Below are positions 1 to 64,000 of a DNA stretch of 64,000 nt, one piece after another. How positions within the stretch are numbered: the first letter of the stretch is position 1; every line of letters begins with the position of its first letter. A model generated the notes under the pieces. The model searched no databases. It was given only the letters and a program-made list of their open reading frames with translations, and was not told where the DNA came from. The translations under genes were made by a program, and so were the position numbers. Source of the stretch: Candidatus Rifleibacteriota bacterium (GTDB taxonomy: Bacteria > Muiribacteriota > Ozemobacteria > Ozemobacterales > Ozemobacteraceae); NCBI GenBank assembly GCA_012517355.1, contig JAAYVD010000123.1, positions 62,001 through 126,000 on the forward strand, written 5' to 3'.

Positions 1-2
1 AG

Positions 3-476
3 TACCCCCTGCGTATCCTCGAGGCCGTCGAGGCCGTCAACGAGGCGCAGAAGGAAGTGATGGTCCAGAAGCTCCAGAAAGCCTTCGACGGCCAGCTGAA
101 GGGCCGGACGATCGCCGTCTGGGGCCTGGCCTTCAAGCCGAACACCGACGACATGCGGGAGGCCCCCGCCGTCGTCATCGTCCGGCAACTGCTCGCGGCC
201 GGGGCCCGCGTGCGGGCCTACGACCCCGAAGCCATGGACGAGGCGCGCAAGATCTTCGGCGACACGATCACCTACGTCAAGAAGAGTTACGAGGCCCTCG
301 AGAAGGCCGATGCCCTGCTGGTGGTCACCGAGTGGAACGAGTTCCGCCGGCCGGACTTCGACCGCATCAAGACCCTGCTGCAGCGTCCGTTGGTCATCGA
401 CGGCCGCAACATCTACGACCCCGTCAAGATGAAAAACCTCGGGTTCGAATACCATTCGATCGGGAGGAACGCATGA
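3..476 (+). CDS. ugd: UDP-glucose 6-dehydrogenase, C-terminal part (5' end outside window)
   Basis: This is the C-terminal 157 residues of a UDP-glucose 6-dehydrogenase, the cytosolic enzyme that oxidises UDP-glucose to UDP-glucuronate with two NAD+. The frame is open from base 3, so the start lies before the window. The block AVWGLAFKPNTDDMREAP is the hallmark of the C-terminal domain of the UDP-glucose/GDP-mannose dehydrogenase family, and IDGRNIYDP near the end is also typical. The stop overlaps the next start (ATGA), so the two genes are translationally coupled. The neighbours are all nucleotide-sugar genes, so it probably supplies UDP-glucuronate for surface polysaccharide. The catalytic cysteine region is outside the window. 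Confidence 0.93.
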   Translation, partial: YPLRILEAVEAVNEAQKEVMVQKLQKAFDGQLKGRTIAVWGLAFKPNTDDMREAPAVVIVRQLLAAGARVRAYDPEAMDEARKIFGDTITYVKKSYEALEKADALLVVTEWNEFRRPDFDRIKTLLQRPLVIDGRNIYDPVKMKNLGFEYHSIGRNA

Positions 477-1474
477 AAGTCATTCTGCCGACCGCCGGCA
501 AGGGGACGCGCCTGCGGCCCCACACGCACACCAAGCCCAAGTCCCTGGTCCGGGTGGCCGGAAAGACCGTCCTCGAGCACGTCATGGCCAACCTGAGCAA
601 GATCAAGGTCGACGAGTACATCCTGGTCGTCGACGAGAACGGGTCGGTCATCGAGAATTTCTTCCGGCAGAAGTTTCCCGACAAACCGGTCTCCTTCGTC
701 CAGCAGACCGACCTGCTCGGGCCGGCGCACGCGGTCTGGCTGACCGCCTCGAAGGTGCAGAAGGGCGACGACCTGCTGATCGTCTTCAACGACACCTTGT
801 TCGTGACCGACCTGACCCGCATCCCCCGCCTGTGTGAGGGACTCGACGGCCTGATCTACTCGAAGGAGATCGAGGACTACAAGCGGTTCGGGGTCAACGT
901 CATGAAGGACGGCGTCATCACCGACATGGTCGAGAAACCCGACAAGCCGATCAGCAAGCTCGCCCAGGTCGGTTTGTACTACATGCGCGACGGGCACGCC
1001 TTCATGGGCTACCTGACCCAGGCGATCGAGCGGAAGCTGACGGTCAAGGGGGAATACTACCTGCCCGACGTGTTCAAGCTGATGATCGCCGACGGTCTCA
1101 AGCTGGGTGCTCCCGAGATCGACGAGTGGCTCGACTGCGGCAAGCCCGAGACGCTGCTGGCCACCAACCGCTACCTGCTCGAGCGGTCCACCGCCAGCCA
1201 TTTCTGCATCGAGGGGTGCGTGATCATCCCGCCCGTCTCGATCGACCCCTCCGCCAAGGTCCACCATTCGGTGATCGGCCCGCACGTCAGCATCGCCGAG
1301 GGCTGCGTGATCGAGGACTCGATCATCAGCGACAGTGTCATCAATGCCAACTCCCTGCTGCGCAACGTCATGCTCGACAGTTCCCTGATCGGCGACTCGG
1401 TCACCCTGACCGGCCTGCAGCAACGCATCAGCATCGGCGACAACAGCATCATCGACATGGGCGGCCGCTCCTAG
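473..1474 (+). CDS. sugar-1-phosphate nucleotidyltransferase with left-handed beta-helix domain
   Basis: This 333-residue protein makes an NDP-sugar from NTP and a sugar 1-phosphate. The N-terminal nucleotidyltransferase signature is PTAGKGTRLRPHTHTKPKSL (G-x-G-T-R-L-R-P with the following Lys), at residues 6-25. The segment DEWLDCGKPETLL, near residue 220, is typical of RmlA/GlmU-type enzymes. From about residue 245 the chain shows hexapeptide repeats (VIGPHVSIAEGCVIEDSIIS), a left-handed beta-helix. The start at 473 overlaps the ugd stop by four bases and is preceded by GGGAGG. The exact base and sugar specificity (glucose-1-P thymidylyl- or uridylyltransferase) cannot be read from sequence alone. 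Confidence 0.88.
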   Translation: MKVILPTAGKGTRLRPHTHTKPKSLVRVAGKTVLEHVMANLSKIKVDEYILVVDENGSVIENFFRQKFPDKPVSFVQQTDLLGPAHAVWLTASKVQKGDDLLIVFNDTLFVTDLTRIPRLCEGLDGLIYSKEIEDYKRFGVNVMKDGVITDMVEKPDKPISKLAQVGLYYMRDGHAFMGYLTQAIERKLTVKGEYYLPDVFKLMIADGLKLGAPEIDEWLDCGKPETLLATNRYLLERSTASHFCIEGCVIIPPVSIDPSAKVHHSVIGPHVSIAEGCVIEDSIISDSVINANSLLRNVMLDSSLIGDSVTLTGLQQRISIGDNSIIDMGGRS

Positions 1475-1520
1475 TCGTCGCCAAACGGGAGACACACGAC
1501 CAGACGGGAAAAGGACAGCC

Positions 1521-1560
1521 GCAGATCAACGCGGATCAACGCGGATCAACGCGGATGAAG
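1521..1560 (+). repeat. decamer tandem repeat GCGGATCAAC
   Basis: Four tandem 10-base units read GCAGATCAAC, GCGGATCAAC, GCGGATCAAC and GCGGATGAAG. Related CGCGGATC sequences recur near 41530-41600 and 63180-63230, always between genes. Confidence 0.8.
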
Positions 1561-1574
1561 GAAAAACGGGATTA

Positions 1575-1703
1575 CGGAGACACATGACTTCATCCCGAGG
1601 ACGGTGAATTCCGGGGAGTTCCGGGGAGTTTCGGGGACACATGACCAAATTCCGGAAACCTTGATGGAATTTCGGGAGTTTTGGGGACACATGACCAAAT
1701 TCT
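1575..1703 (+). repeat. R1 dispersed repeat, three direct copies
   Basis: The core GGGGACACATGACCAAATTC occurs at 1633 and, with one change, at 1683 inside a directly repeated block of about 50 bases. A more diverged copy (GGAGACACATGACTTCATCC) sits at 1577. The orientation is opposite to the pair at 1871-1945. Confidence 0.8.
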
Positions 1704-1870
1704 GGAAACCCTCATGGAATGTTGCGGGGGGGAGGGAATTTTGCACGTAGGTCTCCAACGGGACGGGGTTCAGGTTCTGCGAACGAGCGAAAACGGTTCC
1801 ACTTTGGGAAGGCGTTTTCCAGATGAGGGAAGGGTCCACCGAGGCGACCGGTTCGGGGCATTGGGAGATT

Positions 1871-1945
1871 AAGTCATGTGTCCCCGAAATTCCGCTGAGC
1901 TGTTTGGGGCAATGGGAGAATCAAGTCATGTGTCCCCGAAATTCC
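1871..1945 (-). repeat. R1 dispersed repeat, two inverted copies
   Basis: AAGTCATGTGTCCCCGAAAT occurs at 1871 and 1923, the reverse complement of the R1 core at 1629-1703. The two copies are 52 bases apart. The second ends only about 25 bases before the pseB start codon, so it lies in that gene's leader. Confidence 0.8.
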
Positions 1946-1969
1946 CGATTTTCTCCGGGAGGTGGGGGC

Positions 1970-2947
1970 GTGTTCAAAGATAGGACCATCCTGATCACCG
2001 GGGGGACGGGCTCGTTCGGCACGGCGTTCGTGGAGCATGCCCTGCGGACGTTGCGGCCGCGCAAGGTCATCGTCTATTCCCGCGACGAGTTCAAGCAATA
2101 CCAGATGGCCCGGCGGTTCGCCGACGAGCGGCTGCGGTTCTTCATCGGCGATGTCCGCGACCAGGTGCGGTTGCACCGGGCGTTCGCCGGCGTCGATTTC
2201 GTCATCCACGCGGCCGCCCTCAAACAGGTGCCGGCGGCCGAGTACAACCCCTTCGAGGCGGTCCAGACCAACGTTCTCGGGGCGGAAAACGTCATCAACG
2301 CGGCCCTCGACTGCGAGGTCGGGAGGGTGGTGGCGTTGAGCACCGACAAGGCCTGCAATCCCGTCAATCTCTACGGCGCCACCAAGCTGTGTTCCGACAA
2401 GCTGTTCATCGCGGCCAACGCCTACGCCGGGGCCACCCGCACCCGTTTCGCGGTGGTCCGGTACGGCAACGTCATGGGCAGCCGGGGCAGCGTCATCCCG
2501 TTGTTCCGGGAAGGGGCGGCGGCGGGCGAGGTGCCGATCACCGACGAGCGGATGACCCGGTTCTGGGTGACCCTGTCGCAGGCGGTGCGGTTCGTGGTCG
2601 GGGCCTTCCGCGACATGCAGGGCGGCGAGCTGTTCATTCCCAAGATCCCGAGCATGAAGATCGTCGACCTGGCCCGGGCGGTGGCGCCGCGGGCGAAGAT
2701 GCGGATCATCGGCATCCGGCCCGGTGAAAAGCTGCACGAGGTGATGATCGCGGGCGATGATTCCCGCCAATTGCTGGAGACCCGCGACCGCTACATCAAG
2801 ATGCCGGAGTTCGCCTTCTGGCCGGTGAAGCCGCCGAAGGGCGCGGTGGCGGTGCCCGAGGGGTTCACCTATTCGAGCGAGACGAACCCCCGGTGGCTCG
2901 GGGTGGCCGAGCTCCGCCGCCTGCTGGCGAAGGAAGGCCTCCTGTGA
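1970..2947 (+). CDS. pseB: UDP-N-acetylglucosamine 4,6-dehydratase (inverting)
   Basis: First step of pseudaminic acid synthesis: it removes water from UDP-GlcNAc and inverts C5 to give the UDP-4-keto-6-deoxy-L-arabino sugar, in the cytosol with bound NADP. The 325 residues show the Rossmann motif GGTGSFG at the N-terminus and the SDR-type active-site block STDKACNPVNLYGATK, which carries the Asp-Lys, Tyr and Lys of the PseB family. The GTG at 1970 was chosen because it follows GGGAGGTG and begins right where family homology begins; the frame is open further upstream, but only through R1 repeats. The stop overlaps the pseC start. WbjB/CapE-type 5-epimerases are related, but the following pseC-pseF genes fix the role. 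Confidence 0.93.
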   Translation: MFKDRTILITGGTGSFGTAFVEHALRTLRPRKVIVYSRDEFKQYQMARRFADERLRFFIGDVRDQVRLHRAFAGVDFVIHAAALKQVPAAEYNPFEAVQTNVLGAENVINAALDCEVGRVVALSTDKACNPVNLYGATKLCSDKLFIAANAYAGATRTRFAVVRYGNVMGSRGSVIPLFREGAAAGEVPITDERMTRFWVTLSQAVRFVVGAFRDMQGGELFIPKIPSMKIVDLARAVAPRAKMRIIGIRPGEKLHEVMIAGDDSRQLLETRDRYIKMPEFAFWPVKPPKGAVAVPEGFTYSSETNPRWLGVAELRRLLAKEGLL

Positions 2948-4230
2948 AGCCCATTCCCTACGGCCACCAGTCGATCTCGGAGGCCGAGATCGAGGCGGTC
3001 GTGGCGGCGCTGCGGTCCGACTTCCTGACCCAGGGCCCCGCGGTCGAGCGGTTCGAGCAGGCGTTCGGCGCGGCCGTGGGGGCCCCCTGCGCGGTGGCCT
3101 GTTCGAGCGGCACCGCCGCCCTCCACCTGGCCGCCCTGGCCGCCGGGCTGGGCCCCGGCGACCGGGTGCTGGTGCCGCCCGTCACCTTCGTGGCGACCGC
3201 CAACGCCGCCCGCTACGTGGGGGCCGAGGTCGGGTTCGCCGACGTCGAAGGGGAACACGCCACCCTGTCGGTGGCCACGGCGGAAACGGCCCTGGTCGAG
3301 GCGCGGCGGGCCGGGCGGCCCTTCAAGGCGGTCGTGACGGTCGATCTGGCGGGACACCCCTGCGACCAGGCGGGGTTCGGCCGGCTGAAAGATGCCTACG
3401 GCCTGGTCTGGATCGAAGACGCCTGCCACGCCCTGGGCGCCACCTGGACGGCCCTATCGCGGGGCGCGAAACCGGCATTTGGCGCGGCCCCCGGTGACGG
3501 GAAGGGGGAAGCCCTGCCGCCGTCGGATCGACCGGACGCCGGCGGCCAGCCCTGGAAGGTCGGCGAGTGGCCGGTTCCCGACCTGACGGTGTTCAGTTTC
3601 CACCCGGTCAAGCATATCACCACCGGCGAGGGAGGGATGGTCACCACCCACCTGCCGCGCCTGGCCGAGCGGGTCCGCTCCCTGCGGTCCCATGGCATCA
3701 CCCGGCGGCCCGGGGAGTTCGTCTTCCCCGAGGAGGGCCGCGACCGCGACGGCCAGCCGAACCCCTGGTATTACGAGGCGCAGGCGCTGGGGTTCAACTA
3801 CCGGCTGTCCGATCTGCAGTGTGCCCTGGGTCTGGCCCAGCTGGCCCGCCTGCCGGGATTCCTCGCGCGGCGCCGGGAGATCATGGCCCGGTACCGGCGG
3901 GAGCTGGCCGGCCTGCCCGGTTTCCGCCTGCTGGGCGAAGGCCCCGGGGTGGGCCACGCCTGGCACCTGGCCCTGGCCCGGGTCGATTTCGCCGGTCGGG
4001 ACACCACGCGCGGGCGGGTCATGCGGCAGCTGCTCGAGCGCGGGGTGGCGACGCAGGTCCATTACGTCCCGTTGCCGATGATGCCGCTGTATGCCGGAAC
4101 GGCCGCCATGGCGGACCTTCCCGAGGCCCTGGCCTATTACCGGGAGACCCTCACCCTGCCCGTGTTCCCGGCCATGACCGACGAAGAGGTGGCGCGCGTG
4201 GTGGCGGCCGTGCGCGAGGTGCTGGGGTGA
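2944..4230 (+). CDS. pseC: UDP-4-amino-4,6-dideoxy-N-acetyl-beta-L-altrosamine transaminase
   Basis: PLP-dependent sugar aminotransferase (DegT/DnrJ/EryC1 family) that aminates C4 of the PseB product using glutamate. Of 428 residues, the N-terminus IPYGHQSISEAEIEAVVAAL and CSSGTAALHLA are typical. The Schiff-base lysine lies in FSFHPVKHITTGEGG. The GTG start shares bases with the pseB stop. The protein is longer than usual because about 30 extra residues (roughly 172-205) sit between EDACHALGATW and the PLP-lysine segment. That insert is encoded by a stretch resembling dispersed repeat R2. It falls in a region that is short in ordinary PseC proteins, so activity is probably retained, though this is inference. 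Confidence 0.93.
   Translation: MKPIPYGHQSISEAEIEAVVAALRSDFLTQGPAVERFEQAFGAAVGAPCAVACSSGTAALHLAALAAGLGPGDRVLVPPVTFVATANAARYVGAEVGFADVEGEHATLSVATAETALVEARRAGRPFKAVVTVDLAGHPCDQAGFGRLKDAYGLVWIEDACHALGATWTALSRGAKPAFGAAPGDGKGEALPPSDRPDAGGQPWKVGEWPVPDLTVFSFHPVKHITTGEGGMVTTHLPRLAERVRSLRSHGITRRPGEFVFPEEGRDRDGQPNPWYYEAQALGFNYRLSDLQCALGLAQLARLPGFLARRREIMARYRRELAGLPGFRLLGEGPGVGHAWHLALARVDFAGRDTTRGRVMRQLLERGVATQVHYVPLPMMPLYAGTAAMADLPEALAYYRETLTLPVFPAMTDEEVARVVAAVREVLG
3466..3540 (+). repeat. R2-like palindromic repeat embedded in pseC
   Basis: GCGAAACCGGCATTTGGCGC followed by GGGAAGGGGGAAGCCCTGCC matches the R2 copy at 14833-14885. In one frame both translate to a similar peptide, AKPAF..(6-8 residues)..GKGEALP.S. 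It stays in frame with pseC. Confidence 0.6.
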
Positions 4231-5006
4231 ACGCCGAAGTCGGGACCCAGGTCATCGTCCAGGCCCGGCTGGGTTCGACCAGGCTGCCCGGCAAGGTGCT
4301 GCTGCCGTTGCAGGGACAGCCGGTCCTGGCCCACGTCTGTCGCCGGGCGTCGGCCGCCTCGCGGGTCGACCGGCTGGTGGTGGCCACCACCGACTTGCCC
4401 GAGGACGAGCCGATCGTCGCCTGGTGCCGGTCGGCAGGCGTGCCCGTGGCGCGGGGGGCGGCCCTCGACGTCCTGGCCCGCTACCTGGCGGCGGCCGAAG
4501 CCTGGCCCTGCCGGCAGGTGGTGCGGATCACCGCCGACTGCCCGCTCGTCGACCCGGGCCAGATCGACGCGGTGGTCAGCCTTCTTTCGGAGGGCGGGTT
4601 CGACTACGTCTCGAACCTGCACCCGCCGACCCTGCCCATCGGGTTCGACGTCGAGGCCTTTCCCCTGACCGTGCTGCAGCGGGTGGGCCGGGAGGCCACC
4701 CTCCCCTCGCACCGCGAGCATGTCACCTTGTACATCCGTGAACTTCGTGACCATTTCCGGGTGGGGAACGTGGCTTTCGGGCGCGACCGGTCGGCCGGCC
4801 GGTTCGTCCTCGACCACCCGGAGGACTACGAGTTCCTCCGGCGGCTGTTCGAGCTGATTCCCGCCTCCATGCACCTGCCGTCGGTCTACGAACTGTTGCG
4901 GCTGGTCGACGGGCACCCCGAGCTTGCCGCCATCAACGCGGGTTTCGACCGGTATGAGGGTGTCCGGCGGTCGGCCGGCGGCGAGCAACGGCCGATGAAG
5001 GTCTGA
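4227..5006 (+). CDS. pseF: spsF-type cytidylyltransferase, probable CMP-pseudaminic acid synthase
   Basis: A 259-residue nucleotidyltransferase of the SpsF/COG1861 type, beginning VIVQARLGSTRLPGKVLLPL and carrying RITADCPLVDP (metal and nucleotide site). In pseudaminic pathways this protein activates the free sugar with CTP to CMP-Pse. The GTG start overlaps the pseC stop by four bases, and pseG follows. Other bacteria use a NeuA-like PseF; this organism has a NeuA-like enzyme elsewhere (17267-17971), so assigning this one to pseudaminic acid and that one to the second sugar is inference from gene order. Confidence 0.82.
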   Translation: MNAEVGTQVIVQARLGSTRLPGKVLLPLQGQPVLAHVCRRASAASRVDRLVVATTDLPEDEPIVAWCRSAGVPVARGAALDVLARYLAAAEAWPCRQVVRITADCPLVDPGQIDAVVSLLSEGGFDYVSNLHPPTLPIGFDVEAFPLTVLQRVGREATLPSHREHVTLYIRELRDHFRVGNVAFGRDRSAGRFVLDHPEDYEFLRRLFELIPASMHLPSVYELLRLVDGHPELAAINAGFDRYEGVRRSAGGEQRPMKV

Positions 5007-5133
5007 GCCTGTTGCATGAACGCCAGAAAAGACGACTTTCCCTCTCCCGCCCTTCAGCGCATGCGTGCCGGATCGAAGCTGGTGTGTCCTGAAGCCCCGA
5101 GAAGCGGATGCATGGAACAGCTCGTTTGACCCG

Positions 5134-6174
5134 ATGAGTGCCGGAACGAAGCGGATCCTGTTGCGGGCCGACGGGGGGCCGGTCCTCGGCCTGGGCCACG
5201 TCATGCGGTGCCGTTCCCTGGCCCTGGAACTGCGCCGCCTCGGCTGGGACCCGCTCTTCTACGGCACGGTCGATCCGCCGCCCGGGCCCCTGGTCGACGA
5301 GACCGGGCATCCGCTGCCCCGTGTGCCGGTGGACCAGGGGTGGGGCGATGACCCCGGCCGCGGGTCCGACACCCTGCGGGTTGCACGCGAATGGCGGGTG
5401 CAGGCGGTGGTGGTCGATGCCTACGAATTCCGGTACGAAGATTTCCGGGTGCTGACCGAGGCGGGCTTCCCGGTGATCGCCATTGACGACCTGGGGAACC
5501 GCGAGCTGCCCGTCGACATGGTGGTCAACCCCAATCCCCTGGTGACCCCCGGGATGTACAAATGCCAGAACATCCCCAGCGTCCTGACCGGCGAGATGTT
5601 CACCCTGATCCGGCCGGAGGTGCTGGCCCTGCCCCGGGCGGGCGGCCGCCGGGAGGATGGGGCGGTGCTGGTGACCCTGGGCGGTGGGGACGTCGCCGAC
5701 CTGATGCGGCAGGTCTTGCATGCCATTCCGGGAGACCTCGACCCGCCGGTGGTGGCCTCGGTCTCCCCCGCCTGTCCGCGCAGCCTGTTGCAGATCTGGG
5801 CGCAGACGGCGCCCAGCCATCGCGCCCTCAATCACGATCCCGCGATGCTTCCCGACCTGATGTCCCAGGCGGGCCTTGCCGTCACGAGCGGTGGCACCAC
5901 GTTGTGGGAGCTGTACTACCTGGGCGTTCCAGGCATCGTCCTGGCCGGGGTGGCCAACCAGAAGCAGACGACCACGGTCATCCGCAAACGGCAGACCTCG
6001 CTGCTGTTGGACATCCAGGCGGGGTTCCGCCCCGATCCTTTCCGGGAGGCCCTGCACCGGCTGCTGACCGAACCGGAACTGTCCGAGAGGATGATCGAGC
6101 GGCAGCACGCCCTGATCGACGGCCAGGGGGCACGCCGGGTGGCCGAGGCCATCGATCTCCGGTACGAGCGGTGA
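5134..6174 (+). CDS. pseG: UDP-2,4-diacetamido-2,4,6-trideoxy-beta-L-altropyranose hydrolase
   Basis: Removes UDP from the diacetamido-altrose intermediate to free the hexose for condensation with phosphoenolpyruvate. It has 346 residues and a GT-B-like (MurG-related) fold. The N-terminus RADGGPVLGLGHVMRCRSLA carries the family's G-x-G-H-x-M-R motif with the catalytic His. The C-terminal half shows TSGGTTLWELYYLGVPGI, the usual nucleotide-binding loop. ATG 5134 was chosen because homology begins there; the frame extends to 5065 but without family-like sequence. The 127-base gap before it has no clear promoter. Confidence 0.9.
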   Translation: MSAGTKRILLRADGGPVLGLGHVMRCRSLALELRRLGWDPLFYGTVDPPPGPLVDETGHPLPRVPVDQGWGDDPGRGSDTLRVAREWRVQAVVVDAYEFRYEDFRVLTEAGFPVIAIDDLGNRELPVDMVVNPNPLVTPGMYKCQNIPSVLTGEMFTLIRPEVLALPRAGGRREDGAVLVTLGGGDVADLMRQVLHAIPGDLDPPVVASVSPACPRSLLQIWAQTAPSHRALNHDPAMLPDLMSQAGLAVTSGGTTLWELYYLGVPGIVLAGVANQKQTTTVIRKRQTSLLLDIQAGFRPDPFREALHRLLTEPELSERMIERQHALIDGQGARRVAEAIDLRYER

Positions 6175-6231
6175 TTTCCCCTCGTGCCGGGACGGAGATA
6201 CCCTGGCTGAGCAAAGATGGACGGGCGGGGG

Positions 6232-6255
6232 AATTTGGTCATGTGTCCCCGAAAT
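6232..6255 (-). repeat. R1 dispersed repeat, single copy
   Basis: TTTGGTCATGTGTCCCCGAA lies in the pseG-pseI gap, in the same orientation as the copies at 1871-1945. Confidence 0.75.
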
Positions 6256-6287
6256 GCGGAATGCCCGCGGAAGGGCGGCGGCGGTGA

Positions 6288-6317
6288 TTGACGGCCCCTT
6301 CCGGGGTGGCTTACAAT
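6288..6317 (+). promoter_or_regulatory. sigma-70-type promoter upstream of pseI
   Basis: TTGACG (6288-6293), an 18-base spacer and TACAAT (6312-6317) make a near-consensus promoter. Transcription would begin near 6324, ahead of an AGGAGG at 6342-6347. It marks a second transcription unit in the island beginning at pseI. Confidence 0.65.
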
Positions 6318-6379
6318 CGGGGGGGAAGAGGGTGAACCCCCAGGAGGGTCCGGTGGCGCTGGCGGGAAGGGGATTCCAG

Positions 6380-7423
6380 ATGAAGATCGGGCGGCAGGTC
6401 GTCGGGGACGGCCGTCCCTGCTACATCGTGGCCGAGGCCGGCAGCAACCACAACCGCGATTTCCGGACCGCCTGCCGGCTGGTCGACGTGGCCCGCGAGG
6501 CGGGGGCCGACGCGGTGAAATTCCAGGTGTTCGCGGCCGAGAAGATCTATTCCCGCAAGACGCCCATGGCCAGCTATCTTCAGAAGAAGAACCTGGCGAA
6601 GAAGGGCGAAACCCTGTGGGACCTGGTCAAGCGCATCGAGACCCCCCGCCAGTGGCTGCCCGACCTGGTGAAGCACTGCCGGAAAGCCGGGATCACCTTT
6701 CTCTGTACCCCCTTCGATCTCGAGGCCGTCGACCAGCTCGAGGCGGTCGGGGTCGAAGCCTTCAAGGTGGCCAGTTTCGAGATCACCCATCTTCCGCTCC
6801 TGGAGCGGATCGGCCGGACCGGCAAACCGCTCATCCTGTCAACCGGCATGGCCAGCCTGGCCGACATCGAGGTGGCCCTCGAGGTGTTCCGGGGGGCCGG
6901 CGGCACCGCGGTGACCCTGCTTCACTGTGCCGTCGCCTACCCCGCCCGCTGCGAGGACATCCATCTGCGGGCGATGGACACGCTGCGCCAGGCCTTCCAG
7001 GTGCCGGTCGGGTTTTCCGACCACACGATGGGCCACGTCGCCGACGTCGCTGCGGTGGCGCGCGGGGCCTGCCTCCTCGAAAAGCACTTCACGCTTGACC
7101 GCACCCAGCCTGGGCCCGACCACCCCTTCGCCCTCGAGCCGGGTGAGCTGAAAGAGATGGTGGACGCGGTGCGGCAGACCGAGGCCGCGCTGGGCAGTCC
7201 GCTCAAGCGCCACACGCCGGCCGAAGAGGAACTCTACCGCATCGCCCGGCGCAGCCTGGTGGCGGCCCGCCGGATCCCGGCCGGCACCCGCATCACCAAA
7301 GCGATGGTCGCGGTCAAGCGGCCGGGGTACGGCATTCCGACGAGGTTTCTCGACGTCGTGGTCGGGCGCACCGCCCGTCGCGACATCGAGGAAGACGATA
7401 TCCTCACCTGGGAGATGATTTGA
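6380..7423 (+). CDS. pseI: pseudaminic acid synthase (NeuB/PseI family)
   Basis: Condenses the six-carbon sugar with phosphoenolpyruvate to the nine-carbon nonulosonate. The 347 residues are a TIM barrel (IVAEAGSNHNRDF near the start, LLHCAVAYPARCEDIHL, VGFSDHTMG) followed by an antifreeze-like SAF domain (SLVAARRIPAGTRITKAMVA). ATG 6380 fits the usual family N-terminus. A GTG at 6353, five bases after AGGAGG, is a credible alternative adding nine residues. This is the only synthase of its type in the window, although two sets of nonulosonate genes flank it. It might serve legionaminic or sialic acid instead; its position between pseG and pseH favours pseudaminic acid. Confidence 0.85.
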   Translation: MKIGRQVVGDGRPCYIVAEAGSNHNRDFRTACRLVDVAREAGADAVKFQVFAAEKIYSRKTPMASYLQKKNLAKKGETLWDLVKRIETPRQWLPDLVKHCRKAGITFLCTPFDLEAVDQLEAVGVEAFKVASFEITHLPLLERIGRTGKPLILSTGMASLADIEVALEVFRGAGGTAVTLLHCAVAYPARCEDIHLRAMDTLRQAFQVPVGFSDHTMGHVADVAAVARGACLLEKHFTLDRTQPGPDHPFALEPGELKEMVDAVRQTEAALGSPLKRHTPAEEELYRIARRSLVAARRIPAGTRITKAMVAVKRPGYGIPTRFLDVVVGRTARRDIEEDDILTWEMI

Positions 7424-8310
7424 AGACGATCCGACCGTTCTGTGCCGACGACTGCCGGCTGCTGCTCTCCTGGCGGAACCACCCCGAGGCCCGGCGGTGG
7501 TCGTTCGACTCGCATACCATCGAGCCCGGCGAGCACGAGGCCTGGTTTCGCGACTTCCTGGCCGACCCCCGCCGGGTCGGCCTGATGCTGATCGACGACG
7601 GGTTGCCGGTGGCGCAGATCCGGCTGGAACCGGCGTCCCACCCGGGCATCCTGACCATCTCCATCGCCACCTCCCCCGACCAGTTCCGCAAAGGATATGC
7701 CCGCGAGCTGCTCGGGCAGGCCATGCACCACCCCGAGGTGACCCAGCGGGCGGTGATGGTGCGGGCCGAGACCTTCACGGAACACGAGGGCTCGATGAAG
7801 GTGTTCGAGAGCGCGGGATTCAAGCTCCTCGGCCACGGCACCCGGCACGGCCACGAATACGTGGAATGGCGGTTGCCGATCAGCCCGGTCTTCACCCAGT
7901 TCCCCTTCGGGCTCGAGGGGGAAGGCCCCCTGCTGGCCGCGGCCCAGGAGATGCTCGAGAAGTTCGAGATCGCCCCCCGGTTCACCCTCCGCACCGAGCG
8001 GTTGTCGCGCGAATCGGCCGGAAGCGGGATGCTGACCGCCTCCTCGCCGCTGTCGGTCCAGCTGCAGGACCAGGCCCTGGCCACCGGGGCCCGGGCGTTG
8101 TTCGTGTTCGACTGGCCGGAGCGGATCCCCACCGAGCTGCTGGCCCATTTCCAGGACGGCATCTACGTCCTGCGGCGGGCGACGTCTTCCGCCGGCGCCT
8201 ACCTCGAACTGCAGACCGGGTTGTGCGAGAGTTACGGGGTGACCACGGCGACCGTCGGCGGCCTGCTGCTGGACTTCCTGTGCGGGCTGGTCCAGCGGCG
8301 CCGGGGGTGA
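7420..8310 (+). CDS. pseH: PseH-like GNAT acetyltransferase with long C-terminal extension
   Basis: Expected to N-acetylate C4 of the PseC product from acetyl-CoA. The first 150 residues are a GNAT domain: TIRPFCADDCRLLLSWRNHP, SIATSPDQFRKGYARELLGQ (acetyl-CoA loop) and ESAGFKLLG. Usual PseH proteins end there. This one continues for about 140 residues that I do not recognise, with no transmembrane segment. The start is a TTG at 7420 overlapping the pseI stop, preceded by GGGAG; no other in-frame start fits. Gene order makes PseH the best call, and with it the PseB-C-H-G-I-F pathway is complete in this window. Confidence 0.78.
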   Translation: MKTIRPFCADDCRLLLSWRNHPEARRWSFDSHTIEPGEHEAWFRDFLADPRRVGLMLIDDGLPVAQIRLEPASHPGILTISIATSPDQFRKGYARELLGQAMHHPEVTQRAVMVRAETFTEHEGSMKVFESAGFKLLGHGTRHGHEYVEWRLPISPVFTQFPFGLEGEGPLLAAAQEMLEKFEIAPRFTLRTERLSRESAGSGMLTASSPLSVQLQDQALATGARALFVFDWPERIPTELLAHFQDGIYVLRRATSSAGAYLELQTGLCESYGVTTATVGGLLLDFLCGLVQRRRG

Positions 8311-8354
8311 GCGTGGGCGTGGCTCACCATCGACTGCCGGTAGTCGCCGTGAAC

Positions 8355-8380
8355 GGGGGAAGGGCGTGATCCCTTCCCCC
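8355..8380 (+). promoter_or_regulatory. perfect inverted repeat covering the methylase ribosome-binding site
   Basis: GGGGGAAGGG (8355-8364), loop CGTGAT, CCCTTCCCCC (8371-8380). The purine arm contains the only Shine-Dalgarno-like sequence of the next gene and the GTG start lies in the six-base loop, so the hairpin would hide both. Confidence 0.6.
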
Positions 8381-9082
8381 CCGGCCCGCCGGGCCACCGC
8401 CCGGCCCCAGCCGGCCGTTTCGTCCTCCCGTCCCGATCCGACCGCCTTCTGGCAGGGGCCCTTCGGCGATCGATACACCGAGCGCAACGCGGTTCGTTGG
8501 GAAGAGCGCGTCCCCTTCTTCCGGCGGGTGCTGGAGCTCGCCCCTGGCGTGGAGTCGGTCTGCGAGCCGGGGGCCAACCGGGGCCACGATCTGCAGGCCC
8601 TGCACGCCATCGACCCCCGGCTCCGGCTGACCGGGGTCGAGGTCAACCACAAGGCCGCCCGCCTGCTGGCGGAACTTCCTTTCGTGCAGGCCGTGCCGGC
8701 GGCGATCCAGGACTACACGCCCGCCGGGCGGTTCGACCTGGTCGTCGTCTGCGGGGTGCTGATCCACATCGCCCCGGCCGACCTGCCGCTGGTCTACCAG
8801 TGCCTGTTCGACTGGTCCCGGCGCTACGTGCTGCTGAACGAGTATTTCCATCCCGTGCCGGTCGAGGTGCCCTACCGCGGCCACGCGGGGGTGCTCTTCA
8901 AGCGGGATTTCGGGGGGGAATTCTGGGACCGGTTCGCCGCCCGGCTCCGGCTGGCGGGCTACGGATTCCTCTGGAAACGGGCGGAACCCGCCTGGGACAA
9001 CACCACCTGGTGGCTGTTCGAAAAGCTGGAAACCGGGGAGTTTCCCCCACCGGCGACACCGATTGGGAGTAATAAGAAATGA
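8366..9082 (+). CDS. pseudaminic acid biosynthesis-associated methylase
   Basis: A 238-residue class I SAM-dependent methyltransferase resembling the family named pseudaminic acid biosynthesis-associated methylase. VCEPGANRGHDLQAL is motif I (SAM binding), LTGVEVNHKAARLL is motif II and FDLVVVCGVLIHIAPADLPL is motif IV. The first 25 residues are a proline/arginine-rich leader unlike the family. It probably methylates a pseudaminic or related sugar, or an intermediate; the substrate is not known. The stop overlaps the ATG of pseA (ATGA). Translation may be modulated by the hairpin over its start. Confidence 0.8.
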   Translation: MIPSPPARRATARPQPAVSSSRPDPTAFWQGPFGDRYTERNAVRWEERVPFFRRVLELAPGVESVCEPGANRGHDLQALHAIDPRLRLTGVEVNHKAARLLAELPFVQAVPAAIQDYTPAGRFDLVVVCGVLIHIAPADLPLVYQCLFDWSRRYVLLNEYFHPVPVEVPYRGHAGVLFKRDFGGEFWDRFAARLRLAGYGFLWKRAEPAWDNTTWWLFEKLETGEFPPPATPIGSNKK

Positions 9083-10356
9083 GATATTGTACAAGATGCG
9101 TGATGCCCGACACCCGGCCCGACCTGGCGCTCGATGCCGAGGGGGTCTGCAACGCCTGCCGGCACTTCGAACGGCGGGCCGCCATCGACTGGGACCAGCG
9201 GAAGAAGGAACTGGAACGGATCCTCGACCGGCACCGGTCGCCCGGCGGCCGGAACTGGGACTGCCTGATTCCGGTCAGCGGCGGCAAGGACAGCCATTTC
9301 CAGACGATCCGGATGCTCGAACTGGGCATGAACCCCCTGTGCGTGACCGCCACCACCTGCGATCTGTCCGAGGTCGGCCGGCGCAACATCGAGAACCTCA
9401 AGAGCCTGGGGGTCGATTACGTCGAGGTGACCACCAACCGCCGGGTGCGGGCAACCCTCAACCGGATCGGCCTGCGCGAGGTGGGCGACATCTCCTGGCC
9501 GGAGCACGTCAGCATCTTCACCATCCCGGTGCGGCTGGCGGTGCAGTTCCGGGTGCCTCTGCTGATCTGGGGCGAGAATTCCCAGAACGAGTACGGGGGC
9601 CCGGCGGCCGACGCCGACAACCACGTGCTGGACCGCCGGTGGCTCGATACCTACGGCGGGCTGCTGGGGCTGCGGGTCGCCGACCTGGTGGGCCGGGAAG
9701 GGCTGACCGCCCGTGACCTCATTCCCTTCACCTACCCGGCCGAGGAGGACCTCCGCGCCGTCGGCGTCACCGGACTGTTTTTGGGGTATTTCCTGCCCTG
9801 GGATGGGTTCGCCAACGCCCTGGTGGCGCAGGGTCACGGGTTCACCACCCTGCCGCACTGCGTCGAGGGTTCCCTCGTCACCTACGAAAACCTCGACAAC
9901 CACCAGACGGGCATCCACGACTATTTCAAGTTTTTGAAGTTCGGCTTCGGGCGGGCCACCGACCTGGCCTGCCTCCACCTGCGCCGGGGCCGCCTGAGCC
10001 GGAGCGATGCCCTCGCCCTGGTGCGGCGGCACGACGGGAAGTTCCCCTGGACCTACCTGGGAAAGCCGCTCGGGAAGATCCTCGAGCCGCTGGGGGTCAC
10101 GATCGACGAGTTCGTGGCGATCTGCGACCGGTTCACCAACCGGGACCTGTTCGTCACAGACGCGAAGGGCCGCCTGGTCAAGGACCGCGACGGGAACCTG
10201 ACCCTGAAACGGCCGGAGCCGGCCGACCCGAAGCCCGTCGCATCCCCCGGCCGCCGCGCCGAGGGGCGGACCGGCCCGAAGCCGGCCACCCCCCCCCGCC
10301 ATCGCGGAGGGTGTCGTCCAACGCCCGGTTTGCGCCATGCAAAGAGGCCGTCGTGA
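9079..10356 (+). CDS. pseA: N-acetyl sugar amidotransferase (PseA type)
   Basis: PP-loop ATPase that converts an N-acetyl group on pseudaminic acid to acetamidino, as PseA does in Campylobacter. The N-terminal cysteines (CTRCVMPDTRP, then CNACRHFE) suggest a metal site. PVSGGKDSHFQ is the PP-loop and IWGENSQNEYGG the conserved distal motif. Its 425 residues exceed the usual length of about 380; the last 50-60 are Pro/Arg-rich and probably disordered. No hisH/hisF pair adjoins this copy, in contrast to the paralogue at 19531-20706. Confidence 0.87.
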   Translation: MRYCTRCVMPDTRPDLALDAEGVCNACRHFERRAAIDWDQRKKELERILDRHRSPGGRNWDCLIPVSGGKDSHFQTIRMLELGMNPLCVTATTCDLSEVGRRNIENLKSLGVDYVEVTTNRRVRATLNRIGLREVGDISWPEHVSIFTIPVRLAVQFRVPLLIWGENSQNEYGGPAADADNHVLDRRWLDTYGGLLGLRVADLVGREGLTARDLIPFTYPAEEDLRAVGVTGLFLGYFLPWDGFANALVAQGHGFTTLPHCVEGSLVTYENLDNHQTGIHDYFKFLKFGFGRATDLACLHLRRGRLSRSDALALVRRHDGKFPWTYLGKPLGKILEPLGVTIDEFVAICDRFTNRDLFVTDAKGRLVKDRDGNLTLKRPEPADPKPVASPGRRAEGRTGPKPATPPRHRGGCRPTPGLRHAKRPS

Positions 10357-10372
10357 CGGCGGAGGTGCAGCC

Positions 10373-12292
10373 GTGACGGCCTCCCCGTATGCCGCCAACA
10401 TGAAGGTGGTGCGGCGCCGCCTGGGCATCCTGGCCCGGGCCATCGAGAAGGCCGGGCCCTCCCCCTGGTCGTACGTCTGCGAGCCGTCGCGCCAGGGGGG
10501 CATGACCATGGCCGTGCGGACAGGGGACCAGACCGTCCAGGTCCACAGCCGGTACGATCCCGACAAGGAGGCCCGGCAGCAGGTCCGCGACCGGAAGTTC
10601 CGCAACCCTCGTCTCGTGCTCGTTCTTGGCCTCGGCCTGGGATACCACATCCGAGCCTGCCTGCAGGAACTGGCCGCCGAAAACCATTTTCTGGTCGTCA
10701 TCGAGCGCGACATCCATGCCTTCCAGGCCGCGCTGCAGGCGGTCGACCTGACCGACCTGCTCGAGTCGGAGAAGATCCGGTGGGTGGTCGGGGTGCCCGA
10801 GGAGGAGGGATACGCCGTCCTGCACGACATGATCTCCCAGGCCGGGGTGGCGATGCAGCTCTTCCTCAAAACCCTGGTGATCTTCGAGCACCCGGCGCTG
10901 GCGCGCCTCCATGCGGGGTACTTCCGGGCCATGGTCCGGGCCTTCCGGGAGGCGGCGCAGACCATCATCTTCAACTACGGCAACTGTCCGAACGATTCGA
11001 TGGTCGGGGTCCGGAACATCATGGCGAATCTCAGCACGATCATCCGCAACCCGGGCATCGACCAGGCCTACGGCGCCTGCCGCGGGATGCCCGGCGTGCT
11101 GGTCTCGACCGGGCCGTCGCTCGACCGTAACATCGGCGACCTCGCCGCGGCGGCCGGGCGGTGCGTGATGATCTGCGCCGATTCCGCCCTGCAGGTGCTG
11201 TATGATCACGGCATCAAGCCGCAGGCCACCGCCAGCCTGGAGCGGCTTCCCGAGGTGGCGGGGCTGTTCACGCCGATTCCGGCCGAGTGGCGGCGGGACG
11301 TCTGGCTGGCCGGCACGCCGGTCATCATGCCCGAGGTCTACTCGGTCTGGAGCGGCCCGACCGTGATCGTCTATCGCCGGTTCGCCCATTTCGACTGGCT
11401 GGGCATCCCCAAGGGAACGCTGGCGGTGGGCCCCTCCTGTTCCAACCTCGCGTTCAAGGTGCTCGAGGCCCTGGGGTGCGATCCCATCATCCTCGTCGGG
11501 CAGGACTGTTCCTTCCGGTCGGCCGACCAGACCCATGCGGCGGGGGCCAGCGGCATCACCCAGCTCAACCTGGCCCAGGACAAGCTGTTCCAGGTCAAGG
11601 GGAACACCGAGGAGTGGGTCTCGACCGACCACATCTTCGATCTCTACCGCCGGACCTTCGTGACCGACGTGGCCGGCTACCGGGGAACCTGTATCAACGC
11701 CACCGAGGGAGGGGCCTTCATCGAAGGGACGGTGGTGATGCCCCTGCGCGAGGCCATCGCCCGGCATTGCACGCGGGAGATCGATGCCGGGGCCATCCTG
11801 CGCCAGCGGCTGCCCCGGCCCGGGGAATCGGAGATCGCGCGGGTCTGGGGCAGGTTCCGGCGAACCATGGAGGAGACGCGGCAGGAGGTCGCGGCCGTCA
11901 TCGAATACTGCCGGGCGGGGGAGAAGATGGTGGCCGATTTCGAGGCCGAGCTGGCCCGGGGCGGCTTCCTGCAGCTGGAGGATTTTCTGGCGCGGTTTCC
12001 CGAAGACCGGCTGGCGGCCGTGCATGACGAGATGAGCCGGCAGCGCGGCCGGATCATCCGGTTCGGGAAATACTTCGACCTGTATCTCATGCATATCGTC
12101 CAGATGATCATCGTGCAGTTCGAGATGGACCTCAACGAGCTGCCTTCCCTGTGTGAAGACCGGAAACGGTGCCAGTTGCAGGCCATCCGCCTGATGAAGC
12201 GGTGGTTCCCCACGATCGGCGAGGTCTGCCAGTTGTCGCTGGACCTGCTGAACACGTCGTATGACACGCTCCGCCAGGAATTCGGCGGATGA
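10373..12292 (+). CDS. Maf-family (DUF115) motility accessory / flagellin glycosyltransferase
   Basis: This 639-residue protein belongs to the motility-associated factor family that transfers nonulosonic acids to flagellin serines and threonines before export. LVLGLGLGYHIRACL, followed by the DUF115 core GVLVSTGPSLDRNI and PIILVGQDCSF, is the family signature; a helical C-terminal region follows from about residue 480. GTG 10373 was chosen because GGAGG lies seven bases upstream; an ATG at 10400 is possible. It follows the pseudaminic genes directly, which is the usual context and points to flagellin as the acceptor. No flagellin gene is in the window. Confidence 0.88.
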   Translation: MTASPYAANMKVVRRRLGILARAIEKAGPSPWSYVCEPSRQGGMTMAVRTGDQTVQVHSRYDPDKEARQQVRDRKFRNPRLVLVLGLGLGYHIRACLQELAAENHFLVVIERDIHAFQAALQAVDLTDLLESEKIRWVVGVPEEEGYAVLHDMISQAGVAMQLFLKTLVIFEHPALARLHAGYFRAMVRAFREAAQTIIFNYGNCPNDSMVGVRNIMANLSTIIRNPGIDQAYGACRGMPGVLVSTGPSLDRNIGDLAAAAGRCVMICADSALQVLYDHGIKPQATASLERLPEVAGLFTPIPAEWRRDVWLAGTPVIMPEVYSVWSGPTVIVYRRFAHFDWLGIPKGTLAVGPSCSNLAFKVLEALGCDPIILVGQDCSFRSADQTHAAGASGITQLNLAQDKLFQVKGNTEEWVSTDHIFDLYRRTFVTDVAGYRGTCINATEGGAFIEGTVVMPLREAIARHCTREIDAGAILRQRLPRPGESEIARVWGRFRRTMEETRQEVAAVIEYCRAGEKMVADFEAELARGGFLQLEDFLARFPEDRLAAVHDEMSRQRGRIIRFGKYFDLYLMHIVQMIIVQFEMDLNELPSLCEDRKRCQLQAIRLMKRWFPTIGEVCQLSLDLLNTSYDTLRQEFGG

Positions 12293-12353
12293 CCGCCCGC
12301 CGGTCGCTTCGCCCCTTCCAGGGGGCGTGGCCGGGGGAAGGGAGGATGCGGAC

Positions 12354-13718
12354 ATGAAGTCGTCAGGCCCTGACAGCCCCGGCTTGCCGGCGCCTTCCCC
12401 GGCCGGGTCGGCGGCGGGCCAGGCTTCCGGTGTCGGAACGGCGGGGGGGGCGGCCCCTGGCGGAGCTGAGAACGGCGGGGGGACGGCTCCTGGGGTGGGC
12501 CCCATCGGTTCCCCGTCGGGTTCGGCTCCAGGGGCTGCGGCCAATCCCGCGCCTGGCCTCGTGGCGGTCCTGGCCCCGGGGGCCGGCGATCCGCTTGGCC
12601 AGCTTCCTCTCTCCATGCGGGAGGTGCTCGACAACCTCGAGGGGCTCGGGGTCTACATCACCGACACCGACCGCCGGATCCTGTTCTGGAACAAGGCGGC
12701 GGCCCTCATCACCGGCTATTCCTCCGCCGAGATCCTCGGGCGGGCCTGCCGCGACAATGTGCTGTGCCACGTCGACCGGCACGGACGCAGCCTGTGCGAG
12801 TCGACCGTCTGCCCGCTGGCCCACTGCATGGCGTGCGGCCAGGCAGGTTCGGCCAGAACCTTCGTTTTCGCGTTGTCGCGGGAAGGGAAGCGGGTTCCCA
12901 TGTCGGTTTCGGTTTCCCCCATCAAGGACGGGGAGGGTCGGGTGGTCGGGGGCATGGAGGTGTTCCGCGAAGCCAGCCGGGAGGTGCAGGACCTGGAGTT
13001 GGCGCAGACGGTCCAGCGCCAATGGCTGCCGCAGCCCGCCCAATTGGTCCGTTGGCCATTCCTGGGATATGCCTGTTGCATGGCCGAGATGGTGGGCGGC
13101 GACCTCGCCCGCCTGTTTCCCGGGCCGGGTGGAACGGTGGCGGGGCTGCTGGCCGACATCTCGGGGCATGGGGTGGCTTCGGCCCTGTTGACCGGGTTTC
13201 TCGTCAGCAACCTGCTTCCTCTCGAGGGAACCGTCGACCAGCCGGCGGAGATCCTCCGTCACCTGGCGGGCATCTACGCGCGAAGCGGACTTTCCTCGCA
13301 CTACTATTCGGCCCAGGCTTTCGTCTACGACCCGGCCGCGCGCCGGCTCCGGCTGGCCAACGCGGGACATCCGCCGCCGATCCTGATCGAGGCGGATGGA
13401 ACCGGGCGATTTCTCGAATTGCCTAGCGATCTCATCGGCCTGTTCGACTCGCTCGAGTTCGCGGAACCGCCCGAGATCGACCTGGCGGGGAAGCGGTTGA
13501 TCATCTATTCAGACGGGATGACCGAGGCCCCCAACCCTCGAGGAAAGCGCATCGGGGAAGCCGGTCTCCTGGAACTGGCCCGGGAGGGGGTGGCCCTGCC
13601 CCCGGCCCGGCAGGCGCAGGCCCTGATCGACGCCGTGTTCGCCTTTACCGATGCCCCCGATCCGGTCGACGACCTGACGATCCTGGTGATCGACGGGGGC
13701 CCTTCCCCATCGTCCTGA
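12354..13718 (+). CDS. PAS domain-containing PP2C (SpoIIE/RsbU-type) serine phosphatase
   Basis: A 454-residue soluble sensor phosphatase. Residues 1-80 are a Gly/Ala/Pro-rich linker. A PAS domain follows (EVLDNLEGLGVYITDTDRR, YSSAEILGR) with several cysteines (CRDNVLCHVD, CPLAHCMAC) that could bind metal or heme. The phosphatase domain starts near residue 225 (AQTVQRQWLPQP, MVGGDLARL, LADISGHGVASALLTGF) and ends DDLTILVI. The metal-binding Asp residues are present. Such proteins normally dephosphorylate an anti-sigma-factor antagonist; no partner is seen nearby. ATG 12354 has GGAGG eight bases upstream; the frame upstream overlaps maf. Confidence 0.87.
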   Translation: MKSSGPDSPGLPAPSPAGSAAGQASGVGTAGGAAPGGAENGGGTAPGVGPIGSPSGSAPGAAANPAPGLVAVLAPGAGDPLGQLPLSMREVLDNLEGLGVYITDTDRRILFWNKAAALITGYSSAEILGRACRDNVLCHVDRHGRSLCESTVCPLAHCMACGQAGSARTFVFALSREGKRVPMSVSVSPIKDGEGRVVGGMEVFREASREVQDLELAQTVQRQWLPQPAQLVRWPFLGYACCMAEMVGGDLARLFPGPGGTVAGLLADISGHGVASALLTGFLVSNLLPLEGTVDQPAEILRHLAGIYARSGLSSHYYSAQAFVYDPAARRLRLANAGHPPPILIEADGTGRFLELPSDLIGLFDSLEFAEPPEIDLAGKRLIIYSDGMTEAPNPRGKRIGEAGLLELAREGVALPPARQAQALIDAVFAFTDAPDPVDDLTILVIDGGPSPSS

Positions 13719-13803
13719 ACCCTTTCGCCGGCCGGCCGCGCTGATGGTTAACGAACCGGTTGTCCCTGCCGATGATGGGGGAAAATCCTGGCGTGGAGAT
13801 CGC

Positions 13804-14646
13804 ATGAACCGGTTTTCCACCATCGTGGTCGTGGTCGTCCTGGGCGTGGCGATGCTCGGGCTGACCGGCTGCAACCTGTTCGACGGCACCGATTCGGCGT
13901 TGCATGCCCGCACCGACGAAGAGCTGATCGAAGAGGGGAACCTGGCCCTCGAATCGGGCGATTTCACGGCTTCGAACGAGCGGTTCGACGAACTGCTCGC
14001 GCACGGGATCGCCCGGGACGAGGTGTTCCGCGGCAAGGGGGAGACCCTGGCCGGGCAGGCCGGGTTCCGTTTCCTGGCCAGCCTTGACGCCCTCCAGAAC
14101 GGGGTGGGGCCATACGACACCGCCCCGGTGTGCTTCCGGTGCGCCTCCCTGGTCAGGGACCGGCCCCTCATGGTCCAGGGCATCACCTGGATGAACCGGC
14201 TGGGCTCGCCCGACCGTTCCGACCGCATGGCCCGGGCGCTGATGAAGGTCGGGGCGGCGGTGCGCCTCCTCCTCGACAAGTACGACACCAACAACAATCG
14301 CCGCCTCGACCAGTACGACGAGATCGATTTCGACAGCAACGACGGGAAGACCCCGACCTGGCCCAGCCTCTACCAGGACCTGGTCACCGGCCCGGCGGCC
14401 GACGGCGAGACCCTCGAGCAGGCCTTCCTCGACCTGGCCCGCGGGTTCGACGGGCGGGGCGACCCGTGGGTGCTGCTCTCGCCGGTCGCCGGCCAGACCG
14501 CCTCGGGAACGTTTTCCGCGAGCAACCGGGCCACCATCCAGGCGGTGGGCGACCTGGTCGACCGGCTGGCGGCCGCCCATCCCTATTACAACGTGCACGT
14601 AGCCAGCTTCGCCGCAGCGATCCGCCTGCTGGACGGTGCCGAATGA
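13804..14646 (+). CDS. lipoprotein with EF-hand-like calcium loop
   Basis: A 280-residue exported lipoprotein of unknown function. The signal peptide ends in the lipobox LTGC with Cys23 as the lipidated residue. A TPR-like segment follows (EEGNLALESGDFTASNERFD). Near residue 160, DTNNNRRLDQYDEIDFD resembles an EF-hand/dockerin calcium loop. The next gene's earliest possible ATG overlaps this stop (ATGA), suggesting co-expression with the outer-membrane protein. The middle of the protein (VCFRCASL) has two close cysteines. Confidence 0.7.
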   Translation: MNRFSTIVVVVVLGVAMLGLTGCNLFDGTDSALHARTDEELIEEGNLALESGDFTASNERFDELLAHGIARDEVFRGKGETLAGQAGFRFLASLDALQNGVGPYDTAPVCFRCASLVRDRPLMVQGITWMNRLGSPDRSDRMARALMKVGAAVRLLLDKYDTNNNRRLDQYDEIDFDSNDGKTPTWPSLYQDLVTGPAADGETLEQAFLDLARGFDGRGDPWVLLSPVAGQTASGTFSASNRATIQAVGDLVDRLAAAHPYYNVHVASFAAAIRLLDGAE

Positions 14647-14660
14647 AGTCCAGGCGGGGT

Positions 14661-14909
14661 GGCCCCCAGGCGATGCGTGAAGCGGGCGTTGCGCACGGCT
14701 TTCCCTCGCGCCGCCCTACCCGCATCGTGCCGAAGGGCCCCCAGGCGATGCACGGAACCGGCATGTCACGCTGCCCCCCTTCGCGGCAAGGGGGGGGGGC
14801 CGCCCCAGGTCCGGTCGGCCTCCTGGCGGTTCGCGAAGCCGGCGTTTCGCACCACCATCCCTGGCGGCAAAGGGGAGGCCCTTCCGACCTCGTGCCGTTC
14901 GGGAAGGGG
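14661..14909 (+). repeat. R2 palindromic repeat, three tandem copies
   Basis: Units beginning GGCCCCCAGGCGATGC (14661), GGCCCCCAGGCGATGC (14736) and GGCCTCCTGGCGGTTCGC (14817) follow each other at 75 and 81 bases. The last copy is best preserved, with AGCCGGCGTTTCGC, CCCTGGCGGCAAAGGGGAGG and the CCGACCTCGTGCCGTTCGG palindrome. Confidence 0.7.
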
Positions 14910-16019
14910 CGCGCCTGGTGGGCGATCGCCTGCCTGGCCTGTTTCCTGCTGCTGGCGGCGATACCGGCGGACGCCCGGTACGCACACCCGCTGTTCTACG
15001 AGACGCCCCGCACCCAGGGCATGGGCGGGGCTTCGGTGGCCGTCGCCGACGACTACCAGGCCCTGTTCACGAACCCGGCCGGCCTGGCCCAGGTGAAAGA
15101 CAAGGGCTACGCCCTGCTCAACGCGCACGGCGAGGTGAACCAGGACTTCCGGCGGGTGAAGAACCGCACCGACGGCCTGTCGGACGCCGACACCGCCGAG
15201 TCGCGCGCCGCCAACCACGCCAAGATGACCGACGTCATGGGCCAGCAGGCCCGCCTGGTGGCGGGGAACCTGGCCTACTACCTGGGCGGCGAGGGGTTCG
15301 GGGCCGCCTTCCTCTACCAGTCGGTCAGCGAGATCGGCGTGGTGCGGCCCACCAGTCCGAAGGTGCGGGCGCGCGGCGATATCGACTCGGTCCTGCTCGG
15401 GTCGCTGTCCCGGCCGGTGTCGGGGGGCAAGAAGAACGTGTTCAACGACATCGCGCAGGGGTGGTGGGGAACCACCATGAAGTTCCTGTCGCGGCGGTCG
15501 ATCGACCGGGAATACGACGCCCGCGACTTCGCCAGCCTGTCGGAAAGCGATCTGCGGGCCGACCAGCGCAAGGGCGCCTGCCTGGACTTCGACGCCGGCA
15601 CCTTCTGGCGCCTGAAGAACGACTGGGACACCACGCTGGGCCTGCAGGTCGAGAATGTCTTCGAGACCGAGGTCGACCCCACGATCGGCAAGCTGCGGCG
15701 GCAGGTCGCGGCGGGAGTGGCGATCCGGCCCCTGAGCGGGCCGCCCGAGCGCAAGCGCAAACTGCTGCTGACCGGCGACCTGTGGGACCTCACCGAGAGC
15801 GGGTCGTTCTTCTCGAAGCTCCGGCTGGGGGCGGAAACGGTCATCCGGCCCTGGCTCAGCATCCGGGGCGGGTTGCGGGGCGGCTACCTGACCGCCGGCG
15901 CCACCGCCGACTTCCACGAGGTCCGCCTCGATTTCGCCACGTATTCCGACGAACTCGGCCCCCGCCCTGGCGACCGCGAGGACCGGCGCTACAGCCTGTC
16001 CTTCGGGTTCGAGTTCTGA
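14892..16019 (+). CDS. outer-membrane beta-barrel protein (FadL/PorV-like), function unknown
   Basis: A 375-residue exported protein. The signal peptide (FGKGRAWWAIACLACFLLLA then AIPADA) is followed by YAHPLFYETPRTQGMGGASV and ALFTNPAGLAQV, the N-terminal pattern of FadL/PorV/UPF0164-type barrels. Amphipathic strands follow and the protein ends on aromatic FGFEF, as barrels do. The start is uncertain: GTG 14892 gives a normal signal peptide, but that codon and its weak GGGGAGG lie inside an R2 repeat. The frame is also open back to ATG 14643, which overlaps the lipoprotein stop; that choice would add 83 repeat-encoded residues. Confidence 0.68.
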   Translation: MPFGKGRAWWAIACLACFLLLAAIPADARYAHPLFYETPRTQGMGGASVAVADDYQALFTNPAGLAQVKDKGYALLNAHGEVNQDFRRVKNRTDGLSDADTAESRAANHAKMTDVMGQQARLVAGNLAYYLGGEGFGAAFLYQSVSEIGVVRPTSPKVRARGDIDSVLLGSLSRPVSGGKKNVFNDIAQGWWGTTMKFLSRRSIDREYDARDFASLSESDLRADQRKGACLDFDAGTFWRLKNDWDTTLGLQVENVFETEVDPTIGKLRRQVAAGVAIRPLSGPPERKRKLLLTGDLWDLTESGSFFSKLRLGAETVIRPWLSIRGGLRGGYLTAGATADFHEVRLDFATYSDELGPRPGDREDRRYSLSFGFEF

Positions 16020-16053
16020 CCGGCAGGCGACCGGAGGGGCGGCGGAGGAACAG

Positions 16054-17247
16054 ATGAAGGCGCGGAAGGTGTGCGTGGTCACCGGTTCCCGGGCGGATTT
16101 CGGCCTGCTGCTCTGGATCATGAAGGAGATCCAGGCCACGCCGGGATTGGCCCTGCAGGTGGTGGTCACCGGCACCCATCCGGTTCCCGGGTTCGGGGAC
16201 ATCCTGGCGGACCTGGACCGGGAAGGAATTCCCGTCAGTGGCCAGGTCGACATGCTTTTGGCCAACGATTCGCCGGTGGCCATCGCCAAGGCGATCGGCC
16301 TGGGCACCATCGGGTTCGCCGATCTTCTCGACCGGCTGCGGCCGGACATCCTGCTGGTGCTGGGCGACCGCTACGAGATTCTGGCCGCCGCCCAGGCGGC
16401 CCTGGTGGCGCGGCTTCCCATCGCCCACGTCCATGGCGGGGAATCGACCGAGGGGGCCATCGACGAGGCCATCCGCCATTCCCTCACCAAGATGTCCCAT
16501 CTGCATTTCGTGGCCGCCGAGTCGTTCCGCCGTCGGGTCATCCAGCTGGGGGAGGACCCCAGGCGGGTCTGGACCGTCGGTGCCCCCGGTCTCGAAACCA
16601 TCCGCCGGGCGCCCCGGGTGTCCCGTCGAACCCTGGAACGGGATCTGGAGTTTTCCCTCGCCGACCCGCTGTTCCTGGTCACCTGGCATCCTGAGACCCT
16701 CGGTGCCGATGACTTCCGGGACGGGGTGAGGCAGCTGTGCGAGGCGCTCGACCGCTTCCCGGCCGCCCGGATTTTGTGGACCCGTCCCAACTCGGATACC
16801 CACGCCTCGTTCATCGTCCACGAGATCGAAGCCTTCGGGAAGGAGCGGCCGGGACGGGCGAAGGTGGTGGCGAGCCTGGGGACCGACCGATATGCCGGCC
16901 TTCTTCGCCTGGCCGCCGTCGTCATCGGCAACTCCTCGAGCGGCATCATCGAGGCCCCGTTCCTGAAGGTTCCCACCGTCAACATCGGGACCAGGCAGAA
17001 CGGGCGACCCCGGGCTCCTTCCATCATCGACTGCCCGGTGCAGGCGGAAGCCATCGCCGCCGCCATTGTCCGGGCGTTGTCCCCCCGGTTCCGGGCGGCC
17101 TGCCGCCACGCGGTCTCCCCCTACGGGGTGGGCCACACCGCCCGCCGCATCGCCGGGATCCTCCGCGAGGTGCCCCTCGATGGGGTCCTGGTGAAGCACT
17201 TCTACGATCTCCCCGCCCGTCGCCTGGCCGAGGGGAAAAAGCGATGA
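16054..17247 (+). CDS. UDP-N-acetylglucosamine 2-epimerase, hydrolysing (NeuC/LegG family)
   Basis: Removes UDP and inverts C2 of a UDP-N-acetyl sugar to yield ManNAc or its 6-deoxy-diacetamido analogue, a precursor of sialic or legionaminic acid. The 397 residues show VVTGSRADFGLLLWIM, VLGDRYEILAAA, AHVHGGESTEGAIDEAIRHS and GNSSSGIIEAP, all typical of NeuC. The start ATG is 34 bases after the outer-membrane protein stop. It begins a second nonulosonate gene run (neuC, neuA, hisF, hisH, wbuX) resembling the legionaminic set of Campylobacter, but neither a LegI/NeuB synthase nor LegB/LegC is present in this run. Confidence 0.85.
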   Translation: MKARKVCVVTGSRADFGLLLWIMKEIQATPGLALQVVVTGTHPVPGFGDILADLDREGIPVSGQVDMLLANDSPVAIAKAIGLGTIGFADLLDRLRPDILLVLGDRYEILAAAQAALVARLPIAHVHGGESTEGAIDEAIRHSLTKMSHLHFVAAESFRRRVIQLGEDPRRVWTVGAPGLETIRRAPRVSRRTLERDLEFSLADPLFLVTWHPETLGADDFRDGVRQLCEALDRFPAARILWTRPNSDTHASFIVHEIEAFGKERPGRAKVVASLGTDRYAGLLRLAAVVIGNSSSGIIEAPFLKVPTVNIGTRQNGRPRAPSIIDCPVQAEAIAAAIVRALSPRFRAACRHAVSPYGVGHTARRIAGILREVPLDGVLVKHFYDLPARRLAEGKKR

Positions 17248-17266
17248 GCCGAACCCAGGTCGCGAC

Positions 17267-17971
17267 ATGATCCAGGGAAAGACCGTCCTGGCCGTCATCC
17301 CCGCTCGCGGGGGCTCCAAGGGTGTGCCGCGCAAGAACATCCGGGTGCTGGCCGGGAAGACCCTGCTGGAATGGACCTGGCGGGCGGCGCAGGGGTCGCG
17401 GTTCCTCGACCGCACCATCCTGTCTTCGGAGGATGCCGAGATCATCGCCACGATGCGCTCCTTCGGCGGGGAGGTTCCTTTCGTCCGTCCCGCCGAGCTG
17501 GCCCAGGACACGACCCCCGGGATCGAACCCCTGTTGCACGCCCTGCGGGCCATCCCCGAGACCTATGACCTGGTGGTGCTCCTGCAACCAACCTGTCCCC
17601 TGCGGACGTCGGCCGACATCGACGGGGCCATCCAGGAATGCGTCGACCGCAACGCCCCGGCCTGCGTGTCGGTGGGTCCCGTCGAGAAGAGCCCCCACTG
17701 GATCTTCCAGCTGGACGCCGTGTCCCGCCTCGTTCCCCTCCTTCCCGACGCGGACCTCACCAGCCGTCGGCAGGACCTTCCCGACTACGTCTCCCTGAAC
17801 GGGGCGGTCTACGTGGCCCGCCCCGATTGGATCATCCGCACCCGCCGGTTCGAAACCCCGGAAACCGTGGCCTTCCGGATGTCCCGGGAAAACTCGGTGG
17901 ACATCGATGACGAGATCGACCTGCTGGTCTGTCAGGAACTGCTGCGCCGTCGCCTGGGAGTCGCCACGTAG
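17267..17971 (+). CDS. N-acylneuraminate/legionaminate cytidylyltransferase
   Basis: A 234-residue CMP-nonulosonate synthetase of the NeuA/LegF type. VIPARGGSKGVPRKNIRVLA is the CTP-binding signature, QPTCPLRTSADIDGA follows the catalytic metal site and SVDIDDEIDL ends the family core. It probably activates the product of the neuC branch. A short 19-base gap separates it from neuC and the next ATG follows 9 bases after its stop. Whether the substrate is sialic, legionaminic or pseudaminic acid cannot be settled from sequence. Confidence 0.85.
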   Translation: MIQGKTVLAVIPARGGSKGVPRKNIRVLAGKTLLEWTWRAAQGSRFLDRTILSSEDAEIIATMRSFGGEVPFVRPAELAQDTTPGIEPLLHALRAIPETYDLVVLLQPTCPLRTSADIDGAIQECVDRNAPACVSVGPVEKSPHWIFQLDAVSRLVPLLPDADLTSRRQDLPDYVSLNGAVYVARPDWIIRTRRFETPETVAFRMSRENSVDIDDEIDLLVCQELLRRRLGVAT

Positions 17972-17980
17972 AGGCCAGGA

Positions 17981-18862
17981 ATGACCATCCGCCTGATTCC
18001 CCGCTTGGATATCAAAGGTCCCAACCTGGTGAAGGGAATCCACCTCGAAGGGTTGCGGGTGCTCGGCCGTCCCGAGGAGTTCGCCCGCCACTACTACGAA
18101 TCCGGGGCGGACGAGCTCATCTACATGGACGTGGTCGCCAGCCTCTACGGCCGGAACAGCCTGCACGAGATCATCACCCGGACCGCCCGCGAGATTTTCA
18201 TCCCCCTCACCGTCGGCGGGGGACTGCGCACCATCGACGACATCACGCAGGTGCTGCGGGCCGGCGCGGACAAGGTGGCCCTGAACACGGCCGCCCTGCG
18301 GAACCCCGATATCATCCGGGAGGCTTCCCGGATCTTCGGGGCCTCGACCATCGTCGTGGCGATCGAGGCGATCAAGCAGCTGGACGGGAGATATCTGGCC
18401 TTCACCGACAACGGTCGCCAGGAAACCGGTGTGGAGGTGATCGGGTGGGCCCGGCAGGCCGAGGAGCTGGGGGCCGGGGAGATCCTGATCACCTCGGTGG
18501 ACCGTGAGGGAACCGGGCTCGGCTACGACCTCGAGTTGACCCGGGCCGTGACCGCGGCGGTATCGGTGCCGGTCATCGCCCATGGCGGTCCCGGGCGGAT
18601 GGAGCACCTGCGGCAGGCGGTCGCCGAGGCCCAGGTGGGCGGCCTCGCCGTTTCGAGCCTGCTGCACTACGATTTCCTGAAGAAGGGCCGGCCGGGCGCG
18701 TCAGGGGTCGGGCCCGAAGAGGGGAATGTCGATTTCCTGAAGAGCGGGCGCCTGGATTCCCGCATGGAACCTGCGGGCCTGCTGCAGATCAAACGGTTCC
18801 TGGGTTCCCGGGGGGTTCCCTGCCGGTTGCCCAACGAGGGAGAGGTGCCGGGCCGTGGCTGA
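17981..18862 (+). CDS. HisF-like cyclase subunit for acetamidino-sugar synthesis (WbuZ type)
   Basis: A 293-residue TIM-barrel paralogue of imidazole glycerol phosphate synthase cyclase HisF (IPRLDIKGPNLVKGIHLEGL, TVGGGLRTIDDI, GADKVALNTAALRNP, VPVIAHGGPGRMEH). In O-antigen and flagellar glycan loci this form works with a HisH-like glutaminase and the WbuX amidotransferase. It is longer than usual because of a local duplication near residues 230-255: DFLKKGR and DFLKSGR recur about 20 residues apart. The stop overlaps the hisH start by eight bases. Confidence 0.85.
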   Translation: MTIRLIPRLDIKGPNLVKGIHLEGLRVLGRPEEFARHYYESGADELIYMDVVASLYGRNSLHEIITRTAREIFIPLTVGGGLRTIDDITQVLRAGADKVALNTAALRNPDIIREASRIFGASTIVVAIEAIKQLDGRYLAFTDNGRQETGVEVIGWARQAEELGAGEILITSVDREGTGLGYDLELTRAVTAAVSVPVIAHGGPGRMEHLRQAVAEAQVGGLAVSSLLHYDFLKKGRPGASGVGPEEGNVDFLKSGRLDSRMEPAGLLQIKRFLGSRGVPCRLPNEGEVPGRG

Positions 18863-19520
18863 GACGAAGCGTCGGGTGGCGGTCGTGGACTACGGCATGT
18901 GCAACCTGTTCAGCGTGCAGCGGGCCTGCGAGCACGTCGGCCTGGCCTCGTTCGTCACCTCCGATCCGGCGGCCGTCCGGACGGCGGATGCCGCCATCCT
19001 GCCCGGGGTCGGTGCGTTCGGAGAGGGCATGCGGAACATGGTGCAAAGGGGCCTGGATGACGCCCTCCGGGACCTGGTGGCACGGGGCCGCCCGTTGCTG
19101 GGCATCTGCCTCGGAATGCAGATGATCCTGTCGCAGAGTGAGGAATTTGGCGACCATCGCGGTCTCGACCTGGTGCCTGGCCGGGTGGTGAAGTTCGCCC
19201 TTTCCCCCGGGGATCCCGGCCGGATCCGGGTCCCCCAGATCGGCTGGAACCGCCTGGTCGCCCCCGCCGGTTATCCCGGCTGCTGGGCCGACACGCCCTT
19301 GCAGGGGGTCGCCGATGGAGAGTATATGTATTTCGTCCACTCCTTCTACGCGGTTCCCCGCGACCCTGGCGTGGTCCTCAGCCGGACCACCTACAGCGGG
19401 ATCGAGTATTGTTCGAGTTTCCGGAAGGACCGGATCTACGCCACCCAGTTCCATCCCGAGAAAAGCGGCCCGGCAGGGATCATGATCTACCGGAACTTCA
19501 AGTCTTTCTGCGACGAGTGA
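18855..19520 (+). CDS. HisH-like glutamine amidotransferase for acetamidino-sugar synthesis (WbuY type)
   Basis: A 221-residue class I glutaminase that releases ammonia from glutamine and delivers it through the HisF-like barrel. The nucleophile is in LLGICLGMQMILS and the His-Glu pair in TQFHPEKSGP; LPGVGAFGEGM is the oxyanion strand motif. The GTG start overlaps the hisF stop, and wbuX follows at once. No other histidine genes are near, which supports a sugar role rather than histidine synthesis. Confidence 0.87.
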   Translation: MAETKRRVAVVDYGMCNLFSVQRACEHVGLASFVTSDPAAVRTADAAILPGVGAFGEGMRNMVQRGLDDALRDLVARGRPLLGICLGMQMILSQSEEFGDHRGLDLVPGRVVKFALSPGDPGRIRVPQIGWNRLVAPAGYPGCWADTPLQGVADGEYMYFVHSFYAVPRDPGVVLSRTTYSGIEYCSSFRKDRIYATQFHPEKSGPAGIMIYRNFKSFCDE

Positions 19521-19530
19521 GGTGAACACG

Positions 19531-20706
19531 ATGGATCCCAAGAACGTCCGCGAGCGCTACAACCTGCCCGAGAAGGTCGTCTTCTGCAAGAAGTGCACGA
19601 TCTCCAACCAGCGGCCCCGGATCACCTTCGACGAGAACGGAGTCTGTTCGGCCTGCAATTTCGCTGAGTTCAAGCAATCCAAGATCGACTGGCAGGCCCG
19701 GGAGAACGAGCTGGTGGCCATGCTCGACCGTTTCCGCCGGAAGGACGGTGGTTACGAGGTCATCGTCCCGACCAGCGGCGGGAAGGACAGTTCCTACGTC
19801 GCCCACCAGTTGAAATACCGGTATGGCATGAACGTGCTGACGGTGACCTGGGCACCCCATCTGTACACGGACATCGGCTTCCGGAATTTCCAGGCGATGA
19901 TCCACAAGGGCGGATTGGACAACATCCTGGGAACCCCCAACGGCATCATCCATCGTCGCATGACCAAGATCGCCTTCGATATCCTGGGAGACCCCTTCCA
20001 GCCGTTCATCTACGGGCAGACCAACTTCCCCCTTCGTATCGCCGCCAGGTTCGGCATCCCTCTCATCATGTACGGGGAAAATGGGGAGGTCGAGTATGGC
20101 GGGGACATGAAGAATGCCTTCCGACCGACCCGGGATTACAAGACAGATCACGTCAAGCATTACTTCTCGGGCCTGGCTCCCCAGGACCTGTCGAAATACG
20201 GCATCTCGGAAAAGGATCTCCTGCCGTACTTCGCTCCTCCGAATGAAGAACTGGACAAGCTCAAGCTGGAAATCCACTTTTACGGCTACTATCACAAGTG
20301 GGTCCCCCAGGAGAATTTCTATTACAGTTCCGAGCACACAGGATTCCAGCCGAACCCCGTCCGGAACGAGGGAACCTATTCGAAATACGCGTCGCTCGAT
20401 GACCGGATCGACGGGTATCACTACTACATGGCCTTCATCAAGTTCGGGCTCGGTCGTGCCACTTCCGACACCGCCCACGAGATCCGCGATCGGCACATCA
20501 CCCGCGAAGAGGGTGTCGAACTGGTCCGCAAGTTCGACGGGGAGTTCCCGACGAAATACTTCCAGGAGTTCCTGGACTACTGCGACATCACCGAGGCCCA
20601 CTTCCACGAGATCGTCGACAGCTGGCGCTCGCCCCATCTCTGGACCAAGGTCAACGGCGAATGGAAGCTCCGCCACCGGGTCTGCGGCGACGGAGTCGAC
20701 GACTGA
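19531..20706 (+). CDS. N-acetyl sugar amidotransferase (WbuX type)
   Basis: A 391-residue PP-loop ATPase that, with HisH and HisF partners, installs an acetamidino group on a nonulosonic acid. Cysteine pairs CKKCTIS and CSACNF at the N-terminus, the PP-loop PTSGGKDSSYVAH and MYGENGEVEYGG match the family. ATG 19531 has GAGG eight bases upstream; a GTG at 19522 is an alternative. It is a paralogue of the gene at 9079-10356. Its codon choice looks somewhat less G+C-rich than its neighbours, a weak hint of separate acquisition. Confidence 0.86.
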   Translation: MDPKNVRERYNLPEKVVFCKKCTISNQRPRITFDENGVCSACNFAEFKQSKIDWQARENELVAMLDRFRRKDGGYEVIVPTSGGKDSSYVAHQLKYRYGMNVLTVTWAPHLYTDIGFRNFQAMIHKGGLDNILGTPNGIIHRRMTKIAFDILGDPFQPFIYGQTNFPLRIAARFGIPLIMYGENGEVEYGGDMKNAFRPTRDYKTDHVKHYFSGLAPQDLSKYGISEKDLLPYFAPPNEELDKLKLEIHFYGYYHKWVPQENFYYSSEHTGFQPNPVRNEGTYSKYASLDDRIDGYHYYMAFIKFGLGRATSDTAHEIRDRHITREEGVELVRKFDGEFPTKYFQEFLDYCDITEAHFHEIVDSWRSPHLWTKVNGEWKLRHRVCGDGVDD

Positions 20707-20718
20707 GCCGAAAGAAGG

Positions 20719-20898
20719 GTGCCACCATACCATTTTTCAGACCCGCTCTGGGAGAGAATCCGCGTGGGGCAAGGGGTCCCCTTCCGCGGAGGGCGGTCGG
20801 GTTGTCCATACCGGATCGGTCGGCTGGGAAAAGACTGGGACCCCTTGGCCCGATAGAACCTGCATCCAGAGCGGGTCTAGGAAATAGCCTGGTGGCAC
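20719..20898. mobile_element. MITE-like element with 33-bp terminal inverted repeats
   Basis: The left end 20719-20751 (GTGCCACCA, 11 variable bases, AGACCCGCTCTGG) and the right end 20866-20898 are inverted copies: 9 and 13 outer and inner bases are identical, about 27 of 33 overall. A nested pair (AAGGGGTCCC 20771-20780 and GGGACCCCTT 20837-20846) lets most of the 180 bases fold into one long hairpin. There is no coding capacity and no clear target duplication. It lies between wbuX and trmN6, and the trmN6 start is only 10 bases from its right end. Confidence 0.65.
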
Positions 20899-20907
20899 TC
20901 TTTTCTT

Positions 20908-21669
20908 GTGGATGAGGTTTTCGTCGATACCGACGAGCGGCTGGACGTGGTCGTGGGGACCGACCTGCGGCTGATCCAGAAGATCGACGGCACCGCATTC
21001 GCCATCGACACCCTGCTGCTCGCCCAGTTCGTGCGCCCCGGCGGGCAGGTCGGCCGGGTCGCCGACCTCGGCTCGGGCAGCGGGATCCTGGCCTTCCTCC
21101 TGAAATACCGGCAGCCCGCTCTGGAGATCGTCGGCTTCGAGGTGCAGGAGGAGTTCCACCAGCTGGCGCTGCGGAACCTGCAGCTCAACCGGCAGATGGC
21201 CGGGCTGTCCTTCGAGCTGCTCGATGTGCGTGAGATCCCGGCCCGCATCCTGCCCGAGTCGTTCGACCTGGTGGTGGCCAACCCCCCCTACTATCCGCTC
21301 GGCACCGGCCGGCTGCCGGAGCGGCCGGGCCGGGCCCAGGCGCGCCACGAGCTGACCGGCACCCTCCGGGACTTCGTCGAGGCGGCGGCGTGGCTGCTGC
21401 CCTACGGGTCACGGCTGGCGATGGTCGTTCCCTCGAACCGGTTCTACGAGCTCGCCGACCTGCTCAAGCCCGCGCCGTTCGGCGTGAAGCGCCTGCAGTT
21501 CGTGCACCCCAAGGAGGGCCAACCCTCCCACCTCGCCCTGGTCGAGGCCGAGCGTTTCTACAACGGCCCCCACCAGGCCCTGCCGGCCCTGACGATCCAC
21601 CGCGCCGACGGGGGGTTCACCCCCGAACTGGAGCACCTGTTCCAGGTGGGGCTGCGACCGAAGCCCTGA
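20908..21669 (+). CDS. tRNA1(Val) (adenine(37)-N6)-methyltransferase family protein
   Basis: A 253-residue SAM-dependent methyltransferase of the TrmN6/YfiC type, which methylates N6 of adenosines in RNA. RVADLGSGSGILAFLL is the SAM motif and VVANPPYYPLG the N6-adenine catalytic motif. Other NPPY enzymes are possible, but the N-terminus (DLRLIQKIDGTAFAIDTLLL) fits this group. The GTG start has no visible Shine-Dalgarno sequence, because the ten bases before it are a CT-rich tract adjoining the MITE-like element. This suggests the element replaced the native leader. Confidence 0.8.
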   Translation: MDEVFVDTDERLDVVVGTDLRLIQKIDGTAFAIDTLLLAQFVRPGGQVGRVADLGSGSGILAFLLKYRQPALEIVGFEVQEEFHQLALRNLQLNRQMAGLSFELLDVREIPARILPESFDLVVANPPYYPLGTGRLPERPGRAQARHELTGTLRDFVEAAAWLLPYGSRLAMVVPSNRFYELADLLKPAPFGVKRLQFVHPKEGQPSHLALVEAERFYNGPHQALPALTIHRADGGFTPELEHLFQVGLRPKP

Positions 21670-21680
21670 CCTCTCGGCGG

Positions 21681-23795
21681 TCAGGGGCAGGCGGGCGGGG
21701 TGGCGGCCCGCAGGCGGGGGAAGGGGCCGGGCTCGCCCCGGATGATCCGCCGCAGCAGCCGGAAGAAGAACGCCCGCTTGGCGGCCAGGAACTCTTCGGA
21801 ATCCTCCGAGCGCCGGGTGATGTCCACCCCGCCCGGCCGGTCGGAAACCAGGACCCCCGAGTAGAAGACCACGCCCGGGTTCTCGCGCAGGACGCCGGCG
21901 GCCTGGGCGTTTTCCACCTCGACCACCGTGGCCCCGATCTGTCGCGCCAGCCAGTCTTGGGTCTCCACCAGCACTGACGGCACCGCCACACTGGTGGCGC
22001 CACGGTAGTCGGCGGCGGCGGCGTTGCGCAGGGGGCGGGCCTGGCCTTCCCCCATCACCACCACGGGGGCGAGCACCTCGCCGATGTCGGCCCGGCCGAG
22101 CCCGCCGGCATTGCCGAACATCACGAACTGCCGGAACCCCTTGCCGATCAGTTCCCGCAGCACCGTGGCGGTCTGGTCGCCGTACAGGTTGCGGAACGCG
22201 ACCAGCCGGAACAGGCGGCCCTCGGAGTCGGGAATGGCATACTCCCAGTAGGGGAAGTTGGCCGACCCGGCGGGGGAGCCCTGCAGCAGGTGGCTGTCGC
22301 CGATGTCGCGGCGGAACGCGTCGAGTTGGGCCTGGGTCACCCCGGCGTAGGCGGCGAACCCCTTGGCCTCGAGGAACTTCAGAAGGTCGGAAACGACGTT
22401 GTTGAGCGCCCCCCGGTAGCCGAACATCACGAGGGTGCGGGCATCGGCCCGGAGCCGGCGCAGGGCGTCGGTGCAGAGCCGGTCGTCCAGCCGGTCGTAC
22501 CCGGCCACCGCCAGCACCTGCAGGTGCGAGGCTGGCAGCAGGTTCCGGGCCAGGAGCTGGGCATACTGGAGGGCGGTGTGGGTGAGACGGTCCTCGCCGA
22601 ACACGTTGGTGACCACGAGGTGGGGGATGCGGTCGCGCGTGGCGAGGGCGTAGCACAGGTCGATGCGTTCCGGGGCGGCGGGGACGAAGACCGTCCCGTT
22701 GGTGAAACCGTGCCGGCCGAGGTATCCAAGGGCATCGTCGAGGAGCCCGCCGAGGACGATGACCCGCAGCCCGCGGGTCAGGATCAGATCCTGGATCTCT
22801 TCGGGGATCTTGTCGGCCAGGTAGGCGTCGATGTCGAGGGTCAGGGGGTCGGTCAGGACCCGGGGCGGGAACCGCTCGTCCAGGCTCACCGGCAGGAAGG
22901 GGTCGCGGTCGGGCAGGGGAAACCTTCCCCGGACGGCCCGGTACCCCGCGGGCGGGCGGACCGCCGGCCGGGCGGCGCCGTACAGCAGGTGGCGCTGGAT
23001 GTAGCGGAGGAGGAACGAAGGAAGTTCGCTGCGGGAGGGCGTCTCGCCGGCCTGGAAGATCGCCCGCAACCGCGTGGAGCTGAGTTCCGGGACGTCGGGG
23101 TCGAAGAACCGGATGCAACCCCGTTCCACCAGGGGCCGGGCGGCGGCCGGGATGGTCGTTTCATACCCCTTGCGGGCCATGACCGCCACGATGCGGCGTT
23201 CCCCGGGCCTGGGCAGGAAGCCCTTTTCCACCATCTTGAGGAAGGAATCGGTGCCGCAGATCTGGAAGAAGGTGTGCTGAAGGCCTTCCCGGCGCATGAT
23301 TTCCCGCATCAGGTCGGCCACGTAGGTGGTCGGGGCCTTGGCATGGAAGCTGGCGATCAGCTCGGGCTCGGGCAGCCGGAGGGCCGGGTGGCGCAGGGCG
23401 GCCAGGCGGGCCATGGCATACCGGTGGTCGAACGCGGAGGCATCGGGCTTGTCGGCGGGGGCGGCGTTGGGCAGGAGCCAGACGGTGTCGAGGTCGAGCA
23501 GGGCGATGGCCTTGTCGACCACCTGGAGGTGTCCGCCGTGCAGGGGGTCGAAGGTGCCCGAATACAGGCCGATCCGACGGACCGTCCTGTCGTGGCCTGC
23601 CCTGGTGCGGCCCGCCCCGGACGGCGACGTGTCAGGATGGGCCGCGTCAGGAGCGGAAGGGTCGGGCTGGGCGGTACCCAGGAGAGCCACCCCTGGCATC
23701 GCCCCTTCCGGGCCGGCCAGGGCCGGCAGGGCGGCCAGCCATCCGCAGAACAGGACCGCCGCCAGGCAGGAGAACCGGAACCGATACTGGATCAT
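21681..23795 (-). CDS. exported NadD-like adenylyltransferase fused to a nucleoside-phosphorylase-like domain
   Basis: A 704-residue protein with an unusual arrangement. Residues 1-27 form a Sec signal peptide (SCLAAVLFCGWLAALPALA). Residues 75-265 are a nicotinate/nicotinamide-nucleotide adenylyltransferase domain: GLYSGTFDPLHGGHL with the HxGH motif, HRYAMARLAAL and a late SSTRLR motif. Residues 290-500 are unassigned. Residues 510-690 resemble the nucleoside phosphorylase superfamily (ELIGKGFRQFVMFGNAGGLG and VEVENAQAAGVLRENPGVVF). ATG 23795 is preceded by GGAGG at six bases. NadD normally works in the cytosol, so export would imply a periplasmic nucleotide role or a lost activity. The C-terminal assignment is moderate. 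Confidence 0.72.
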   Translation of the reverse strand: MIQYRFRFSCLAAVLFCGWLAALPALAGPEGAMPGVALLGTAQPDPSAPDAAHPDTSPSGAGRTRAGHDRTVRRIGLYSGTFDPLHGGHLQVVDKAIALLDLDTVWLLPNAAPADKPDASAFDHRYAMARLAALRHPALRLPEPELIASFHAKAPTTYVADLMREIMRREGLQHTFFQICGTDSFLKMVEKGFLPRPGERRIVAVMARKGYETTIPAAARPLVERGCIRFFDPDVPELSSTRLRAIFQAGETPSRSELPSFLLRYIQRHLLYGAARPAVRPPAGYRAVRGRFPLPDRDPFLPVSLDERFPPRVLTDPLTLDIDAYLADKIPEEIQDLILTRGLRVIVLGGLLDDALGYLGRHGFTNGTVFVPAAPERIDLCYALATRDRIPHLVVTNVFGEDRLTHTALQYAQLLARNLLPASHLQVLAVAGYDRLDDRLCTDALRRLRADARTLVMFGYRGALNNVVSDLLKFLEAKGFAAYAGVTQAQLDAFRRDIGDSHLLQGSPAGSANFPYWEYAIPDSEGRLFRLVAFRNLYGDQTATVLRELIGKGFRQFVMFGNAGGLGRADIGEVLAPVVVMGEGQARPLRNAAAADYRGATSVAVPSVLVETQDWLARQIGATVVEVENAQAAGVLRENPGVVFYSGVLVSDRPGGVDITRRSEDSEEFLAAKRAFFFRLLRRIIRGEPGPFPRLRAATPPACP

Positions 23796-24165
23796 GGCAA
23801 CCTCCGACAGAAGGGGATGACGCCGCCAGTGTAGCACATCGGGCGAAGGCATCCGGGGGGGCTCCTGCTGACCCGGGCTCGCGGAAGATGCGAGGAACGG
23901 GAACAGCGTCTGTCTTCCATGGCGGGAAGGAGAGCCCTTCCGACCTCGTGCCGGTCGGTTCCCTGGGCAGGCGGGAAACGGGCATGCCGCGCGCCATCGG
24001 TGATGGCACGGGCGCGTGGCCACCTCGGGCCAGCCGTTTCCACTGGGCTTCTCCGGCCGCCGAGGGGGCCTATTCCTTCCGCGGCCCGGTGGCGAATGGA
24101 AGAGTCCAGATGGCAACGCCACCCCAGAAGGGGGGTGGCGTGCGACCGGAGGGGAGGGGAAAGGG
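23796..24165. other. intergenic region holding degenerate R2 repeats
   Basis: There is no gene between the two minus-strand genes. The left half carries R2 copies at 23888-24020. The remainder (CACCCCAGAAGGGGGGTGG near 24118) is a G+C-rich hairpin of unclear role. Confidence 0.7.
23888..24020 (+). repeat. R2 palindromic repeat, one clear and one degenerate copy
   Basis: CCATGGCGGGAAGGAGAGCC followed by CTTCCGACCTCGTGCCGGTC matches the R2 core; a second, weaker copy starts at GGGAAACGGGCATGCCGCGC (23970). Confidence 0.65.
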
Positions 24166-25587
24166 TCAGCTGGCAGCCGTTCCGGAATCGGCGGAGGAGG
24201 CTTCCGCGGCGGCCAGGTCGGGCCGGCCGCGGCCGCTCCTGAGGCTGAGCAGGAAGCCCAGGCCGAGGGTGACGAACGAGCCGGTCATCAGGATTCCCGC
24301 CCAGGCGAGGCCCGACAGGTCGAGCAGATACTTGGCGGCCTTCGCGCAGCCGAGCTTGATCACGGCGAGGAACTGCCAGGCCACCACCAGGGTCAGAAAG
24401 CCCGCGCTGTAGAGATTCTGGCGGCTGACCACCACCGCGATGTGGCCGGCCAGGGTGAGCAGGACGTTGGCCTGGCCGAGGGGGGCGAGCACTTCGCCGG
24501 GCTGCTGGGTGGCGAAGGCGACCACGAAGGCGGCCATCAGCATGCCGAAGTCGAAGGTGTTCTGGCCGAACTCCTGGCGGATGAAGCCGCGGGCGAAGGC
24601 CTGCAGGAAGAAGCCGGCGGCCAGCAGGAACGGCACGTAGACGAAGGCCATGTCGGCGATGGCGCCGTTGGCGGCGCGGGCGTCGGCCATGACGTTTTGC
24701 AGGAGCTGGAAGGGCAGCACGGCGAGGGGGAACAGCAGGAGGGTCCAGTAGAAGGGCCGTTCGGTGCCCAGGTACTTGTTGGACACGGATTCGCCCAGGT
24801 CGCTCTCGCGCCAGGTGCTGACGATCAGGGGCAGCTGGATGAGGGCCGCCAGCAGCCAGATGAAATAGATCTCGGTGACCCCCGAGAACGGGGTGGTGGC
24901 GCCCGCGGCGCCGCTGCGGCCGACGGCATCGACGGAGTGGTAGACATACTGGGGGGCGAAGTAGATGATCGCGAACGCAGAGATGGGGAAGAACAGCCGT
25001 TCCCAGCGGGGGGTGATCTCGAGAAGATGGACCACCGCGCCCAGCTTGACCGCGCCGGCGAGCAGGTAGACGGCCGAGACCAGCATGCCCCAGCTGGCGT
25101 TCAAGGAGGAGATGTGCACCTGGTAGAAGGTCAGGTCGGCCATGAAGACCAGCACGAACAACAGCAGGATTTTGCCGTGCCGGGCGTTGGTGCTGGTGCG
25201 CAACAGGTAGATGCCCATGCCCACCATGGCGATCTCGTAGAGGTTCTGGATGCCGTAGAACAGCATGACGGTCTCGACCGACGAGCCCGGGGCGGCCGTT
25301 TCCCGACTGACGACCAGCAGGCCCAGGAACATGAACATCACGCTGACGAGATACAGCGGGTTGGCGTCGATGAGCCACTGGGTCCAGCCCGGACCCTCCG
25401 GGGCGGGATCGTTCTCGGTGGTTTTCCGGCGCCGCGCGGGCGGCGGAGGGGGGTGGCGGCCATTGCCGGACCCCGTCTGGGTGGCGGGAACCTGGCTGTC
25501 CGGACCGGCGGCGCCGGTCGCGGGGAGCGGCTGGAAGGTGGCGATCGGTCCCTGGGCGTCTTCGGTGCGATGCTCTTTGGCGTTCAT
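24166..25587 (-). CDS. polytopic membrane protein, function unknown
   Basis: A 473-residue integral membrane protein. The first 80 residues are Pro/Gly-rich and probably cytosolic. About eleven hydrophobic segments then fill the rest (for example LYLVSVMFMFLGLLVV, ILLLFVLVFMADLTF, AGILMTGSFVTLGLGFLLSL). A charged Arg-rich tail ends the protein. ATG 25587 has GGAGGGGG about eight bases upstream. I do not recognise a family, and no transporter motif stands out. It is co-oriented with the NadD-like gene but separated by 370 bases. Confidence 0.7.
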   Translation of the reverse strand: MNAKEHRTEDAQGPIATFQPLPATGAAGPDSQVPATQTGSGNGRHPPPPPARRRKTTENDPAPEGPGWTQWLIDANPLYLVSVMFMFLGLLVVSRETAAPGSSVETVMLFYGIQNLYEIAMVGMGIYLLRTSTNARHGKILLLFVLVFMADLTFYQVHISSLNASWGMLVSAVYLLAGAVKLGAVVHLLEITPRWERLFFPISAFAIIYFAPQYVYHSVDAVGRSGAAGATTPFSGVTEIYFIWLLAALIQLPLIVSTWRESDLGESVSNKYLGTERPFYWTLLLFPLAVLPFQLLQNVMADARAANGAIADMAFVYVPFLLAAGFFLQAFARGFIRQEFGQNTFDFGMLMAAFVVAFATQQPGEVLAPLGQANVLLTLAGHIAVVVSRQNLYSAGFLTLVVAWQFLAVIKLGCAKAAKYLLDLSGLAWAGILMTGSFVTLGLGFLLSLRSGRGRPDLAAAEASSADSGTAAS

Positions 25588-25826
25588 GGTCTTCCCCCTC
25601 CGTTTTTTGCGGTCAGCACGGTTGACCCTACCCAAGATCCGTACCACCCTGGAAAACCCTCATCAGGACGGAGTTCGCAATCCTCTCCTGGCGGCCCGCG
25701 CCACCCTTGGCCCGCGCTCTGCGCCAAACCTGTCACCTCGCCGGAGTGGCTCATGAATGGCGCATTCCCGGGGAAGCCGCCCTTTCCTGAAAGGAAGCCT
25801 GGCGCGAAAGTGTCGCACCCATTCCG

Positions 25827-25850
25827 CATTCCGGGGACACATGACTTTTC
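25827..25850 (+). repeat. R1 dispersed repeat
   Basis: CATTCCGGGGACACATGACT; plus-strand orientation, facing the copy at 26207. Confidence 0.75.
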
Positions 25851-26206
25851 TCAAGCTGAGGGGTCCTGACACCCAGGCATTCTGACCGTTGGGCACCCAT
25901 TTCGGGTACCCATGTCAGGGACACAGGAGTTTTCTCTCTCTGAGCGTTACTGTTACTCAGGGATGTTGGCTGGTGGAATTCCCGAAACACTGGTCCGATG
26001 GCCTCCAGTCCATCCGTGTGGGAGGGTGATCTTCTGTTGTTCGCCCTGTATCCTGCCAGGCAGCCTTCGTTGGCTCCAGTTTCCTCATGGGTCCCCGAAG
26101 TGGCCTGACCAACGGCCTGGGGGAGGGTACCCATCCATCCGTGCTGAAACATGGTCCTCCGTGGCTCGACCTGCCCCTCATCAATCACCCTCTGGAATCT
26201 GCAATT

Positions 26207-26230
26207 ATGTCATGTGTCCCCGAAATTTCC
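26207..26230 (-). repeat. R1 dispersed repeat
   Basis: ATGTCATGTGTCCCCGAAAT; its right edge lies six bases before the -10 element of the following gene. Confidence 0.75.
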
Positions 26231-26235
26231 CGGGG

Positions 26236-26241
26236 TATAAT
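26236..26241 (+). promoter_or_regulatory. -10 element upstream of tricorn gene
   Basis: A perfect TATAAT lies 38 bases before the start codon. No good -35 is present; the matching window (26213-26218, TGTGTC) lies inside the R1 repeat. Confidence 0.5.
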
Positions 26242-26279
26242 CCGTCCAGATCTTCCATCCCAGGTCCCAGGAGGCTGCC

Positions 26280-29200
26280 ATGTCGCAACCCGGCTACTAC
26301 CGGTTCCCCACCTTGCATCGAGACCAGATCATCTTCGTCAGCGAAGACGACCTGTGGACCGTCCCCACGGCCGGGGGTACCGCCCGCCGCCTGACCTCCG
26401 GCCTGGGCGCCGCCTCCTATCCCGCCCTGTCCCCGGATGGCCGGTGGGTGGCCTTTTCCGGGCGCGACGAAGGGCCCACCGAGGCGTTTCTGATGCCGGC
26501 CGAGGGGGGGCCTCCCAAGCGCCTGACCTGGTTCGGGTCGTTCACCCGGGTGGTCGGCTGGCAGGATGCCCGCCACTTCGTCGTCGCCAGCGACACCGGT
26601 CAGGCCTTCCCGCGGGAGATGCACCTGCACCGGGTGCCGATCGACGGGGGCCCGGCCGAGCCCCTCCGCCTCGGCCCTGCCGTGTCCATCTCCTTCGGCC
26701 CCCACGGCGCCTGCGCTCTGGGCCGCAACGCGGTGGATCCGGCCCGCTGGAAGCGCTATCGGGGCGGCACGGCGGGTGACCTGCTGGTCGACCCCGACGG
26801 GAAGGGGCTCTTCCGCCAGCTCCTCGACCTGCCGGGGAACCTGGCCCACCCCATGTGGATCGGCGGCCGCATCTACTTCCTGTCAGACCACGAAGGGGTG
26901 GGGAACCTCTACTCCTGCCTTCCGACGGGGCGCGACGTGCGGCGGCACACCCACCACGAGGACTTCTACGTGCGCTTCCCGGCGACCGACGGGCAGCGCA
27001 TCGTCTACCACGCCGGGGCCGACCTGCACCTCTTCGACCCGGCCACCGACCGGGCCACCCCGGTTCCGATCGCCTACCACAGCCCCCGGACCCAGCTGTT
27101 CCGGAAGTTCGTCGAGGGGGCCCGCCACCTCGAGGACGTCGAGCTGCATCCCCGGGGCCACCTGCTGGCCCTCGTCTGTCGCGGCAAGACCCTCACCATG
27201 GGCAACTGGGAAGGACCCGTCCTGCAGCACGGCGAGGTCGACGGGGTGCGCTACCGCCTCACCCGGTGGCTCAACGACGGCGACCGGTTCGTCACCGTCT
27301 CGGATGCCGACGGCGAGGAGACCCTCGAGATCCACGGCCTGGACCCGCTCAAGGCCCCCGTGCGCCTGCCCGACCTGCCGATCGGCCGGCCGCTCGAGAT
27401 GAAGGTCTCCCCCGTGGCCGACATGGTGGCCCTGACCAACCACCGCAACGAGCTGGTCACCGTCGACCTCAGGACCCGCCGCGCCACCGTCCTCGACGGC
27501 AGCGGACTGGCCCCCATCCACGGCTTCGACTGGTCCCCCGACGGTGCCTGGCTGGCCTACAGTTGCGCCATGACCCGGCACACCTCGGCGATCAAGCTGG
27601 TCGATGTCAAGAAGAAGAAAGTTGTACAAGTGACGCGGGCGGTCCTCCAGGATGTCGGCCCCGTCTTCGACCCCGACGGCCGGTTCCTGTATTTCCTCTC
27701 CTTCCGCGAGTTCGACCCCGTCTATGACAACATGCACTTCGACCTCGGCTTCCCCAAGGGGGTGCGGCCCTACCTGCTCGTCCTGGCCAAGGACACCCCG
27801 AGCCCCCTGTTGCCGGTTCCCAAGCCGGCCGATGTCGCCGACAAGGACCCCAAGGCCGCCGCCGGGCAGCCGGCAGGCGGGGCGCCGGTCGCCGCCGCCT
27901 CTGCGGCGCCAACGGCCAAGGCGGCCAGGGCCGCCGCCGCCCCGGGAAAACCCGGCAAGACCGCCCCGCCCCCGGTCCGGATCGACCTCGAGGGCATCGA
28001 GCACCGGATGCAGGCCCTTCCCGTGCCCGAAGCCCGCTACCAGGGCATCGCCGCGATCAAGGGGAAGGTCCTGTTCAGCCAGGTTCCCGTGCAGGGGGCC
28101 CTCGACCGCAAGTGGTTCCCCGGCGAGCCCGCCCCCCAGGGCACCCTCGAGATGTTCGACCTCGACACCCAGAAGTGCGAGACGGTGGCGGCCAAGATCT
28201 CCGACTTCGCCGTGTCCACCGACCGCAAGACCGTCCTGCTGCGCATCGGCAACCGCCTGCGGCTGATCAAGGCGGGCGAAAAGGCGGACGAGAACGCCGC
28301 CAAGGAACCCCCCGGCCGCAAGAGCGGCTGGATCGACCTCGGCCGCATCCGCCTGTCCATCCTTCCCCCGGCCGAATGGCGGCAGATCTACCGCGAGGCC
28401 TGGCGCCTGCAGCGCGACCAGTTCTGGACCCACGACATGTCCCGGGTCGATTGGAACGCGGTGTACGAGCGGTATTTCCCGCTGCTGAACCGGGTGGCCA
28501 CCCGTGGCGAGTTCTCCGACCTGCTGTGGGAGATGCAGGGCGAGCTGGGCACCTCGCATGCCTACGAGTTCGGCGGCGACTACCGCCCCGAGCCGTCCTA
28601 CGCGGTGGGCCTGCTGGGCGCCGACCTCGCCTGGGATGCCCGCGCGAAGGCCTGGAAGATCGACCGCCTGCTCGAAGGCGATCCCTGGCAGGCGAAGAAG
28701 ACCTCTCCGCTCAACCGGCCCGGGCTCAACATCAAGCCGGGCGATACCCTCCTGGCGGTCGGGGGGCGACCCCTGTCGGCCACCGTTCCCCCCGGCGCCC
28801 TGCTGGTCAACCAGGCGAACCAGGAGGTCGCCCTCACGGTGGGCGACGGCAAGGGAAAGCACCCCCGCACCATCTCGGCCGTCCTGCTGCCCGAGGAGTC
28901 CTCCGCCCGCTACCGCGACTGGGTGGAAAAGAACCGCCGGTTCGTCCACGACCGCAGCCAGGGCCGCATCGGCTACGTCCACGTGCCCGACATGGGGGCG
29001 CGCGGGTTCGCCGAGTTCCATCGCTATTTCCTGGCCGAGATCGACCGGGACGGCCTGGTCATCGACGTCCGCTACAACGGCGGCGGGCATGTCTCCTCGC
29101 TCCTGCTCGAAAAGCTGGCGCGGCGGCGCATCGCCTACATCCAGACCCGGTGGTTCGGGGCCGAGCCCTATCCGGCCGATTCCGTCGGCGGGCCGATGGT

Positions 29201-29603
29201 GGCCCTCACCAACGAACTGGCCGGGTCGGATGGCGACATCTTCTCGCATTGCTTCAAGCTGCTGAAGCTCGGGCCCCTGGTCGGCAAGCGCACCTGGGGC
29301 GGGGTCATCGGCATCTGGCCCCGGCATCCGTTCGTCGACGGCAGCATCACCACGCAGCCCGAGTTCTCGTTCTGGTTCCAGGACGTCGGCTACGAGGTCG
29401 AGAACTACGGCACCGACCCCGACATCGAGGTCGACAACCTGCCCCAGGACTGGCGGGCCGGCCGCGACCCGCAACTGGAGCGGGCGGTGCAGGAAGCCCA
29501 GGCCCTGCTGCGCAAAGCTCCTCCCCGGTCTCCGCCGCTCGACCGCAACCGGCCCGACCTCAGCTGCCCGCGCCTGAAGGCCCGCCGCCCCCGCCAGGGC
29601 TGA
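26280..29603 (+). CDS. tricorn protease homologue
   Basis: A 1107-residue self-compartmentalising serine peptidase (family S41) that trims oligopeptides released by the proteasome or other proteases. Residues 1-650 are the two beta-propellers (LSPDGRWVAFSGRDEGPTEA and similar blades). An Ala/Pro-rich linker near 520-560 (AAAPGKPGKTAPPPVRID) interrupts the second propeller and is unusual. The catalytic core follows: GTSHAYEF (Ser759, His760), a PDZ-like segment (NRPGLNIKPGDTLLAVGGRP) and NELAGSDGDIFSH with the nucleophile Ser983 and Asp984. The start has AGGAGG upstream. There is no signal peptide, so it acts in the cytosol. Confidence 0.93.
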   Translation: MSQPGYYRFPTLHRDQIIFVSEDDLWTVPTAGGTARRLTSGLGAASYPALSPDGRWVAFSGRDEGPTEAFLMPAEGGPPKRLTWFGSFTRVVGWQDARHFVVASDTGQAFPREMHLHRVPIDGGPAEPLRLGPAVSISFGPHGACALGRNAVDPARWKRYRGGTAGDLLVDPDGKGLFRQLLDLPGNLAHPMWIGGRIYFLSDHEGVGNLYSCLPTGRDVRRHTHHEDFYVRFPATDGQRIVYHAGADLHLFDPATDRATPVPIAYHSPRTQLFRKFVEGARHLEDVELHPRGHLLALVCRGKTLTMGNWEGPVLQHGEVDGVRYRLTRWLNDGDRFVTVSDADGEETLEIHGLDPLKAPVRLPDLPIGRPLEMKVSPVADMVALTNHRNELVTVDLRTRRATVLDGSGLAPIHGFDWSPDGAWLAYSCAMTRHTSAIKLVDVKKKKVVQVTRAVLQDVGPVFDPDGRFLYFLSFREFDPVYDNMHFDLGFPKGVRPYLLVLAKDTPSPLLPVPKPADVADKDPKAAAGQPAGGAPVAAASAAPTAKAARAAAAPGKPGKTAPPPVRIDLEGIEHRMQALPVPEARYQGIAAIKGKVLFSQVPVQGALDRKWFPGEPAPQGTLEMFDLDTQKCETVAAKISDFAVSTDRKTVLLRIGNRLRLIKAGEKADENAAKEPPGRKSGWIDLGRIRLSILPPAEWRQIYREAWRLQRDQFWTHDMSRVDWNAVYERYFPLLNRVATRGEFSDLLWEMQGELGTSHAYEFGGDYRPEPSYAVGLLGADLAWDARAKAWKIDRLLEGDPWQAKKTSPLNRPGLNIKPGDTLLAVGGRPLSATVPPGALLVNQANQEVALTVGDGKGKHPRTISAVLLPEESSARYRDWVEKNRRFVHDRSQGRIGYVHVPDMGARGFAEFHRYFLAEIDRDGLVIDVRYNGGGHVSSLLLEKLARRRIAYIQTRWFGAEPYPADSVGGPMVALTNELAGSDGDIFSHCFKLLKLGPLVGKRTWGGVIGIWPRHPFVDGSITTQPEFSFWFQDVGYEVENYGTDPDIEVDNLPQDWRAGRDPQLERAVQEAQALLRKAPPRSPPLDRNRPDLSCPRLKARRPRQG

Positions 29604-29642
29604 CCGGTTCCCCTCGTCCCCCGGGGCGCTCCCGGGGGACGG

Positions 29643-29672
29643 AAAAAGCCTCTCCGCCGGTCTCCCCGGCGG
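29643..29672 (-). terminator. rho-independent terminator of the ankyrin gene
   Basis: On the minus strand CCGCCGG-GGAGA-CCGGCGG is followed by AGAGGC and five T, starting immediately after the stop codon. A second hairpin, GTCCCCCGGG / CCCGGGGGAC (29616-29640), may serve the converging tricorn gene. Confidence 0.75.
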
Positions 29673-30935
29673 TCAGCGGTCGACCCAGTAGAAGGCGAAG
29701 GAGATGGTGTACAGCACCAGGAACATCATCCAGAACAGGACGCCGGTCTGCCAGAAGGCGGCGTCGAAGGTCAGGCGGTTGAGGAAGAAGACGTTGATGA
29801 CCGCGAACTGGATGACCCGGGTGCCGACGTTGCCGCGCAGGTAGACGAAGAAGTGCTGGAAGGGGACATTCCCCGCGTCGCTGGCGACGAACCAGTGGGA
29901 GATCAGAAAGACGATCAGGACGTTGAGCAGGGTCTGGGCCAGCAGCAGCATCGAATCGCCCCGGGCCGCTCCCGAGAAGGTGACGATGCCGGGGATGATC
30001 TGGGTGTGGAACCCCGCCCACAGCACGTAGAGCAGGAACGGGAAGACCAGGAACCACAGGACCACGTCGACGATCTTGTAGAGGATGGATTGTTTCACCC
30101 GCACCGGTCCGAACAGGAAGGTGCGCAGCAGGTTCGGGCCGAGGGCCTCGGTGGCGAGGTCCTGGACCTTCATGACGATGGTCTTGCGGATGGCCGGCGG
30201 GGCGACCACGGGTTGGCCCGTTTCGCCGGCCGCGGCCGCCTTTTCCTTCAGGTTCTGGACATACTTGGCGAAATGCTCGACGAACGGGGTCTGGCCGGCC
30301 CGCACGGCGGCGTCGATGAAGGTGCGGAAGTGCCGGTCCTCCTCGTCGGGATGGGCGCCGTAGGTCAGCAGGCGGGTGGCCAGGTCGAAATCGCCCAGGT
30401 GGGCGGTGATGTGCAGGGGCGTCTCGCCCATGAAATTCTTGCCGTCGATGTCGGCTCCGTGGTCGAGCAGGATCTCCATGACCTTCACGTGCCTGGCCCG
30501 CACCGCCCCGTGCAGCGGAGCGTCACCCTGCTCGTTGCGGACCTCGGCGTTGGCCCCGGCTTTCAGGAGAAGCTCGACGATGCCCGCGTGGCCGTTGACG
30601 GCGGCCAGGAACAGGGGGGAATCGTGGTTCTTGCGGGTGGTCACGTTCAGTTTCGGTTTCACCTGCAGGAACAGGGAAACGGCATCCTGGTGGCCGCGCT
30701 GGCAGGCCTCGTGCAGGGGGGTCCAGCCGTAGAAGTCTGGCTGGTCGGGCTTGGCTCCGCGGTTCAGCAGTTCGGCCACGATCGCCGGCATGCCCCCCTT
30801 GGCGGCGAAATGGAGCAGCGTTTCGTCGTGGTCGTTGGCCTGGGTGGCGCACTCGGGCTGCTGGTTCAGGTAGCGGACGACGGCATCCGCGTCATCGTGC
30901 CGGATGGCCTGTGAAATCTTCACCCACATGGTCAT
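29673..30935 (-). CDS. ankyrin-repeat membrane protein
   Basis: A 420-residue protein. Residues 1-230 are about six ankyrin repeats (DETLLHFAAKGGMPAIVAEL, GWTPLHEACQRGHQDAVSLF, GDAPLHGAVRARHVKVMEIL), a protein-binding scaffold. Residues 280-420 hold four hydrophobic segments (VVLWFLVFPFLLYVLWAGF, MLLLAQTLLNVLIVFLISH, TGVLFWMMFLVLYTISFAF) resembling a Yip1-like or channel-like membrane domain. The ankyrin part would face the cytosol. The two in-frame ATGs at 30935 and 30929 are equally possible. It ends on a good terminator. The partner is unknown. Confidence 0.82.
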   Translation of the reverse strand: MTMWVKISQAIRHDDADAVVRYLNQQPECATQANDHDETLLHFAAKGGMPAIVAELLNRGAKPDQPDFYGWTPLHEACQRGHQDAVSLFLQVKPKLNVTTRKNHDSPLFLAAVNGHAGIVELLLKAGANAEVRNEQGDAPLHGAVRARHVKVMEILLDHGADIDGKNFMGETPLHITAHLGDFDLATRLLTYGAHPDEEDRHFRTFIDAAVRAGQTPFVEHFAKYVQNLKEKAAAAGETGQPVVAPPAIRKTIVMKVQDLATEALGPNLLRTFLFGPVRVKQSILYKIVDVVLWFLVFPFLLYVLWAGFHTQIIPGIVTFSGAARGDSMLLLAQTLLNVLIVFLISHWFVASDAGNVPFQHFFVYLRGNVGTRVIQFAVINVFFLNRLTFDAAFWQTGVLFWMMFLVLYTISFAFYWVDR

Positions 30936-31042
30936 GACGGTCGATCCCTCACCGGTGCATGGAATTCTCTCGTGCCCGATGATACCACGGCTCGCGGGAG
31001 AAGGGAACAGCGCTCCGGTGGCGTTCTTCCGGGATCGCGGGC

Positions 31043-33580
31043 TCAGGGGTGCTTCAGGTCGGACAGCCGGAGGATGACACAGGTGCAGTCATCCTGGAGC
31101 GGCTCCCCCTCGAGGAAGGCTTCCACCGCCGCCGCGAGACCATCGACCATCAGCTGGACGGGCTCCTGCCACCGGCGCTGGATCTCGGCGATGACCCTGG
31201 GCAGGCCGAACATCTGGCCGTCCGCCCGACGCGCTTCGGTCACCCCGTCCGACAGGAACACCAGCAGATCGCCCGGCACGTAGGGGCAGGTGATCCCCTG
31301 GAAATACGGCCGCTGCCCGATGCCCAGGGCCGGGTTCCCCGAGGCCAGCGAGATCACCTCCCCGGTTTCCCCCTTGAGCAGCAGGACGGGGGGGTGCCCG
31401 CAGTTCACGACGAACAGCAGGCGGGCCTGCATGTCGAGCCGCGCGAAGACCAGGGTGACGAAGCTGGTGAGGGTTCCGAGATGCGCGGCGATCTCGGTGT
31501 GGACGAAACCCAGGATGGTTTCGGGGTGCGGCGGGGAGCCGTGCCGGACGGTGGCCAGCCGGCTGCGGGCGCGCAGGAAGGCCAGCCGGGTGGCAGCGGC
31601 GATCAGGGCGGCGGGGATCCCCTTGCCCATCACGTCGCCGACCAGCACGTCGAGCAGGTGGTCGTTGTCGGGGAAGAAGTCGACGAGATCGCCGTCGACG
31701 TGCATGGATGGCCGCGACAACACCGCCACTTCCGCCCCGGGGCGGGGTCCGGGCGGGCGGCCCACCAGCAGTTCCCGGTGGATCTCCCCGGCGATCAGGA
31801 TCTCCCGCTCGTGGGCTTCGCGCACCGCCCGCTCCGCCATCCGGGCGGCGGTGACGTCGCGGAACTCCCACAGGTGGCCGAGACTTTCCCCATCGACCTC
31901 GAGCGGAATGCGGTCCCGCTCCATGATGCGGCCGTCGTCCAGCCGGAATTCGCCGGTTCCCGTGGTGGTGGCGGTCTCGGTGAACAGGGCCCGCCAGGCT
32001 TCCGGCAGCGCGTTCGCGGGGGGCGGGGCCGGTTCCATGGGGATGAGGGGCGGCGCGGGTGCCGCGAACGGGAGGTGCACCAGTCGCTCGTCGGTGGGGA
32101 ACATCTCCCGGAAACGCTGGTTGAGGAACTGGATGACGTGCTGGCCATCCTCGACCAGGATGCCCGAAGACAGGTGTTCGATCAGGGTGATCAGCAGGTG
32201 GGTGGCGTGGCGCAGGTTCTCCTCGGTCTTCTTGCGCGCGGTGATGCGCTGGAAGACGGCCATGCCCCCGATGATCTCCTCGTTCCCGCCACGCACCGGC
32301 AGCAGGTGGACCTCGTAGAAGTCCTGGCGGAAGGGGATCTCGACCAGGTGGGTCTCCCCTTGGAGGGCGGCTCGGAGATAGGGGACGAGCCGGTCGAAGA
32401 CCGGCTGGGGAAGGGCATCCATCACCAGGCAGGGATCGGCAGGCTGGGTGTTTCCCCGGTCGGCTTCCCCCGCCAGTTGCCGCAGTCCGGATGGCAGGCC
32501 CATCCGTTCGAGATCCCGGCCATCGGCGAGGACGACCTTCATCCGCCGGTTGTACAGCAATACCAGCCCGTCGGGGAAATTGCGGGCCAGGGTCCGGTAC
32601 CGGGCCGATGACCGGTCGGCAGCCTCCAGGGCCTCCCAACGGATGAACGCGAGGGCGAACAGTTCGGCGGTCAGGCGCAGCAGGCGCAGGTCTTCCGTGG
32701 TCCAGTGCTTTTCCATGCGGAAGGAATCGAACCCGATGGTCCCCAGCAACCGGCCGTTCGCCATCAAGGGGAGGACGGCCTTGGACTTCAGGCCGGTCGC
32801 CTCCCAGAGCCGGCGCTCGGCCTCCCCTTCCCGGGGAATGGTGGTGAGCGAGGGGATCAGCAGAGGTTCGCCGCGGCGGTAGGCTTCCATGGACCACGGG
32901 AACCCGGCCAGGTGGAGGCCCGTGCTGCCGGAGCGCCGGGGCGGGGTGGCGGACCCCGACCAGCGGAAGGTGCGGGCGATCGCGGTTCCGTCATCCGAGA
33001 ACAGGTGGATGTTCGCCTGATCGACCCCGGCACCGGTGCCGAGTTCGCCGAGGGCATTGAGGATGCGGGTGTCGAACGACCCGGGCCCGGCCTTCATCAA
33101 TTCCGAGGAGATGGCGCAGACCACCCGTTCCATTTCGAGGCGGTGGTGGAGGTGGTTGTCTGGATCGGTCGTGGGGGTGGGGGCCGGGGGCGGGGAAGTG
33201 AGGACGAGCCCGAACAGGGGATCACCGGAAGTGGGCCAGCGGACCAGATGCCCCGGGAAAAAACGGGTGGGCTCGCCCAGAGGCCGGATGGACAGGAGGA
33301 CGGAAGCCTCGGAAGGGGAGATGCCGCCGGCGGTCGTGGGGGTACCCTGGCTGGAGGGTGACTGGTTGGGGAGCAGGTCGTCCAGCACCGTCCCCACCAG
33401 GGCTTCCGGGGTCCGTCCAAAGAGCGAGGCGAACGCGGGATTGGCCTGTCGGACGGTGTGGCCCCTTGTCAGGAGGGCGACGGGCTGGGTGAGTCGGTCC
33501 AGGAACCCCCGCAGATCCACGGAGGGATCCATGGTTTCAACCGGCGTCAGACTCCCTCTCCGTTGCAGACCTCGGGACAT
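31043..33580 (-). CDS. PAS/GAF sensor PP2C-type serine phosphatase
   Basis: An 845-residue soluble sensor phosphatase. An N-terminal PAS (FLDRLTQPVALLTRGHTVRQ) is followed by a GAF domain near 150-320 (GVDQANIHLFSDDG, LLGTIGFDSF). Two further PAS-like modules follow, the second at about 455-590 (HLLITLIEHLSSGILVEDGQ). The SpoIIE-type phosphatase is at 620-845 (HVDGDLVDFFPDNDHLLDVL, VGDVMGKGIPAALIAA, FLSDGVTEARR, DDCTCVIL). The metal-binding Asp residues are present. ATG 33580 is preceded by AGGAGG. It is a relative of the phosphatase at 12354; no anti-sigma partner is adjacent. Confidence 0.88.
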   Translation of the reverse strand: MSRGLQRRGSLTPVETMDPSVDLRGFLDRLTQPVALLTRGHTVRQANPAFASLFGRTPEALVGTVLDDLLPNQSPSSQGTPTTAGGISPSEASVLLSIRPLGEPTRFFPGHLVRWPTSGDPLFGLVLTSPPPAPTPTTDPDNHLHHRLEMERVVCAISSELMKAGPGSFDTRILNALGELGTGAGVDQANIHLFSDDGTAIARTFRWSGSATPPRRSGSTGLHLAGFPWSMEAYRRGEPLLIPSLTTIPREGEAERRLWEATGLKSKAVLPLMANGRLLGTIGFDSFRMEKHWTTEDLRLLRLTAELFALAFIRWEALEAADRSSARYRTLARNFPDGLVLLYNRRMKVVLADGRDLERMGLPSGLRQLAGEADRGNTQPADPCLVMDALPQPVFDRLVPYLRAALQGETHLVEIPFRQDFYEVHLLPVRGGNEEIIGGMAVFQRITARKKTEENLRHATHLLITLIEHLSSGILVEDGQHVIQFLNQRFREMFPTDERLVHLPFAAPAPPLIPMEPAPPPANALPEAWRALFTETATTTGTGEFRLDDGRIMERDRIPLEVDGESLGHLWEFRDVTAARMAERAVREAHEREILIAGEIHRELLVGRPPGPRPGAEVAVLSRPSMHVDGDLVDFFPDNDHLLDVLVGDVMGKGIPAALIAAATRLAFLRARSRLATVRHGSPPHPETILGFVHTEIAAHLGTLTSFVTLVFARLDMQARLLFVVNCGHPPVLLLKGETGEVISLASGNPALGIGQRPYFQGITCPYVPGDLLVFLSDGVTEARRADGQMFGLPRVIAEIQRRWQEPVQLMVDGLAAAVEAFLEGEPLQDDCTCVILRLSDLKHP

Positions 33581-33915
33581 GCGGCGCCTCCTGCGGTTCA
33601 GCGCAAGCAGTGTGCCGGGTACATTTCGCCCGAGGGGGAAAGATGTGCCCTCAAGGCCGGGAAAAATTCCCGAAAATGAGGAAAATATCCCTTGGAACGG
33701 GTGATTGGTTGCTTCCGCCGCCGGCAGGGCACCGATCTCCGGTTCTGCTGCCGGCCTGGGCCAGCCGCCGCATCAGGAATGGCTGGCCTGAAGCCAGGAA
33801 TGGAGAGGGCCGGCCCGGATTCCTGAGCCGTCTTGCGGGATCCGGACCCCGGACGTGGGAACAAGTCACGGCGGCCGGCTGAACAGGCCAGGTGGGGGCC
33901 GATCCGGTGAAGGTC
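33581..33915. other. intergenic region, probable promoter zone
   Basis: 335 bases between two minus-strand genes. It holds the small hairpin CGGGAA-AAA-TTCCCG (33658-33672) and a sigma-54-like sequence (33603-33617). Nothing else is supported. Confidence 0.6.
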
Positions 33916-34740
33916 TCAGGCCCTTTCCCGGGGCGGAAGGGACGGTGCGGCGGCCGGCTCGGTCGTTTCTGCGGCGGGTTCGTTCGTCCCCGGCGTGGCC
34001 CCGGCGGGGAAGAGATCCTCCAGGAGGGTGATCGAATCCAGTTCGGCCACCGCCTCCCGCAGGTCGCCGCCGGCTTCCGGTTGCTCCGAAAGCCGCTGTC
34101 GCAGCAGGTTGAGCCGCGAGGCAACCCGGATCTGCGCCGTGGTGAACTGCTCGAGGCCGCCCCGCTTGGCCCGGAGGCGGGCGCTGGTGGCGGCCAGTTC
34201 CCGCATCAGGTCACGGAACTCCTGGCGTTCGCTCTCGTGGTCGGCCTTGTCGAGCTGGTCTCCCAGTTCGCCAAGGCGGGTCTCGACGCGGGGAAGCTCC
34301 TCGTCGAGCAGTCCCTGGACGGACTCGACCCGGTCCCGCTCGGCGAACAGCTTCAGGCGGACTTTTTCCAACTGGCTGAGGTAGGTCTGCAGGCCCCGTC
34401 GCCGCAGGAGGTTCCGCAGGGGCTCGAACTCCTCGCGGACCTTCTCGAGCATCCGCCACTGGCGACGTTCGGCGTAGCTCCGCACCATCCAGAACAGGAC
34501 GATCAGGAGGGTGGCTCCCAGCGGGATGGCCGCCCAGGCCGACAAACCGGCCAGGCCTCCGATGAGCCCCATCACGACAGCCTGGAAAGCGCCGAAGAAC
34601 CACTCGATGAGCCCGGTGAGAAAGGAGAGGGCGATCTTGGAAAGGGCGAGCAGCAGCACCAGGCCCAGCATCAGGCAGCCGAACAGCCAGATGGAGCAGA
34701 CCAGGCAGGGGGAGGACGGCAGACGCATGGCAACCTTCAT
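33916..34740 (-). CDS. membrane-anchored coiled-coil protein, function unknown
   Basis: A 274-residue protein with two N-terminal membrane segments (IWLFGCLMLGLVLLLALS and AIPLGATLLIVLFWMV, with a further hydrophobic stretch between them). From about residue 95 the chain is highly charged and helical (QLEKVRLKLFAERDRVESVQ, RVETRLGELGDQLDKADHES), a probable cytosolic coiled coil. The tail is Ala/Pro/Glu-rich. ATG 34740 is listed; an internal ATG at 34728 has a better ribosome site (GAAGG). It lies downstream of the 39-residue peptide gene and may share its attenuator-controlled transcript. Confidence 0.68.
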   Translation of the reverse strand: MKVAMRLPSSPCLVCSIWLFGCLMLGLVLLLALSKIALSFLTGLIEWFFGAFQAVVMGLIGGLAGLSAWAAIPLGATLLIVLFWMVRSYAERRQWRMLEKVREEFEPLRNLLRRRGLQTYLSQLEKVRLKLFAERDRVESVQGLLDEELPRVETRLGELGDQLDKADHESERQEFRDLMRELAATSARLRAKRGGLEQFTTAQIRVASRLNLLRQRLSEQPEAGGDLREAVAELDSITLLEDLFPAGATPGTNEPAAETTEPAAAPSLPPRERA

Positions 34741-34951
34741 CGCTCACCGGATTCGCGGTCCATGGGGAAAGACCCCGATGGCGACATGATAGCATGGTCG
34801 GGGGTCAGGGGTTTCTCCTGATGCCCTCTGGCTCAGCCCGGGGGATATTCCTGGCGGCTCACCCCATCGACCCGACGGGCGAAGGGCCCCCTTTGTCGCC
34901 ACGGAGGCCCTGTCGACGCCGGGGTCGGTCGGGGCAGCGGTGGTCGCCGCG

Positions 34952-35071
34952 CTACCAGCCCAGGGCGACCTTCAGGATGACGAGGGCGGCGAGGGCCACG
35001 GCGACGAAGATGCCCTTGGTCTTCAGTTCGGCCATTTCATCATGGGAGGAAGGGCGGGTGGGTTGATCCAT
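34952..35071 (-). CDS. 39-residue single-pass membrane peptide
   Basis: A small protein of 39 residues with a polar N-terminus (MDQPTRPSSHDEMAELKTK) and one C-terminal membrane helix (GIFVAVALAALVILKVALGW). GGAG lies nine bases before the ATG. It is too short for most gene callers. Support comes from the hydrophobic pattern, the ribosome site and a 157-base leader with a promoter and terminator/antiterminator structure upstream. The function is unknown; small tail-anchored peptides like this often modulate a larger membrane protein. Confidence 0.55.
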   Translation of the reverse strand: MDQPTRPSSHDEMAELKTKGIFVAVALAALVILKVALGW

Positions 35072-35143
35072 GGGTTTTCTCCACTTCTGAACCGGCACGC
35101 GGGAGCGCGCCAGTGTCCGCCGCCAGACGGGCTTTCCCGGAAC

Positions 35144-35180
35144 AAAAAAACCGCCATCTGTCGGCCTCGACAGATGGCGG
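35144..35180 (-). terminator. intrinsic terminator within a leader
   Basis: On the minus strand a perfect 13-bp stem, CCGCCATCTGTCG / CGACAGATGGCGG with loop AGGC, is followed by seven T. It lies about 73 bases upstream of the 39-residue peptide start and about 50 bases into the transcript from the promoter at 35235. Confidence 0.85.
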
Positions 35181-35263
35181 CCCGACCATCTGAGAAAACC
35201 TTCGGAACCCACGTTCCGAACCCTTGACTCTTTCATTATACCATGTTTTCCCAGCGAGCCCAA
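35144..35263 (-). promoter_or_regulatory. attenuator-type leader or small RNA gene
   Basis: A minus-strand promoter TTGGGC (35258-35263), 17-base spacer, TATAAT (35235-35240) drives a leader of about 85 bases. The leader holds a perfect hairpin TTCGGAAC-GTGG-GTTCCGAA (35201-35220) and then three segments: CAGATGG, CCATCTG and CAGATGG. The middle one can pair with the first (antiterminator, 35171-35192 region) or with the third, inside the terminator stem. It may be a riboswitch-like attenuator for the downstream peptide gene, or a free-standing small RNA. I do not recognise it as a known class. Confidence 0.6.
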
Positions 35264-35330
35264 TAGGAGAGACGCCATTTTGGATTTCCCTTGCGCCTTG
35301 AGAGACAACGCCCATCATCGTGTTTTTCCC

Positions 35331-35620
35331 CCGCTTCTCCCCTTCCCCTTTCTCTGCCCTGGTCGCTTTCTCCCCTCCAGATCCATGCTCGCCGATCGTT
35401 GCAGCAACCCCGATCGCCCTTTCTCCCGCTTCTCCCCTTCTCCTTTTCTCTGCCCTGGTCGTTTTCTCCCCGCCAGATCCATGCTCGCCGATCGTTGCAG
35501 CAACCCCGATCGCCCTTTCTCCCGCTTCTCCCCTTCCCCTTTCTCTGCCCTGGTCGCTTTCTCCCGTCCAGATCCATCCTCGCCGATCGTTGCAGCAACC
35601 CCGATCGTCTTTTCCCTGCC
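35331..35620 (+). repeat. 95-96 bp minisatellite, three copies
   Basis: The unit begins CCGCTTCTCCCCTTC and contains CAGATCCATGCTCGCCGATC followed by GTTGCAGCAAC. Copies start near 35331, 35426 and 35522. The plus strand is strongly pyrimidine-rich, with an embedded palindrome CGATCGTTGCAGCAACCCCG. Confidence 0.85.
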
Positions 35621-35748
35621 TTTCTCCCCTTCCCCTTCCCCCCTTCCCCTTCCCCGACCGGTGATTCCACTGCCGGTCGCCTTTCCTTGCCGCAAAGGAA
35701 ACGGGGAAACCCTTTCGGGCTTCCCCGCGTGTGGTTGGCGGTGGCCGG

Positions 35749-35772
35749 TCGCGGCCGGAAGGCCGCTCCTAC
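35749..35772 (+). repeat. REP-like palindrome
   Basis: TCGCGGCCGGAAGGCCGCTC followed by CTAC is nearly identical to REP sequences dispersed in pseudomonads and other Proteobacteria. It ends two bases before the aclA stop codon. Confidence 0.55.
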
Positions 35773-35773
35773 G

Positions 35774-37618
35774 TCATTTCACCTGTGGGGGGAGATCGTA
35801 CAGGACGTCGTCCCAGGGGTGGCGGTAGAGCGGCGCCTTCATGCGGGTCTGATCCATGTAGTGGCCGATCATGCCGATCGTGCGGCCGAGCAGGAACAGG
35901 CCGTTCAGACCGCCGCTGTCGACCACGCTCTGGATGCGCTCCTCGTCCCAGCCGAGGCCGTACATCATGTCGACCGACAGCACGCCGATGGCCCCATCGA
36001 CGTTCAGGATCAGGGTGTCCTTCTTGGCGGTGGTGAGTTTCTCGACCTCGAGGGCGTAGTCGAGCAGAGGGGTTTTCGGGAACTGGTCGTTGGCGAACCT
36101 CTTGAGCAGCACGACGCGCATGTCGGGGTTCTTCAGGCTCTTGATCAGGTGCCCGATGCCCTGGATCTTCTGGTTCTTCTTCTTCATCGACTCGACGAAC
36201 TCGGCCGGGCTCAGCTTGGCATCGTAGGCCGCCTTGAACGACAGGGCCGCGCCCGCCACGGCGCCCCCGAAGCGGGGGCCGATGGTCAGGATGCCCGACG
36301 CCACCGCGCTCATCAGGTCGCGGCCGGCGCGGGCGGTGACGATGGTGTTGTGAGCGCCCGAGACGCACGGGCCGTGGTCGGCCGACAGCTTCACGACGAT
36401 CTCCATGAAGCTGGCCGCCCACTTGGGCAGTCGTTCCTTGAACCACAGCAGCCCGATCACCTCGCCGACCGAGTAGTTCTCGGAGATGACCTTGCTGATC
36501 TTGTGGCCGGCGTAGATCAGTTCGTCGCCGGAATCGTCGGAGATGGTGCAGGTGAAGTTGGTGGGCCGGCGCACCAGGTTGCGGGCGGCCGCTTCCTTGT
36601 AGTTCATCGGGATGGCCGGGGCATCGGCGTCGGGAATGGGCTTGTGCAGGCCGTCGGCGACGAGCTTGTCGAAGGTGTGCTTGATGGCCTGGCCGAAGTC
36701 GTCGAACGACTGCGGTACCACCACGCCGACCTCGCGCAGGGCCTGGTTCTTGGCCTCGGCCGTCTCGCGGCTGGCGTCCGCCTTGGCGCCGGCGTGGCCG
36801 AACTGGATGCCCTTGGGCATGTGCTTGATCGAGGTGCCGGTGACCCACATGACCAGCGGCTTCTTGATCTTCCCTTGCTTGACCGCGTCGACGATGCGCC
36901 ACTCCTCCTCGCCGCCGACCTCACCGAGGCAGACCAGCATCTTGATGGCGGGGTTGGCTTCGTAGCGCAACAGGTGCTCGAGCAGGTTGGAGCCGGGGTA
37001 GGCGTCGCCGCCGATGGCGATGCCCTCGAACAGGCCGTCGCTGTTGCGGGAGATGATGTTGTAAGCCTCGTTCGACATGCCGCCGGACTTGCTGACGAAC
37101 CCGACCGAGCCGAGCCGGTGCAGCTTGCTGGTGACGATGTTGTCGATGGTGCCGCCGGTGTTGCCGATCTTGAAGGCGCCGGCCGCGATGCCGCCGACGG
37201 TGGCGGGGCCGATGATGACCTTGTTCTTACGCAGGGCGACCGCCCGCATGTGGCGCGAGAACCGCTCGGGGATGCCCTCGGCGATGACGACGACGGTGCG
37301 CAGCTGGTCCTGGTCCAGGGCCTGCATGGTGGTGTCGTAGGCCGACCGGAAGGAGGCGAAGTTGATCATGACGTCGGCCTCGGGATGCTTGGCGCAGGCC
37401 GCCGCGAGGTCGGGATACACCGGGACGAAGACCTCCTTCTTCCCGTAGAAGCACTTGAACAGGTCGGTGCGGCCGGGATCGACGATGGCGGCGACCGAGG
37501 GTTTCTCGCGTTTGCAGCAGTAGTCGAAATCGAGCATGCGCTGGACGGCGTTGGTCTGCATGCCGAAGATGATGGACCGGGTGTCGCGGTCGAACAGCAG
37601 ATAATCGGGGCGTTTCAT
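35774..37618 (-). CDS. aclA: ATP-citrate lyase, large (citryl-CoA lyase-containing) subunit
   Basis: With AclB it cleaves citrate with ATP and CoA to oxaloacetate and acetyl-CoA. The 614 residues align with the C-terminal half of animal ACLY. SIIFGMQTNAVQRMLDFDYC is the start of the CoA-ligase part, FGHAGAKADA carries the phospho-His, and the citrate-synthase-like part holds ADHGPCVSGAHNTIV, TIGPRFGGAVAGAAL and YRHPWDDVLYDLP. ATG 37618 follows AGGAAG after the aclB stop. It is a marker enzyme of the reductive TCA cycle, but can also supply cytosolic acetyl-CoA. Confidence 0.95.
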   Translation of the reverse strand: MKRPDYLLFDRDTRSIIFGMQTNAVQRMLDFDYCCKREKPSVAAIVDPGRTDLFKCFYGKKEVFVPVYPDLAAACAKHPEADVMINFASFRSAYDTTMQALDQDQLRTVVVIAEGIPERFSRHMRAVALRKNKVIIGPATVGGIAAGAFKIGNTGGTIDNIVTSKLHRLGSVGFVSKSGGMSNEAYNIISRNSDGLFEGIAIGGDAYPGSNLLEHLLRYEANPAIKMLVCLGEVGGEEEWRIVDAVKQGKIKKPLVMWVTGTSIKHMPKGIQFGHAGAKADASRETAEAKNQALREVGVVVPQSFDDFGQAIKHTFDKLVADGLHKPIPDADAPAIPMNYKEAAARNLVRRPTNFTCTISDDSGDELIYAGHKISKVISENYSVGEVIGLLWFKERLPKWAASFMEIVVKLSADHGPCVSGAHNTIVTARAGRDLMSAVASGILTIGPRFGGAVAGAALSFKAAYDAKLSPAEFVESMKKKNQKIQGIGHLIKSLKNPDMRVVLLKRFANDQFPKTPLLDYALEVEKLTTAKKDTLILNVDGAIGVLSVDMMYGLGWDEERIQSVVDSGGLNGLFLLGRTIGMIGHYMDQTRMKAPLYRHPWDDVLYDLPPQVK

Positions 37619-37646
37619 CTCGTCGTTCTTCCTTTCCGTGGCGGCC

Positions 37647-38918
37647 TCAGGCCTGCAACGCATCTTTCACGATGCGGGTCATGTGGTATTCGGGACCGTG
37701 GACCTCGATGGGCAGGCCGAGGTCCTCGGCGGCCTTGCGGATGTTGGCCAGGCCCTCATGGAAGTTGGGCCCGCCGCGCCGCACGTAGATCTTCGCGTTG
37801 ACCTTCTTCAGCTTGCCGGCGAACTCCTTCATGGCCATGATGATGCCGGTGAAGGTCTTGGCCACGTCGGTGAAGTTGGCGATGCCGCCGCCGATGATCA
37901 GGGCTTTGCCCTTGCCCTCGGGGTGCGGCTTGCGGGTCATCAGGTCCATGACCACCTTGGCGTATTCGTAGGTCAGCTGGGTACTGGGGTCGCCCGAATA
38001 CTCCCCGTAGAAGGCCAACTCACGGGCGTAGCCAAGGTCGCAGACGGTGTCGGCGAAGATGACCGAGGCGCCGCCGCCGGCCACCATGTTCCAGATGCGG
38101 CCGTCGGGGTTGAGGAGGGTCAGTTTCAGCGAGGCGCCCGACATCGCGTCGAGTTCGCGCACCTTCTGCTCCTCGGGGGTCAGCTCGCGGCCGAAGGCGG
38201 CGGGGAACTCGATGTCCTCGCCCCAGTATTTGCCGGCGCAGAACTCGGCGGTGTCGTCGAGCTTGGCGACGAGGTCGAGGGGAACGATCTTCCCGTCGGC
38301 GATGGCGAAGGGGTTGATCTCGAGGTAGGCGAAGTGCAGGGCGGCGAACAGCCGGTAGAGGCCGGTCACGAACTTCGCCACGGTCTTGCGGTTCTTGCCG
38401 AGGTCTTTCGGCAGGGCCTTTTCGATGTCGACGCCGGCGATGCCGTCGATGACCGGCACGTGGATGGAGACCACCTTCTCCCAGTTCTCCTCGACATTGA
38501 TGCCGCCCTCGAGCGAGAAGTAGATGGTGTCACCTTCGGCTCCCGACTTGATGGCGACGTAATACTCGGTGTCATGGGCCACACAGGGCTCGATCAGGAA
38601 GTGGGTGAGCGTGCCGGTGATCTCGCCGACCTTGGTCTCCTTGCCCATCCGTTCCTTGATCCACTTCTTCGTCTCCTCGAAATCCTTCTTGACGAGGACG
38701 AGGCCGTGCTTGCCGCGCTTGCCGAAGAGCTGGTCGGGCTTGGCCACCAGGGGTTCCTTGCCCAGCCAGGGGTTCTCTTCCTTCAGTTTCGCCCAGTCGG
38801 TATGCCGGTCGACCAGCACGATCTTGCCGTCATACCCGGACTCGCCGCCCAGGAACTCCGGCAGGTGCCGGGCCAGCATCTTCTTGCCGTGATATTCGCG
38901 AATGCCACGTTGTGCCAT
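37647..38918 (-). CDS. aclB: ATP-citrate lyase, small (ATP-grasp) subunit
   Basis: A 423-residue partner of AclA, matching the N-terminal half of animal ACLY. The ATP-grasp part includes VAKPDQLFGKRGKHGLVLV and LIEPCVAHDTEYYVAI; the CoA-ligase part includes SGASLKLTLLNPDGRIWNM, VAGGGASVIFADTVCDLG and FVRRGGPNF-type sequence (YVRRGGPNFHEGLANIRKAA). ATG 38918 has AGGAG eight bases upstream; the frame is open upstream without homology. It is the first gene of the acl operon, with a strong promoter about 45 bases ahead. Confidence 0.95.
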   Translation of the reverse strand: MAQRGIREYHGKKMLARHLPEFLGGESGYDGKIVLVDRHTDWAKLKEENPWLGKEPLVAKPDQLFGKRGKHGLVLVKKDFEETKKWIKERMGKETKVGEITGTLTHFLIEPCVAHDTEYYVAIKSGAEGDTIYFSLEGGINVEENWEKVVSIHVPVIDGIAGVDIEKALPKDLGKNRKTVAKFVTGLYRLFAALHFAYLEINPFAIADGKIVPLDLVAKLDDTAEFCAGKYWGEDIEFPAAFGRELTPEEQKVRELDAMSGASLKLTLLNPDGRIWNMVAGGGASVIFADTVCDLGYARELAFYGEYSGDPSTQLTYEYAKVVMDLMTRKPHPEGKGKALIIGGGIANFTDVAKTFTGIIMAMKEFAGKLKKVNAKIYVRRGGPNFHEGLANIRKAAEDLGLPIEVHGPEYHMTRIVKDALQA

Positions 38919-38960
38919 CTTCGATCTCCTGTTCCGAGTGATGTACCGCTGTGTCACGCT

Positions 38961-38990
38961 TGTATAGCGCGTTCCGGCGGTTCCTGTCAA
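38961..38990 (-). promoter_or_regulatory. sigma-70-type promoter of the aclBA operon
   Basis: On the minus strand a perfect TTGACA (38985-38990), 18-base spacer and TATACA (38961-38966). Transcription would start near 38954, giving a leader of about 36 bases to the aclB ATG. Confidence 0.75.
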
Positions 38991-39353
38991 GGTCGGGGAG
39001 GGGTCACGGATCCGGGAGGAGAACCGACGGGTGGGCCCTGGAATGGCTTCCCCGCCACCCGGCGAACGCCGTCGGGGGACGGCCCCTTGGCGAGGCGCTC
39101 GAACCGTGTCCATCAGCGTCCCTTCGCGGTCTGACCCGCTTGGGCCAATTCCTGGCAGGCCGCCAGAGGGGAACGCACTGGATCGCCGGAATGAGGTGGC
39201 GGAAGGGGCAGCCATTCTCACCATGGTATCTGGAGCGGTTTTCCGGTCGGGTTCTGTCTCCCTTCCTGATGGGGACAGGGGCTGCCGGAATCGCCTTCCA
39301 GCAGGAAAGGTATGGATCGCTGCGTGGGAATTGCTGCGGAAGTGGCCATGGGC

Positions 39354-39382
39354 TTGCCTCGGCTGGCCCGGAGAGGTAGGAT
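39354..39382 (+). promoter_or_regulatory. possible promoter of the secreted-protein gene
   Basis: TTGCCT (39354-39359), 17 bases, TAGGAT (39377-39382), 43 bases before the start codon. A moderate match. Confidence 0.4.
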
Positions 39383-39424
39383 GCCGCTTTCAGGCAAACC
39401 CTGGAGTCTGGAAATGGAGGAACC

Positions 39425-40336
39425 ATGAAATTCCGTCACCTGGCCCTGTTGGTCACCTTGTCGTTCCTGGCGGTCGCGAGCCTCACCCCCCTCGCCGCCC
39501 GCAGCCCCGAAGGCCAGGACCTGGAGATCATCCGGATCATGCGCACCTCCTTCGGCATCAACGAAGACCTGCGCAAGAACGACGTGGCCGACGGCAACAT
39601 CCTGATGGCCCTCCGAGGAAAGGAAAGCCGGGCCCACCGCCTGCGCCAGATGGTGGAGGCGATCGACGCGGTGGACAAGATCGCCGGCCTCGAGTTCCCC
39701 GAGCAGGACCTCACCCTCTACGACAAGGCCCTGCTCGACGGGGTGGACATCCTCACGGGGCTGGCCACGGGGGCGTTGGGTTCCTACCTGGCATCGCTGG
39801 CCGGACCGGTCGCCGAACTGATCGGTTCCGCCAAGGACAACCTCGGGCGGATGAAGCAGATCCGCGACACCTGGGTGGTGCCGCAGGTGAAACAGGAAAT
39901 CTATTGGCAATACAAGAAGATGCGCATCGAAGGGGCGAGCGAGGACGAGGCGTTCATTGCGGCCATGGACAAGTTCGGCGGGAACTTCCTGAAAACGCAT
40001 GATGCGGATGCCGCTGCCCGCAAGGACGAGCTCAAACGTCGGTTCGCCACCTGGTTCCAGCTGGACGGACTGCTCGGCAAGATCGCCCGCATCAAGCGGG
40101 AGCGGAACGAGATCGTCCGGGCCATCATGGCCGAAGCCGACAACAACAACGCCCTGCAGGACATCAAGGACGAGGCGATCAAGATCCGGCTGGCCCAGGA
40201 TGTGCCCCCGGGCGTGGCCACCCTGGATGCCCAGGGCCGGATCACCGAACCTCCCGCCGACACCGGGCCGTACGTTCCCGGGAAGGGCGGCCTGGGCAAC
40301 ATGATGAAGAGCCCGAGCGTCAGCTCGGGCCACTGA
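39425..40336 (+). CDS. secreted or periplasmic helical protein, function unknown
   Basis: A 303-residue protein with a Sec signal peptide (MKFRHLALLVTLSFLAVASL then TPLAA). The mature part is mostly charged and helical (HRLRQMVEAIDAVDKIAGLE, RIKRERNEIVRAIMAEADNN), with a Gly/Ala-rich hydrophobic stretch near 100-130 (VDILTGLATGALGSYLASLA) that might insert in a membrane. GGAGG lies five bases before the ATG. I recognise no family. It stands alone between acl and the nucleotidyltransferase pair. Confidence 0.7.
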   Translation: MKFRHLALLVTLSFLAVASLTPLAARSPEGQDLEIIRIMRTSFGINEDLRKNDVADGNILMALRGKESRAHRLRQMVEAIDAVDKIAGLEFPEQDLTLYDKALLDGVDILTGLATGALGSYLASLAGPVAELIGSAKDNLGRMKQIRDTWVVPQVKQEIYWQYKKMRIEGASEDEAFIAAMDKFGGNFLKTHDADAAARKDELKRRFATWFQLDGLLGKIARIKRERNEIVRAIMAEADNNNALQDIKDEAIKIRLAQDVPPGVATLDAQGRITEPPADTGPYVPGKGGLGNMMKSPSVSSGH

Positions 40337-40823
40337 CGCGCCAAGCCGGGCCGCCGCGGGTCACCCGGCGGCCTGACTGCCACCGCCCTCATCGCGGAGG
40401 TCCTCACGTCGGCGAACCCGAAGCCCGAGAGCGGATCGGGCCAGGCCCTTCCGGGAACGCCTGGACGAAAGGAGGATGCCAGGCGCTGATCGAGCCGGAT
40501 GTCTGCGGATCAGGACGGGGGGATGGTTGCTGGCGGAGACCCGGGAGGGATTCCCGTTTTGCCGGAATCAGCAGGAGGGATAGGCCAGGGAGCCGCCGAT
40601 GCCCCAGGGCACGTGGCGGGCGCGGTGGGCATGACCCCAGGGATGGGGGCAGGTGGGGACCGGGCTGGCTCATGGCAGGCAGCACTCCAGTTCCCGGGAG
40701 AAGCGGTCGGTGAGATCACGCCCGGAGTGGTTTCCACGGACCCTACACCGGTATTCCTGACTTCCTGCTGGTGGCGGCCCTCCGAAAGGGGTCCTCCGTG
40801 GTATACTGTCCTGGGAGAATGCC
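40337..40823. other. intergenic region
   Basis: 487 bases with no supported gene. A hairpin GGCCGCCG / CGGCGGCC (40349-40373) follows the stop of the secreted-protein gene, without a T tract. A TATACT -10 (40802-40807) precedes the next small gene. Confidence 0.6.
40802..40807 (+). promoter_or_regulatory. -10 element before the small partner gene
   Basis: TATACT lies 17 bases before the ATG at 40824; no clear -35. The leader would be very short, with GGGAG directly before the start. Confidence 0.4.
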
Positions 40824-41033
40824 ATGCGACTGGATCGGACGATAACCCGCATCATCAGGACGCCAGGCCGGAAGGAAGAAGCCGCCGGGCCCGAAGTGTG
40901 CGACCTGGACCCGGCGACGTTGTTCGGCTCCGTCTGGGACATCACGCGTGACGCCTGGGCCTTCTTCCGACCCGAGGATGCTGAACGAAGACTACAAAGA
41001 CATCTTGCAGGTTTTTCTCGCCGAGGGGGTTGA
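40824..41033 (+). CDS. small protein paired with nucleotidyltransferase
   Basis: A 69-residue protein with GGGAG six bases before the ATG. Its 3' end overlaps the next gene by 56 bases in another frame. The segment DPATLFGSVWDITRDAWAFF resembles small proteins that often precede AbiEii-like nucleotidyltransferase genes, from memory of such loci. It may be the antitoxin or partner subunit. The overlap argues for coupled translation. Confidence 0.5.
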   Translation: MRLDRTITRIIRTPGRKEEAAGPEVCDLDPATLFGSVWDITRDAWAFFRPEDAERRLQRHLAGFSRRGG

Positions 41034-41427
41034 ATTCCTGGTGGTCGGGGCCTACGCCCTGGCTGCCCACGGACTTCCCCGGGCGACGGGAGACATCGAC
41101 CTCTGGGTGAGGCCCGAGGTGGGCAACGCCGGCAAGGTCCTGCGGGCCCTCGCGGCCTTCGGTGCCCCCGTCAAAGACCTGACCCCCGCGGATTTTTCCG
41201 TTCCCGATGTCATCTTCCAGATCGGGGTGGTCCCCCGCCGGGTCGACATCATCACCAGCATCGACGGGGTGACGTTCGACGAGGCCTTCCCCGCCCGCCT
41301 CGATCTGGATCTGGAAGGAATCCGGATTCCGGTCCTGTCCCGGGCCCACCTGCTCCAGAACAAGGAAGCCACCGGCCGCGCCAAGGACCGGCTCGATCTG
41401 GAGGCTCTGCTCAGGAAGAAACGGTAG
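40978..41427 (+). CDS. MNT/AbiEii-like nucleotidyltransferase
   Basis: A 149-residue minimal nucleotidyltransferase. EFLVVGAYALAAHGLPRATG followed by DIDLWVRPE carries the G-x-x-A and D-x-D metal-binding pattern of the pol-beta superfamily; the third Asp is likely in PRRVDIIT. Such proteins occur as toxins in abortive-infection and toxin-antitoxin pairs, and as stand-alone enzymes. ATG 40978 was chosen because family similarity starts there; no strong Shine-Dalgarno is visible, consistent with coupling to the overlapping small gene. Confidence 0.75.
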   Translation: MLNEDYKDILQVFLAEGVEFLVVGAYALAAHGLPRATGDIDLWVRPEVGNAGKVLRALAAFGAPVKDLTPADFSVPDVIFQIGVVPRRVDIITSIDGVTFDEAFPARLDLDLEGIRIPVLSRAHLLQNKEATGRAKDRLDLEALLRKKR

Positions 41428-41962
41428 GACCCTGCCTTCCTGCTCTCTCAGGATCCCGCGGGTGGATGTTCTTCCTTGTCCTTTGTCGAAGTGGCCTTCG
41501 CGGCATCGGAAGGGACCAGGGTTGCCGTGGATCAACGCGGATGTTCGCGGCTGAGGGCGGATGGACTTCCGCGTGCATCCGCGGCAAAGGCCGTTGGTCC
41601 ATCTTGAGGACCGGGACCAACGAGTCCACCACCCTGGGGCTCTTCCGTGAAAGGAAACACCGGGGGATCGTTCCTCCAGGCGCCGGGTGGTGATCCTGGA
41701 TCGATGAAGCCGACCTGGGGCATGGGTGTCGCAGGTGGACGTCGGGGTGCGACGTTGCAGACGCGGGGCCGCCGGGCGGCGGAAACGGGGGAAAACCGCT
41801 CCGGGAGAGCAATGCGGCGGGTTCCGGTGGGTTGGCACGATTCTTGGTGATTCACCTGCGGAGGCCGCAAGCCCTCCGCCACGTGCTACCATTCCCGCGG
41901 GTGGAGTCCTTTCCCCACTCGCCACCGGCCAATCGTCATTTTCCTTCCACCGAGGTGTGCCT
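41428..41962. other. intergenic region upstream of clpB
   Basis: 535 bases without a supported gene. It contains CGCGGATC-type short repeats (about 41529-41600) and a near-match to a sigma-54 promoter at 41832-41847. No CIRCE element is seen. Confidence 0.6.
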
Positions 41963-44638
<2,676 letters not shown>

Positions 44639-44712
44639 GGAGCAGGTTACGGGCCGGGGGACCTGGGGGCGGATGACACCGGGCGCGGCCGATCGGGACG
44701 AGGAGGTGGGGC

Positions 44713-45303
44713 ATGGACGACATCGGTGGGTGGGCGGGATTCCTGGTCTGGACGGTGGTCAAGATCGTGCTGGTGACCGTGGGCCTGGTGATCATCATGA
44801 CGATGGTCGACCCGTTCTATTTCGACCAGCCGCTGGCGGTGGCGGAGGCCGGGTTGGAGGCCGGGCAGGCGCCGCCGCCGCCCTTCGCCACCTCGGTGGT
44901 GATCCCCGTCGAGCTGGGTGACCCGCTCAAGGTGGCTCTCGGGGCCCGCGACGCGAGCACGCGGGCCCGGGTAGAGGTTCTGCAGCCATCCGGGTTCGCC
45001 GCCTACGACCGCCAGCTCGAGATCCGCAAGCCGACGACCATGGCCAGCCGCCAGGGGTGGCAGGCTTTTTCGGTCGGGGTTCCCGAAACGGGCACCTACA
45101 CCATCCGCGTGACGCAGGACAACCCGGGCATGATCAAGATCTACCTGTTTCAGGGCCCTTTCCTGGCCCGCATGTTGTTCCTGCCCGTGTTCGCCGCCTT
45201 CCTGGTGCTGATCATCTCGTTCCTGCGCCGCGGCCGCGGCCGGGGGGAGACCACGAAGACCTTGGCTCCTGCCGCCGGAAACCCCCCTCCACAGGCGCTC
45301 TGA
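44713..45303 (+). CDS. membrane protein with periplasmic beta domain, function unknown
   Basis: A 196-residue protein with two membrane helices, one at residues 8-30 (FLVWTVVKIVLVTVGLVIIM) and one at about 155-175 (MLFLPVFAAFLVLIISFL). Between them about 115 residues rich in beta strands (VPETGTYTIRVTQDNPGMIK, a jellyroll-like pattern) would face the periplasm. The start has GAGGAGG seven bases upstream. It may be cotranscribed with the phospholipase-like gene downstream, though a -10 lies in the gap. Confidence 0.68.
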   Translation: MDDIGGWAGFLVWTVVKIVLVTVGLVIIMTMVDPFYFDQPLAVAEAGLEAGQAPPPPFATSVVIPVELGDPLKVALGARDASTRARVEVLQPSGFAAYDRQLEIRKPTTMASRQGWQAFSVGVPETGTYTIRVTQDNPGMIKIYLFQGPFLARMLFLPVFAAFLVLIISFLRRGRGRGETTKTLAPAAGNPPPQAL

Positions 45304-45369
45304 TTCCGGCCACCCCTCTTCCCCCGCCCCTGGGGCGGGGTACCCCTTCCGGACCCCTCCGGGGATCAG

Positions 45370-45375
45370 TATAAT
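45370..45375 (+). promoter_or_regulatory. -10 element before the phospholipase-D-like gene
   Basis: A perfect TATAAT lies 33 bases before the start codon. The region just upstream is two G+C-rich hairpins (for example CCCCGCCCC/GGGGCGGGG at 45322-45340) and no good -35 is visible. Confidence 0.45.
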
Positions 45376-45407
45376 TGGGAAAAATCAGTTCCTCGGAGGT
45401 GCGGGGT

Positions 45408-47663
45408 ATGCGAACCTCGACGCGATTGGTCCTCCTGTTCATCGTCTGCCTGTGGCTCACTCCCGTGGCGGGCCTGTGGGCGGCCGACGACTCCCGGGCG
45501 CTCTACGACCAATACCTGGCGTCCTACAAGAAATACCAGGATGCGGTCTCGGCCGGCGCCTCCGAGGACGAGGTCAAGCAGCTGGCGGCCGCGTTCAACC
45601 AAGCCCGGGCCGCCTACGAGCAGTCCGTGTCCGGCGGGCAGACCGCGACGCCCGACAACGAGTGGTCTTCCAGCGAAGACCAGTCGCTTCCCCTGCCGGG
45701 CAGGTCCAGCGGCACCTCGTCGGGAACCGGGTCCGGTTCGTCCGACCAGAAGGCCCCCGCCGCCCTGACCAGCACCCTGAAGGAACTGTGGAGCTCGAAC
45801 GGGCGCAAGGTGGCCGACAAGGCGATCAAGGTGCTCGACCGCTACATCGCCGCCAACCCCGATTCGACCTACGCGGTCAAGGCCAAATACGAGGTGGCCA
45901 AGGCCTACGAGTACCTCAAGGGCGACAACGAGGCCTCCACCAAGGTCCTGAACGACATCGCCGGCGACCCCCGGGCCGGCGCCTACGCCAAGCTGGCCCA
46001 GGACCGCCTCAAGTATCTGGACGCCTGCCGGCAGTATTCCCAGTGGAAGACGGTCCTGACCCAGAAGCGGAACGCCATGGATGCGGCCTACAGCAGCTAC
46101 CGCAATACCAGCTGGCTGGCCTTCCCGGTCCGGGGGGCCCGGTGGGTGGGGTATGTCGGCAAGCTGATCTCCTTCCAGAAGGCCCAGAACGACTTCGAGG
46201 AATTCGAGCTGAAATTCGAGGAACTGGCCGCCCCCTACGTGCCGCCGGTCGACGTGGCGTTCGACCTGTTCAAGACGGCCAACGGGTCCGAGGACGAGAG
46301 CGCCACGGTGCGCCTGGTCTACGACAACAACCAGGGTTGGTATGCCCGTTGGAAGCTGATCAACGAGGCGCGCTCCTCGATCGACCTGCAGTATTTCATC
46401 GTCGAGGACGACATCTTCGGCATGGCCCTGTGCGGGGCGTTGCTGAAGAAGGCGCGCGAGGGCATCAAGATCCGGTTCATGATGGACGCCCGCGGCACCA
46501 AGGGCTTCACCCGCAAGCTGATGGGCCAGGATTTCATCCAGGAGCTGGTGGCCTTCCCCAACGTCGAGGTGAAGGTGTTCAACCCGGTCCACACCAACCT
46601 GGCCACGATGCTGCTCGACATCCGCAAGATCATGTCCTCGAACCACGACAAGATCGTCGTGGTCGATGAGGAATACGCCGTCATCGGCGGTCGCAACGTG
46701 TCGAGCCACTACTTCGTCCTGCCCGAGGATATGCCCGAGTGCTACCGTGACTGCGACGTCGTGATCCACAGCCCGGCGGTCGCGAAGCAGCTGGCCTACG
46801 CCTTCGAGGAGGAGTTCAAACCCCTCAAACAATACTCGATCCAGAAGGACCTGTGGGGCAACATCGACATCATGAGCAAGGAACTGGAAGCCGCGCTCAA
46901 GGCGATGGATTTCTACATCCGCGGCGACGGCCTCTTCCAGGTCAAGGGCGGCGACAAGCGCACCGTCAAGGCCCTTACCGAATACAACGCGGAACTGTCC
47001 CAGTACAAGCTCATGACCCGGTTCGAGTCGTTCTCGCTGCTCGAAGGTTCGCATGTGGCGGCGGTCAAGATCATCGACAAGCACTCCCTGTTCGGGGAGC
47101 GCAACGACATCACCGACCAGCTGGTGAAGTTCATCGACGGAGCCCGGCAGGAGATCATCATCCAGAACCCCTACGTGGTGCTCACCGAGCGGGCCGAAGC
47201 CGCCCTGAAGCGTGCCGCCAAACGCGGGGTCCGCATCTACATCCACACCAACAGCCCCGCCTCGACCGACAGCCTGGCCACGCAGGCGATGTTCTACGGC
47301 GACTGGAAGCGCATCCTCAAAGAGATCCACACCTGCCGCATCTTCACCTACTACGGCAAGCGGAAGCTCCACGCCAAGAACTTCTGCTTCGACGGCAAAC
47401 TCGGCATCATCGGCACCTACAACATGGACTACATGAGCGAGGACATCAACTCCGAGGTGGTGGCGGCCATCAAGTCCACCGCCTTCGCCCGGGAGCTGCG
47501 CACCGAGATCTTCGGCGACATCGCCCAGTCCAAGGAATACAAGATCTCGGTCGACGCCAACGGCAAGGTGCACGCCGTCTTCGGCCCCGACGACCTGCCC
47601 GGCAAGAACACCTGGCTGATGAAGGTCATGTCGAAGATGACCTTCATCAAGAAGCTCATCTGA
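45408..47663 (+). CDS. exported phospholipase D / cardiolipin synthase-like protein
   Basis: A 751-residue exported protein. The signal peptide (STRLVLLFIVCLWLTPVAGL then WA) is followed by a helical, TPR-like region with a Ser/Gly linker to about residue 290 (AIKVLDRYIAANPDS). The C-terminal part is a two-HKD phospholipase D fold: HDKIVVVDEEYAVIGGRNVS and HAKNFCFDGKLGIIGTYNMD are the H-x-K-x4-D motifs. Cardiolipin synthases are membrane-anchored and shorter; this secreted, extended form could act on lipid or nucleic acid in the periplasm. ATG 45408 follows GGAGGTG. Confidence 0.85.
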   Translation: MRTSTRLVLLFIVCLWLTPVAGLWAADDSRALYDQYLASYKKYQDAVSAGASEDEVKQLAAAFNQARAAYEQSVSGGQTATPDNEWSSSEDQSLPLPGRSSGTSSGTGSGSSDQKAPAALTSTLKELWSSNGRKVADKAIKVLDRYIAANPDSTYAVKAKYEVAKAYEYLKGDNEASTKVLNDIAGDPRAGAYAKLAQDRLKYLDACRQYSQWKTVLTQKRNAMDAAYSSYRNTSWLAFPVRGARWVGYVGKLISFQKAQNDFEEFELKFEELAAPYVPPVDVAFDLFKTANGSEDESATVRLVYDNNQGWYARWKLINEARSSIDLQYFIVEDDIFGMALCGALLKKAREGIKIRFMMDARGTKGFTRKLMGQDFIQELVAFPNVEVKVFNPVHTNLATMLLDIRKIMSSNHDKIVVVDEEYAVIGGRNVSSHYFVLPEDMPECYRDCDVVIHSPAVAKQLAYAFEEEFKPLKQYSIQKDLWGNIDIMSKELEAALKAMDFYIRGDGLFQVKGGDKRTVKALTEYNAELSQYKLMTRFESFSLLEGSHVAAVKIIDKHSLFGERNDITDQLVKFIDGARQEIIIQNPYVVLTERAEAALKRAAKRGVRIYIHTNSPASTDSLATQAMFYGDWKRILKEIHTCRIFTYYGKRKLHAKNFCFDGKLGIIGTYNMDYMSEDINSEVVAAIKSTAFARELRTEIFGDIAQSKEYKISVDANGKVHAVFGPDDLPGKNTWLMKVMSKMTFIKKLI

Positions 47664-47694
47664 GCCCTCGTTCCTGACCTTCGGTTTCTCCAGA

Positions 47695-47722
47695 CCCCGC
47701 CGGATCACCGGCGGGGTTTTTT
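47695..47722 (+). terminator. rho-independent terminator
   Basis: CCCCGCCGG-ATCA-CCGGCGGGG followed by six T, 32 bases after the phospholipase-like stop. Confidence 0.9.
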
Positions 47723-47924
47723 GCCCTGGGGAGATGTGCCGGAGAGCGTCGTCCATCGTTCCCCCGCCGGGGGGCTGAAAAGGACAAGCCAAGAGCACCC
47801 GGCCGGGGATGACCGCGGCTGGACACGGACGAGTGGCCCGGCATCCGGCTCGGCCTTCATAAGACAGGCGATGGCGGGCTGGAACCAAGAGGACGGGCGA
47901 GGGGAAGGCCTGACGGGCGGAAAA

Positions 47925-49166
47925 TCAGCTCTCGGCGCCGATGTCGTTGCGGTAGTGGACGTTCTGCAGCGACAACCGCGACAGGTCGGCGTAGCACTTG
48001 CGGCGCGCCTCGGCCAGGGTTTCCCCGACCGCCGACAGGGTGATGAGCCGGCCGCCGCGGAAGGTGAAGCGCTGGTCCTTCTCGCTCCAGGTGCTGCCGG
48101 AGTGGAACACGTTGGTGTCGGTGAGTTCCTCGAGGCCCTTGACGGTGGGCTCGGCCGACTCGTCGGCGGGGTAGCCGGCGCGGGCGATGACGACGGAGAC
48201 GGCGGAGTTGCGGCCGAAGGCCACTTCGGAGCCGGTGGCGTCGAGGCGGCCGAGGGCGCAGTCCATCAGCAGGGTGGCGAGGTTGCCGCGGAAGCGGACG
48301 AGGATGCTCTGGGTCTCTGGGTCGCCGAGGCGGGCGTTGATCTCCATGACCTTCGGGCCGGTGGTGGTCAGGATCAGGTGCATCGACAGGAAACCGCGGT
48401 AGATCAGCTTGTCGGCCTTCAGACCGTTGACGGCGGGGGTGATGATGCGGGTGCGGATGCGCTCCTCGAGCTCGGGGGTCAGGCCGGGGAAGGGGCAGAC
48501 CGAGCCCAGCCCGCCGGTCGTGGCGCCGGTTTCCCCGTCGCCGGCCCGCTTGTATTCGCGCGAGCTGCTGAAACTGACCCACTGGTTGCCGTCGGTCAGG
48601 ATGGAATACGAGCATTCGATGCCGGTCAGGCGCTCCTGCAGGATGACGGGGGGGCCGTGCTTCTTCAGGAGGCGATCGACCGCCTCGAGCGCGGCGTCGG
48701 GCGAGTCGACCAGGGTCACGCCCAGGCCGCGGGAGAAGCCGTTGCCTTTGACCACCTTCACCCAGGGGTTCTCCTCGAGGAACCGCTCGGCTTCGAGGCG
48801 GTTGGCCACGACCTGGGTCATGGGGGAAGGGATGTTGTGCTTGACCAGGAAGGAACTGGCGAACGCCTTGCTGGTCTCGATGCGGCCGGCGTCGGCGGCC
48901 GGCCCGATGACGGGGATGCCGGCGGTCATCAGGGCGTCGACGGTGCCTTCCTCGACGAAGCGCGAGGAGCCCACCACCGACAGGTCGACGTGCTCGCGGG
49001 CGAAGCGGACGAGGTCGGCGTTGGTCGAGAAGGGGATGCAGCTGCATTGCCCCTTCATGCCGTCGTTGCCGGGGCAGGCGAATAGCTTGTGGACGGAAGG
49101 CGACCGGGCCAGGGCATGGATCAACGCGTGCTCACGAGCGCCGGAACCAAGCACCAGGATCTTCAC
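47925..49166 (-). CDS. PurD-like phosphoribosylamine-glycine ligase, divergent
   Basis: A 413-residue ATP-grasp protein. The N-terminus (ILVLGSGAREHALIHALARS) and EINARLGDPETQSILVRF near residue 285 are typical of PurD, which makes glycinamide ribonucleotide in purine synthesis. Other motifs differ: the usual KADGLAAGKGV is KGNGFSRGLGV, and GGMGAYSP is GGLGSVCPFP. It may be a lineage-specific PurD or a paralogue with another amino-acid substrate. The GTG start has GGAGGG six bases upstream. No other purine gene is adjacent. Confidence 0.75.
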   Translation of the reverse strand: MKILVLGSGAREHALIHALARSPSVHKLFACPGNDGMKGQCSCIPFSTNADLVRFAREHVDLSVVGSSRFVEEGTVDALMTAGIPVIGPAADAGRIETSKAFASSFLVKHNIPSPMTQVVANRLEAERFLEENPWVKVVKGNGFSRGLGVTLVDSPDAALEAVDRLLKKHGPPVILQERLTGIECSYSILTDGNQWVSFSSSREYKRAGDGETGATTGGLGSVCPFPGLTPELEERIRTRIITPAVNGLKADKLIYRGFLSMHLILTTTGPKVMEINARLGDPETQSILVRFRGNLATLLMDCALGRLDATGSEVAFGRNSAVSVVIARAGYPADESAEPTVKGLEELTDTNVFHSGSTWSEKDQRFTFRGGRLITLSAVGETLAEARRKCYADLSRLSLQNVHYRNDIGAES

Positions 49167-49482
49167 GAGAGCCCTCCACCGGATGAACTGCGACCGGAAG
49201 TTGCGGAATGGTACTATGGGAGGGCCTTTTCGTCAACGGGGCTGCGGCCCCCAAGATCCGCGAAGGTCCCTTTTGGATGTCCCTCGGAACCGCCTCCACC
49301 TCGCCTGTGCCTTCTGTGGGGGCGGCCCCCGCAGCCGCCCCAGCCGGAGATGGAACCAGCGGGTTTTTCCCGAGCCTCGCGGATCCTGGGCGGCCGATCG
49401 GACCGGGAGGGAGGGCGGAAGGGGCCCGGATGATGCCCTGGGGCGGCTCGCGCGGTGACAGGGAGGCTTCGGTGGACCGGGG
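49167..49482. other. intergenic region
   Basis: 316 bases with several G+C-rich hairpins (GGGGGCTGCGGCCCCC near 49238) and no supported gene or repeat family. Confidence 0.6.
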
Positions 49483-50505
49483 TCAGAGCCCTGTGGCCAA
49501 AGCGGCCGGCGCGGCCGGCGGGGTTGAGGGCGGGACGATGGCCATCGTCGGGGGCTGCCGATCGGCGAGGTCGTTCAGGATGTCGGCCAGGCGGAGGCCG
49601 GCCCGCTTCAATTGCCGGTTGACCACCCGGATGTTGGCCTGCAGGTATCGTTCCTCGAGGCGGTGATCGGAGGGCAGACGATACGCGTGCCAGACGGCCG
49701 CGCGGTTGCTCTCCGCGGCCCAGCCGGCGAAAACGGCATCCCAGTCCCGGGTGCCAGGGTCACCGGGTGCCACCCCAGGCTCCGGGGTGGTTTCGAGGGA
49801 GGCGAGGTAGACGTCTTCCGCGAGACCGGTGCGGAAGATGAGCCCGCCGTCCCAGACCCGGTGCAGGTTGGACTCCTCGCCGAACAGCCACACCTTCACG
49901 GCGTTGCCGCCCTGGTCGCCGGCCGGCGCGCAGTGGAGGGGCTGGTGCAGGTCGCCCACCAGGTGGACCAGGAACATGAGCGCCTCGCGCCGTTCGGTGG
50001 GCGTGCCCGCGTCGCCCGCCAGCAGGTCACGGCAGTGGGCGGTGGCAGTGAGCAGGGCCCCCGCGGCCCCGGTCGGGGCGGGGTCGTCGTCCCATTCCCG
50101 TTGGGGGTCGAAGCTCTGGTAGTGCCAGGGAGCCGTTTCGGGGCGGTCGGGCTTGATCCGGTCGGCCCAGATGGCGACGTCGGCGAGGGATTCGCCGTCC
50201 AGGGTGGCGGCCACGAACCGCCGGGCCTCGGGGGTCAGGTGGGCCTCGGCCAGCCGTGCCACCAGCCGGTGACCGAGTTCGCCCCAGGCGAGGACGGGGG
50301 CCACGGCCGCCAACCAGAGCCCTGCGGCGACGGCGAACGCCAGGAGGCCGGTTCCCCAGGCCGGCGGCCGGACGGCACGGGAGCGGGCCGCGGCGGCGGT
50401 CGGGGTAGCGGCGGAGTGGCCCCGGAGCGGAAAACTGGTCCGGGAATCGGCGAGACTTGGCGAAACCATGTGCCAGACGATGCTCAGTCCACCCTGTGAT
50501 CGCAT
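49483..50505 (-). CDS. S1/P1-type nuclease, exported
   Basis: A 340-residue zinc-dependent nuclease related to phospholipase C and S1/P1 nucleases, which degrade single-stranded nucleic acid outside the cytosol. A hydrophobic export segment ends before WGELGHRLVARLAE; the mature N-terminal Trp and following His are zinc ligands. WADRIK, WHYQSF and HLVGDLHQPLHC supply the remaining Asp and His ligands. The export signal lies about 50 residues in, since the start at 50505 (AGGAGG six bases upstream) adds a polar leader; an internal start is possible. It is divergent from the LysR gene. Confidence 0.88.
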   Translation of the reverse strand: MRSQGGLSIVWHMVSPSLADSRTSFPLRGHSAATPTAAAARSRAVRPPAWGTGLLAFAVAAGLWLAAVAPVLAWGELGHRLVARLAEAHLTPEARRFVAATLDGESLADVAIWADRIKPDRPETAPWHYQSFDPQREWDDDPAPTGAAGALLTATAHCRDLLAGDAGTPTERREALMFLVHLVGDLHQPLHCAPAGDQGGNAVKVWLFGEESNLHRVWDGGLIFRTGLAEDVYLASLETTPEPGVAPGDPGTRDWDAVFAGWAAESNRAAVWHAYRLPSDHRLEERYLQANIRVVNRQLKRAGLRLADILNDLADRQPPTMAIVPPSTPPAAPAALATGL

Positions 50506-50641
50506 GTGGTCCTCCTGTCCTGGGGTCGGGTCCGTCGGGGTCGCCGGCTGGGGGGCCTCCCGGCCTTGGTTCCGGCCCGGCGGTCTCGGGAGCAGCCGGA
50601 TTCCCTTCCCTCTCCTTCACCATCGCATGCGCGGCATATAT

Positions 50642-50672
50642 TTGACCAATTCATAGTTTTTATAGTTATAAT
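50642..50672 (+). promoter_or_regulatory. AT-rich promoter of the LysR-type regulator gene
   Basis: TTGACC (50642-50647), 19 bases, TATAAT (50667-50672), in an AT-rich island unlike the surrounding sequence. CATAGTTTTTATAGTTATAA overlaps the -10 and could hold a regulator site. Confidence 0.55.
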
Positions 50673-50683
50673 AAGAAAAACTT

Positions 50684-51562
50684 ATGGAAATCCGCGCCTT
50701 GCAGGCCTTCCTGGCCGTCACCCGCGCCGGCAGCTTCTCGAAAGCGGCCGACGAGGAGAGCGTGTCGCAGCCGGCGCTCAGCCTGACCATCCAGGCCTTG
50801 GAGCGGGACCTCGGCTGCCGGTTGTTCCACCGGGGGCGGGGCGTCAGCCTGACGCCGGCGGGGGAACGGCTGCGGGCCCACTGCCAGCACCTGATGCCGT
50901 GGCTGGAGGACATCCGGGACGACCTGGCCCAGGTCGAGGGTGGGCTGAAAGGGACGATCCGGCCCGGCGTGCTCGAGAGCCTGCTGCTGTACGTGATGCC
51001 GGGGCTGCTGGCGCGGTTTGCCGGCAAGCACCCGGCGGTGACCTTCCAGTTCGTGATGAAGGAGACGGCCGACATCGAGCCGGCCGTGCTGGCCGGTGAC
51101 TGCCACTTCGGGCTGGTCTCGCGGCCGCCGGTGTCGCGGCGGCTCGAGGAGATCCGGCTGACCGGGTTCCCCCACGTGCTGGTGACGGCGGCCGGCCATC
51201 GGGGCGGGGCGGCGCGCCTGCTGCGGGAGCGGCCGTTGTTCGTGCTCGGCGACTGGCAGCAGGAGGTGCTGCGCGAGCGGACCGACCTGTTTGCGAAGAG
51301 CCCGCCGGCCACGGTGCTGCGGCCGATCAACCACGTGGCGGTGGTGCGGCAGCTGGTGGCGCGGGGGCTGGGGGCGGCGGTGCTGCCGGCCTACGTGAAG
51401 GGTCCCGACCTGCGCGTGGTACGGGCCTTCCCTGACCTGCAGATGTCGGTCTTTCTGGTGCGCAAGCCCGACCGCCGCCCCCTGGCCGCCGCCGAGCGGT
51501 TCATGGAATTCCTGCTGGGGGAATTCGGGCAGGGCGGGAAGCGGAGGCCCGGCGGGGCCTGA
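50684..51562 (+). CDS. LysR-family transcriptional regulator
   Basis: A 292-residue regulator with a winged helix-turn-helix at residues 1-60 (ALQAFLAVTRAGSFSKAADE, VSQPALSLTIQALERDLGCR) and a periplasmic-binding-fold effector domain (GVLESLLLYVMPGLLARFAG, LVARGLGAAVLPAYVKGPDL). Effector unknown. It is divergent from the S1/P1 nuclease gene (178-base gap) and convergent with the butyrate kinase fusion, so either neighbour could be a target. No Shine-Dalgarno is seen in the AT-rich leader. Confidence 0.9.
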   Translation: MEIRALQAFLAVTRAGSFSKAADEESVSQPALSLTIQALERDLGCRLFHRGRGVSLTPAGERLRAHCQHLMPWLEDIRDDLAQVEGGLKGTIRPGVLESLLLYVMPGLLARFAGKHPAVTFQFVMKETADIEPAVLAGDCHFGLVSRPPVSRRLEEIRLTGFPHVLVTAAGHRGGAARLLRERPLFVLGDWQQEVLRERTDLFAKSPPATVLRPINHVAVVRQLVARGLGAAVLPAYVKGPDLRVVRAFPDLQMSVFLVRKPDRRPLAAAERFMEFLLGEFGQGGKRRPGGA

Positions 51563-51661
51563 CGGGCCGGATTCGCAGGCAAAGTGACAACCCGCGGGCG
51601 GCGTGGCCGCGCGGGCGGAAGGGGGAGCCCCCCGGATGAGCGGGCCGGGGGTCCGGCCTGT

Positions 51662-53680
51662 TCAGGCGGCCGATTCCCGGGTGCCCGCCAGCGGTTCGAC
51701 CGGGGTGGCGCTTTCCAGGAAGGCGGGGGGGAGCTTCAGGCCGAGGGTCTTGGCGGTGGCCGGGTTGATCACGGTGCGGGCGGCGGGGTTCCGGTAGATG
51801 GGCAGGGTGCCGGGCGGCTTGCCTTCGAGGATCTCGATGGCCAGGCCGGCCCCGCGGCGGCAGAGGTCGTCCCAGTCGGCGATCCGCCCGGCCAGGCCGC
51901 CGCGCTGGATGACCAGTTCGAGGGCGCAGAGGGTGGGGAAGGAGCGGACGACCGGGGCCAGGGCGGCCTCGTCGGCGACGGCGCTGACGGTGTCCGCGGG
52001 AAGGAAGACGGCCTGCACCTTCTGGGTGGCGAAATGGATGGCGGCGGCGGCGAGGTCGGCGGGGGTGCGGACATCGAAGACGGTCACCTCGAACCCCTGG
52101 CGGGCGGCCACTTCCCGGACCTCGTCGAGCTGGATCTCGGACTGCAGCTCCCCGGACTTGCAGACGACGCCGAGGCGCTTCAGGTCGGGAACCAGGGGCT
52201 CGAGGGCAGTGGCGATCTGCTGGGCCACCTCGACCCGGTAGCTGGAGCCGGCGATGTTGTTCCCCGAGCCCGCGTAGCTGGACGCCAGGCCCATCACGAC
52301 GGGATCGAAGCAGGCGACGCAGACCACCGGCACGTCGCGCTTCTTGAGATGGGTCTTGGCAGCGGTGGCGGCGGGGGAGCCGATGGCGATGATCAGGTCG
52401 AGCTTCCGGGCGAGGAACTCGCCGATCACCTCGTGCATCTTGGCAGGGTCGCCGTGGCAGTTGCGGATGACGATCTCGAGGTTCTCCTCGGGCTGGCGGA
52501 AGCGGAACCCCGCCTCTTTGAGGCGGCTTTCGATATTCTGGACGGCCCGGTCGTACTCGGGCAGGGAGTCGGAAAAGTAGATCCCGATGGATTTCTTCTG
52601 GGCATCGTAGATCTTGGCGACCTCCTCGCCGCGCAGGACCCGCAGGCCACCCTGGGCGAGGGCTCCCAACTCATCTTCCCCGGGGTAGCGCAGCACCTTT
52701 CCCAGGAAGGCCACCCGTTCCTCGATCCAGGAGGTGACCATGCGGACGTTGGCAATGCCCCCCGTGAGGATGATGGCGTCGATCTTGCCGTAGAGGGCGA
52801 CGGCGCGGGCCCCGATCTCGACGGCGATCTGGTAGGACATGGCTTCCAGCACGAGGCGGGCCTTGCTGTTGCCGGCCTTGACCATCGACTCGACCTCGCT
52901 GACGTTGTTGGTGCCGAGATAGCCGACCAGACCGCCTCCGCCGACCAGCTTGCGGACGATGGTCTTCTTGTCATACTTTCCCGAAAAACACAGGTCGACC
53001 AGGGGCAGGACCGGCACCGCGCCGGCGCGCTCCGGGGAGAACGGCCCCTCCGACATGCCGTGGTTGACCTCGATGACGCGCCCCTTGCGCAGGGCGGCGA
53101 CGGTGATGCCGCCCCCCAGGTGGGCGACGATCAGGTTCAACTCATCGAGTCGCTTGCCCATGTCCTTGGCCGCCTTGCGGGCGACCGCCCGGATGTTGAG
53201 GGCGTGGAAGGTGCTCAGGCGGGGGATGTCGGCCATGCCCGAGAAGCGCGAGATCGGCTCGAACTCGTCGACCGCCACCGGGTCGACGATGTAGGAGGGA
53301 AGGGAGTAATCCCACCCGATGCCGTAGGCGAGGACGCCGCCCAGGTTCGAGGCGTGCTGTCCCTGGTACCCGATGCGCAGGTCGGAGATCATGTGCTGGT
53401 CGACGCGGTAGGTGCCGCTCTCCATGGGCCGCAGCAGCCCGCCCCGGCCGACCACGGCGTGGAAGGTGGCCAGGTCGTAGCCGGCCCCGACCAGGAAGGC
53501 GACGATCTCCTTCTTGCGGAACTCGTATTGGTCCCAGACCTTGTCGTATTTCTCGAGTTCGGTGGCGCTGTGGCGGAGGGTCTTCTCGCAGACGCAGGTC
53601 TCGTTCTCGAAGATGCCGAGCTTGGTCGAGGTCGAGCCGGGGTTGATGACCAGGAGGCGGAACGTCTTTTCCCCGCTCAT
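51662..53680 (-). CDS. butyrate kinase fused to ABC_sub_bind (periplasmic-binding-fold) domain, copy 1
   Basis: A 672-residue fusion. Residues 1-358 are a butyrate kinase (ASKHA fold, acyl-phosphate plus ADP to acid plus ATP): INPGSTSTKLGIFENE, VGRGGLLRPMESGTYRV, YIVDPVAVDEFEPISRFSG, AHLGGGITVAALRKGRV and EGPFSPERAGAVPVLPL are all kept. From residue 362 the chain is a PF04392-like ABC_sub_bind domain (IGIYFSDSLPEYDRAVQNIE, RNCHGDPAKM, NIAGSSYRVEV, ARTVINPATAKTLGLKLP). There is no signal peptide, so the binding fold is cytosolic. ATG 53680 overlaps the dehydrogenase stop. I infer a ligand-regulated acyl kinase; the ligand is unknown. Confidence 0.85.
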   Translation of the reverse strand: MSGEKTFRLLVINPGSTSTKLGIFENETCVCEKTLRHSATELEKYDKVWDQYEFRKKEIVAFLVGAGYDLATFHAVVGRGGLLRPMESGTYRVDQHMISDLRIGYQGQHASNLGGVLAYGIGWDYSLPSYIVDPVAVDEFEPISRFSGMADIPRLSTFHALNIRAVARKAAKDMGKRLDELNLIVAHLGGGITVAALRKGRVIEVNHGMSEGPFSPERAGAVPVLPLVDLCFSGKYDKKTIVRKLVGGGGLVGYLGTNNVSEVESMVKAGNSKARLVLEAMSYQIAVEIGARAVALYGKIDAIILTGGIANVRMVTSWIEERVAFLGKVLRYPGEDELGALAQGGLRVLRGEEVAKIYDAQKKSIGIYFSDSLPEYDRAVQNIESRLKEAGFRFRQPEENLEIVIRNCHGDPAKMHEVIGEFLARKLDLIIAIGSPAATAAKTHLKKRDVPVVCVACFDPVVMGLASSYAGSGNNIAGSSYRVEVAQQIATALEPLVPDLKRLGVVCKSGELQSEIQLDEVREVAARQGFEVTVFDVRTPADLAAAAIHFATQKVQAVFLPADTVSAVADEAALAPVVRSFPTLCALELVIQRGGLAGRIADWDDLCRRGAGLAIEILEGKPPGTLPIYRNPAARTVINPATAKTLGLKLPPAFLESATPVEPLAGTRESAA

Positions 53681-54759
53681 CGTGGCGCCTCCAGGAGGGA
53701 GTGGCGCTGCCCGATCCGGCCGATGGCGGTCAGGCGGTCCCAGGCCAGGCGCATGGCGGTTCGCAGCGGGGCCTCCTTGGCCTCCCGTGCCGTTTCGAGC
53801 AGGGTCACGGTGCGGGCATAGATCTCGGCCACCGCCCGCTCGAGCAGGGTCTTGGACAGGTTCTTGAGCTCGTGGTCGGCCTGGATCAGTTCCCCGGCGT
53901 CGATGACGACATGGGGGGTGTAGATGATGCCGGCCTTGTGGACGAGGTCGCCGGTCTCGACGTCGGGGAAGATGTTGCTGGCCCCGCCGGCGATGACCTT
54001 GCACCGCAGGCGCTCGACCCCGTTCCGGTCGACCAGGTTGCCGAGCGCGCAGGGGACGAGGATGTCGCAGCGCGTCGTCTTCACTTCCTCGGGCCGCACC
54101 ATGGTGATGTCGGGGTAGGCGTCCTGGATGTTCTTGATCTTGTCGTAGTTGCGGTCGGTGATGAGGAGCTTCGCCTTCGCGGCGGCCAGGAGCTTGACCA
54201 GGTTGGATCCCAGCCGGCCGGCGCCCTGCACCAGGCAGGTCACCCCGTCGAGGCCGGCCTTGCCGAACACCACCTTGGCGGTGGCCAGGATGCCGTGCAT
54301 CACGCCCTGGGCCGTCATCTCTGTGGGGTCGGCGATCCCGCCGAAGGCTTCGGGCAGCGCGTAGACGTAGCCGGTCTCGCGGCGGATGTGGCGCAGGTCG
54401 CGGCTGTCGGTGCCCACTTCCATGGTGGCCAGGAACTGGCCGCCCAGGCGCTGGATGGTCCGGCCGAAGGAGCGGAACAGGGCTTCGCTCTTGGACTCGG
54501 GGGCCCCCCAGATGATGGCCGCACCGCCGCCGAGGTCGCAGTCGGCCAGGGCCGCGCGCATGGTCATCTCCTGGGCGAGGTCGATGGCGTCGTGCAGGAC
54601 CTCGTCCTGGCTGCGGTAGTCGAGCATGCGCACGCCGCCGATGGCCGGGCCGAGGCGGGTGTTGTGGATGGCCACCACGGCCTTCAACCCCACCGCCTCG
54701 TCGGAACAGAAGATCAGTTGTTCGAGACCGCCCTGCCGGATGACATCGAAGGTTTCCAT
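53677..54759 (-). CDS. leucine dehydrogenase-like protein lacking catalytic lysines, copy 1
   Basis: A 360-residue Glu/Leu/Phe/Val dehydrogenase family protein. The N-terminal domain has HNTRLGPAIGGVRMLDY and EMTMRAALADCDLGGGAAII; the NAD domain has CLVQGAGRLGSNLVKLLAAA and PCALGNLV. In leucine dehydrogenase the catalytic residues are Lys68, Lys80 and Asp115. Here the aligned residues are Arg68, Ala80 and Glu114, so normal oxidative deamination is doubtful. Of two adjacent ATGs, 54759 is better spaced from AAAGGA. A terminator-like hairpin sits just upstream. It is coupled (ATGA) to the kinase fusion. Confidence 0.85.
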   Translation of the reverse strand: METFDVIRQGGLEQLIFCSDEAVGLKAVVAIHNTRLGPAIGGVRMLDYRSQDEVLHDAIDLAQEMTMRAALADCDLGGGAAIIWGAPESKSEALFRSFGRTIQRLGGQFLATMEVGTDSRDLRHIRRETGYVYALPEAFGGIADPTEMTAQGVMHGILATAKVVFGKAGLDGVTCLVQGAGRLGSNLVKLLAAAKAKLLITDRNYDKIKNIQDAYPDITMVRPEEVKTTRCDILVPCALGNLVDRNGVERLRCKVIAGGASNIFPDVETGDLVHKAGIIYTPHVVIDAGELIQADHELKNLSKTLLERAVAEIYARTVTLLETAREAKEAPLRTAMRLAWDRLTAIGRIGQRHSLLEAPR

Positions 54760-54776
54760 CATTCCGTCCTTTCGCC

Positions 54777-54803
54777 AAAAAACTGCCGAAGAACCTTCGG
54801 CAG
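54777..54803 (-). terminator. terminator-like hairpin in the leader of dehydrogenase copy 1
   Basis: Minus strand CTGCCGAAG-GTT-CTTCGGCAG followed by six T, ending about 18 bases before the start codon. The nearest upstream gene ends 510 bases away, so an attenuator role is as likely as simple termination. The same arrangement precedes copy 2. Confidence 0.65.
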
Positions 54804-54961
54804 CGCAGGGGTCGTGGGATCCGGCCCCCAAGGGGCGGGGTACCCGGTCCGGTCGATTCCCCCGTTCCATTCCCCTCACCATAGCAAATTCGGCCGGGGG
54901 GGGAAAGCCAAAAAGGTGTGACCTTGGCCAAAGTCCCTGGAACCCAGGATGTGCGGGAGGA

Positions 54962-55055
54962 GGCCCCTTTGCAGTGCGCGAAACGCGGGTTTCGCGCCGC
55001 CATCCATGGCGGCAAGGGGGCAGTTCCGGCCTCGTGCCGGTCGGGAACCGGGAAG
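54962..55055 (+). repeat. R2 palindromic repeat, well preserved
   Basis: It contains GCGCGAAACGCGGGTTTCGC, GCCGCCATCCATGGCGGC and TTCCGGCCTCGTGCCGGTCG, three consecutive inverted repeats that match the copies at 14817 and 23888. Confidence 0.75.
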
Positions 55056-55312
55056 GGGGTGAAGGGGAAGGCGAAAGGCGAGACACGCGTCCTCGTGAAC
55101 TCTGGCACCCCTGGTTGAACGCTCGACAATCCAGCATTTCGGCCGATGCATCCATCCACGTTCATCATCCACCCATCGATGCTGATGGCGCAGATCGTGC
55201 TGGCGACTTCCTTCGCCATTCCCCCCATTCCTCCCTTTCCCCTGCCGCCCTCGAGGTTTCTGCGGAAATGCGGAAGTCCCGAAAGTTCGTCGGGCGGGTG
55301 GCGCAGACCGGG

Positions 55313-56692
55313 TCAGGTGGTGGTGTCCGGGGGGGGCAGCAGGCGGAACTTCTTGAGGCGGTCGTAGAGGACGGTACGGGGCAGGCCGAGGAGGCGGGCG
55401 GCCTGGCCGATGTTGCCCCCGCAGGCGGTCATGGCTTTGGTGATCTCCTGGCGCTCGAGAGCCTCGACCTTCTCGCGCAGGCCCAGGGCCGGCGACGGGG
55501 TCTCCGGCCGGGAAGGGGCTTTCCAGGCGCGGACCTGGCGGGAGCCGGCCACGACGAGGCGCTCCATCTCGTAGCGGAGTTCGCGCACGTTCCCCGGCCA
55601 CAGGTCGGCCTGGAGGGCGCTGACCGCCTCGGCTCCGAGGGTCGGGCGGGATCGGGCGTGGATCTTCGCGTAGAAATCCAGGAAATGGCCGGCCAGCAGG
55701 GGGATGTCCTCCGGCCGATCCCGCAGGGGGGGCAGGTCGAGACGCAGGACGTTCAGCCGGTAGAACAGGTCTTCGCGGAACCCACCCTGTCTGACCAGTT
55801 CCTCGAGCGGGCGGTTGGTGGCAGCCAGGATCCGCGCCTGGGCGTGCAACGTCTTCTCCCCGCCCACCCGGCGGAACTCGCCGGTCTCGAGGACCCGCAG
55901 GAGCTTGGCCTGGATGGCTGGCGACAGGCCGGCGACCTCGTCGAGGAAGATGGTGCCCGTGGCCGCCTGTTCGAAGCATCCTTTGCGGCTCTCGAAGGCG
56001 CCGGTGAAGGCGCCCTTGACGTGGCCGAACAGCTCGCTGTCGGAGAGCGTGTCCGGCAGGCCGCCCATGTTCACGGCCAGGAAGGGCTGATCGTGCTGCA
56101 GGGACAGGCGGTGCAGGGCCTGGGCGGCCAGTTCCTGGCCGGTGCCGGTCTCGCCGATGATCAGGACCGGGCTGTGGGTCGGCGCGAACGTGGCGATCTG
56201 CCGGAACAGGTCCTGCATGGGGGCCGACCGGCCGATCAGGCCGTGGAATCCGGTTTCCTGGCCCAGCAGTTCGGTCACCCGTTCTTGCAGGGAGTCCTTT
56301 TCCCTGGTCAGCTGCCGGTGGGCGACCGCGCGCTGGAGGGTGAAGCGGAGGATCTCCATCTCGAGGGGCTTCTCGAGGAAGTCGTAGGCGCCCGCCTTCA
56401 TGGCCTCGACGGCGAGGGTGATGGTACCGTGCCCGGTCATGACGATGACAGGCTGGTCACAGCCCTTCTGTTGAAGGAGTTTCAGGAACTCGATGCCGTC
56501 CATCCCCTCCATCCGCACGTCGACCACCAGGCAGTCGGTGGTGGCCAACCCGGGGTGGGCCAGGGCGTCCTCCGCGGAGGGGCAGGCGGTCACGCGGTAG
56601 CCGAAAAGGGACAGTTGCTGAACGAGGGCCTCCCGGATGGCCGGGTCGTCGTCGACGACCAGCAGGCTGGCCCGCGGTTCAGCCGGTGGCAT
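55313..56692 (-). CDS. NtrC-family sigma-54 response regulator with Walker A Lys-to-Gln change
   Basis: A 459-residue response regulator. The receiver domain (VVDDDPAIREAL, phospho-acceptor Asp58 in CLVVDVRMEG) is followed by an AAA+ sigma-54 interaction domain with GAFTGA at 227-232, Walker B FLDEVAG and FREDLFYRLNV. A Fis-type helix-turn-helix (NIGQAARLLGLPRTVLYDRL) ends the protein. The Walker A loop reads GETGTGQE, so the ATP-binding lysine is Gln186; this would normally abolish ATP hydrolysis. The start overlaps the kinase gene by 14 bases and has GAGGAGG. It probably controls the promoter at 62829. Confidence 0.88.
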   Translation of the reverse strand: MPPAEPRASLLVVDDDPAIREALVQQLSLFGYRVTACPSAEDALAHPGLATTDCLVVDVRMEGMDGIEFLKLLQQKGCDQPVIVMTGHGTITLAVEAMKAGAYDFLEKPLEMEILRFTLQRAVAHRQLTREKDSLQERVTELLGQETGFHGLIGRSAPMQDLFRQIATFAPTHSPVLIIGETGTGQELAAQALHRLSLQHDQPFLAVNMGGLPDTLSDSELFGHVKGAFTGAFESRKGCFEQAATGTIFLDEVAGLSPAIQAKLLRVLETGEFRRVGGEKTLHAQARILAATNRPLEELVRQGGFREDLFYRLNVLRLDLPPLRDRPEDIPLLAGHFLDFYAKIHARSRPTLGAEAVSALQADLWPGNVRELRYEMERLVVAGSRQVRAWKAPSRPETPSPALGLREKVEALERQEITKAMTACGGNIGQAARLLGLPRTVLYDRLKKFRLLPPPDTTT

Positions 56693-58535
56693 GGGTCGCC
56701 TCCTCGAGCCGGGGAAGGGTCAGGGTGAAGGTGGCCCCGCCACCGGGAATGCCCCTGGCGGTCAGGGTGCCGCCGTGGTCGCGGACGATGCGCCGGCTGA
56801 TGACCAGGCCGAGGCCGGTGCCTTCCCCCGGCGCCTTGGTGGTGAAGAACGGGTGGAACAGTTTTTCGGCCATGGCAGGATCGAAGCCGGTTCCGGAGTC
56901 CGTGATGTTCGTGCGGACGCTTCCGCCCAGGCTTTCGACGGTGATCCCGACCCGTCGGGCGGGCTGGCCGCGGACGCTGTCGCGGGCGTTGTTCAGCAGG
57001 TTGAGCAGCACCTGTTCGAGACGCAGGGGTTCCACCGACACCCGGACGGGGTCGGCGGGGAACGCGGTGACGACCTCGATTCCCTCCCGTTGGAAACTGC
57101 CGGCGAGGAAATCGAGCACCTGGCGGACGAGGGCCGGCCAGTCCACCGGCTCCCGCTGGAACTCGGATTTGCGGGCCAGGGACCTGATCTCGGTCATGAT
57201 GCGGGTGGCGCGGTCGACCTGTTGGACGATGCGCTGGAGGTTGTCGGCGACGATGGCCTTCCCGTCGGGCTGGCCGAGCAGCTGGGCAGCCGTCTGGGCG
57301 AACGTCTTGATGGCGCAGAGCGGCTGGTTGAGTTCGTGGGCGACCCCGGTGGCCATCTCGCCGATGGCGGCGAGGCGGGAGGAGTGGATCAGCTCTTCGG
57401 TGCGGCGGTTGAGGCGGTCGGCGGCCAGCCGGCGTTCGTGGATGCGGGCGATCCGCTCGGCGAGGTTGCCGAGAAAGGCATTGTCGAGGCAGGGGTGGGA
57501 GTGAGCGCCGCCGAAGGGGGTGGCGCCGCAGGAGCCGAGGCGCAGGTGGCCGAGCTGTTGACCCTGGGCGAGGATGGGAACCTCGCTGACCGGGTGGGAG
57601 GCATCGAGCTGGAACGCGGTGAAGCGACGCGGGTGCAGGGCGAGCACCACCGGCCGCTTTCCGTGGACCGGGCAGCTGCGGGAGATGATGTCGACGACCC
57701 GCGACAGGAGGTCGTCGAGATGGCCGTCCTCCTTTTCCATTTCCTGCGAGATCAGAAAGAGGGTTTCGAGCTGCTTGGCGCGCAGTTCGAGGGCGGTCTG
57801 GGCCTGCCGGTGGCCGGTGATGTCGATGGCCACGATGGCGACCGAGGCGACCGATCCGCCGGGATCGATCACCGGAAAGAAATGGTTGAGAAAGAGGCGG
57901 TTGTCGCGGGTGTCCTCGAAGATGACCGCCTGGCGGGTCCGGATGGACTCTGCCAGCCGCCGCCGCCTGGCTGCCGCGATGGCGGGCGGGAAGGTGGCGA
58001 AAAGGTCCTGGCCACGTGCCTCCTCCTTGGTCAGCCCGAACCGGCGGGCGGCGGTCGCGTTGACGGCGAGGACGCGGCCGGCGGGGTCGACCAGGAGGAC
58101 GGCGTCGGGCTGGGCGTCCAGCATGACCCGCCAGCGGGCCTCCTGTTCCTGCAGCTTGCGTTGCAACCGCCACCGTTCGGTGTCGTCGAGGATCACGCCC
58201 CGGATGCCGGCCAACCGCCCCCGGCGCCGGAGCGGCGAGGAGTGGATGAGCACGGGGTAGGTGCGGCCGTCCCGGCATCGGAACATGTACGAAGAGAAAC
58301 CCAGGTCGGCCCCGCCCATGATGGTGACGATGTTGGACCGGCATCGCTCACGGTCCTCGGGCGCGATCAGGTCCAGGGCGGGGAGGCCCCGGATCGTTTC
58401 CTCGGTGTACCCGACGCGTTCGGGATGGGTGAACAGGGTCAGCCGCCCGTGCCGGTCCATTTCGTAGATCATCTCCGGCAGGGCCATGACCAGTTCCCGG
58501 AACCGGTCGATGGTGGGAGGGGAGGGCTTCCGCAC
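56679..58535 (-). CDS. PAS-domain histidine kinase
   Basis: A 618-residue cytosolic sensor kinase, partner of the overlapping response regulator. Two PAS domains come first (MALPEMIYEMDRHGRLTLF; MLDAQPDAVLLVDPAGRVLA), then a degenerate GAF-like region. The HisKA box GEMATGVAHELNQPLCAIKT has the phospho-His, and the ATPase shows LLNLLNNARDSV, DSGTGFD and GEGTGLGLVISRRIV. GTG 58535 was chosen because GAGGAG lies six bases upstream; ATG 58595 is in frame but without a ribosome site. There is no transmembrane segment, so the signal is internal. It sits between the two dehydrogenase/kinase pairs. Confidence 0.9.
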   Translation of the reverse strand: MRKPSPPTIDRFRELVMALPEMIYEMDRHGRLTLFTHPERVGYTEETIRGLPALDLIAPEDRERCRSNIVTIMGGADLGFSSYMFRCRDGRTYPVLIHSSPLRRRGRLAGIRGVILDDTERWRLQRKLQEQEARWRVMLDAQPDAVLLVDPAGRVLAVNATAARRFGLTKEEARGQDLFATFPPAIAAARRRRLAESIRTRQAVIFEDTRDNRLFLNHFFPVIDPGGSVASVAIVAIDITGHRQAQTALELRAKQLETLFLISQEMEKEDGHLDDLLSRVVDIISRSCPVHGKRPVVLALHPRRFTAFQLDASHPVSEVPILAQGQQLGHLRLGSCGATPFGGAHSHPCLDNAFLGNLAERIARIHERRLAADRLNRRTEELIHSSRLAAIGEMATGVAHELNQPLCAIKTFAQTAAQLLGQPDGKAIVADNLQRIVQQVDRATRIMTEIRSLARKSEFQREPVDWPALVRQVLDFLAGSFQREGIEVVTAFPADPVRVSVEPLRLEQVLLNLLNNARDSVRGQPARRVGITVESLGGSVRTNITDSGTGFDPAMAEKLFHPFFTTKAPGEGTGLGLVISRRIVRDHGGTLTARGIPGGGATFTLTLPRLEEATHATG

Positions 58536-58648
58536 GCGGGTCTCCTCGGATGGGCTGCGCCGGCCTTCCAGTCGGCCGGGTTTCCGCGTCTCCATGATCG
58601 GGGAAGGCCCGCCGGCTGTCAAGGAGCCGGCGGGTCGCCTCGTCCGGA

Positions 58649-60679
58649 TCAGCCGTTGGCGGCCGTGGCGGCCTTCCCCTCGGTCACGGGATTGACGAGG
58701 AAGGCGTCCTTCAGGAAGGTCTGGCTCAGCTTGAGGCCGAGGGCCTTGGCGGTCTCGCTGTTGACCACGGTGCGGGCAGCCGGGTTCTTGGGAATGGGTT
58801 TGCCCGACGGGTTGGCCCCTTCCAGGATCTCTACGCCGATCTGGGCTCCACGGCGACAGAGTTCGTCCCAATCGGCGATGCGGCCCACCAGGCCGCCGCG
58901 CCGGATGACGGACTCGAGAGCGCAGAGGGTCGGGAAGGTGCGCACGATGGGGAGCAGGGCTTGTTCGTCGGCGGCAGCGGTGGTGGTGTCGGAGGGCAGG
59001 AAGACGGCCTGCGCCTTCTGGGCCCGGAACTGCTCGGCGGCGGCGGCCAGGTCGGCCGGGGAGCGGACGTCGACGGGGATCACCTCGAATCCCTGCCGGG
59101 CTGCCACCTCGCGCACCTCGTCGAGCTGGATCTCGGACTGCAGCTCGCCGGACTTGTAGACCACGCCGAGGCGCTTCAGTTTCGGCACCAGGGGCTCGAG
59201 GGCGGTGGTGAGCTGCTCGGCGACGTCGACCCGGTAGCAGTTGCCGGCGATGTTGTTCCCCGAGCCCGCGTAGCTGGCCGCCAGGCCCATCACCACCGGG
59301 TCGAAGCAGGCCACGCAGACCACCGGCACTTCGCGGTTTTTCAGGTACATCTTGGCGGCGGCGGCGGCCGGGGAGCCGATGGCGACGATCAGGTCGGGGC
59401 GGCGGCCCACGAGCTCGTCGGTCACCTCGTGCATTTTCCCCGGGTCGCCGTGGCAGTTGCGGATGACGATCTCCAGGTTCTCGTCCTGCTGGCGGAAGCG
59501 GTATCCGGCCTCCTTCAGCTTGGCCTCGATATTCTGGACGGCCCGTTCATACTCGAACAGCGACTCGGAATAGTAGATGCCGATCGTCTTCTTCTGGGCG
59601 TCGTAGACCTTGGCCGCCTCCTCGCCACGCAGGACGCGCAGCCCGCCCTGGGCCAGGGCGCCGAGTTCGTCCTCGCCGGGGTAGCGCAGCACCTTGCCCA
59701 GGAACGAAACTCGCTCCTCGATCCAGGTCGGGACGAGCTTGGCGTGGGCCACCCCGCCGGTCAGGATGATGGCGTCGATCTTCCCGGAGAGAGCCACGGC
59801 CCGGGCCCCGATTTCGACGGCGATCTGGTAGGCCATCGCCTCGAGAACGAGCTTGGCCTTGTTGTTGCCGGCCTTGACCATGGCCTCCACCTCGCTGACG
59901 TTGTTCGTGCCGAGGTAGCTGACCAGGCCGCCGCCCCCCACGACCTTGCGGGTGATGGTCTTCTTGTCGTATTTCCCCGAGAAGCACATGTCGATCAGCG
60001 GCAGCAGGGGAACCGACCCCGACCGCTCAGGGGTGAAGGGCCCCTCCGAGATGCCGTGGTTGACCTCGATGGCGCGGCCCTTGCGCAGGGCGGCCACGGT
60101 GACGCCCCCGCCCAGGTGGGCGACGATCAGGTTCAGGTCTTCGAGCTTCTTGCCCATGTCCTTGGCCGCCTTGCGGGCGACGGCCCGGATGTTGAGGGCA
60201 TGGAAGGTGCTCAAGCGTGGAATGTCGGCCATTCCCGAGAAGCGGGAGATGGGGTCGAACTCGTCGACCGCGACGGGGTCGACGATGAAGGAGGGGATGG
60301 AGTAGTCCCAGCCGATGCCGTAGGCGAGAACGCCGCCCAGGTTGGAGGCGTGCTGGCCCTGGTAGCCGATGCGCAGGTCGGCGATCATGTGCTGGTCAAC
60401 GCGGTAGGTGCCGCTCTCCATGGGCCGGAGGAGGCCGCCGCGGCCCACCACGGCGTGAAAGGTGTTCAGGTCGTAGCCCGCGCCCTTGAGGAAGGCGATG
60501 ATCTCGCGCTTGCGGAACTCGTACTGGTCCCAGATCTTGTCATACTTCTCGAGCTCGGTGGCGCTGTGCCGGAGGGTCTTTTCACACTTGCAGATCTCGT
60601 TCTCGAAGATGCCGAGCTTGGTGGAGGTGGAGCCGGGGTTGATGATCAGGAGCAGGTGTTTCTTCTGGTCGGCGGTCAT
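58649..60679 (-). CDS. butyrate kinase fused to ABC_sub_bind (periplasmic-binding-fold) domain, copy 2
   Basis: A 676-residue paralogue of copy 1 with the same two-part architecture and high identity throughout. The kinase domain keeps INPGSTSTKLGIFENE, FIVDPVAVDEFDPISRFSG and AHLGGGVTVAALRKGRA. The binding-fold domain keeps IGIYYSESLFEYERAVQNIE, NIAGNCYRVDVAEQL and ARTVVNSETAKALGLKLS. The copies diverge most after the fold core (tail VNPVTEGKAATAANG). The start overlaps the stop of the dehydrogenase (ATGA). A 10-bp hairpin (58608-58634, CCCGCCGGCT/AGCCGGCGGG) lies after it without a T tract, so the histidine kinase gene may be on the same transcript. Confidence 0.85.
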   Translation of the reverse strand: MTADQKKHLLLIINPGSTSTKLGIFENEICKCEKTLRHSATELEKYDKIWDQYEFRKREIIAFLKGAGYDLNTFHAVVGRGGLLRPMESGTYRVDQHMIADLRIGYQGQHASNLGGVLAYGIGWDYSIPSFIVDPVAVDEFDPISRFSGMADIPRLSTFHALNIRAVARKAAKDMGKKLEDLNLIVAHLGGGVTVAALRKGRAIEVNHGISEGPFTPERSGSVPLLPLIDMCFSGKYDKKTITRKVVGGGGLVSYLGTNNVSEVEAMVKAGNNKAKLVLEAMAYQIAVEIGARAVALSGKIDAIILTGGVAHAKLVPTWIEERVSFLGKVLRYPGEDELGALAQGGLRVLRGEEAAKVYDAQKKTIGIYYSESLFEYERAVQNIEAKLKEAGYRFRQQDENLEIVIRNCHGDPGKMHEVTDELVGRRPDLIVAIGSPAAAAAKMYLKNREVPVVCVACFDPVVMGLAASYAGSGNNIAGNCYRVDVAEQLTTALEPLVPKLKRLGVVYKSGELQSEIQLDEVREVAARQGFEVIPVDVRSPADLAAAAEQFRAQKAQAVFLPSDTTTAAADEQALLPIVRTFPTLCALESVIRRGGLVGRIADWDELCRRGAQIGVEILEGANPSGKPIPKNPAARTVVNSETAKALGLKLSQTFLKDAFLVNPVTEGKAATAANG

Positions 60680-61758
60680 TTCGCTTCCTCCCACAGGGTT
60701 TCCCGGTGACCGATCCGGCCCATGGCGGTCAGGCGGTCCCAGGCCATCCGCATGGCGGCGCGCAGCGGGGCCTCCTTGGCTTCGCGGGCGGCTTCCAGCA
60801 GGGCGACGGTGCGGTGGTAGATCTCTCCCACCGCGCTCTGCAGCAGGGCTGTCGACAGTTTCTTGAGTTCGTGGTCGGCCTGGATCAGTTCGCCGGCATC
60901 GATGAGGAAATGGGGAGTATAGACGATTCCCCGCTTCAGCAGCAGGTCGCCGGCCTCGACGTCGGGCAGGATGTTGCTGGCGCCGCCGGCGATGACCTTG
61001 CAGCGGAGCTGGTCGATGGTGCGATGGTCGACGAGGTTGCCCAGGGCGCAGGGGACGATGATGTCGCACTTGGCGCCGCGGACTTCGTCAGGACGGAGCA
61101 TGACGATGTCGGGGTGGGCATCCTGGATGTTCTTGATCTTGTCGTAGTTGCGATCGGTGATGAGGATTTTCGCCTTGGCGGCGGCCAGCAGCTTGACCAG
61201 GCTGGAACCCAGCCGGCCGGCGCCCTGCACCAGGCAGGTGACCCCTTCCAGGCTGGCCTGGCCGAAAACGACCTTGGCGGTGGCCTTGATGCCGTGCATC
61301 ACCCCTTCGGCCGTCACCTGCGTGGGATCGGCGATGCCGCCATACGCTTCGGGAAGGGCGTAGACGTAGCCGGTTTCCCGGTGGATGTTGCGCAGGTCGC
61401 GGCTGTCGGTGCCGACCTCCATGGTGACCAGGAGCTGGCCGCCCAGGCGGTTGACGAACCGGCCGAAGGCGCGGAACAGCGCTTCGGTCTTGGCCTGGGG
61501 CGGACCCCAGAGGACGGCGGCGCCGCCGCCCAGGTCGCAGTCGGCGAGGGCGGCGCGCAGGGTCATTTCCTGGGCGAGGTCGATCGCGTCTTTCAGAACC
61601 TCGTCCTGGTTGGCATAGTCGAGCATGCGGACGCCGCCGATGGCGGGGCCGAGACGGGTGTTGTGGATGGCCACCACCGCCCGCAGGCCGACCGCCTCGT
61701 CGCGGAAGAAGATCAGCTGCTCGAGGCCGCCCTGCTTGATGATCGCAAACGTATCCAT
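60676..61758 (-). CDS. leucine dehydrogenase-like protein lacking catalytic lysines, copy 2
   Basis: A 360-residue paralogue of copy 1, without gaps in the N-terminal domain. HNTRLGPAIGGVRMLDYANQ, EMTLRAALADCDLGGGAAVL and VQGAGRLGSSLVKLLAAAKA are kept. Arg68, Ala80 and Glu114 replace the catalytic Lys68, Lys80 and Asp115 of true leucine dehydrogenases, exactly as in copy 1. NAD binding looks intact. ATG 61758 has AAAGGA eight bases upstream, just beyond a terminator-like hairpin. It follows the two small paralogous genes and is coupled to the kinase fusion. Confidence 0.85.
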   Translation of the reverse strand: MDTFAIIKQGGLEQLIFFRDEAVGLRAVVAIHNTRLGPAIGGVRMLDYANQDEVLKDAIDLAQEMTLRAALADCDLGGGAAVLWGPPQAKTEALFRAFGRFVNRLGGQLLVTMEVGTDSRDLRNIHRETGYVYALPEAYGGIADPTQVTAEGVMHGIKATAKVVFGQASLEGVTCLVQGAGRLGSSLVKLLAAAKAKILITDRNYDKIKNIQDAHPDIVMLRPDEVRGAKCDIIVPCALGNLVDHRTIDQLRCKVIAGGASNILPDVEAGDLLLKRGIVYTPHFLIDAGELIQADHELKKLSTALLQSAVGEIYHRTVALLEAAREAKEAPLRAAMRMAWDRLTAMGRIGHRETLWEEAK

Positions 61759-61773
61759 GATGGGTTCCTTTCG

Positions 61774-61805
61774 AAAAAGCCTGCCGAAGCGGACTTCGGC
61801 AGGCT
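61774..61805 (-). terminator. terminator-like hairpin in the leader of dehydrogenase copy 2
   Basis: Minus strand AGCCTGCCGAAG-TCCG-CTTCGGCAGGCT followed by T residues, 16 bases before the start codon and 23 bases after the previous stop. It could end the small-gene transcript or attenuate readthrough. Confidence 0.7.
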
Positions 61806-61827
61806 CAGACCTTTCGTGGGGGCAGGA

Positions 61828-62136
61828 TCAATACTCGTGATTGAGGACGAACTGCTGGACCATCCGGTCCTTGTCGTACCAGACGACCAGATCCTTGGCC
61901 CGGGTGAAGGAGGTGACGATGTTCAGCCAGTCGCCTTCCTTGAATTCCTTGTAGACCACCTCGTTGTTTTCGGTGGTGATCAGGCAGGCATTGTGGCGGG
62001 TCTTGGAGTTGTGGTAGAAGCGCACGTTCTTGGCGCGGCTGCTGGTCAGGGGGCCGGTCTCGCGCTTGCCCTTGAAGGCATCACGGGCGCCATCCAGTTC
62101 CTTCTCGAGATCGGACACTTTCATGTTCTGTGCCAT
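61828..62136 (-). CDS. 102-residue protein of an unrecognised small family, paralogue B
   Basis: A small soluble protein with no signal or membrane segment. Residues 6-25 are charged helix (KVSDLEKELDGARDAFKGKR). The rest is beta-rich with NVRFYHNSKTRHNACLITTE, VVYKEFKEGDWLNI and VVWYDKDRMVQQFVLNHEY. It is strongly similar over its whole length to the gene at 62202. Aromatic and basic residues (FYHNSKTRHN) are conserved between the two. The start has GGGAG eleven bases upstream; an internal ATG at 62124 is possible. The function is unknown; it is between the sigma-54 promoter and dehydrogenase copy 2. Confidence 0.75.
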   Translation of the reverse strand: MAQNMKVSDLEKELDGARDAFKGKRETGPLTSSRAKNVRFYHNSKTRHNACLITTENNEVVYKEFKEGDWLNIVTSFTRAKDLVVWYDKDRMVQQFVLNHEY

Positions 62137-62201
62137 GGTTTCAGATTCTCCCTTTCTTTCGTTGAGTCAGGCGGATCAGGACGCTAGGCGTCGTTGGATG
62201 A

Positions 62202-62507
62202 TCAGTAGTCGTGGGACAGGATGAACTGCTGGACGATCTTGTTCTTGTCGTACCAGACGGCCACGTTTTTCACGCGGGTGAAGGTGGCGGTGATGTTCAG
62301 CCAGTCGGCCTCCTTGAATTCCTTGTACACGGTCTGACCGTTGTCCAGGGTCATGAGGATGCCGTTGTGGCGGGTCTTTGAATTGTGGTAGAAGCGGACC
62401 GTCTTGAGCCAGCCACCCTGCATCTCCTCGCTCTTGCGGCGATCCTTGAAGGCTTCACGGGCGCCTTCCAGTTCCTTTTCGATCTCGGTGACGTTGATCT
62501 TGGACAT
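62202..62507 (-). CDS. 101-residue protein of an unrecognised small family, paralogue A
   Basis: A small soluble protein with the layout of paralogue B: helix VTEIEKELEGAREAFKDRRK, then TVRFYHNSKTRHNGILMTLD, TVYKEFKEADWLNITATFTR and VAVWYDKNKIVQQFILSHDY. ATG 62507 has AGGAGG seven bases upstream, a strong ribosome site. It is the second gene after the sigma-54 promoter. I recognise no domain; co-expression with the enzyme pairs suggests a regulatory or subunit role, which is inference. Confidence 0.78.
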   Translation of the reverse strand: MSKINVTEIEKELEGAREAFKDRRKSEEMQGGWLKTVRFYHNSKTRHNGILMTLDNGQTVYKEFKEADWLNITATFTRVKNVAVWYDKNKIVQQFILSHDY

Positions 62508-62554
62508 CCAAGTTCCTCCTTGTGTATTGGTCGGCGGGGGGGAACCCCGCAGAT

Positions 62555-62752
62555 TCACCAGAGGGAGCGCACGTCGAGGGTTCCCGGCGGGCCGGGCGTC
62601 TCGGCATTTTCGAGGACCAGTTTGAGGTGCAGGACGAGGGCGTCGCCCTCCTTGCGGAACAGGTGCCGGGGAAGACGGATCACCAGCTCATCCTGGGACG
62701 AACCCGCCTCCGGGTGGGTCGGCCAGGGCTGGCCGGCTTGACCTTGGGACAT
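62555..62752 (-). CDS. 65-residue protein, first gene after the sigma-54 promoter
   Basis: A small protein: a polar Gly/Pro-rich start, then DELVIRLPRHLFRKEGDALV and LHLKLVLENAETPG with alternating hydrophobic residues, ending DVRSLW. There are no membrane or signal features. GGAGGAGG lies five bases before the ATG, the best ribosome site in the neighbourhood. The gene is 47 bases ahead of paralogue A and about 66 bases after the predicted transcription start. The function is unknown. Confidence 0.65.
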   Translation of the reverse strand: MSQGQAGQPWPTHPEAGSSQDELVIRLPRHLFRKEGDALVLHLKLVLENAETPGPPGTLDVRSLW

Positions 62753-62828
62753 TCATCCTCCTCCCATTCCCCGGCGGTCATTCTGTTCCCGATTTCGTGG
62801 CGGGACCTCCTGGGGACTTCCCCCGAAA

Positions 62829-62845
62829 TGCAACCAGCGTGCCAG
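62829..62845 (-). promoter_or_regulatory. consensus sigma-54 promoter
   Basis: On the minus strand CTGGCACGCTGGTTGCA fits the consensus YTGGCACG-N4-TTGCW at every position. Transcription would begin near 62818 and run into the 65-residue gene. An NtrC-type activator gene lies in the same gene run. Confidence 0.85.
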
Positions 62846-62927
62846 GATCAGTGCCGTTTGGGGTGGGGCCCATCACTACAGGCATTTCCGCCCATTTCGG
62901 GGGGGCCAGCCAGCGGGGACGGAAGTG

Positions 62928-63029
62928 TCGGAATTCCGAGGCCGGGGCTCCGCCATCTCCCGGGCGCCGCTCCACCAGCAGATTTTCCCGCCAGCCATCG
63001 GATTCCCGACGCCAGTGTCGGATTTCCGA
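62928..63029. promoter_or_regulatory. three TCGG-N4-CCGA sites, probable activator-binding sites
   Basis: TCGGAATTCCGA (62928-62939), TCGGATTCCCGA (62998-63009) and TCGGATTTCCGA (63018-63029). The first and third share a longer direct repeat, AGTGTCGGA-WTTCCGAGG. They lie about 85-185 bases upstream of the sigma-54 promoter, the usual position of enhancer sites for NtrC-type regulators. Centres are 70 and 20 bases apart. Confidence 0.7.
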
Positions 63030-63420
63030 GGGAACCAAGGCGCCGCCATGGCCGTCCTGGAAAAGGCCTCTGGAACGGGTTGCCGCAGGACGGGGGGCCT
63101 GGAAGGTGGGCCGGGCGGGTCAGGAAGGGGGGACTGGCCCTTGGTCCAGCTTGCCTCTGGCGGCATCCGACGGGAAACGGATCGTCGCGGACCCGCGCGG
63201 ATCGACGCGGAGGAGGGCGATCGGCATCCGCGTTTCCAGCGTTCATCCGGGGCGAAGACTTCCGTCTCCCGTTGCGGTGCGGTCTGGCCAATCTTTCCGC
63301 CCATCGGGAAACCCATCCCCGACCAAGGCCGGGTGGGGAATCAGCAGACCATGGACTTCTTCCCTCGCGCGAAGGCGCATGGGGAGCGGGTGGCGGAAAG
63401 GCGGATGGTGGCGCCCAGGT

Positions 63421-63714
63421 TCAGGGGGTGCCTGGGGGGGCCAGTTCGAGGTCGGTGATGCCGTGTTCGGCGGCGTAGGTGCGGGCTTCGGCTTCGTCGG
63501 CGAAGGTGCGGACGATGTCGAACTCGCGCCAGACCTTGACGCCGTCGACCAGGCACTCGATCACGCGGCGGGTGACCATGCCCTGGTCGGGCGGGGCGAT
63601 GTCGAGGAGGCAGGGGCGGGGGCCGGCCGCGGCGAGAGCGCGGCACTTGGGGCAGGCCTCGGGGCCGCGGGCGCAATGGGCCATGGGGATGTTCCGGATG
63701 ATGTGGTGGGACAT
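63421..63714 (-). CDS. 97-residue cysteine-containing protein, function unknown
   Basis: A small protein with N-terminal His and Cys residues (HIIRNIPMAHCARG, CPKCRAL) that may bind a metal, then an alpha/beta segment (RRVIECLVDGVKVWREFDIV, EARTYAAEHGI). AGGAGGTG lies seven bases before the ATG at 63714, so independent translation is likely. However, the same frame is open to the window edge without a stop, so it could instead be the C-terminal part of a longer protein. Confidence 0.55.
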   Translation of the reverse strand: MSHHIIRNIPMAHCARGPEACPKCRALAAAGPRPCLLDIAPPDQGMVTRRVIECLVDGVKVWREFDIVRTFADEAEARTYAAEHGITDLELAPPGTP

Positions 63715-64000
63715 GGCGGCACCTCCTGGGGAAGCGAGAGGGTCGGGCAGGGGCGGCAGGGGCTGGGGTCCCGAGTCATCGGGGGGGACCCGGCAGATCC
63801 CCTCGTTGGTCGACAGGAGGCACCCGCCCTGGCCGTCGCCGAGCAGGGCGAGAACCCCGGGGGACAACAGGCCGGGAAAAAGGCCGAGGGAAGCGCGGGC
63901 GCGGGGGCCATCGGTGTAGGGCGGGTCGTAGCGGACGATGGCGTGCGGCCGGCCGTCCGCGGCGTCCTCTTCCGCCCACAGGGAGCCGCGGTCGTCGAGG
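63421..64000 (-). CDS. open frame continuing beyond the window edge (alternative to the 97-residue gene)
   Basis: From the right edge to 63421 the minus-strand frame has no stop. The 95 residues before Met 63714 look protein-like (LDDRGSLWAEE, HAIVRYDPPYTDG, LALLGDGQGGCLLSTNEGIC), in the style of a beta-propeller blade such as those of two-component regulator propellers. Either an upstream gene ends in the cysteine-rich segment, or a frameshift separates two genes. The true start lies outside the window. Confidence 0.45.
   Translation of the reverse strand, partial: LDDRGSLWAEEDAADGRPHAIVRYDPPYTDGPRARASLGLFPGLLSPGVLALLGDGQGGCLLSTNEGICRVPPDDSGPQPLPPLPDPLASPGGAAMSHHIIRNIPMAHCARGPEACPKCRALAAAGPRPCLLDIAPPDQGMVTRRVIECLVDGVKVWREFDIVRTFADEAEARTYAAEHGITDLELAPPGTP

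Follow-up and report, generated by a model that had tools for sequence, protein, structure and literature searches.

The 64,000-nt stretch of DNA analysed here (the window; Candidatus Rifleibacteriota, contig JAAYVD010000123.1, positions 62,001 to 126,000) carries on its minus strand a promoter, a hairpin, three short segments of which the middle one can pair either way, and a terminator, followed by a gene for a 39-residue membrane peptide. Such an arrangement raises the question of whether the RNA is a riboswitch or a free small RNA and, if it is a riboswitch, which ion or metabolite it senses and which gene it controls. Inspection of the sequence recovered every element of the original prediction where it had been placed: a first hairpin (TTCGGAAC/GTTCCGAA, 35220-35201), the segments CAGATGG, CCATCTG and CAGATGG between 35191 and 35154, a run of seven T residues (T7) at 35150-35144, and a 39-codon ORF with its ATG at 35071, 157 nt from the predicted transcription start at 35228. 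The features are as follows.

35235-35263, minus strand: promoter, TTGGGC-17-TATAAT with extended -10 TGGTATAAT; TATAAT at 35240-35235, predicted start at about 35228.
35172-35223, minus strand: aptamer of the nhaA-I (Li+-I/Na+-II) type, from Rfam RF03057 and covariation over 57 relatives.
35201-35220, minus strand: P1 hairpin of 8 bp, from model match, folding and covariation.
35171-35191, minus strand: P2 hairpin, CAGATGG/CCATCTG with loop TCGGGCCG, from model match, folding and covariation.
35144-35183, minus strand: intrinsic terminator, GGGCCGCCATCTGTCG/CGACAGATGGCGG... plus T7, whose 5' arm doubles as the 3' strand of P2.
34952-35071, minus strand: gene for a 39-aa single-pass membrane protein, MDQPTRPSSHDEMAELKTKGIFVAVALAALVILKVALGW, with a GGAG ribosome-binding site about 9 nt upstream.
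33916-34740, minus strand: next gene, 274 aa, two hydrophobic segments followed by a coiled coil, 211 nt beyond the microprotein ORF.

Judged by its sequence, the promoter is best classed with the extended -10 type, and it has a weak -35 hexamer. The latter agrees with the consensus at three of six positions, and a sigma-70 consensus scan of 33000-37500 did not call the promoter. In most relatives, a -10-like hexamer lies 9-12 nt 5' of the aptamer. The region upstream of the promoter (35325-35637) is a tandem array of a 96-nt unit (3.3 copies, 92% matches), of which fragments of 30-55 nt and one 250-nt match (66% identity) recur at about 20 places elsewhere in the genome. Immediately upstream of the riboswitch, the minus strand also encodes a two-subunit ATP-citrate lyase (35774-39224; citrate-binding/ATP-grasp and CoA-ligase/citrate-synthase-like subunits).

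A search of the whole window against Rfam 15 returned exactly one match, to nhaA-I (RF03057), with 53.9 bits against a gathering cutoff of 37, an E-value of 7.6e-8 and coverage of model positions 1-55 of 55. This covariance-model search had been proposed as a check in the original prediction, and its result lies well above the curated cutoff. A candidate atpB RNA on the plus strand reached 15 bits where the cutoff is 37.4, and was rejected as a chance hit. The window RNA shares with nhaA-I the leading GGGU, P1, the AGG junction and a P2 with invariant GGUCGGGCCGCC, and it is a member of the nhaA-I family. The family has been validated experimentally as Li+-I, while its variants with an intrinsic terminator sense Na+ and are termed Na+-II, according to PMC9646797. 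The suggestion of an unclassified riboswitch was thus correct in calling the RNA a riboswitch and mistaken in calling it unclassified.

The two hairpins covary across phyla, where their lack of covariation would have spoken against the proposed structure. In an alignment of 57 aptamers, the covariation score was 0.491, compared with 0.247 +/- 0.013 for shuffled alignments (0 of 500 as good) and at most 0.199 for slid controls, and paired cells made up 90.8% against 79.0% after shuffling. Nine of the 13 aptamer pairs have changed on both sides, as have five of the six pairs tested in P1, which is the 8-bp hairpin noted originally. The aptamer core is invariant across the relatives, as is UCGGGCCG in the P2 loop.

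The middle of the three segments can indeed pair either way: CAGATGG and CCATCTG form P2, and the second pairing forms the intrinsic terminator. With 16 paired positions, this terminator is the strongest within 33000-37500, in keeping with its initial description as excellent. The 85-nt RNA folds with -40.6 kcal/mol (z = -4.6, not equalled by any of 200 shuffles), and when the 3' arm of the terminator is left out, P1 and P2 form as two hairpins at -22.6 kcal/mol. Both pairings are specific to their own loci: over 111 aptamers with a T-run, P2 pairing scored 5.97 against at most 5.85 in 300 between-locus swaps, and terminator pairing 5.99 against at most 5.66, likewise in 300 swaps. P2 acts as antiterminator. 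The terminator is not used by every relative, since no T-run follows the aptamers at L008 and L009, and L005 has a weak terminator.

Computation shows that the RNA belongs to the family, that it can pair in two ways, and that it and the order of genes are conserved; the direction of switching is argued from the known class. Since P2 and the terminator exclude each other, and since in the published class the ligand stabilises the aptamer and blocks termination, the ligand should turn transcription ON. RNA polymerase would start at about 35228 and make P1 and P2 first. When the ion is scarce, CCATCTG, the 3' strand of P2, would be taken by the next CAGATGG into the 16-bp terminator, and transcription would stop after about 85 nt. 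When the ion is abundant, it would clamp P1 and the P2 loop, P2 would retain its 3' strand, and in the absence of a terminator transcription would run on through the gene for the 39-aa single-pass membrane protein. The RNA of about 85 nt is then probably the prematurely terminated product. We are confident, if short of certain, that the gene for the 39-aa membrane protein is controlled by an nhaA-I riboswitch that turns transcription ON.

Within the phylum (Candidatus Riflebacteria), the aptamer is present in 8 of 40 genomes. The genome of the window has a second copy (52.1 bits), located before a gene for trehalose-6-phosphate synthase (GT20, E 6.6e-139). No T-run follows this copy (L003), which may have an interrupted expression platform or one of a different kind. 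The approximately 240 nt between it and the trehalose synthase gene (L003 1552-1792) contain several GC-rich inverted repeats. The association with nhaA that characterises Li+-I is not found at the window locus, where the downstream gene is the microprotein gene. Indeed, a profile search for NhaA (PF06965) detected none in the genome of the window or in any of the 24 Ozemobacteraceae genomes; the four of 40 phylum genomes that encode NhaA all lie outside this family.

We scanned 84,980 genomes with a pattern comprising the aptamer followed by T5, and found at least 117 matching stretches. The pattern required U in the P2 loop, and the scan therefore says nothing on C-type members in other phyla. 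Among the matches listed, 109 have the P1 stem and the AG junction. They come from Omnitrophota, Elusimicrobia, Deltaproteobacteria/Syntrophaceae, Phycisphaerae, Spirochaetaceae, Nitrospirae, Methylomirabilota, Margulisbacteria, Obscuribacterium, Colwellbacteria, Bdellovibrionales and Verrucomicrobiales. In all, more than 100 aptamers with a downstream T-run were found, in at least ten phyla. All 16 scan genomes tested with the Rfam model passed the RF03057 cutoff. A sample of the alphaproteobacterial class, taken for comparison with classical Li+-I RNAs, gave a match in 2 of 142 genomes, which is too few to compare. Tandem nhaA-I aptamers occur in Desulfobacterota and Syntrophaceae (L062 4684-4921, also L163, L166 and L169), at least some of them with their own terminators (L062). 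The basal pair of P1 is U-A or C-G in the window group, as opposed to G-C in the Rfam consensus and the alpha- and beta-proteobacterial loci seen. As a marker of ion specificity this pair found no support: it tracks lineage, being G-C in alpha- and beta-proteobacteria and U-A, C-G or U-G elsewhere, including before nhaA in Desulfosudis.

The genes near these aptamers are a salt and osmotic-stress set. Within 1.2 kb of 108 related aptamers, we found trehalose synthase 16 times (background 2.6%), an NhaD/ArsB-like protein 11 times (0.1%), MscS nine times (1.5%), an HflK-like protein nine times (background 0) and DUF1646 five times (0.1%), and NhaA only four times (L065, L078, L095, L114; background 0). 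Small membrane proteins are also frequent: among 103 aptamers with enough downstream sequence, 26 have a first ORF that does not exceed 75 aa, has a Shine-Dalgarno sequence and encodes a hydrophobic segment. At randomly chosen positions of these loci, the same ORF caller gave 2.6%. The Riflebacteria microprotein accounts for three of the 26; overall, the small ORFs belong to several unrelated families. Many of them directly precede a gene for an Na+/H+ exchanger, an Na+/Ca2+ exchanger, a DUF1646 permease, an RnfA/NqrE-type subunit, a cation ATPase, a TRAP subunit or an MscS-like protein. The Riflebacteria microprotein gave no significant profile match to the small ORFs of other phyla, and we therefore treat them as separate families.

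Three further observations concern this gene set. A second riboswitch-linked microprotein family, of about 44 aa and with the motif N-F-[SA]-Q-[ED]-W (L031, L051, L076, L080, L089, possibly L085), is common to Elusimicrobia and Obscuribacterium, and perhaps Omnitrophota. In Elusimicrobia and Omnitrophota, trehalose-phosphate synthase domains apparently fused to an N-terminal membrane sensor-like region are found 3' of terminator-type aptamers (L016, L034, L049, L064 and similar). Lastly, an HflK/stomatin-like gene repeatedly lies about 105 nt after the aptamer start in Omnitrophota (L013, L019, L035, L073, L087, L109, L118, L123); the accessible portions of PMC9646797 and PMC9337991 contain no link between the switch and membrane-protein quality control.

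From the sequence evidence, Na+ is the probable ligand of the window RNA, though by no means a secure one; Li+ is considerably less likely, and a broad or other specificity less likely again. The salt and osmotic gene set favours Na+, with trehalose synthase, NhaD/ArsB-like, MscS and DUF1646 genes enriched near related aptamers. Also in favour of Na+, Ozemobacteraceae genomes have no nhaA, and trehalose-phosphate synthase follows the second copy and, in L006, the microprotein gene. The same RNA could instead be a Li+ sensor, Li+-I proper, detecting toxic Li+, with the microprotein aiding Li+ export or tolerance; we regard this as possible but unlikely. In its favour, the Rfam family is the Li+-I class, the P2 loop (TCGGGCC) has the U of Li+-I RNAs, and a few terminator-type relatives, the four named above, do precede nhaA. 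Against it stand the absence of NhaA from the genome and the family, a regulon of trehalose synthase, MscS, DUF1646, Na+/Ca2+ exchanger and Rnf that points to salt and osmotic stress, and the suggestion, in PMC9646797, that trehalose-linked members may sense Na+.

According to PMC9646797, the Na+-selective RNA of Desulfobulbus propionicus has C54 where U is usual in Li+-I, and a C54U change broadened its response to Li+, Na+ and NH4+; this RNA, a terminator-type member, was Na+-activated in vitro. The window RNA, like all nine Riflebacteria aptamers, has U at a position that, going by the numbering, probably corresponds to U/C54 in the published constructs. As the usual Li+-I base in that account, this U would argue against Na+. 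We found C at the first variable P2-loop position in some Desulfobacterota only (L161, L174, L177, L180; again by our numbering). In L177, counting from the first G of GGGU puts this C at nucleotide 51, a place that would agree with position 54 of a 71-nt construct.

According to PMC9646797, most nhaA-I members lie upstream of nhaA and presumably act at the ribosome-binding site, and terminator-type members were reported only from Deltaproteobacteria (RefSeq 80); the window RNA differs from the former in its transcription terminator, its microprotein target and a genome without nhaA. It resembles Na+-II of D. propionicus in having an intrinsic terminator that overlaps P2 and is mutually exclusive with it, and in preceding genes of unknown function, and differs from the described Na+-II in its U at the presumed position (C54 in the published RNA) and in belonging to Riflebacteria rather than Deltaproteobacteria. 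The two-hairpin architecture and terminator control recall Na+-I (the DUF1646 motif; PMC9337991), and the gene set overlaps the Na+-I regulon given in that paper (KefB, DUF1646, osmotic stress); the conserved features of P1 and the P2 loop differ, however, going by the papers' descriptions. Membership of the DUF1646/Na+-I class was rejected, as no match to the DUF1646 model was found in the window at E up to 1.

As to the target, a homologous ORF of 37-46 aa directly follows the aptamer in all eight Riflebacteria genomes that have it, which bears out the placement of the leader before a membrane peptide gene. The encoded proteins share a hydrophilic N-terminus, K-x-K, one hydrophobic segment, a K and a C-terminal end resembling FGW, LGW or FGF, with seven invariant columns in an alignment from the eight genomes. 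The pattern of change fits a protein: 27 of the 28 pairs have a pN lower than pS, and only the pair of the window and L007 does not (0.25 versus 0.23). No match was found in Pfam or NCBIfam. A profile of the microprotein matched 19-20 of 24 Ozemobacteraceae genomes, depending on the threshold, and 20 of 40 phylum genomes at E up to 0.1; the latter tally includes a weak match in one genome outside the family (G037), and a few matches are weak (E between 1e-4 and 0.1). In 12 Ozemobacteraceae genomes with a profile match there is no match to RF03057, and eight of these loci, when examined, showed no Rfam match. The protein thus does not depend on the switch, and the switch appears to have been gained or lost before an older gene. 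Where the switch-less loci could be read, the next gene resembles, by its sequence, a xanthine-dehydrogenase subunit.

It is improbable that the switch really serves the 274-aa gene, with the 39-codon ORF being spurious or a leader peptide. The two genes share a strand, are separated by 211 nt and may be co-transcribed, and the 274-aa gene comes next in L007 as well. The 39-aa protein, however, is conserved across genera with differing next genes and exists without the switch: as the following gene, L006 has trehalose synthase, L009 a binding-protein-like gene, and L010 and L011 tmRNA. Being next in L007 and not in L009, the 274-aa gene is not a constant part of the unit, and its product gave only sub-threshold matches in Pfam. 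Leader-peptide attenuation was rejected, as the 39-aa ORF lies 3' of the terminator, is conserved as a protein and has no regulatory codon run. Finally, the original alternative of a free small regulatory RNA of about 85 bases with incidental read-through, to which the strong promoter-to-terminator unit of that length lends itself, is very improbable and not needed, because the aptamer match is full-length with an invariant core, P1 and P2 covary, the same small ORF follows in Riflebacteria, and both aptamer and ORF stay while terminators diverge (L005, L006, L010); a species of this size is expected anyway as the terminated product.

Returning to the 39-aa protein as the target, we think that this small protein probably assists or regulates a cation transporter, or some membrane complex, in the inner membrane under salt stress, by analogy with the small ORFs of other phyla that adjoin transporters under the same switch. 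KdpF, MetS and similar proteins are small accessory proteins of transporters, with 30-50 residues and one short transmembrane segment. The microprotein resembles them in its length and its single short transmembrane segment, and the small ORFs of other phyla do so in lying directly before transporter genes. It differs in having no Pfam or NCBIfam match and in that no transporter or partner gene adjoins its gene in the window.

The microprotein family as a target and the breadth of the terminator-type sub-group appear to be new, and the pairing of trehalose synthesis with a microprotein in a bacterial family that lacks NhaA is new. Terminator-type nhaA-I switches are thus widespread and extend beyond Deltaproteobacteria. 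We think it a serious possibility, if somewhat short of an even one, that the U-loop terminator-type nhaA-I RNAs form a large, mainly Na+-sensing group over at least ten phyla, with a salt and osmotic regulon that includes transmembrane microproteins, the 39-aa protein of Ozemobacteraceae being one new family among them. Because about 100 natural U-type members are found mostly ahead of trehalose synthase, MscS, Na+/cation transporter and small membrane protein genes, and not of nhaA, a clean test of how this RNA fold chooses between Na+ and Li+ is now possible. It is hard to assign roles to small membrane proteins, and control by a riboswitch is among the few clues that a genome offers; here it gives a probable function, in the response to salt ions, to a microprotein family that is unnamed in the databases searched (Pfam, NCBIfam).
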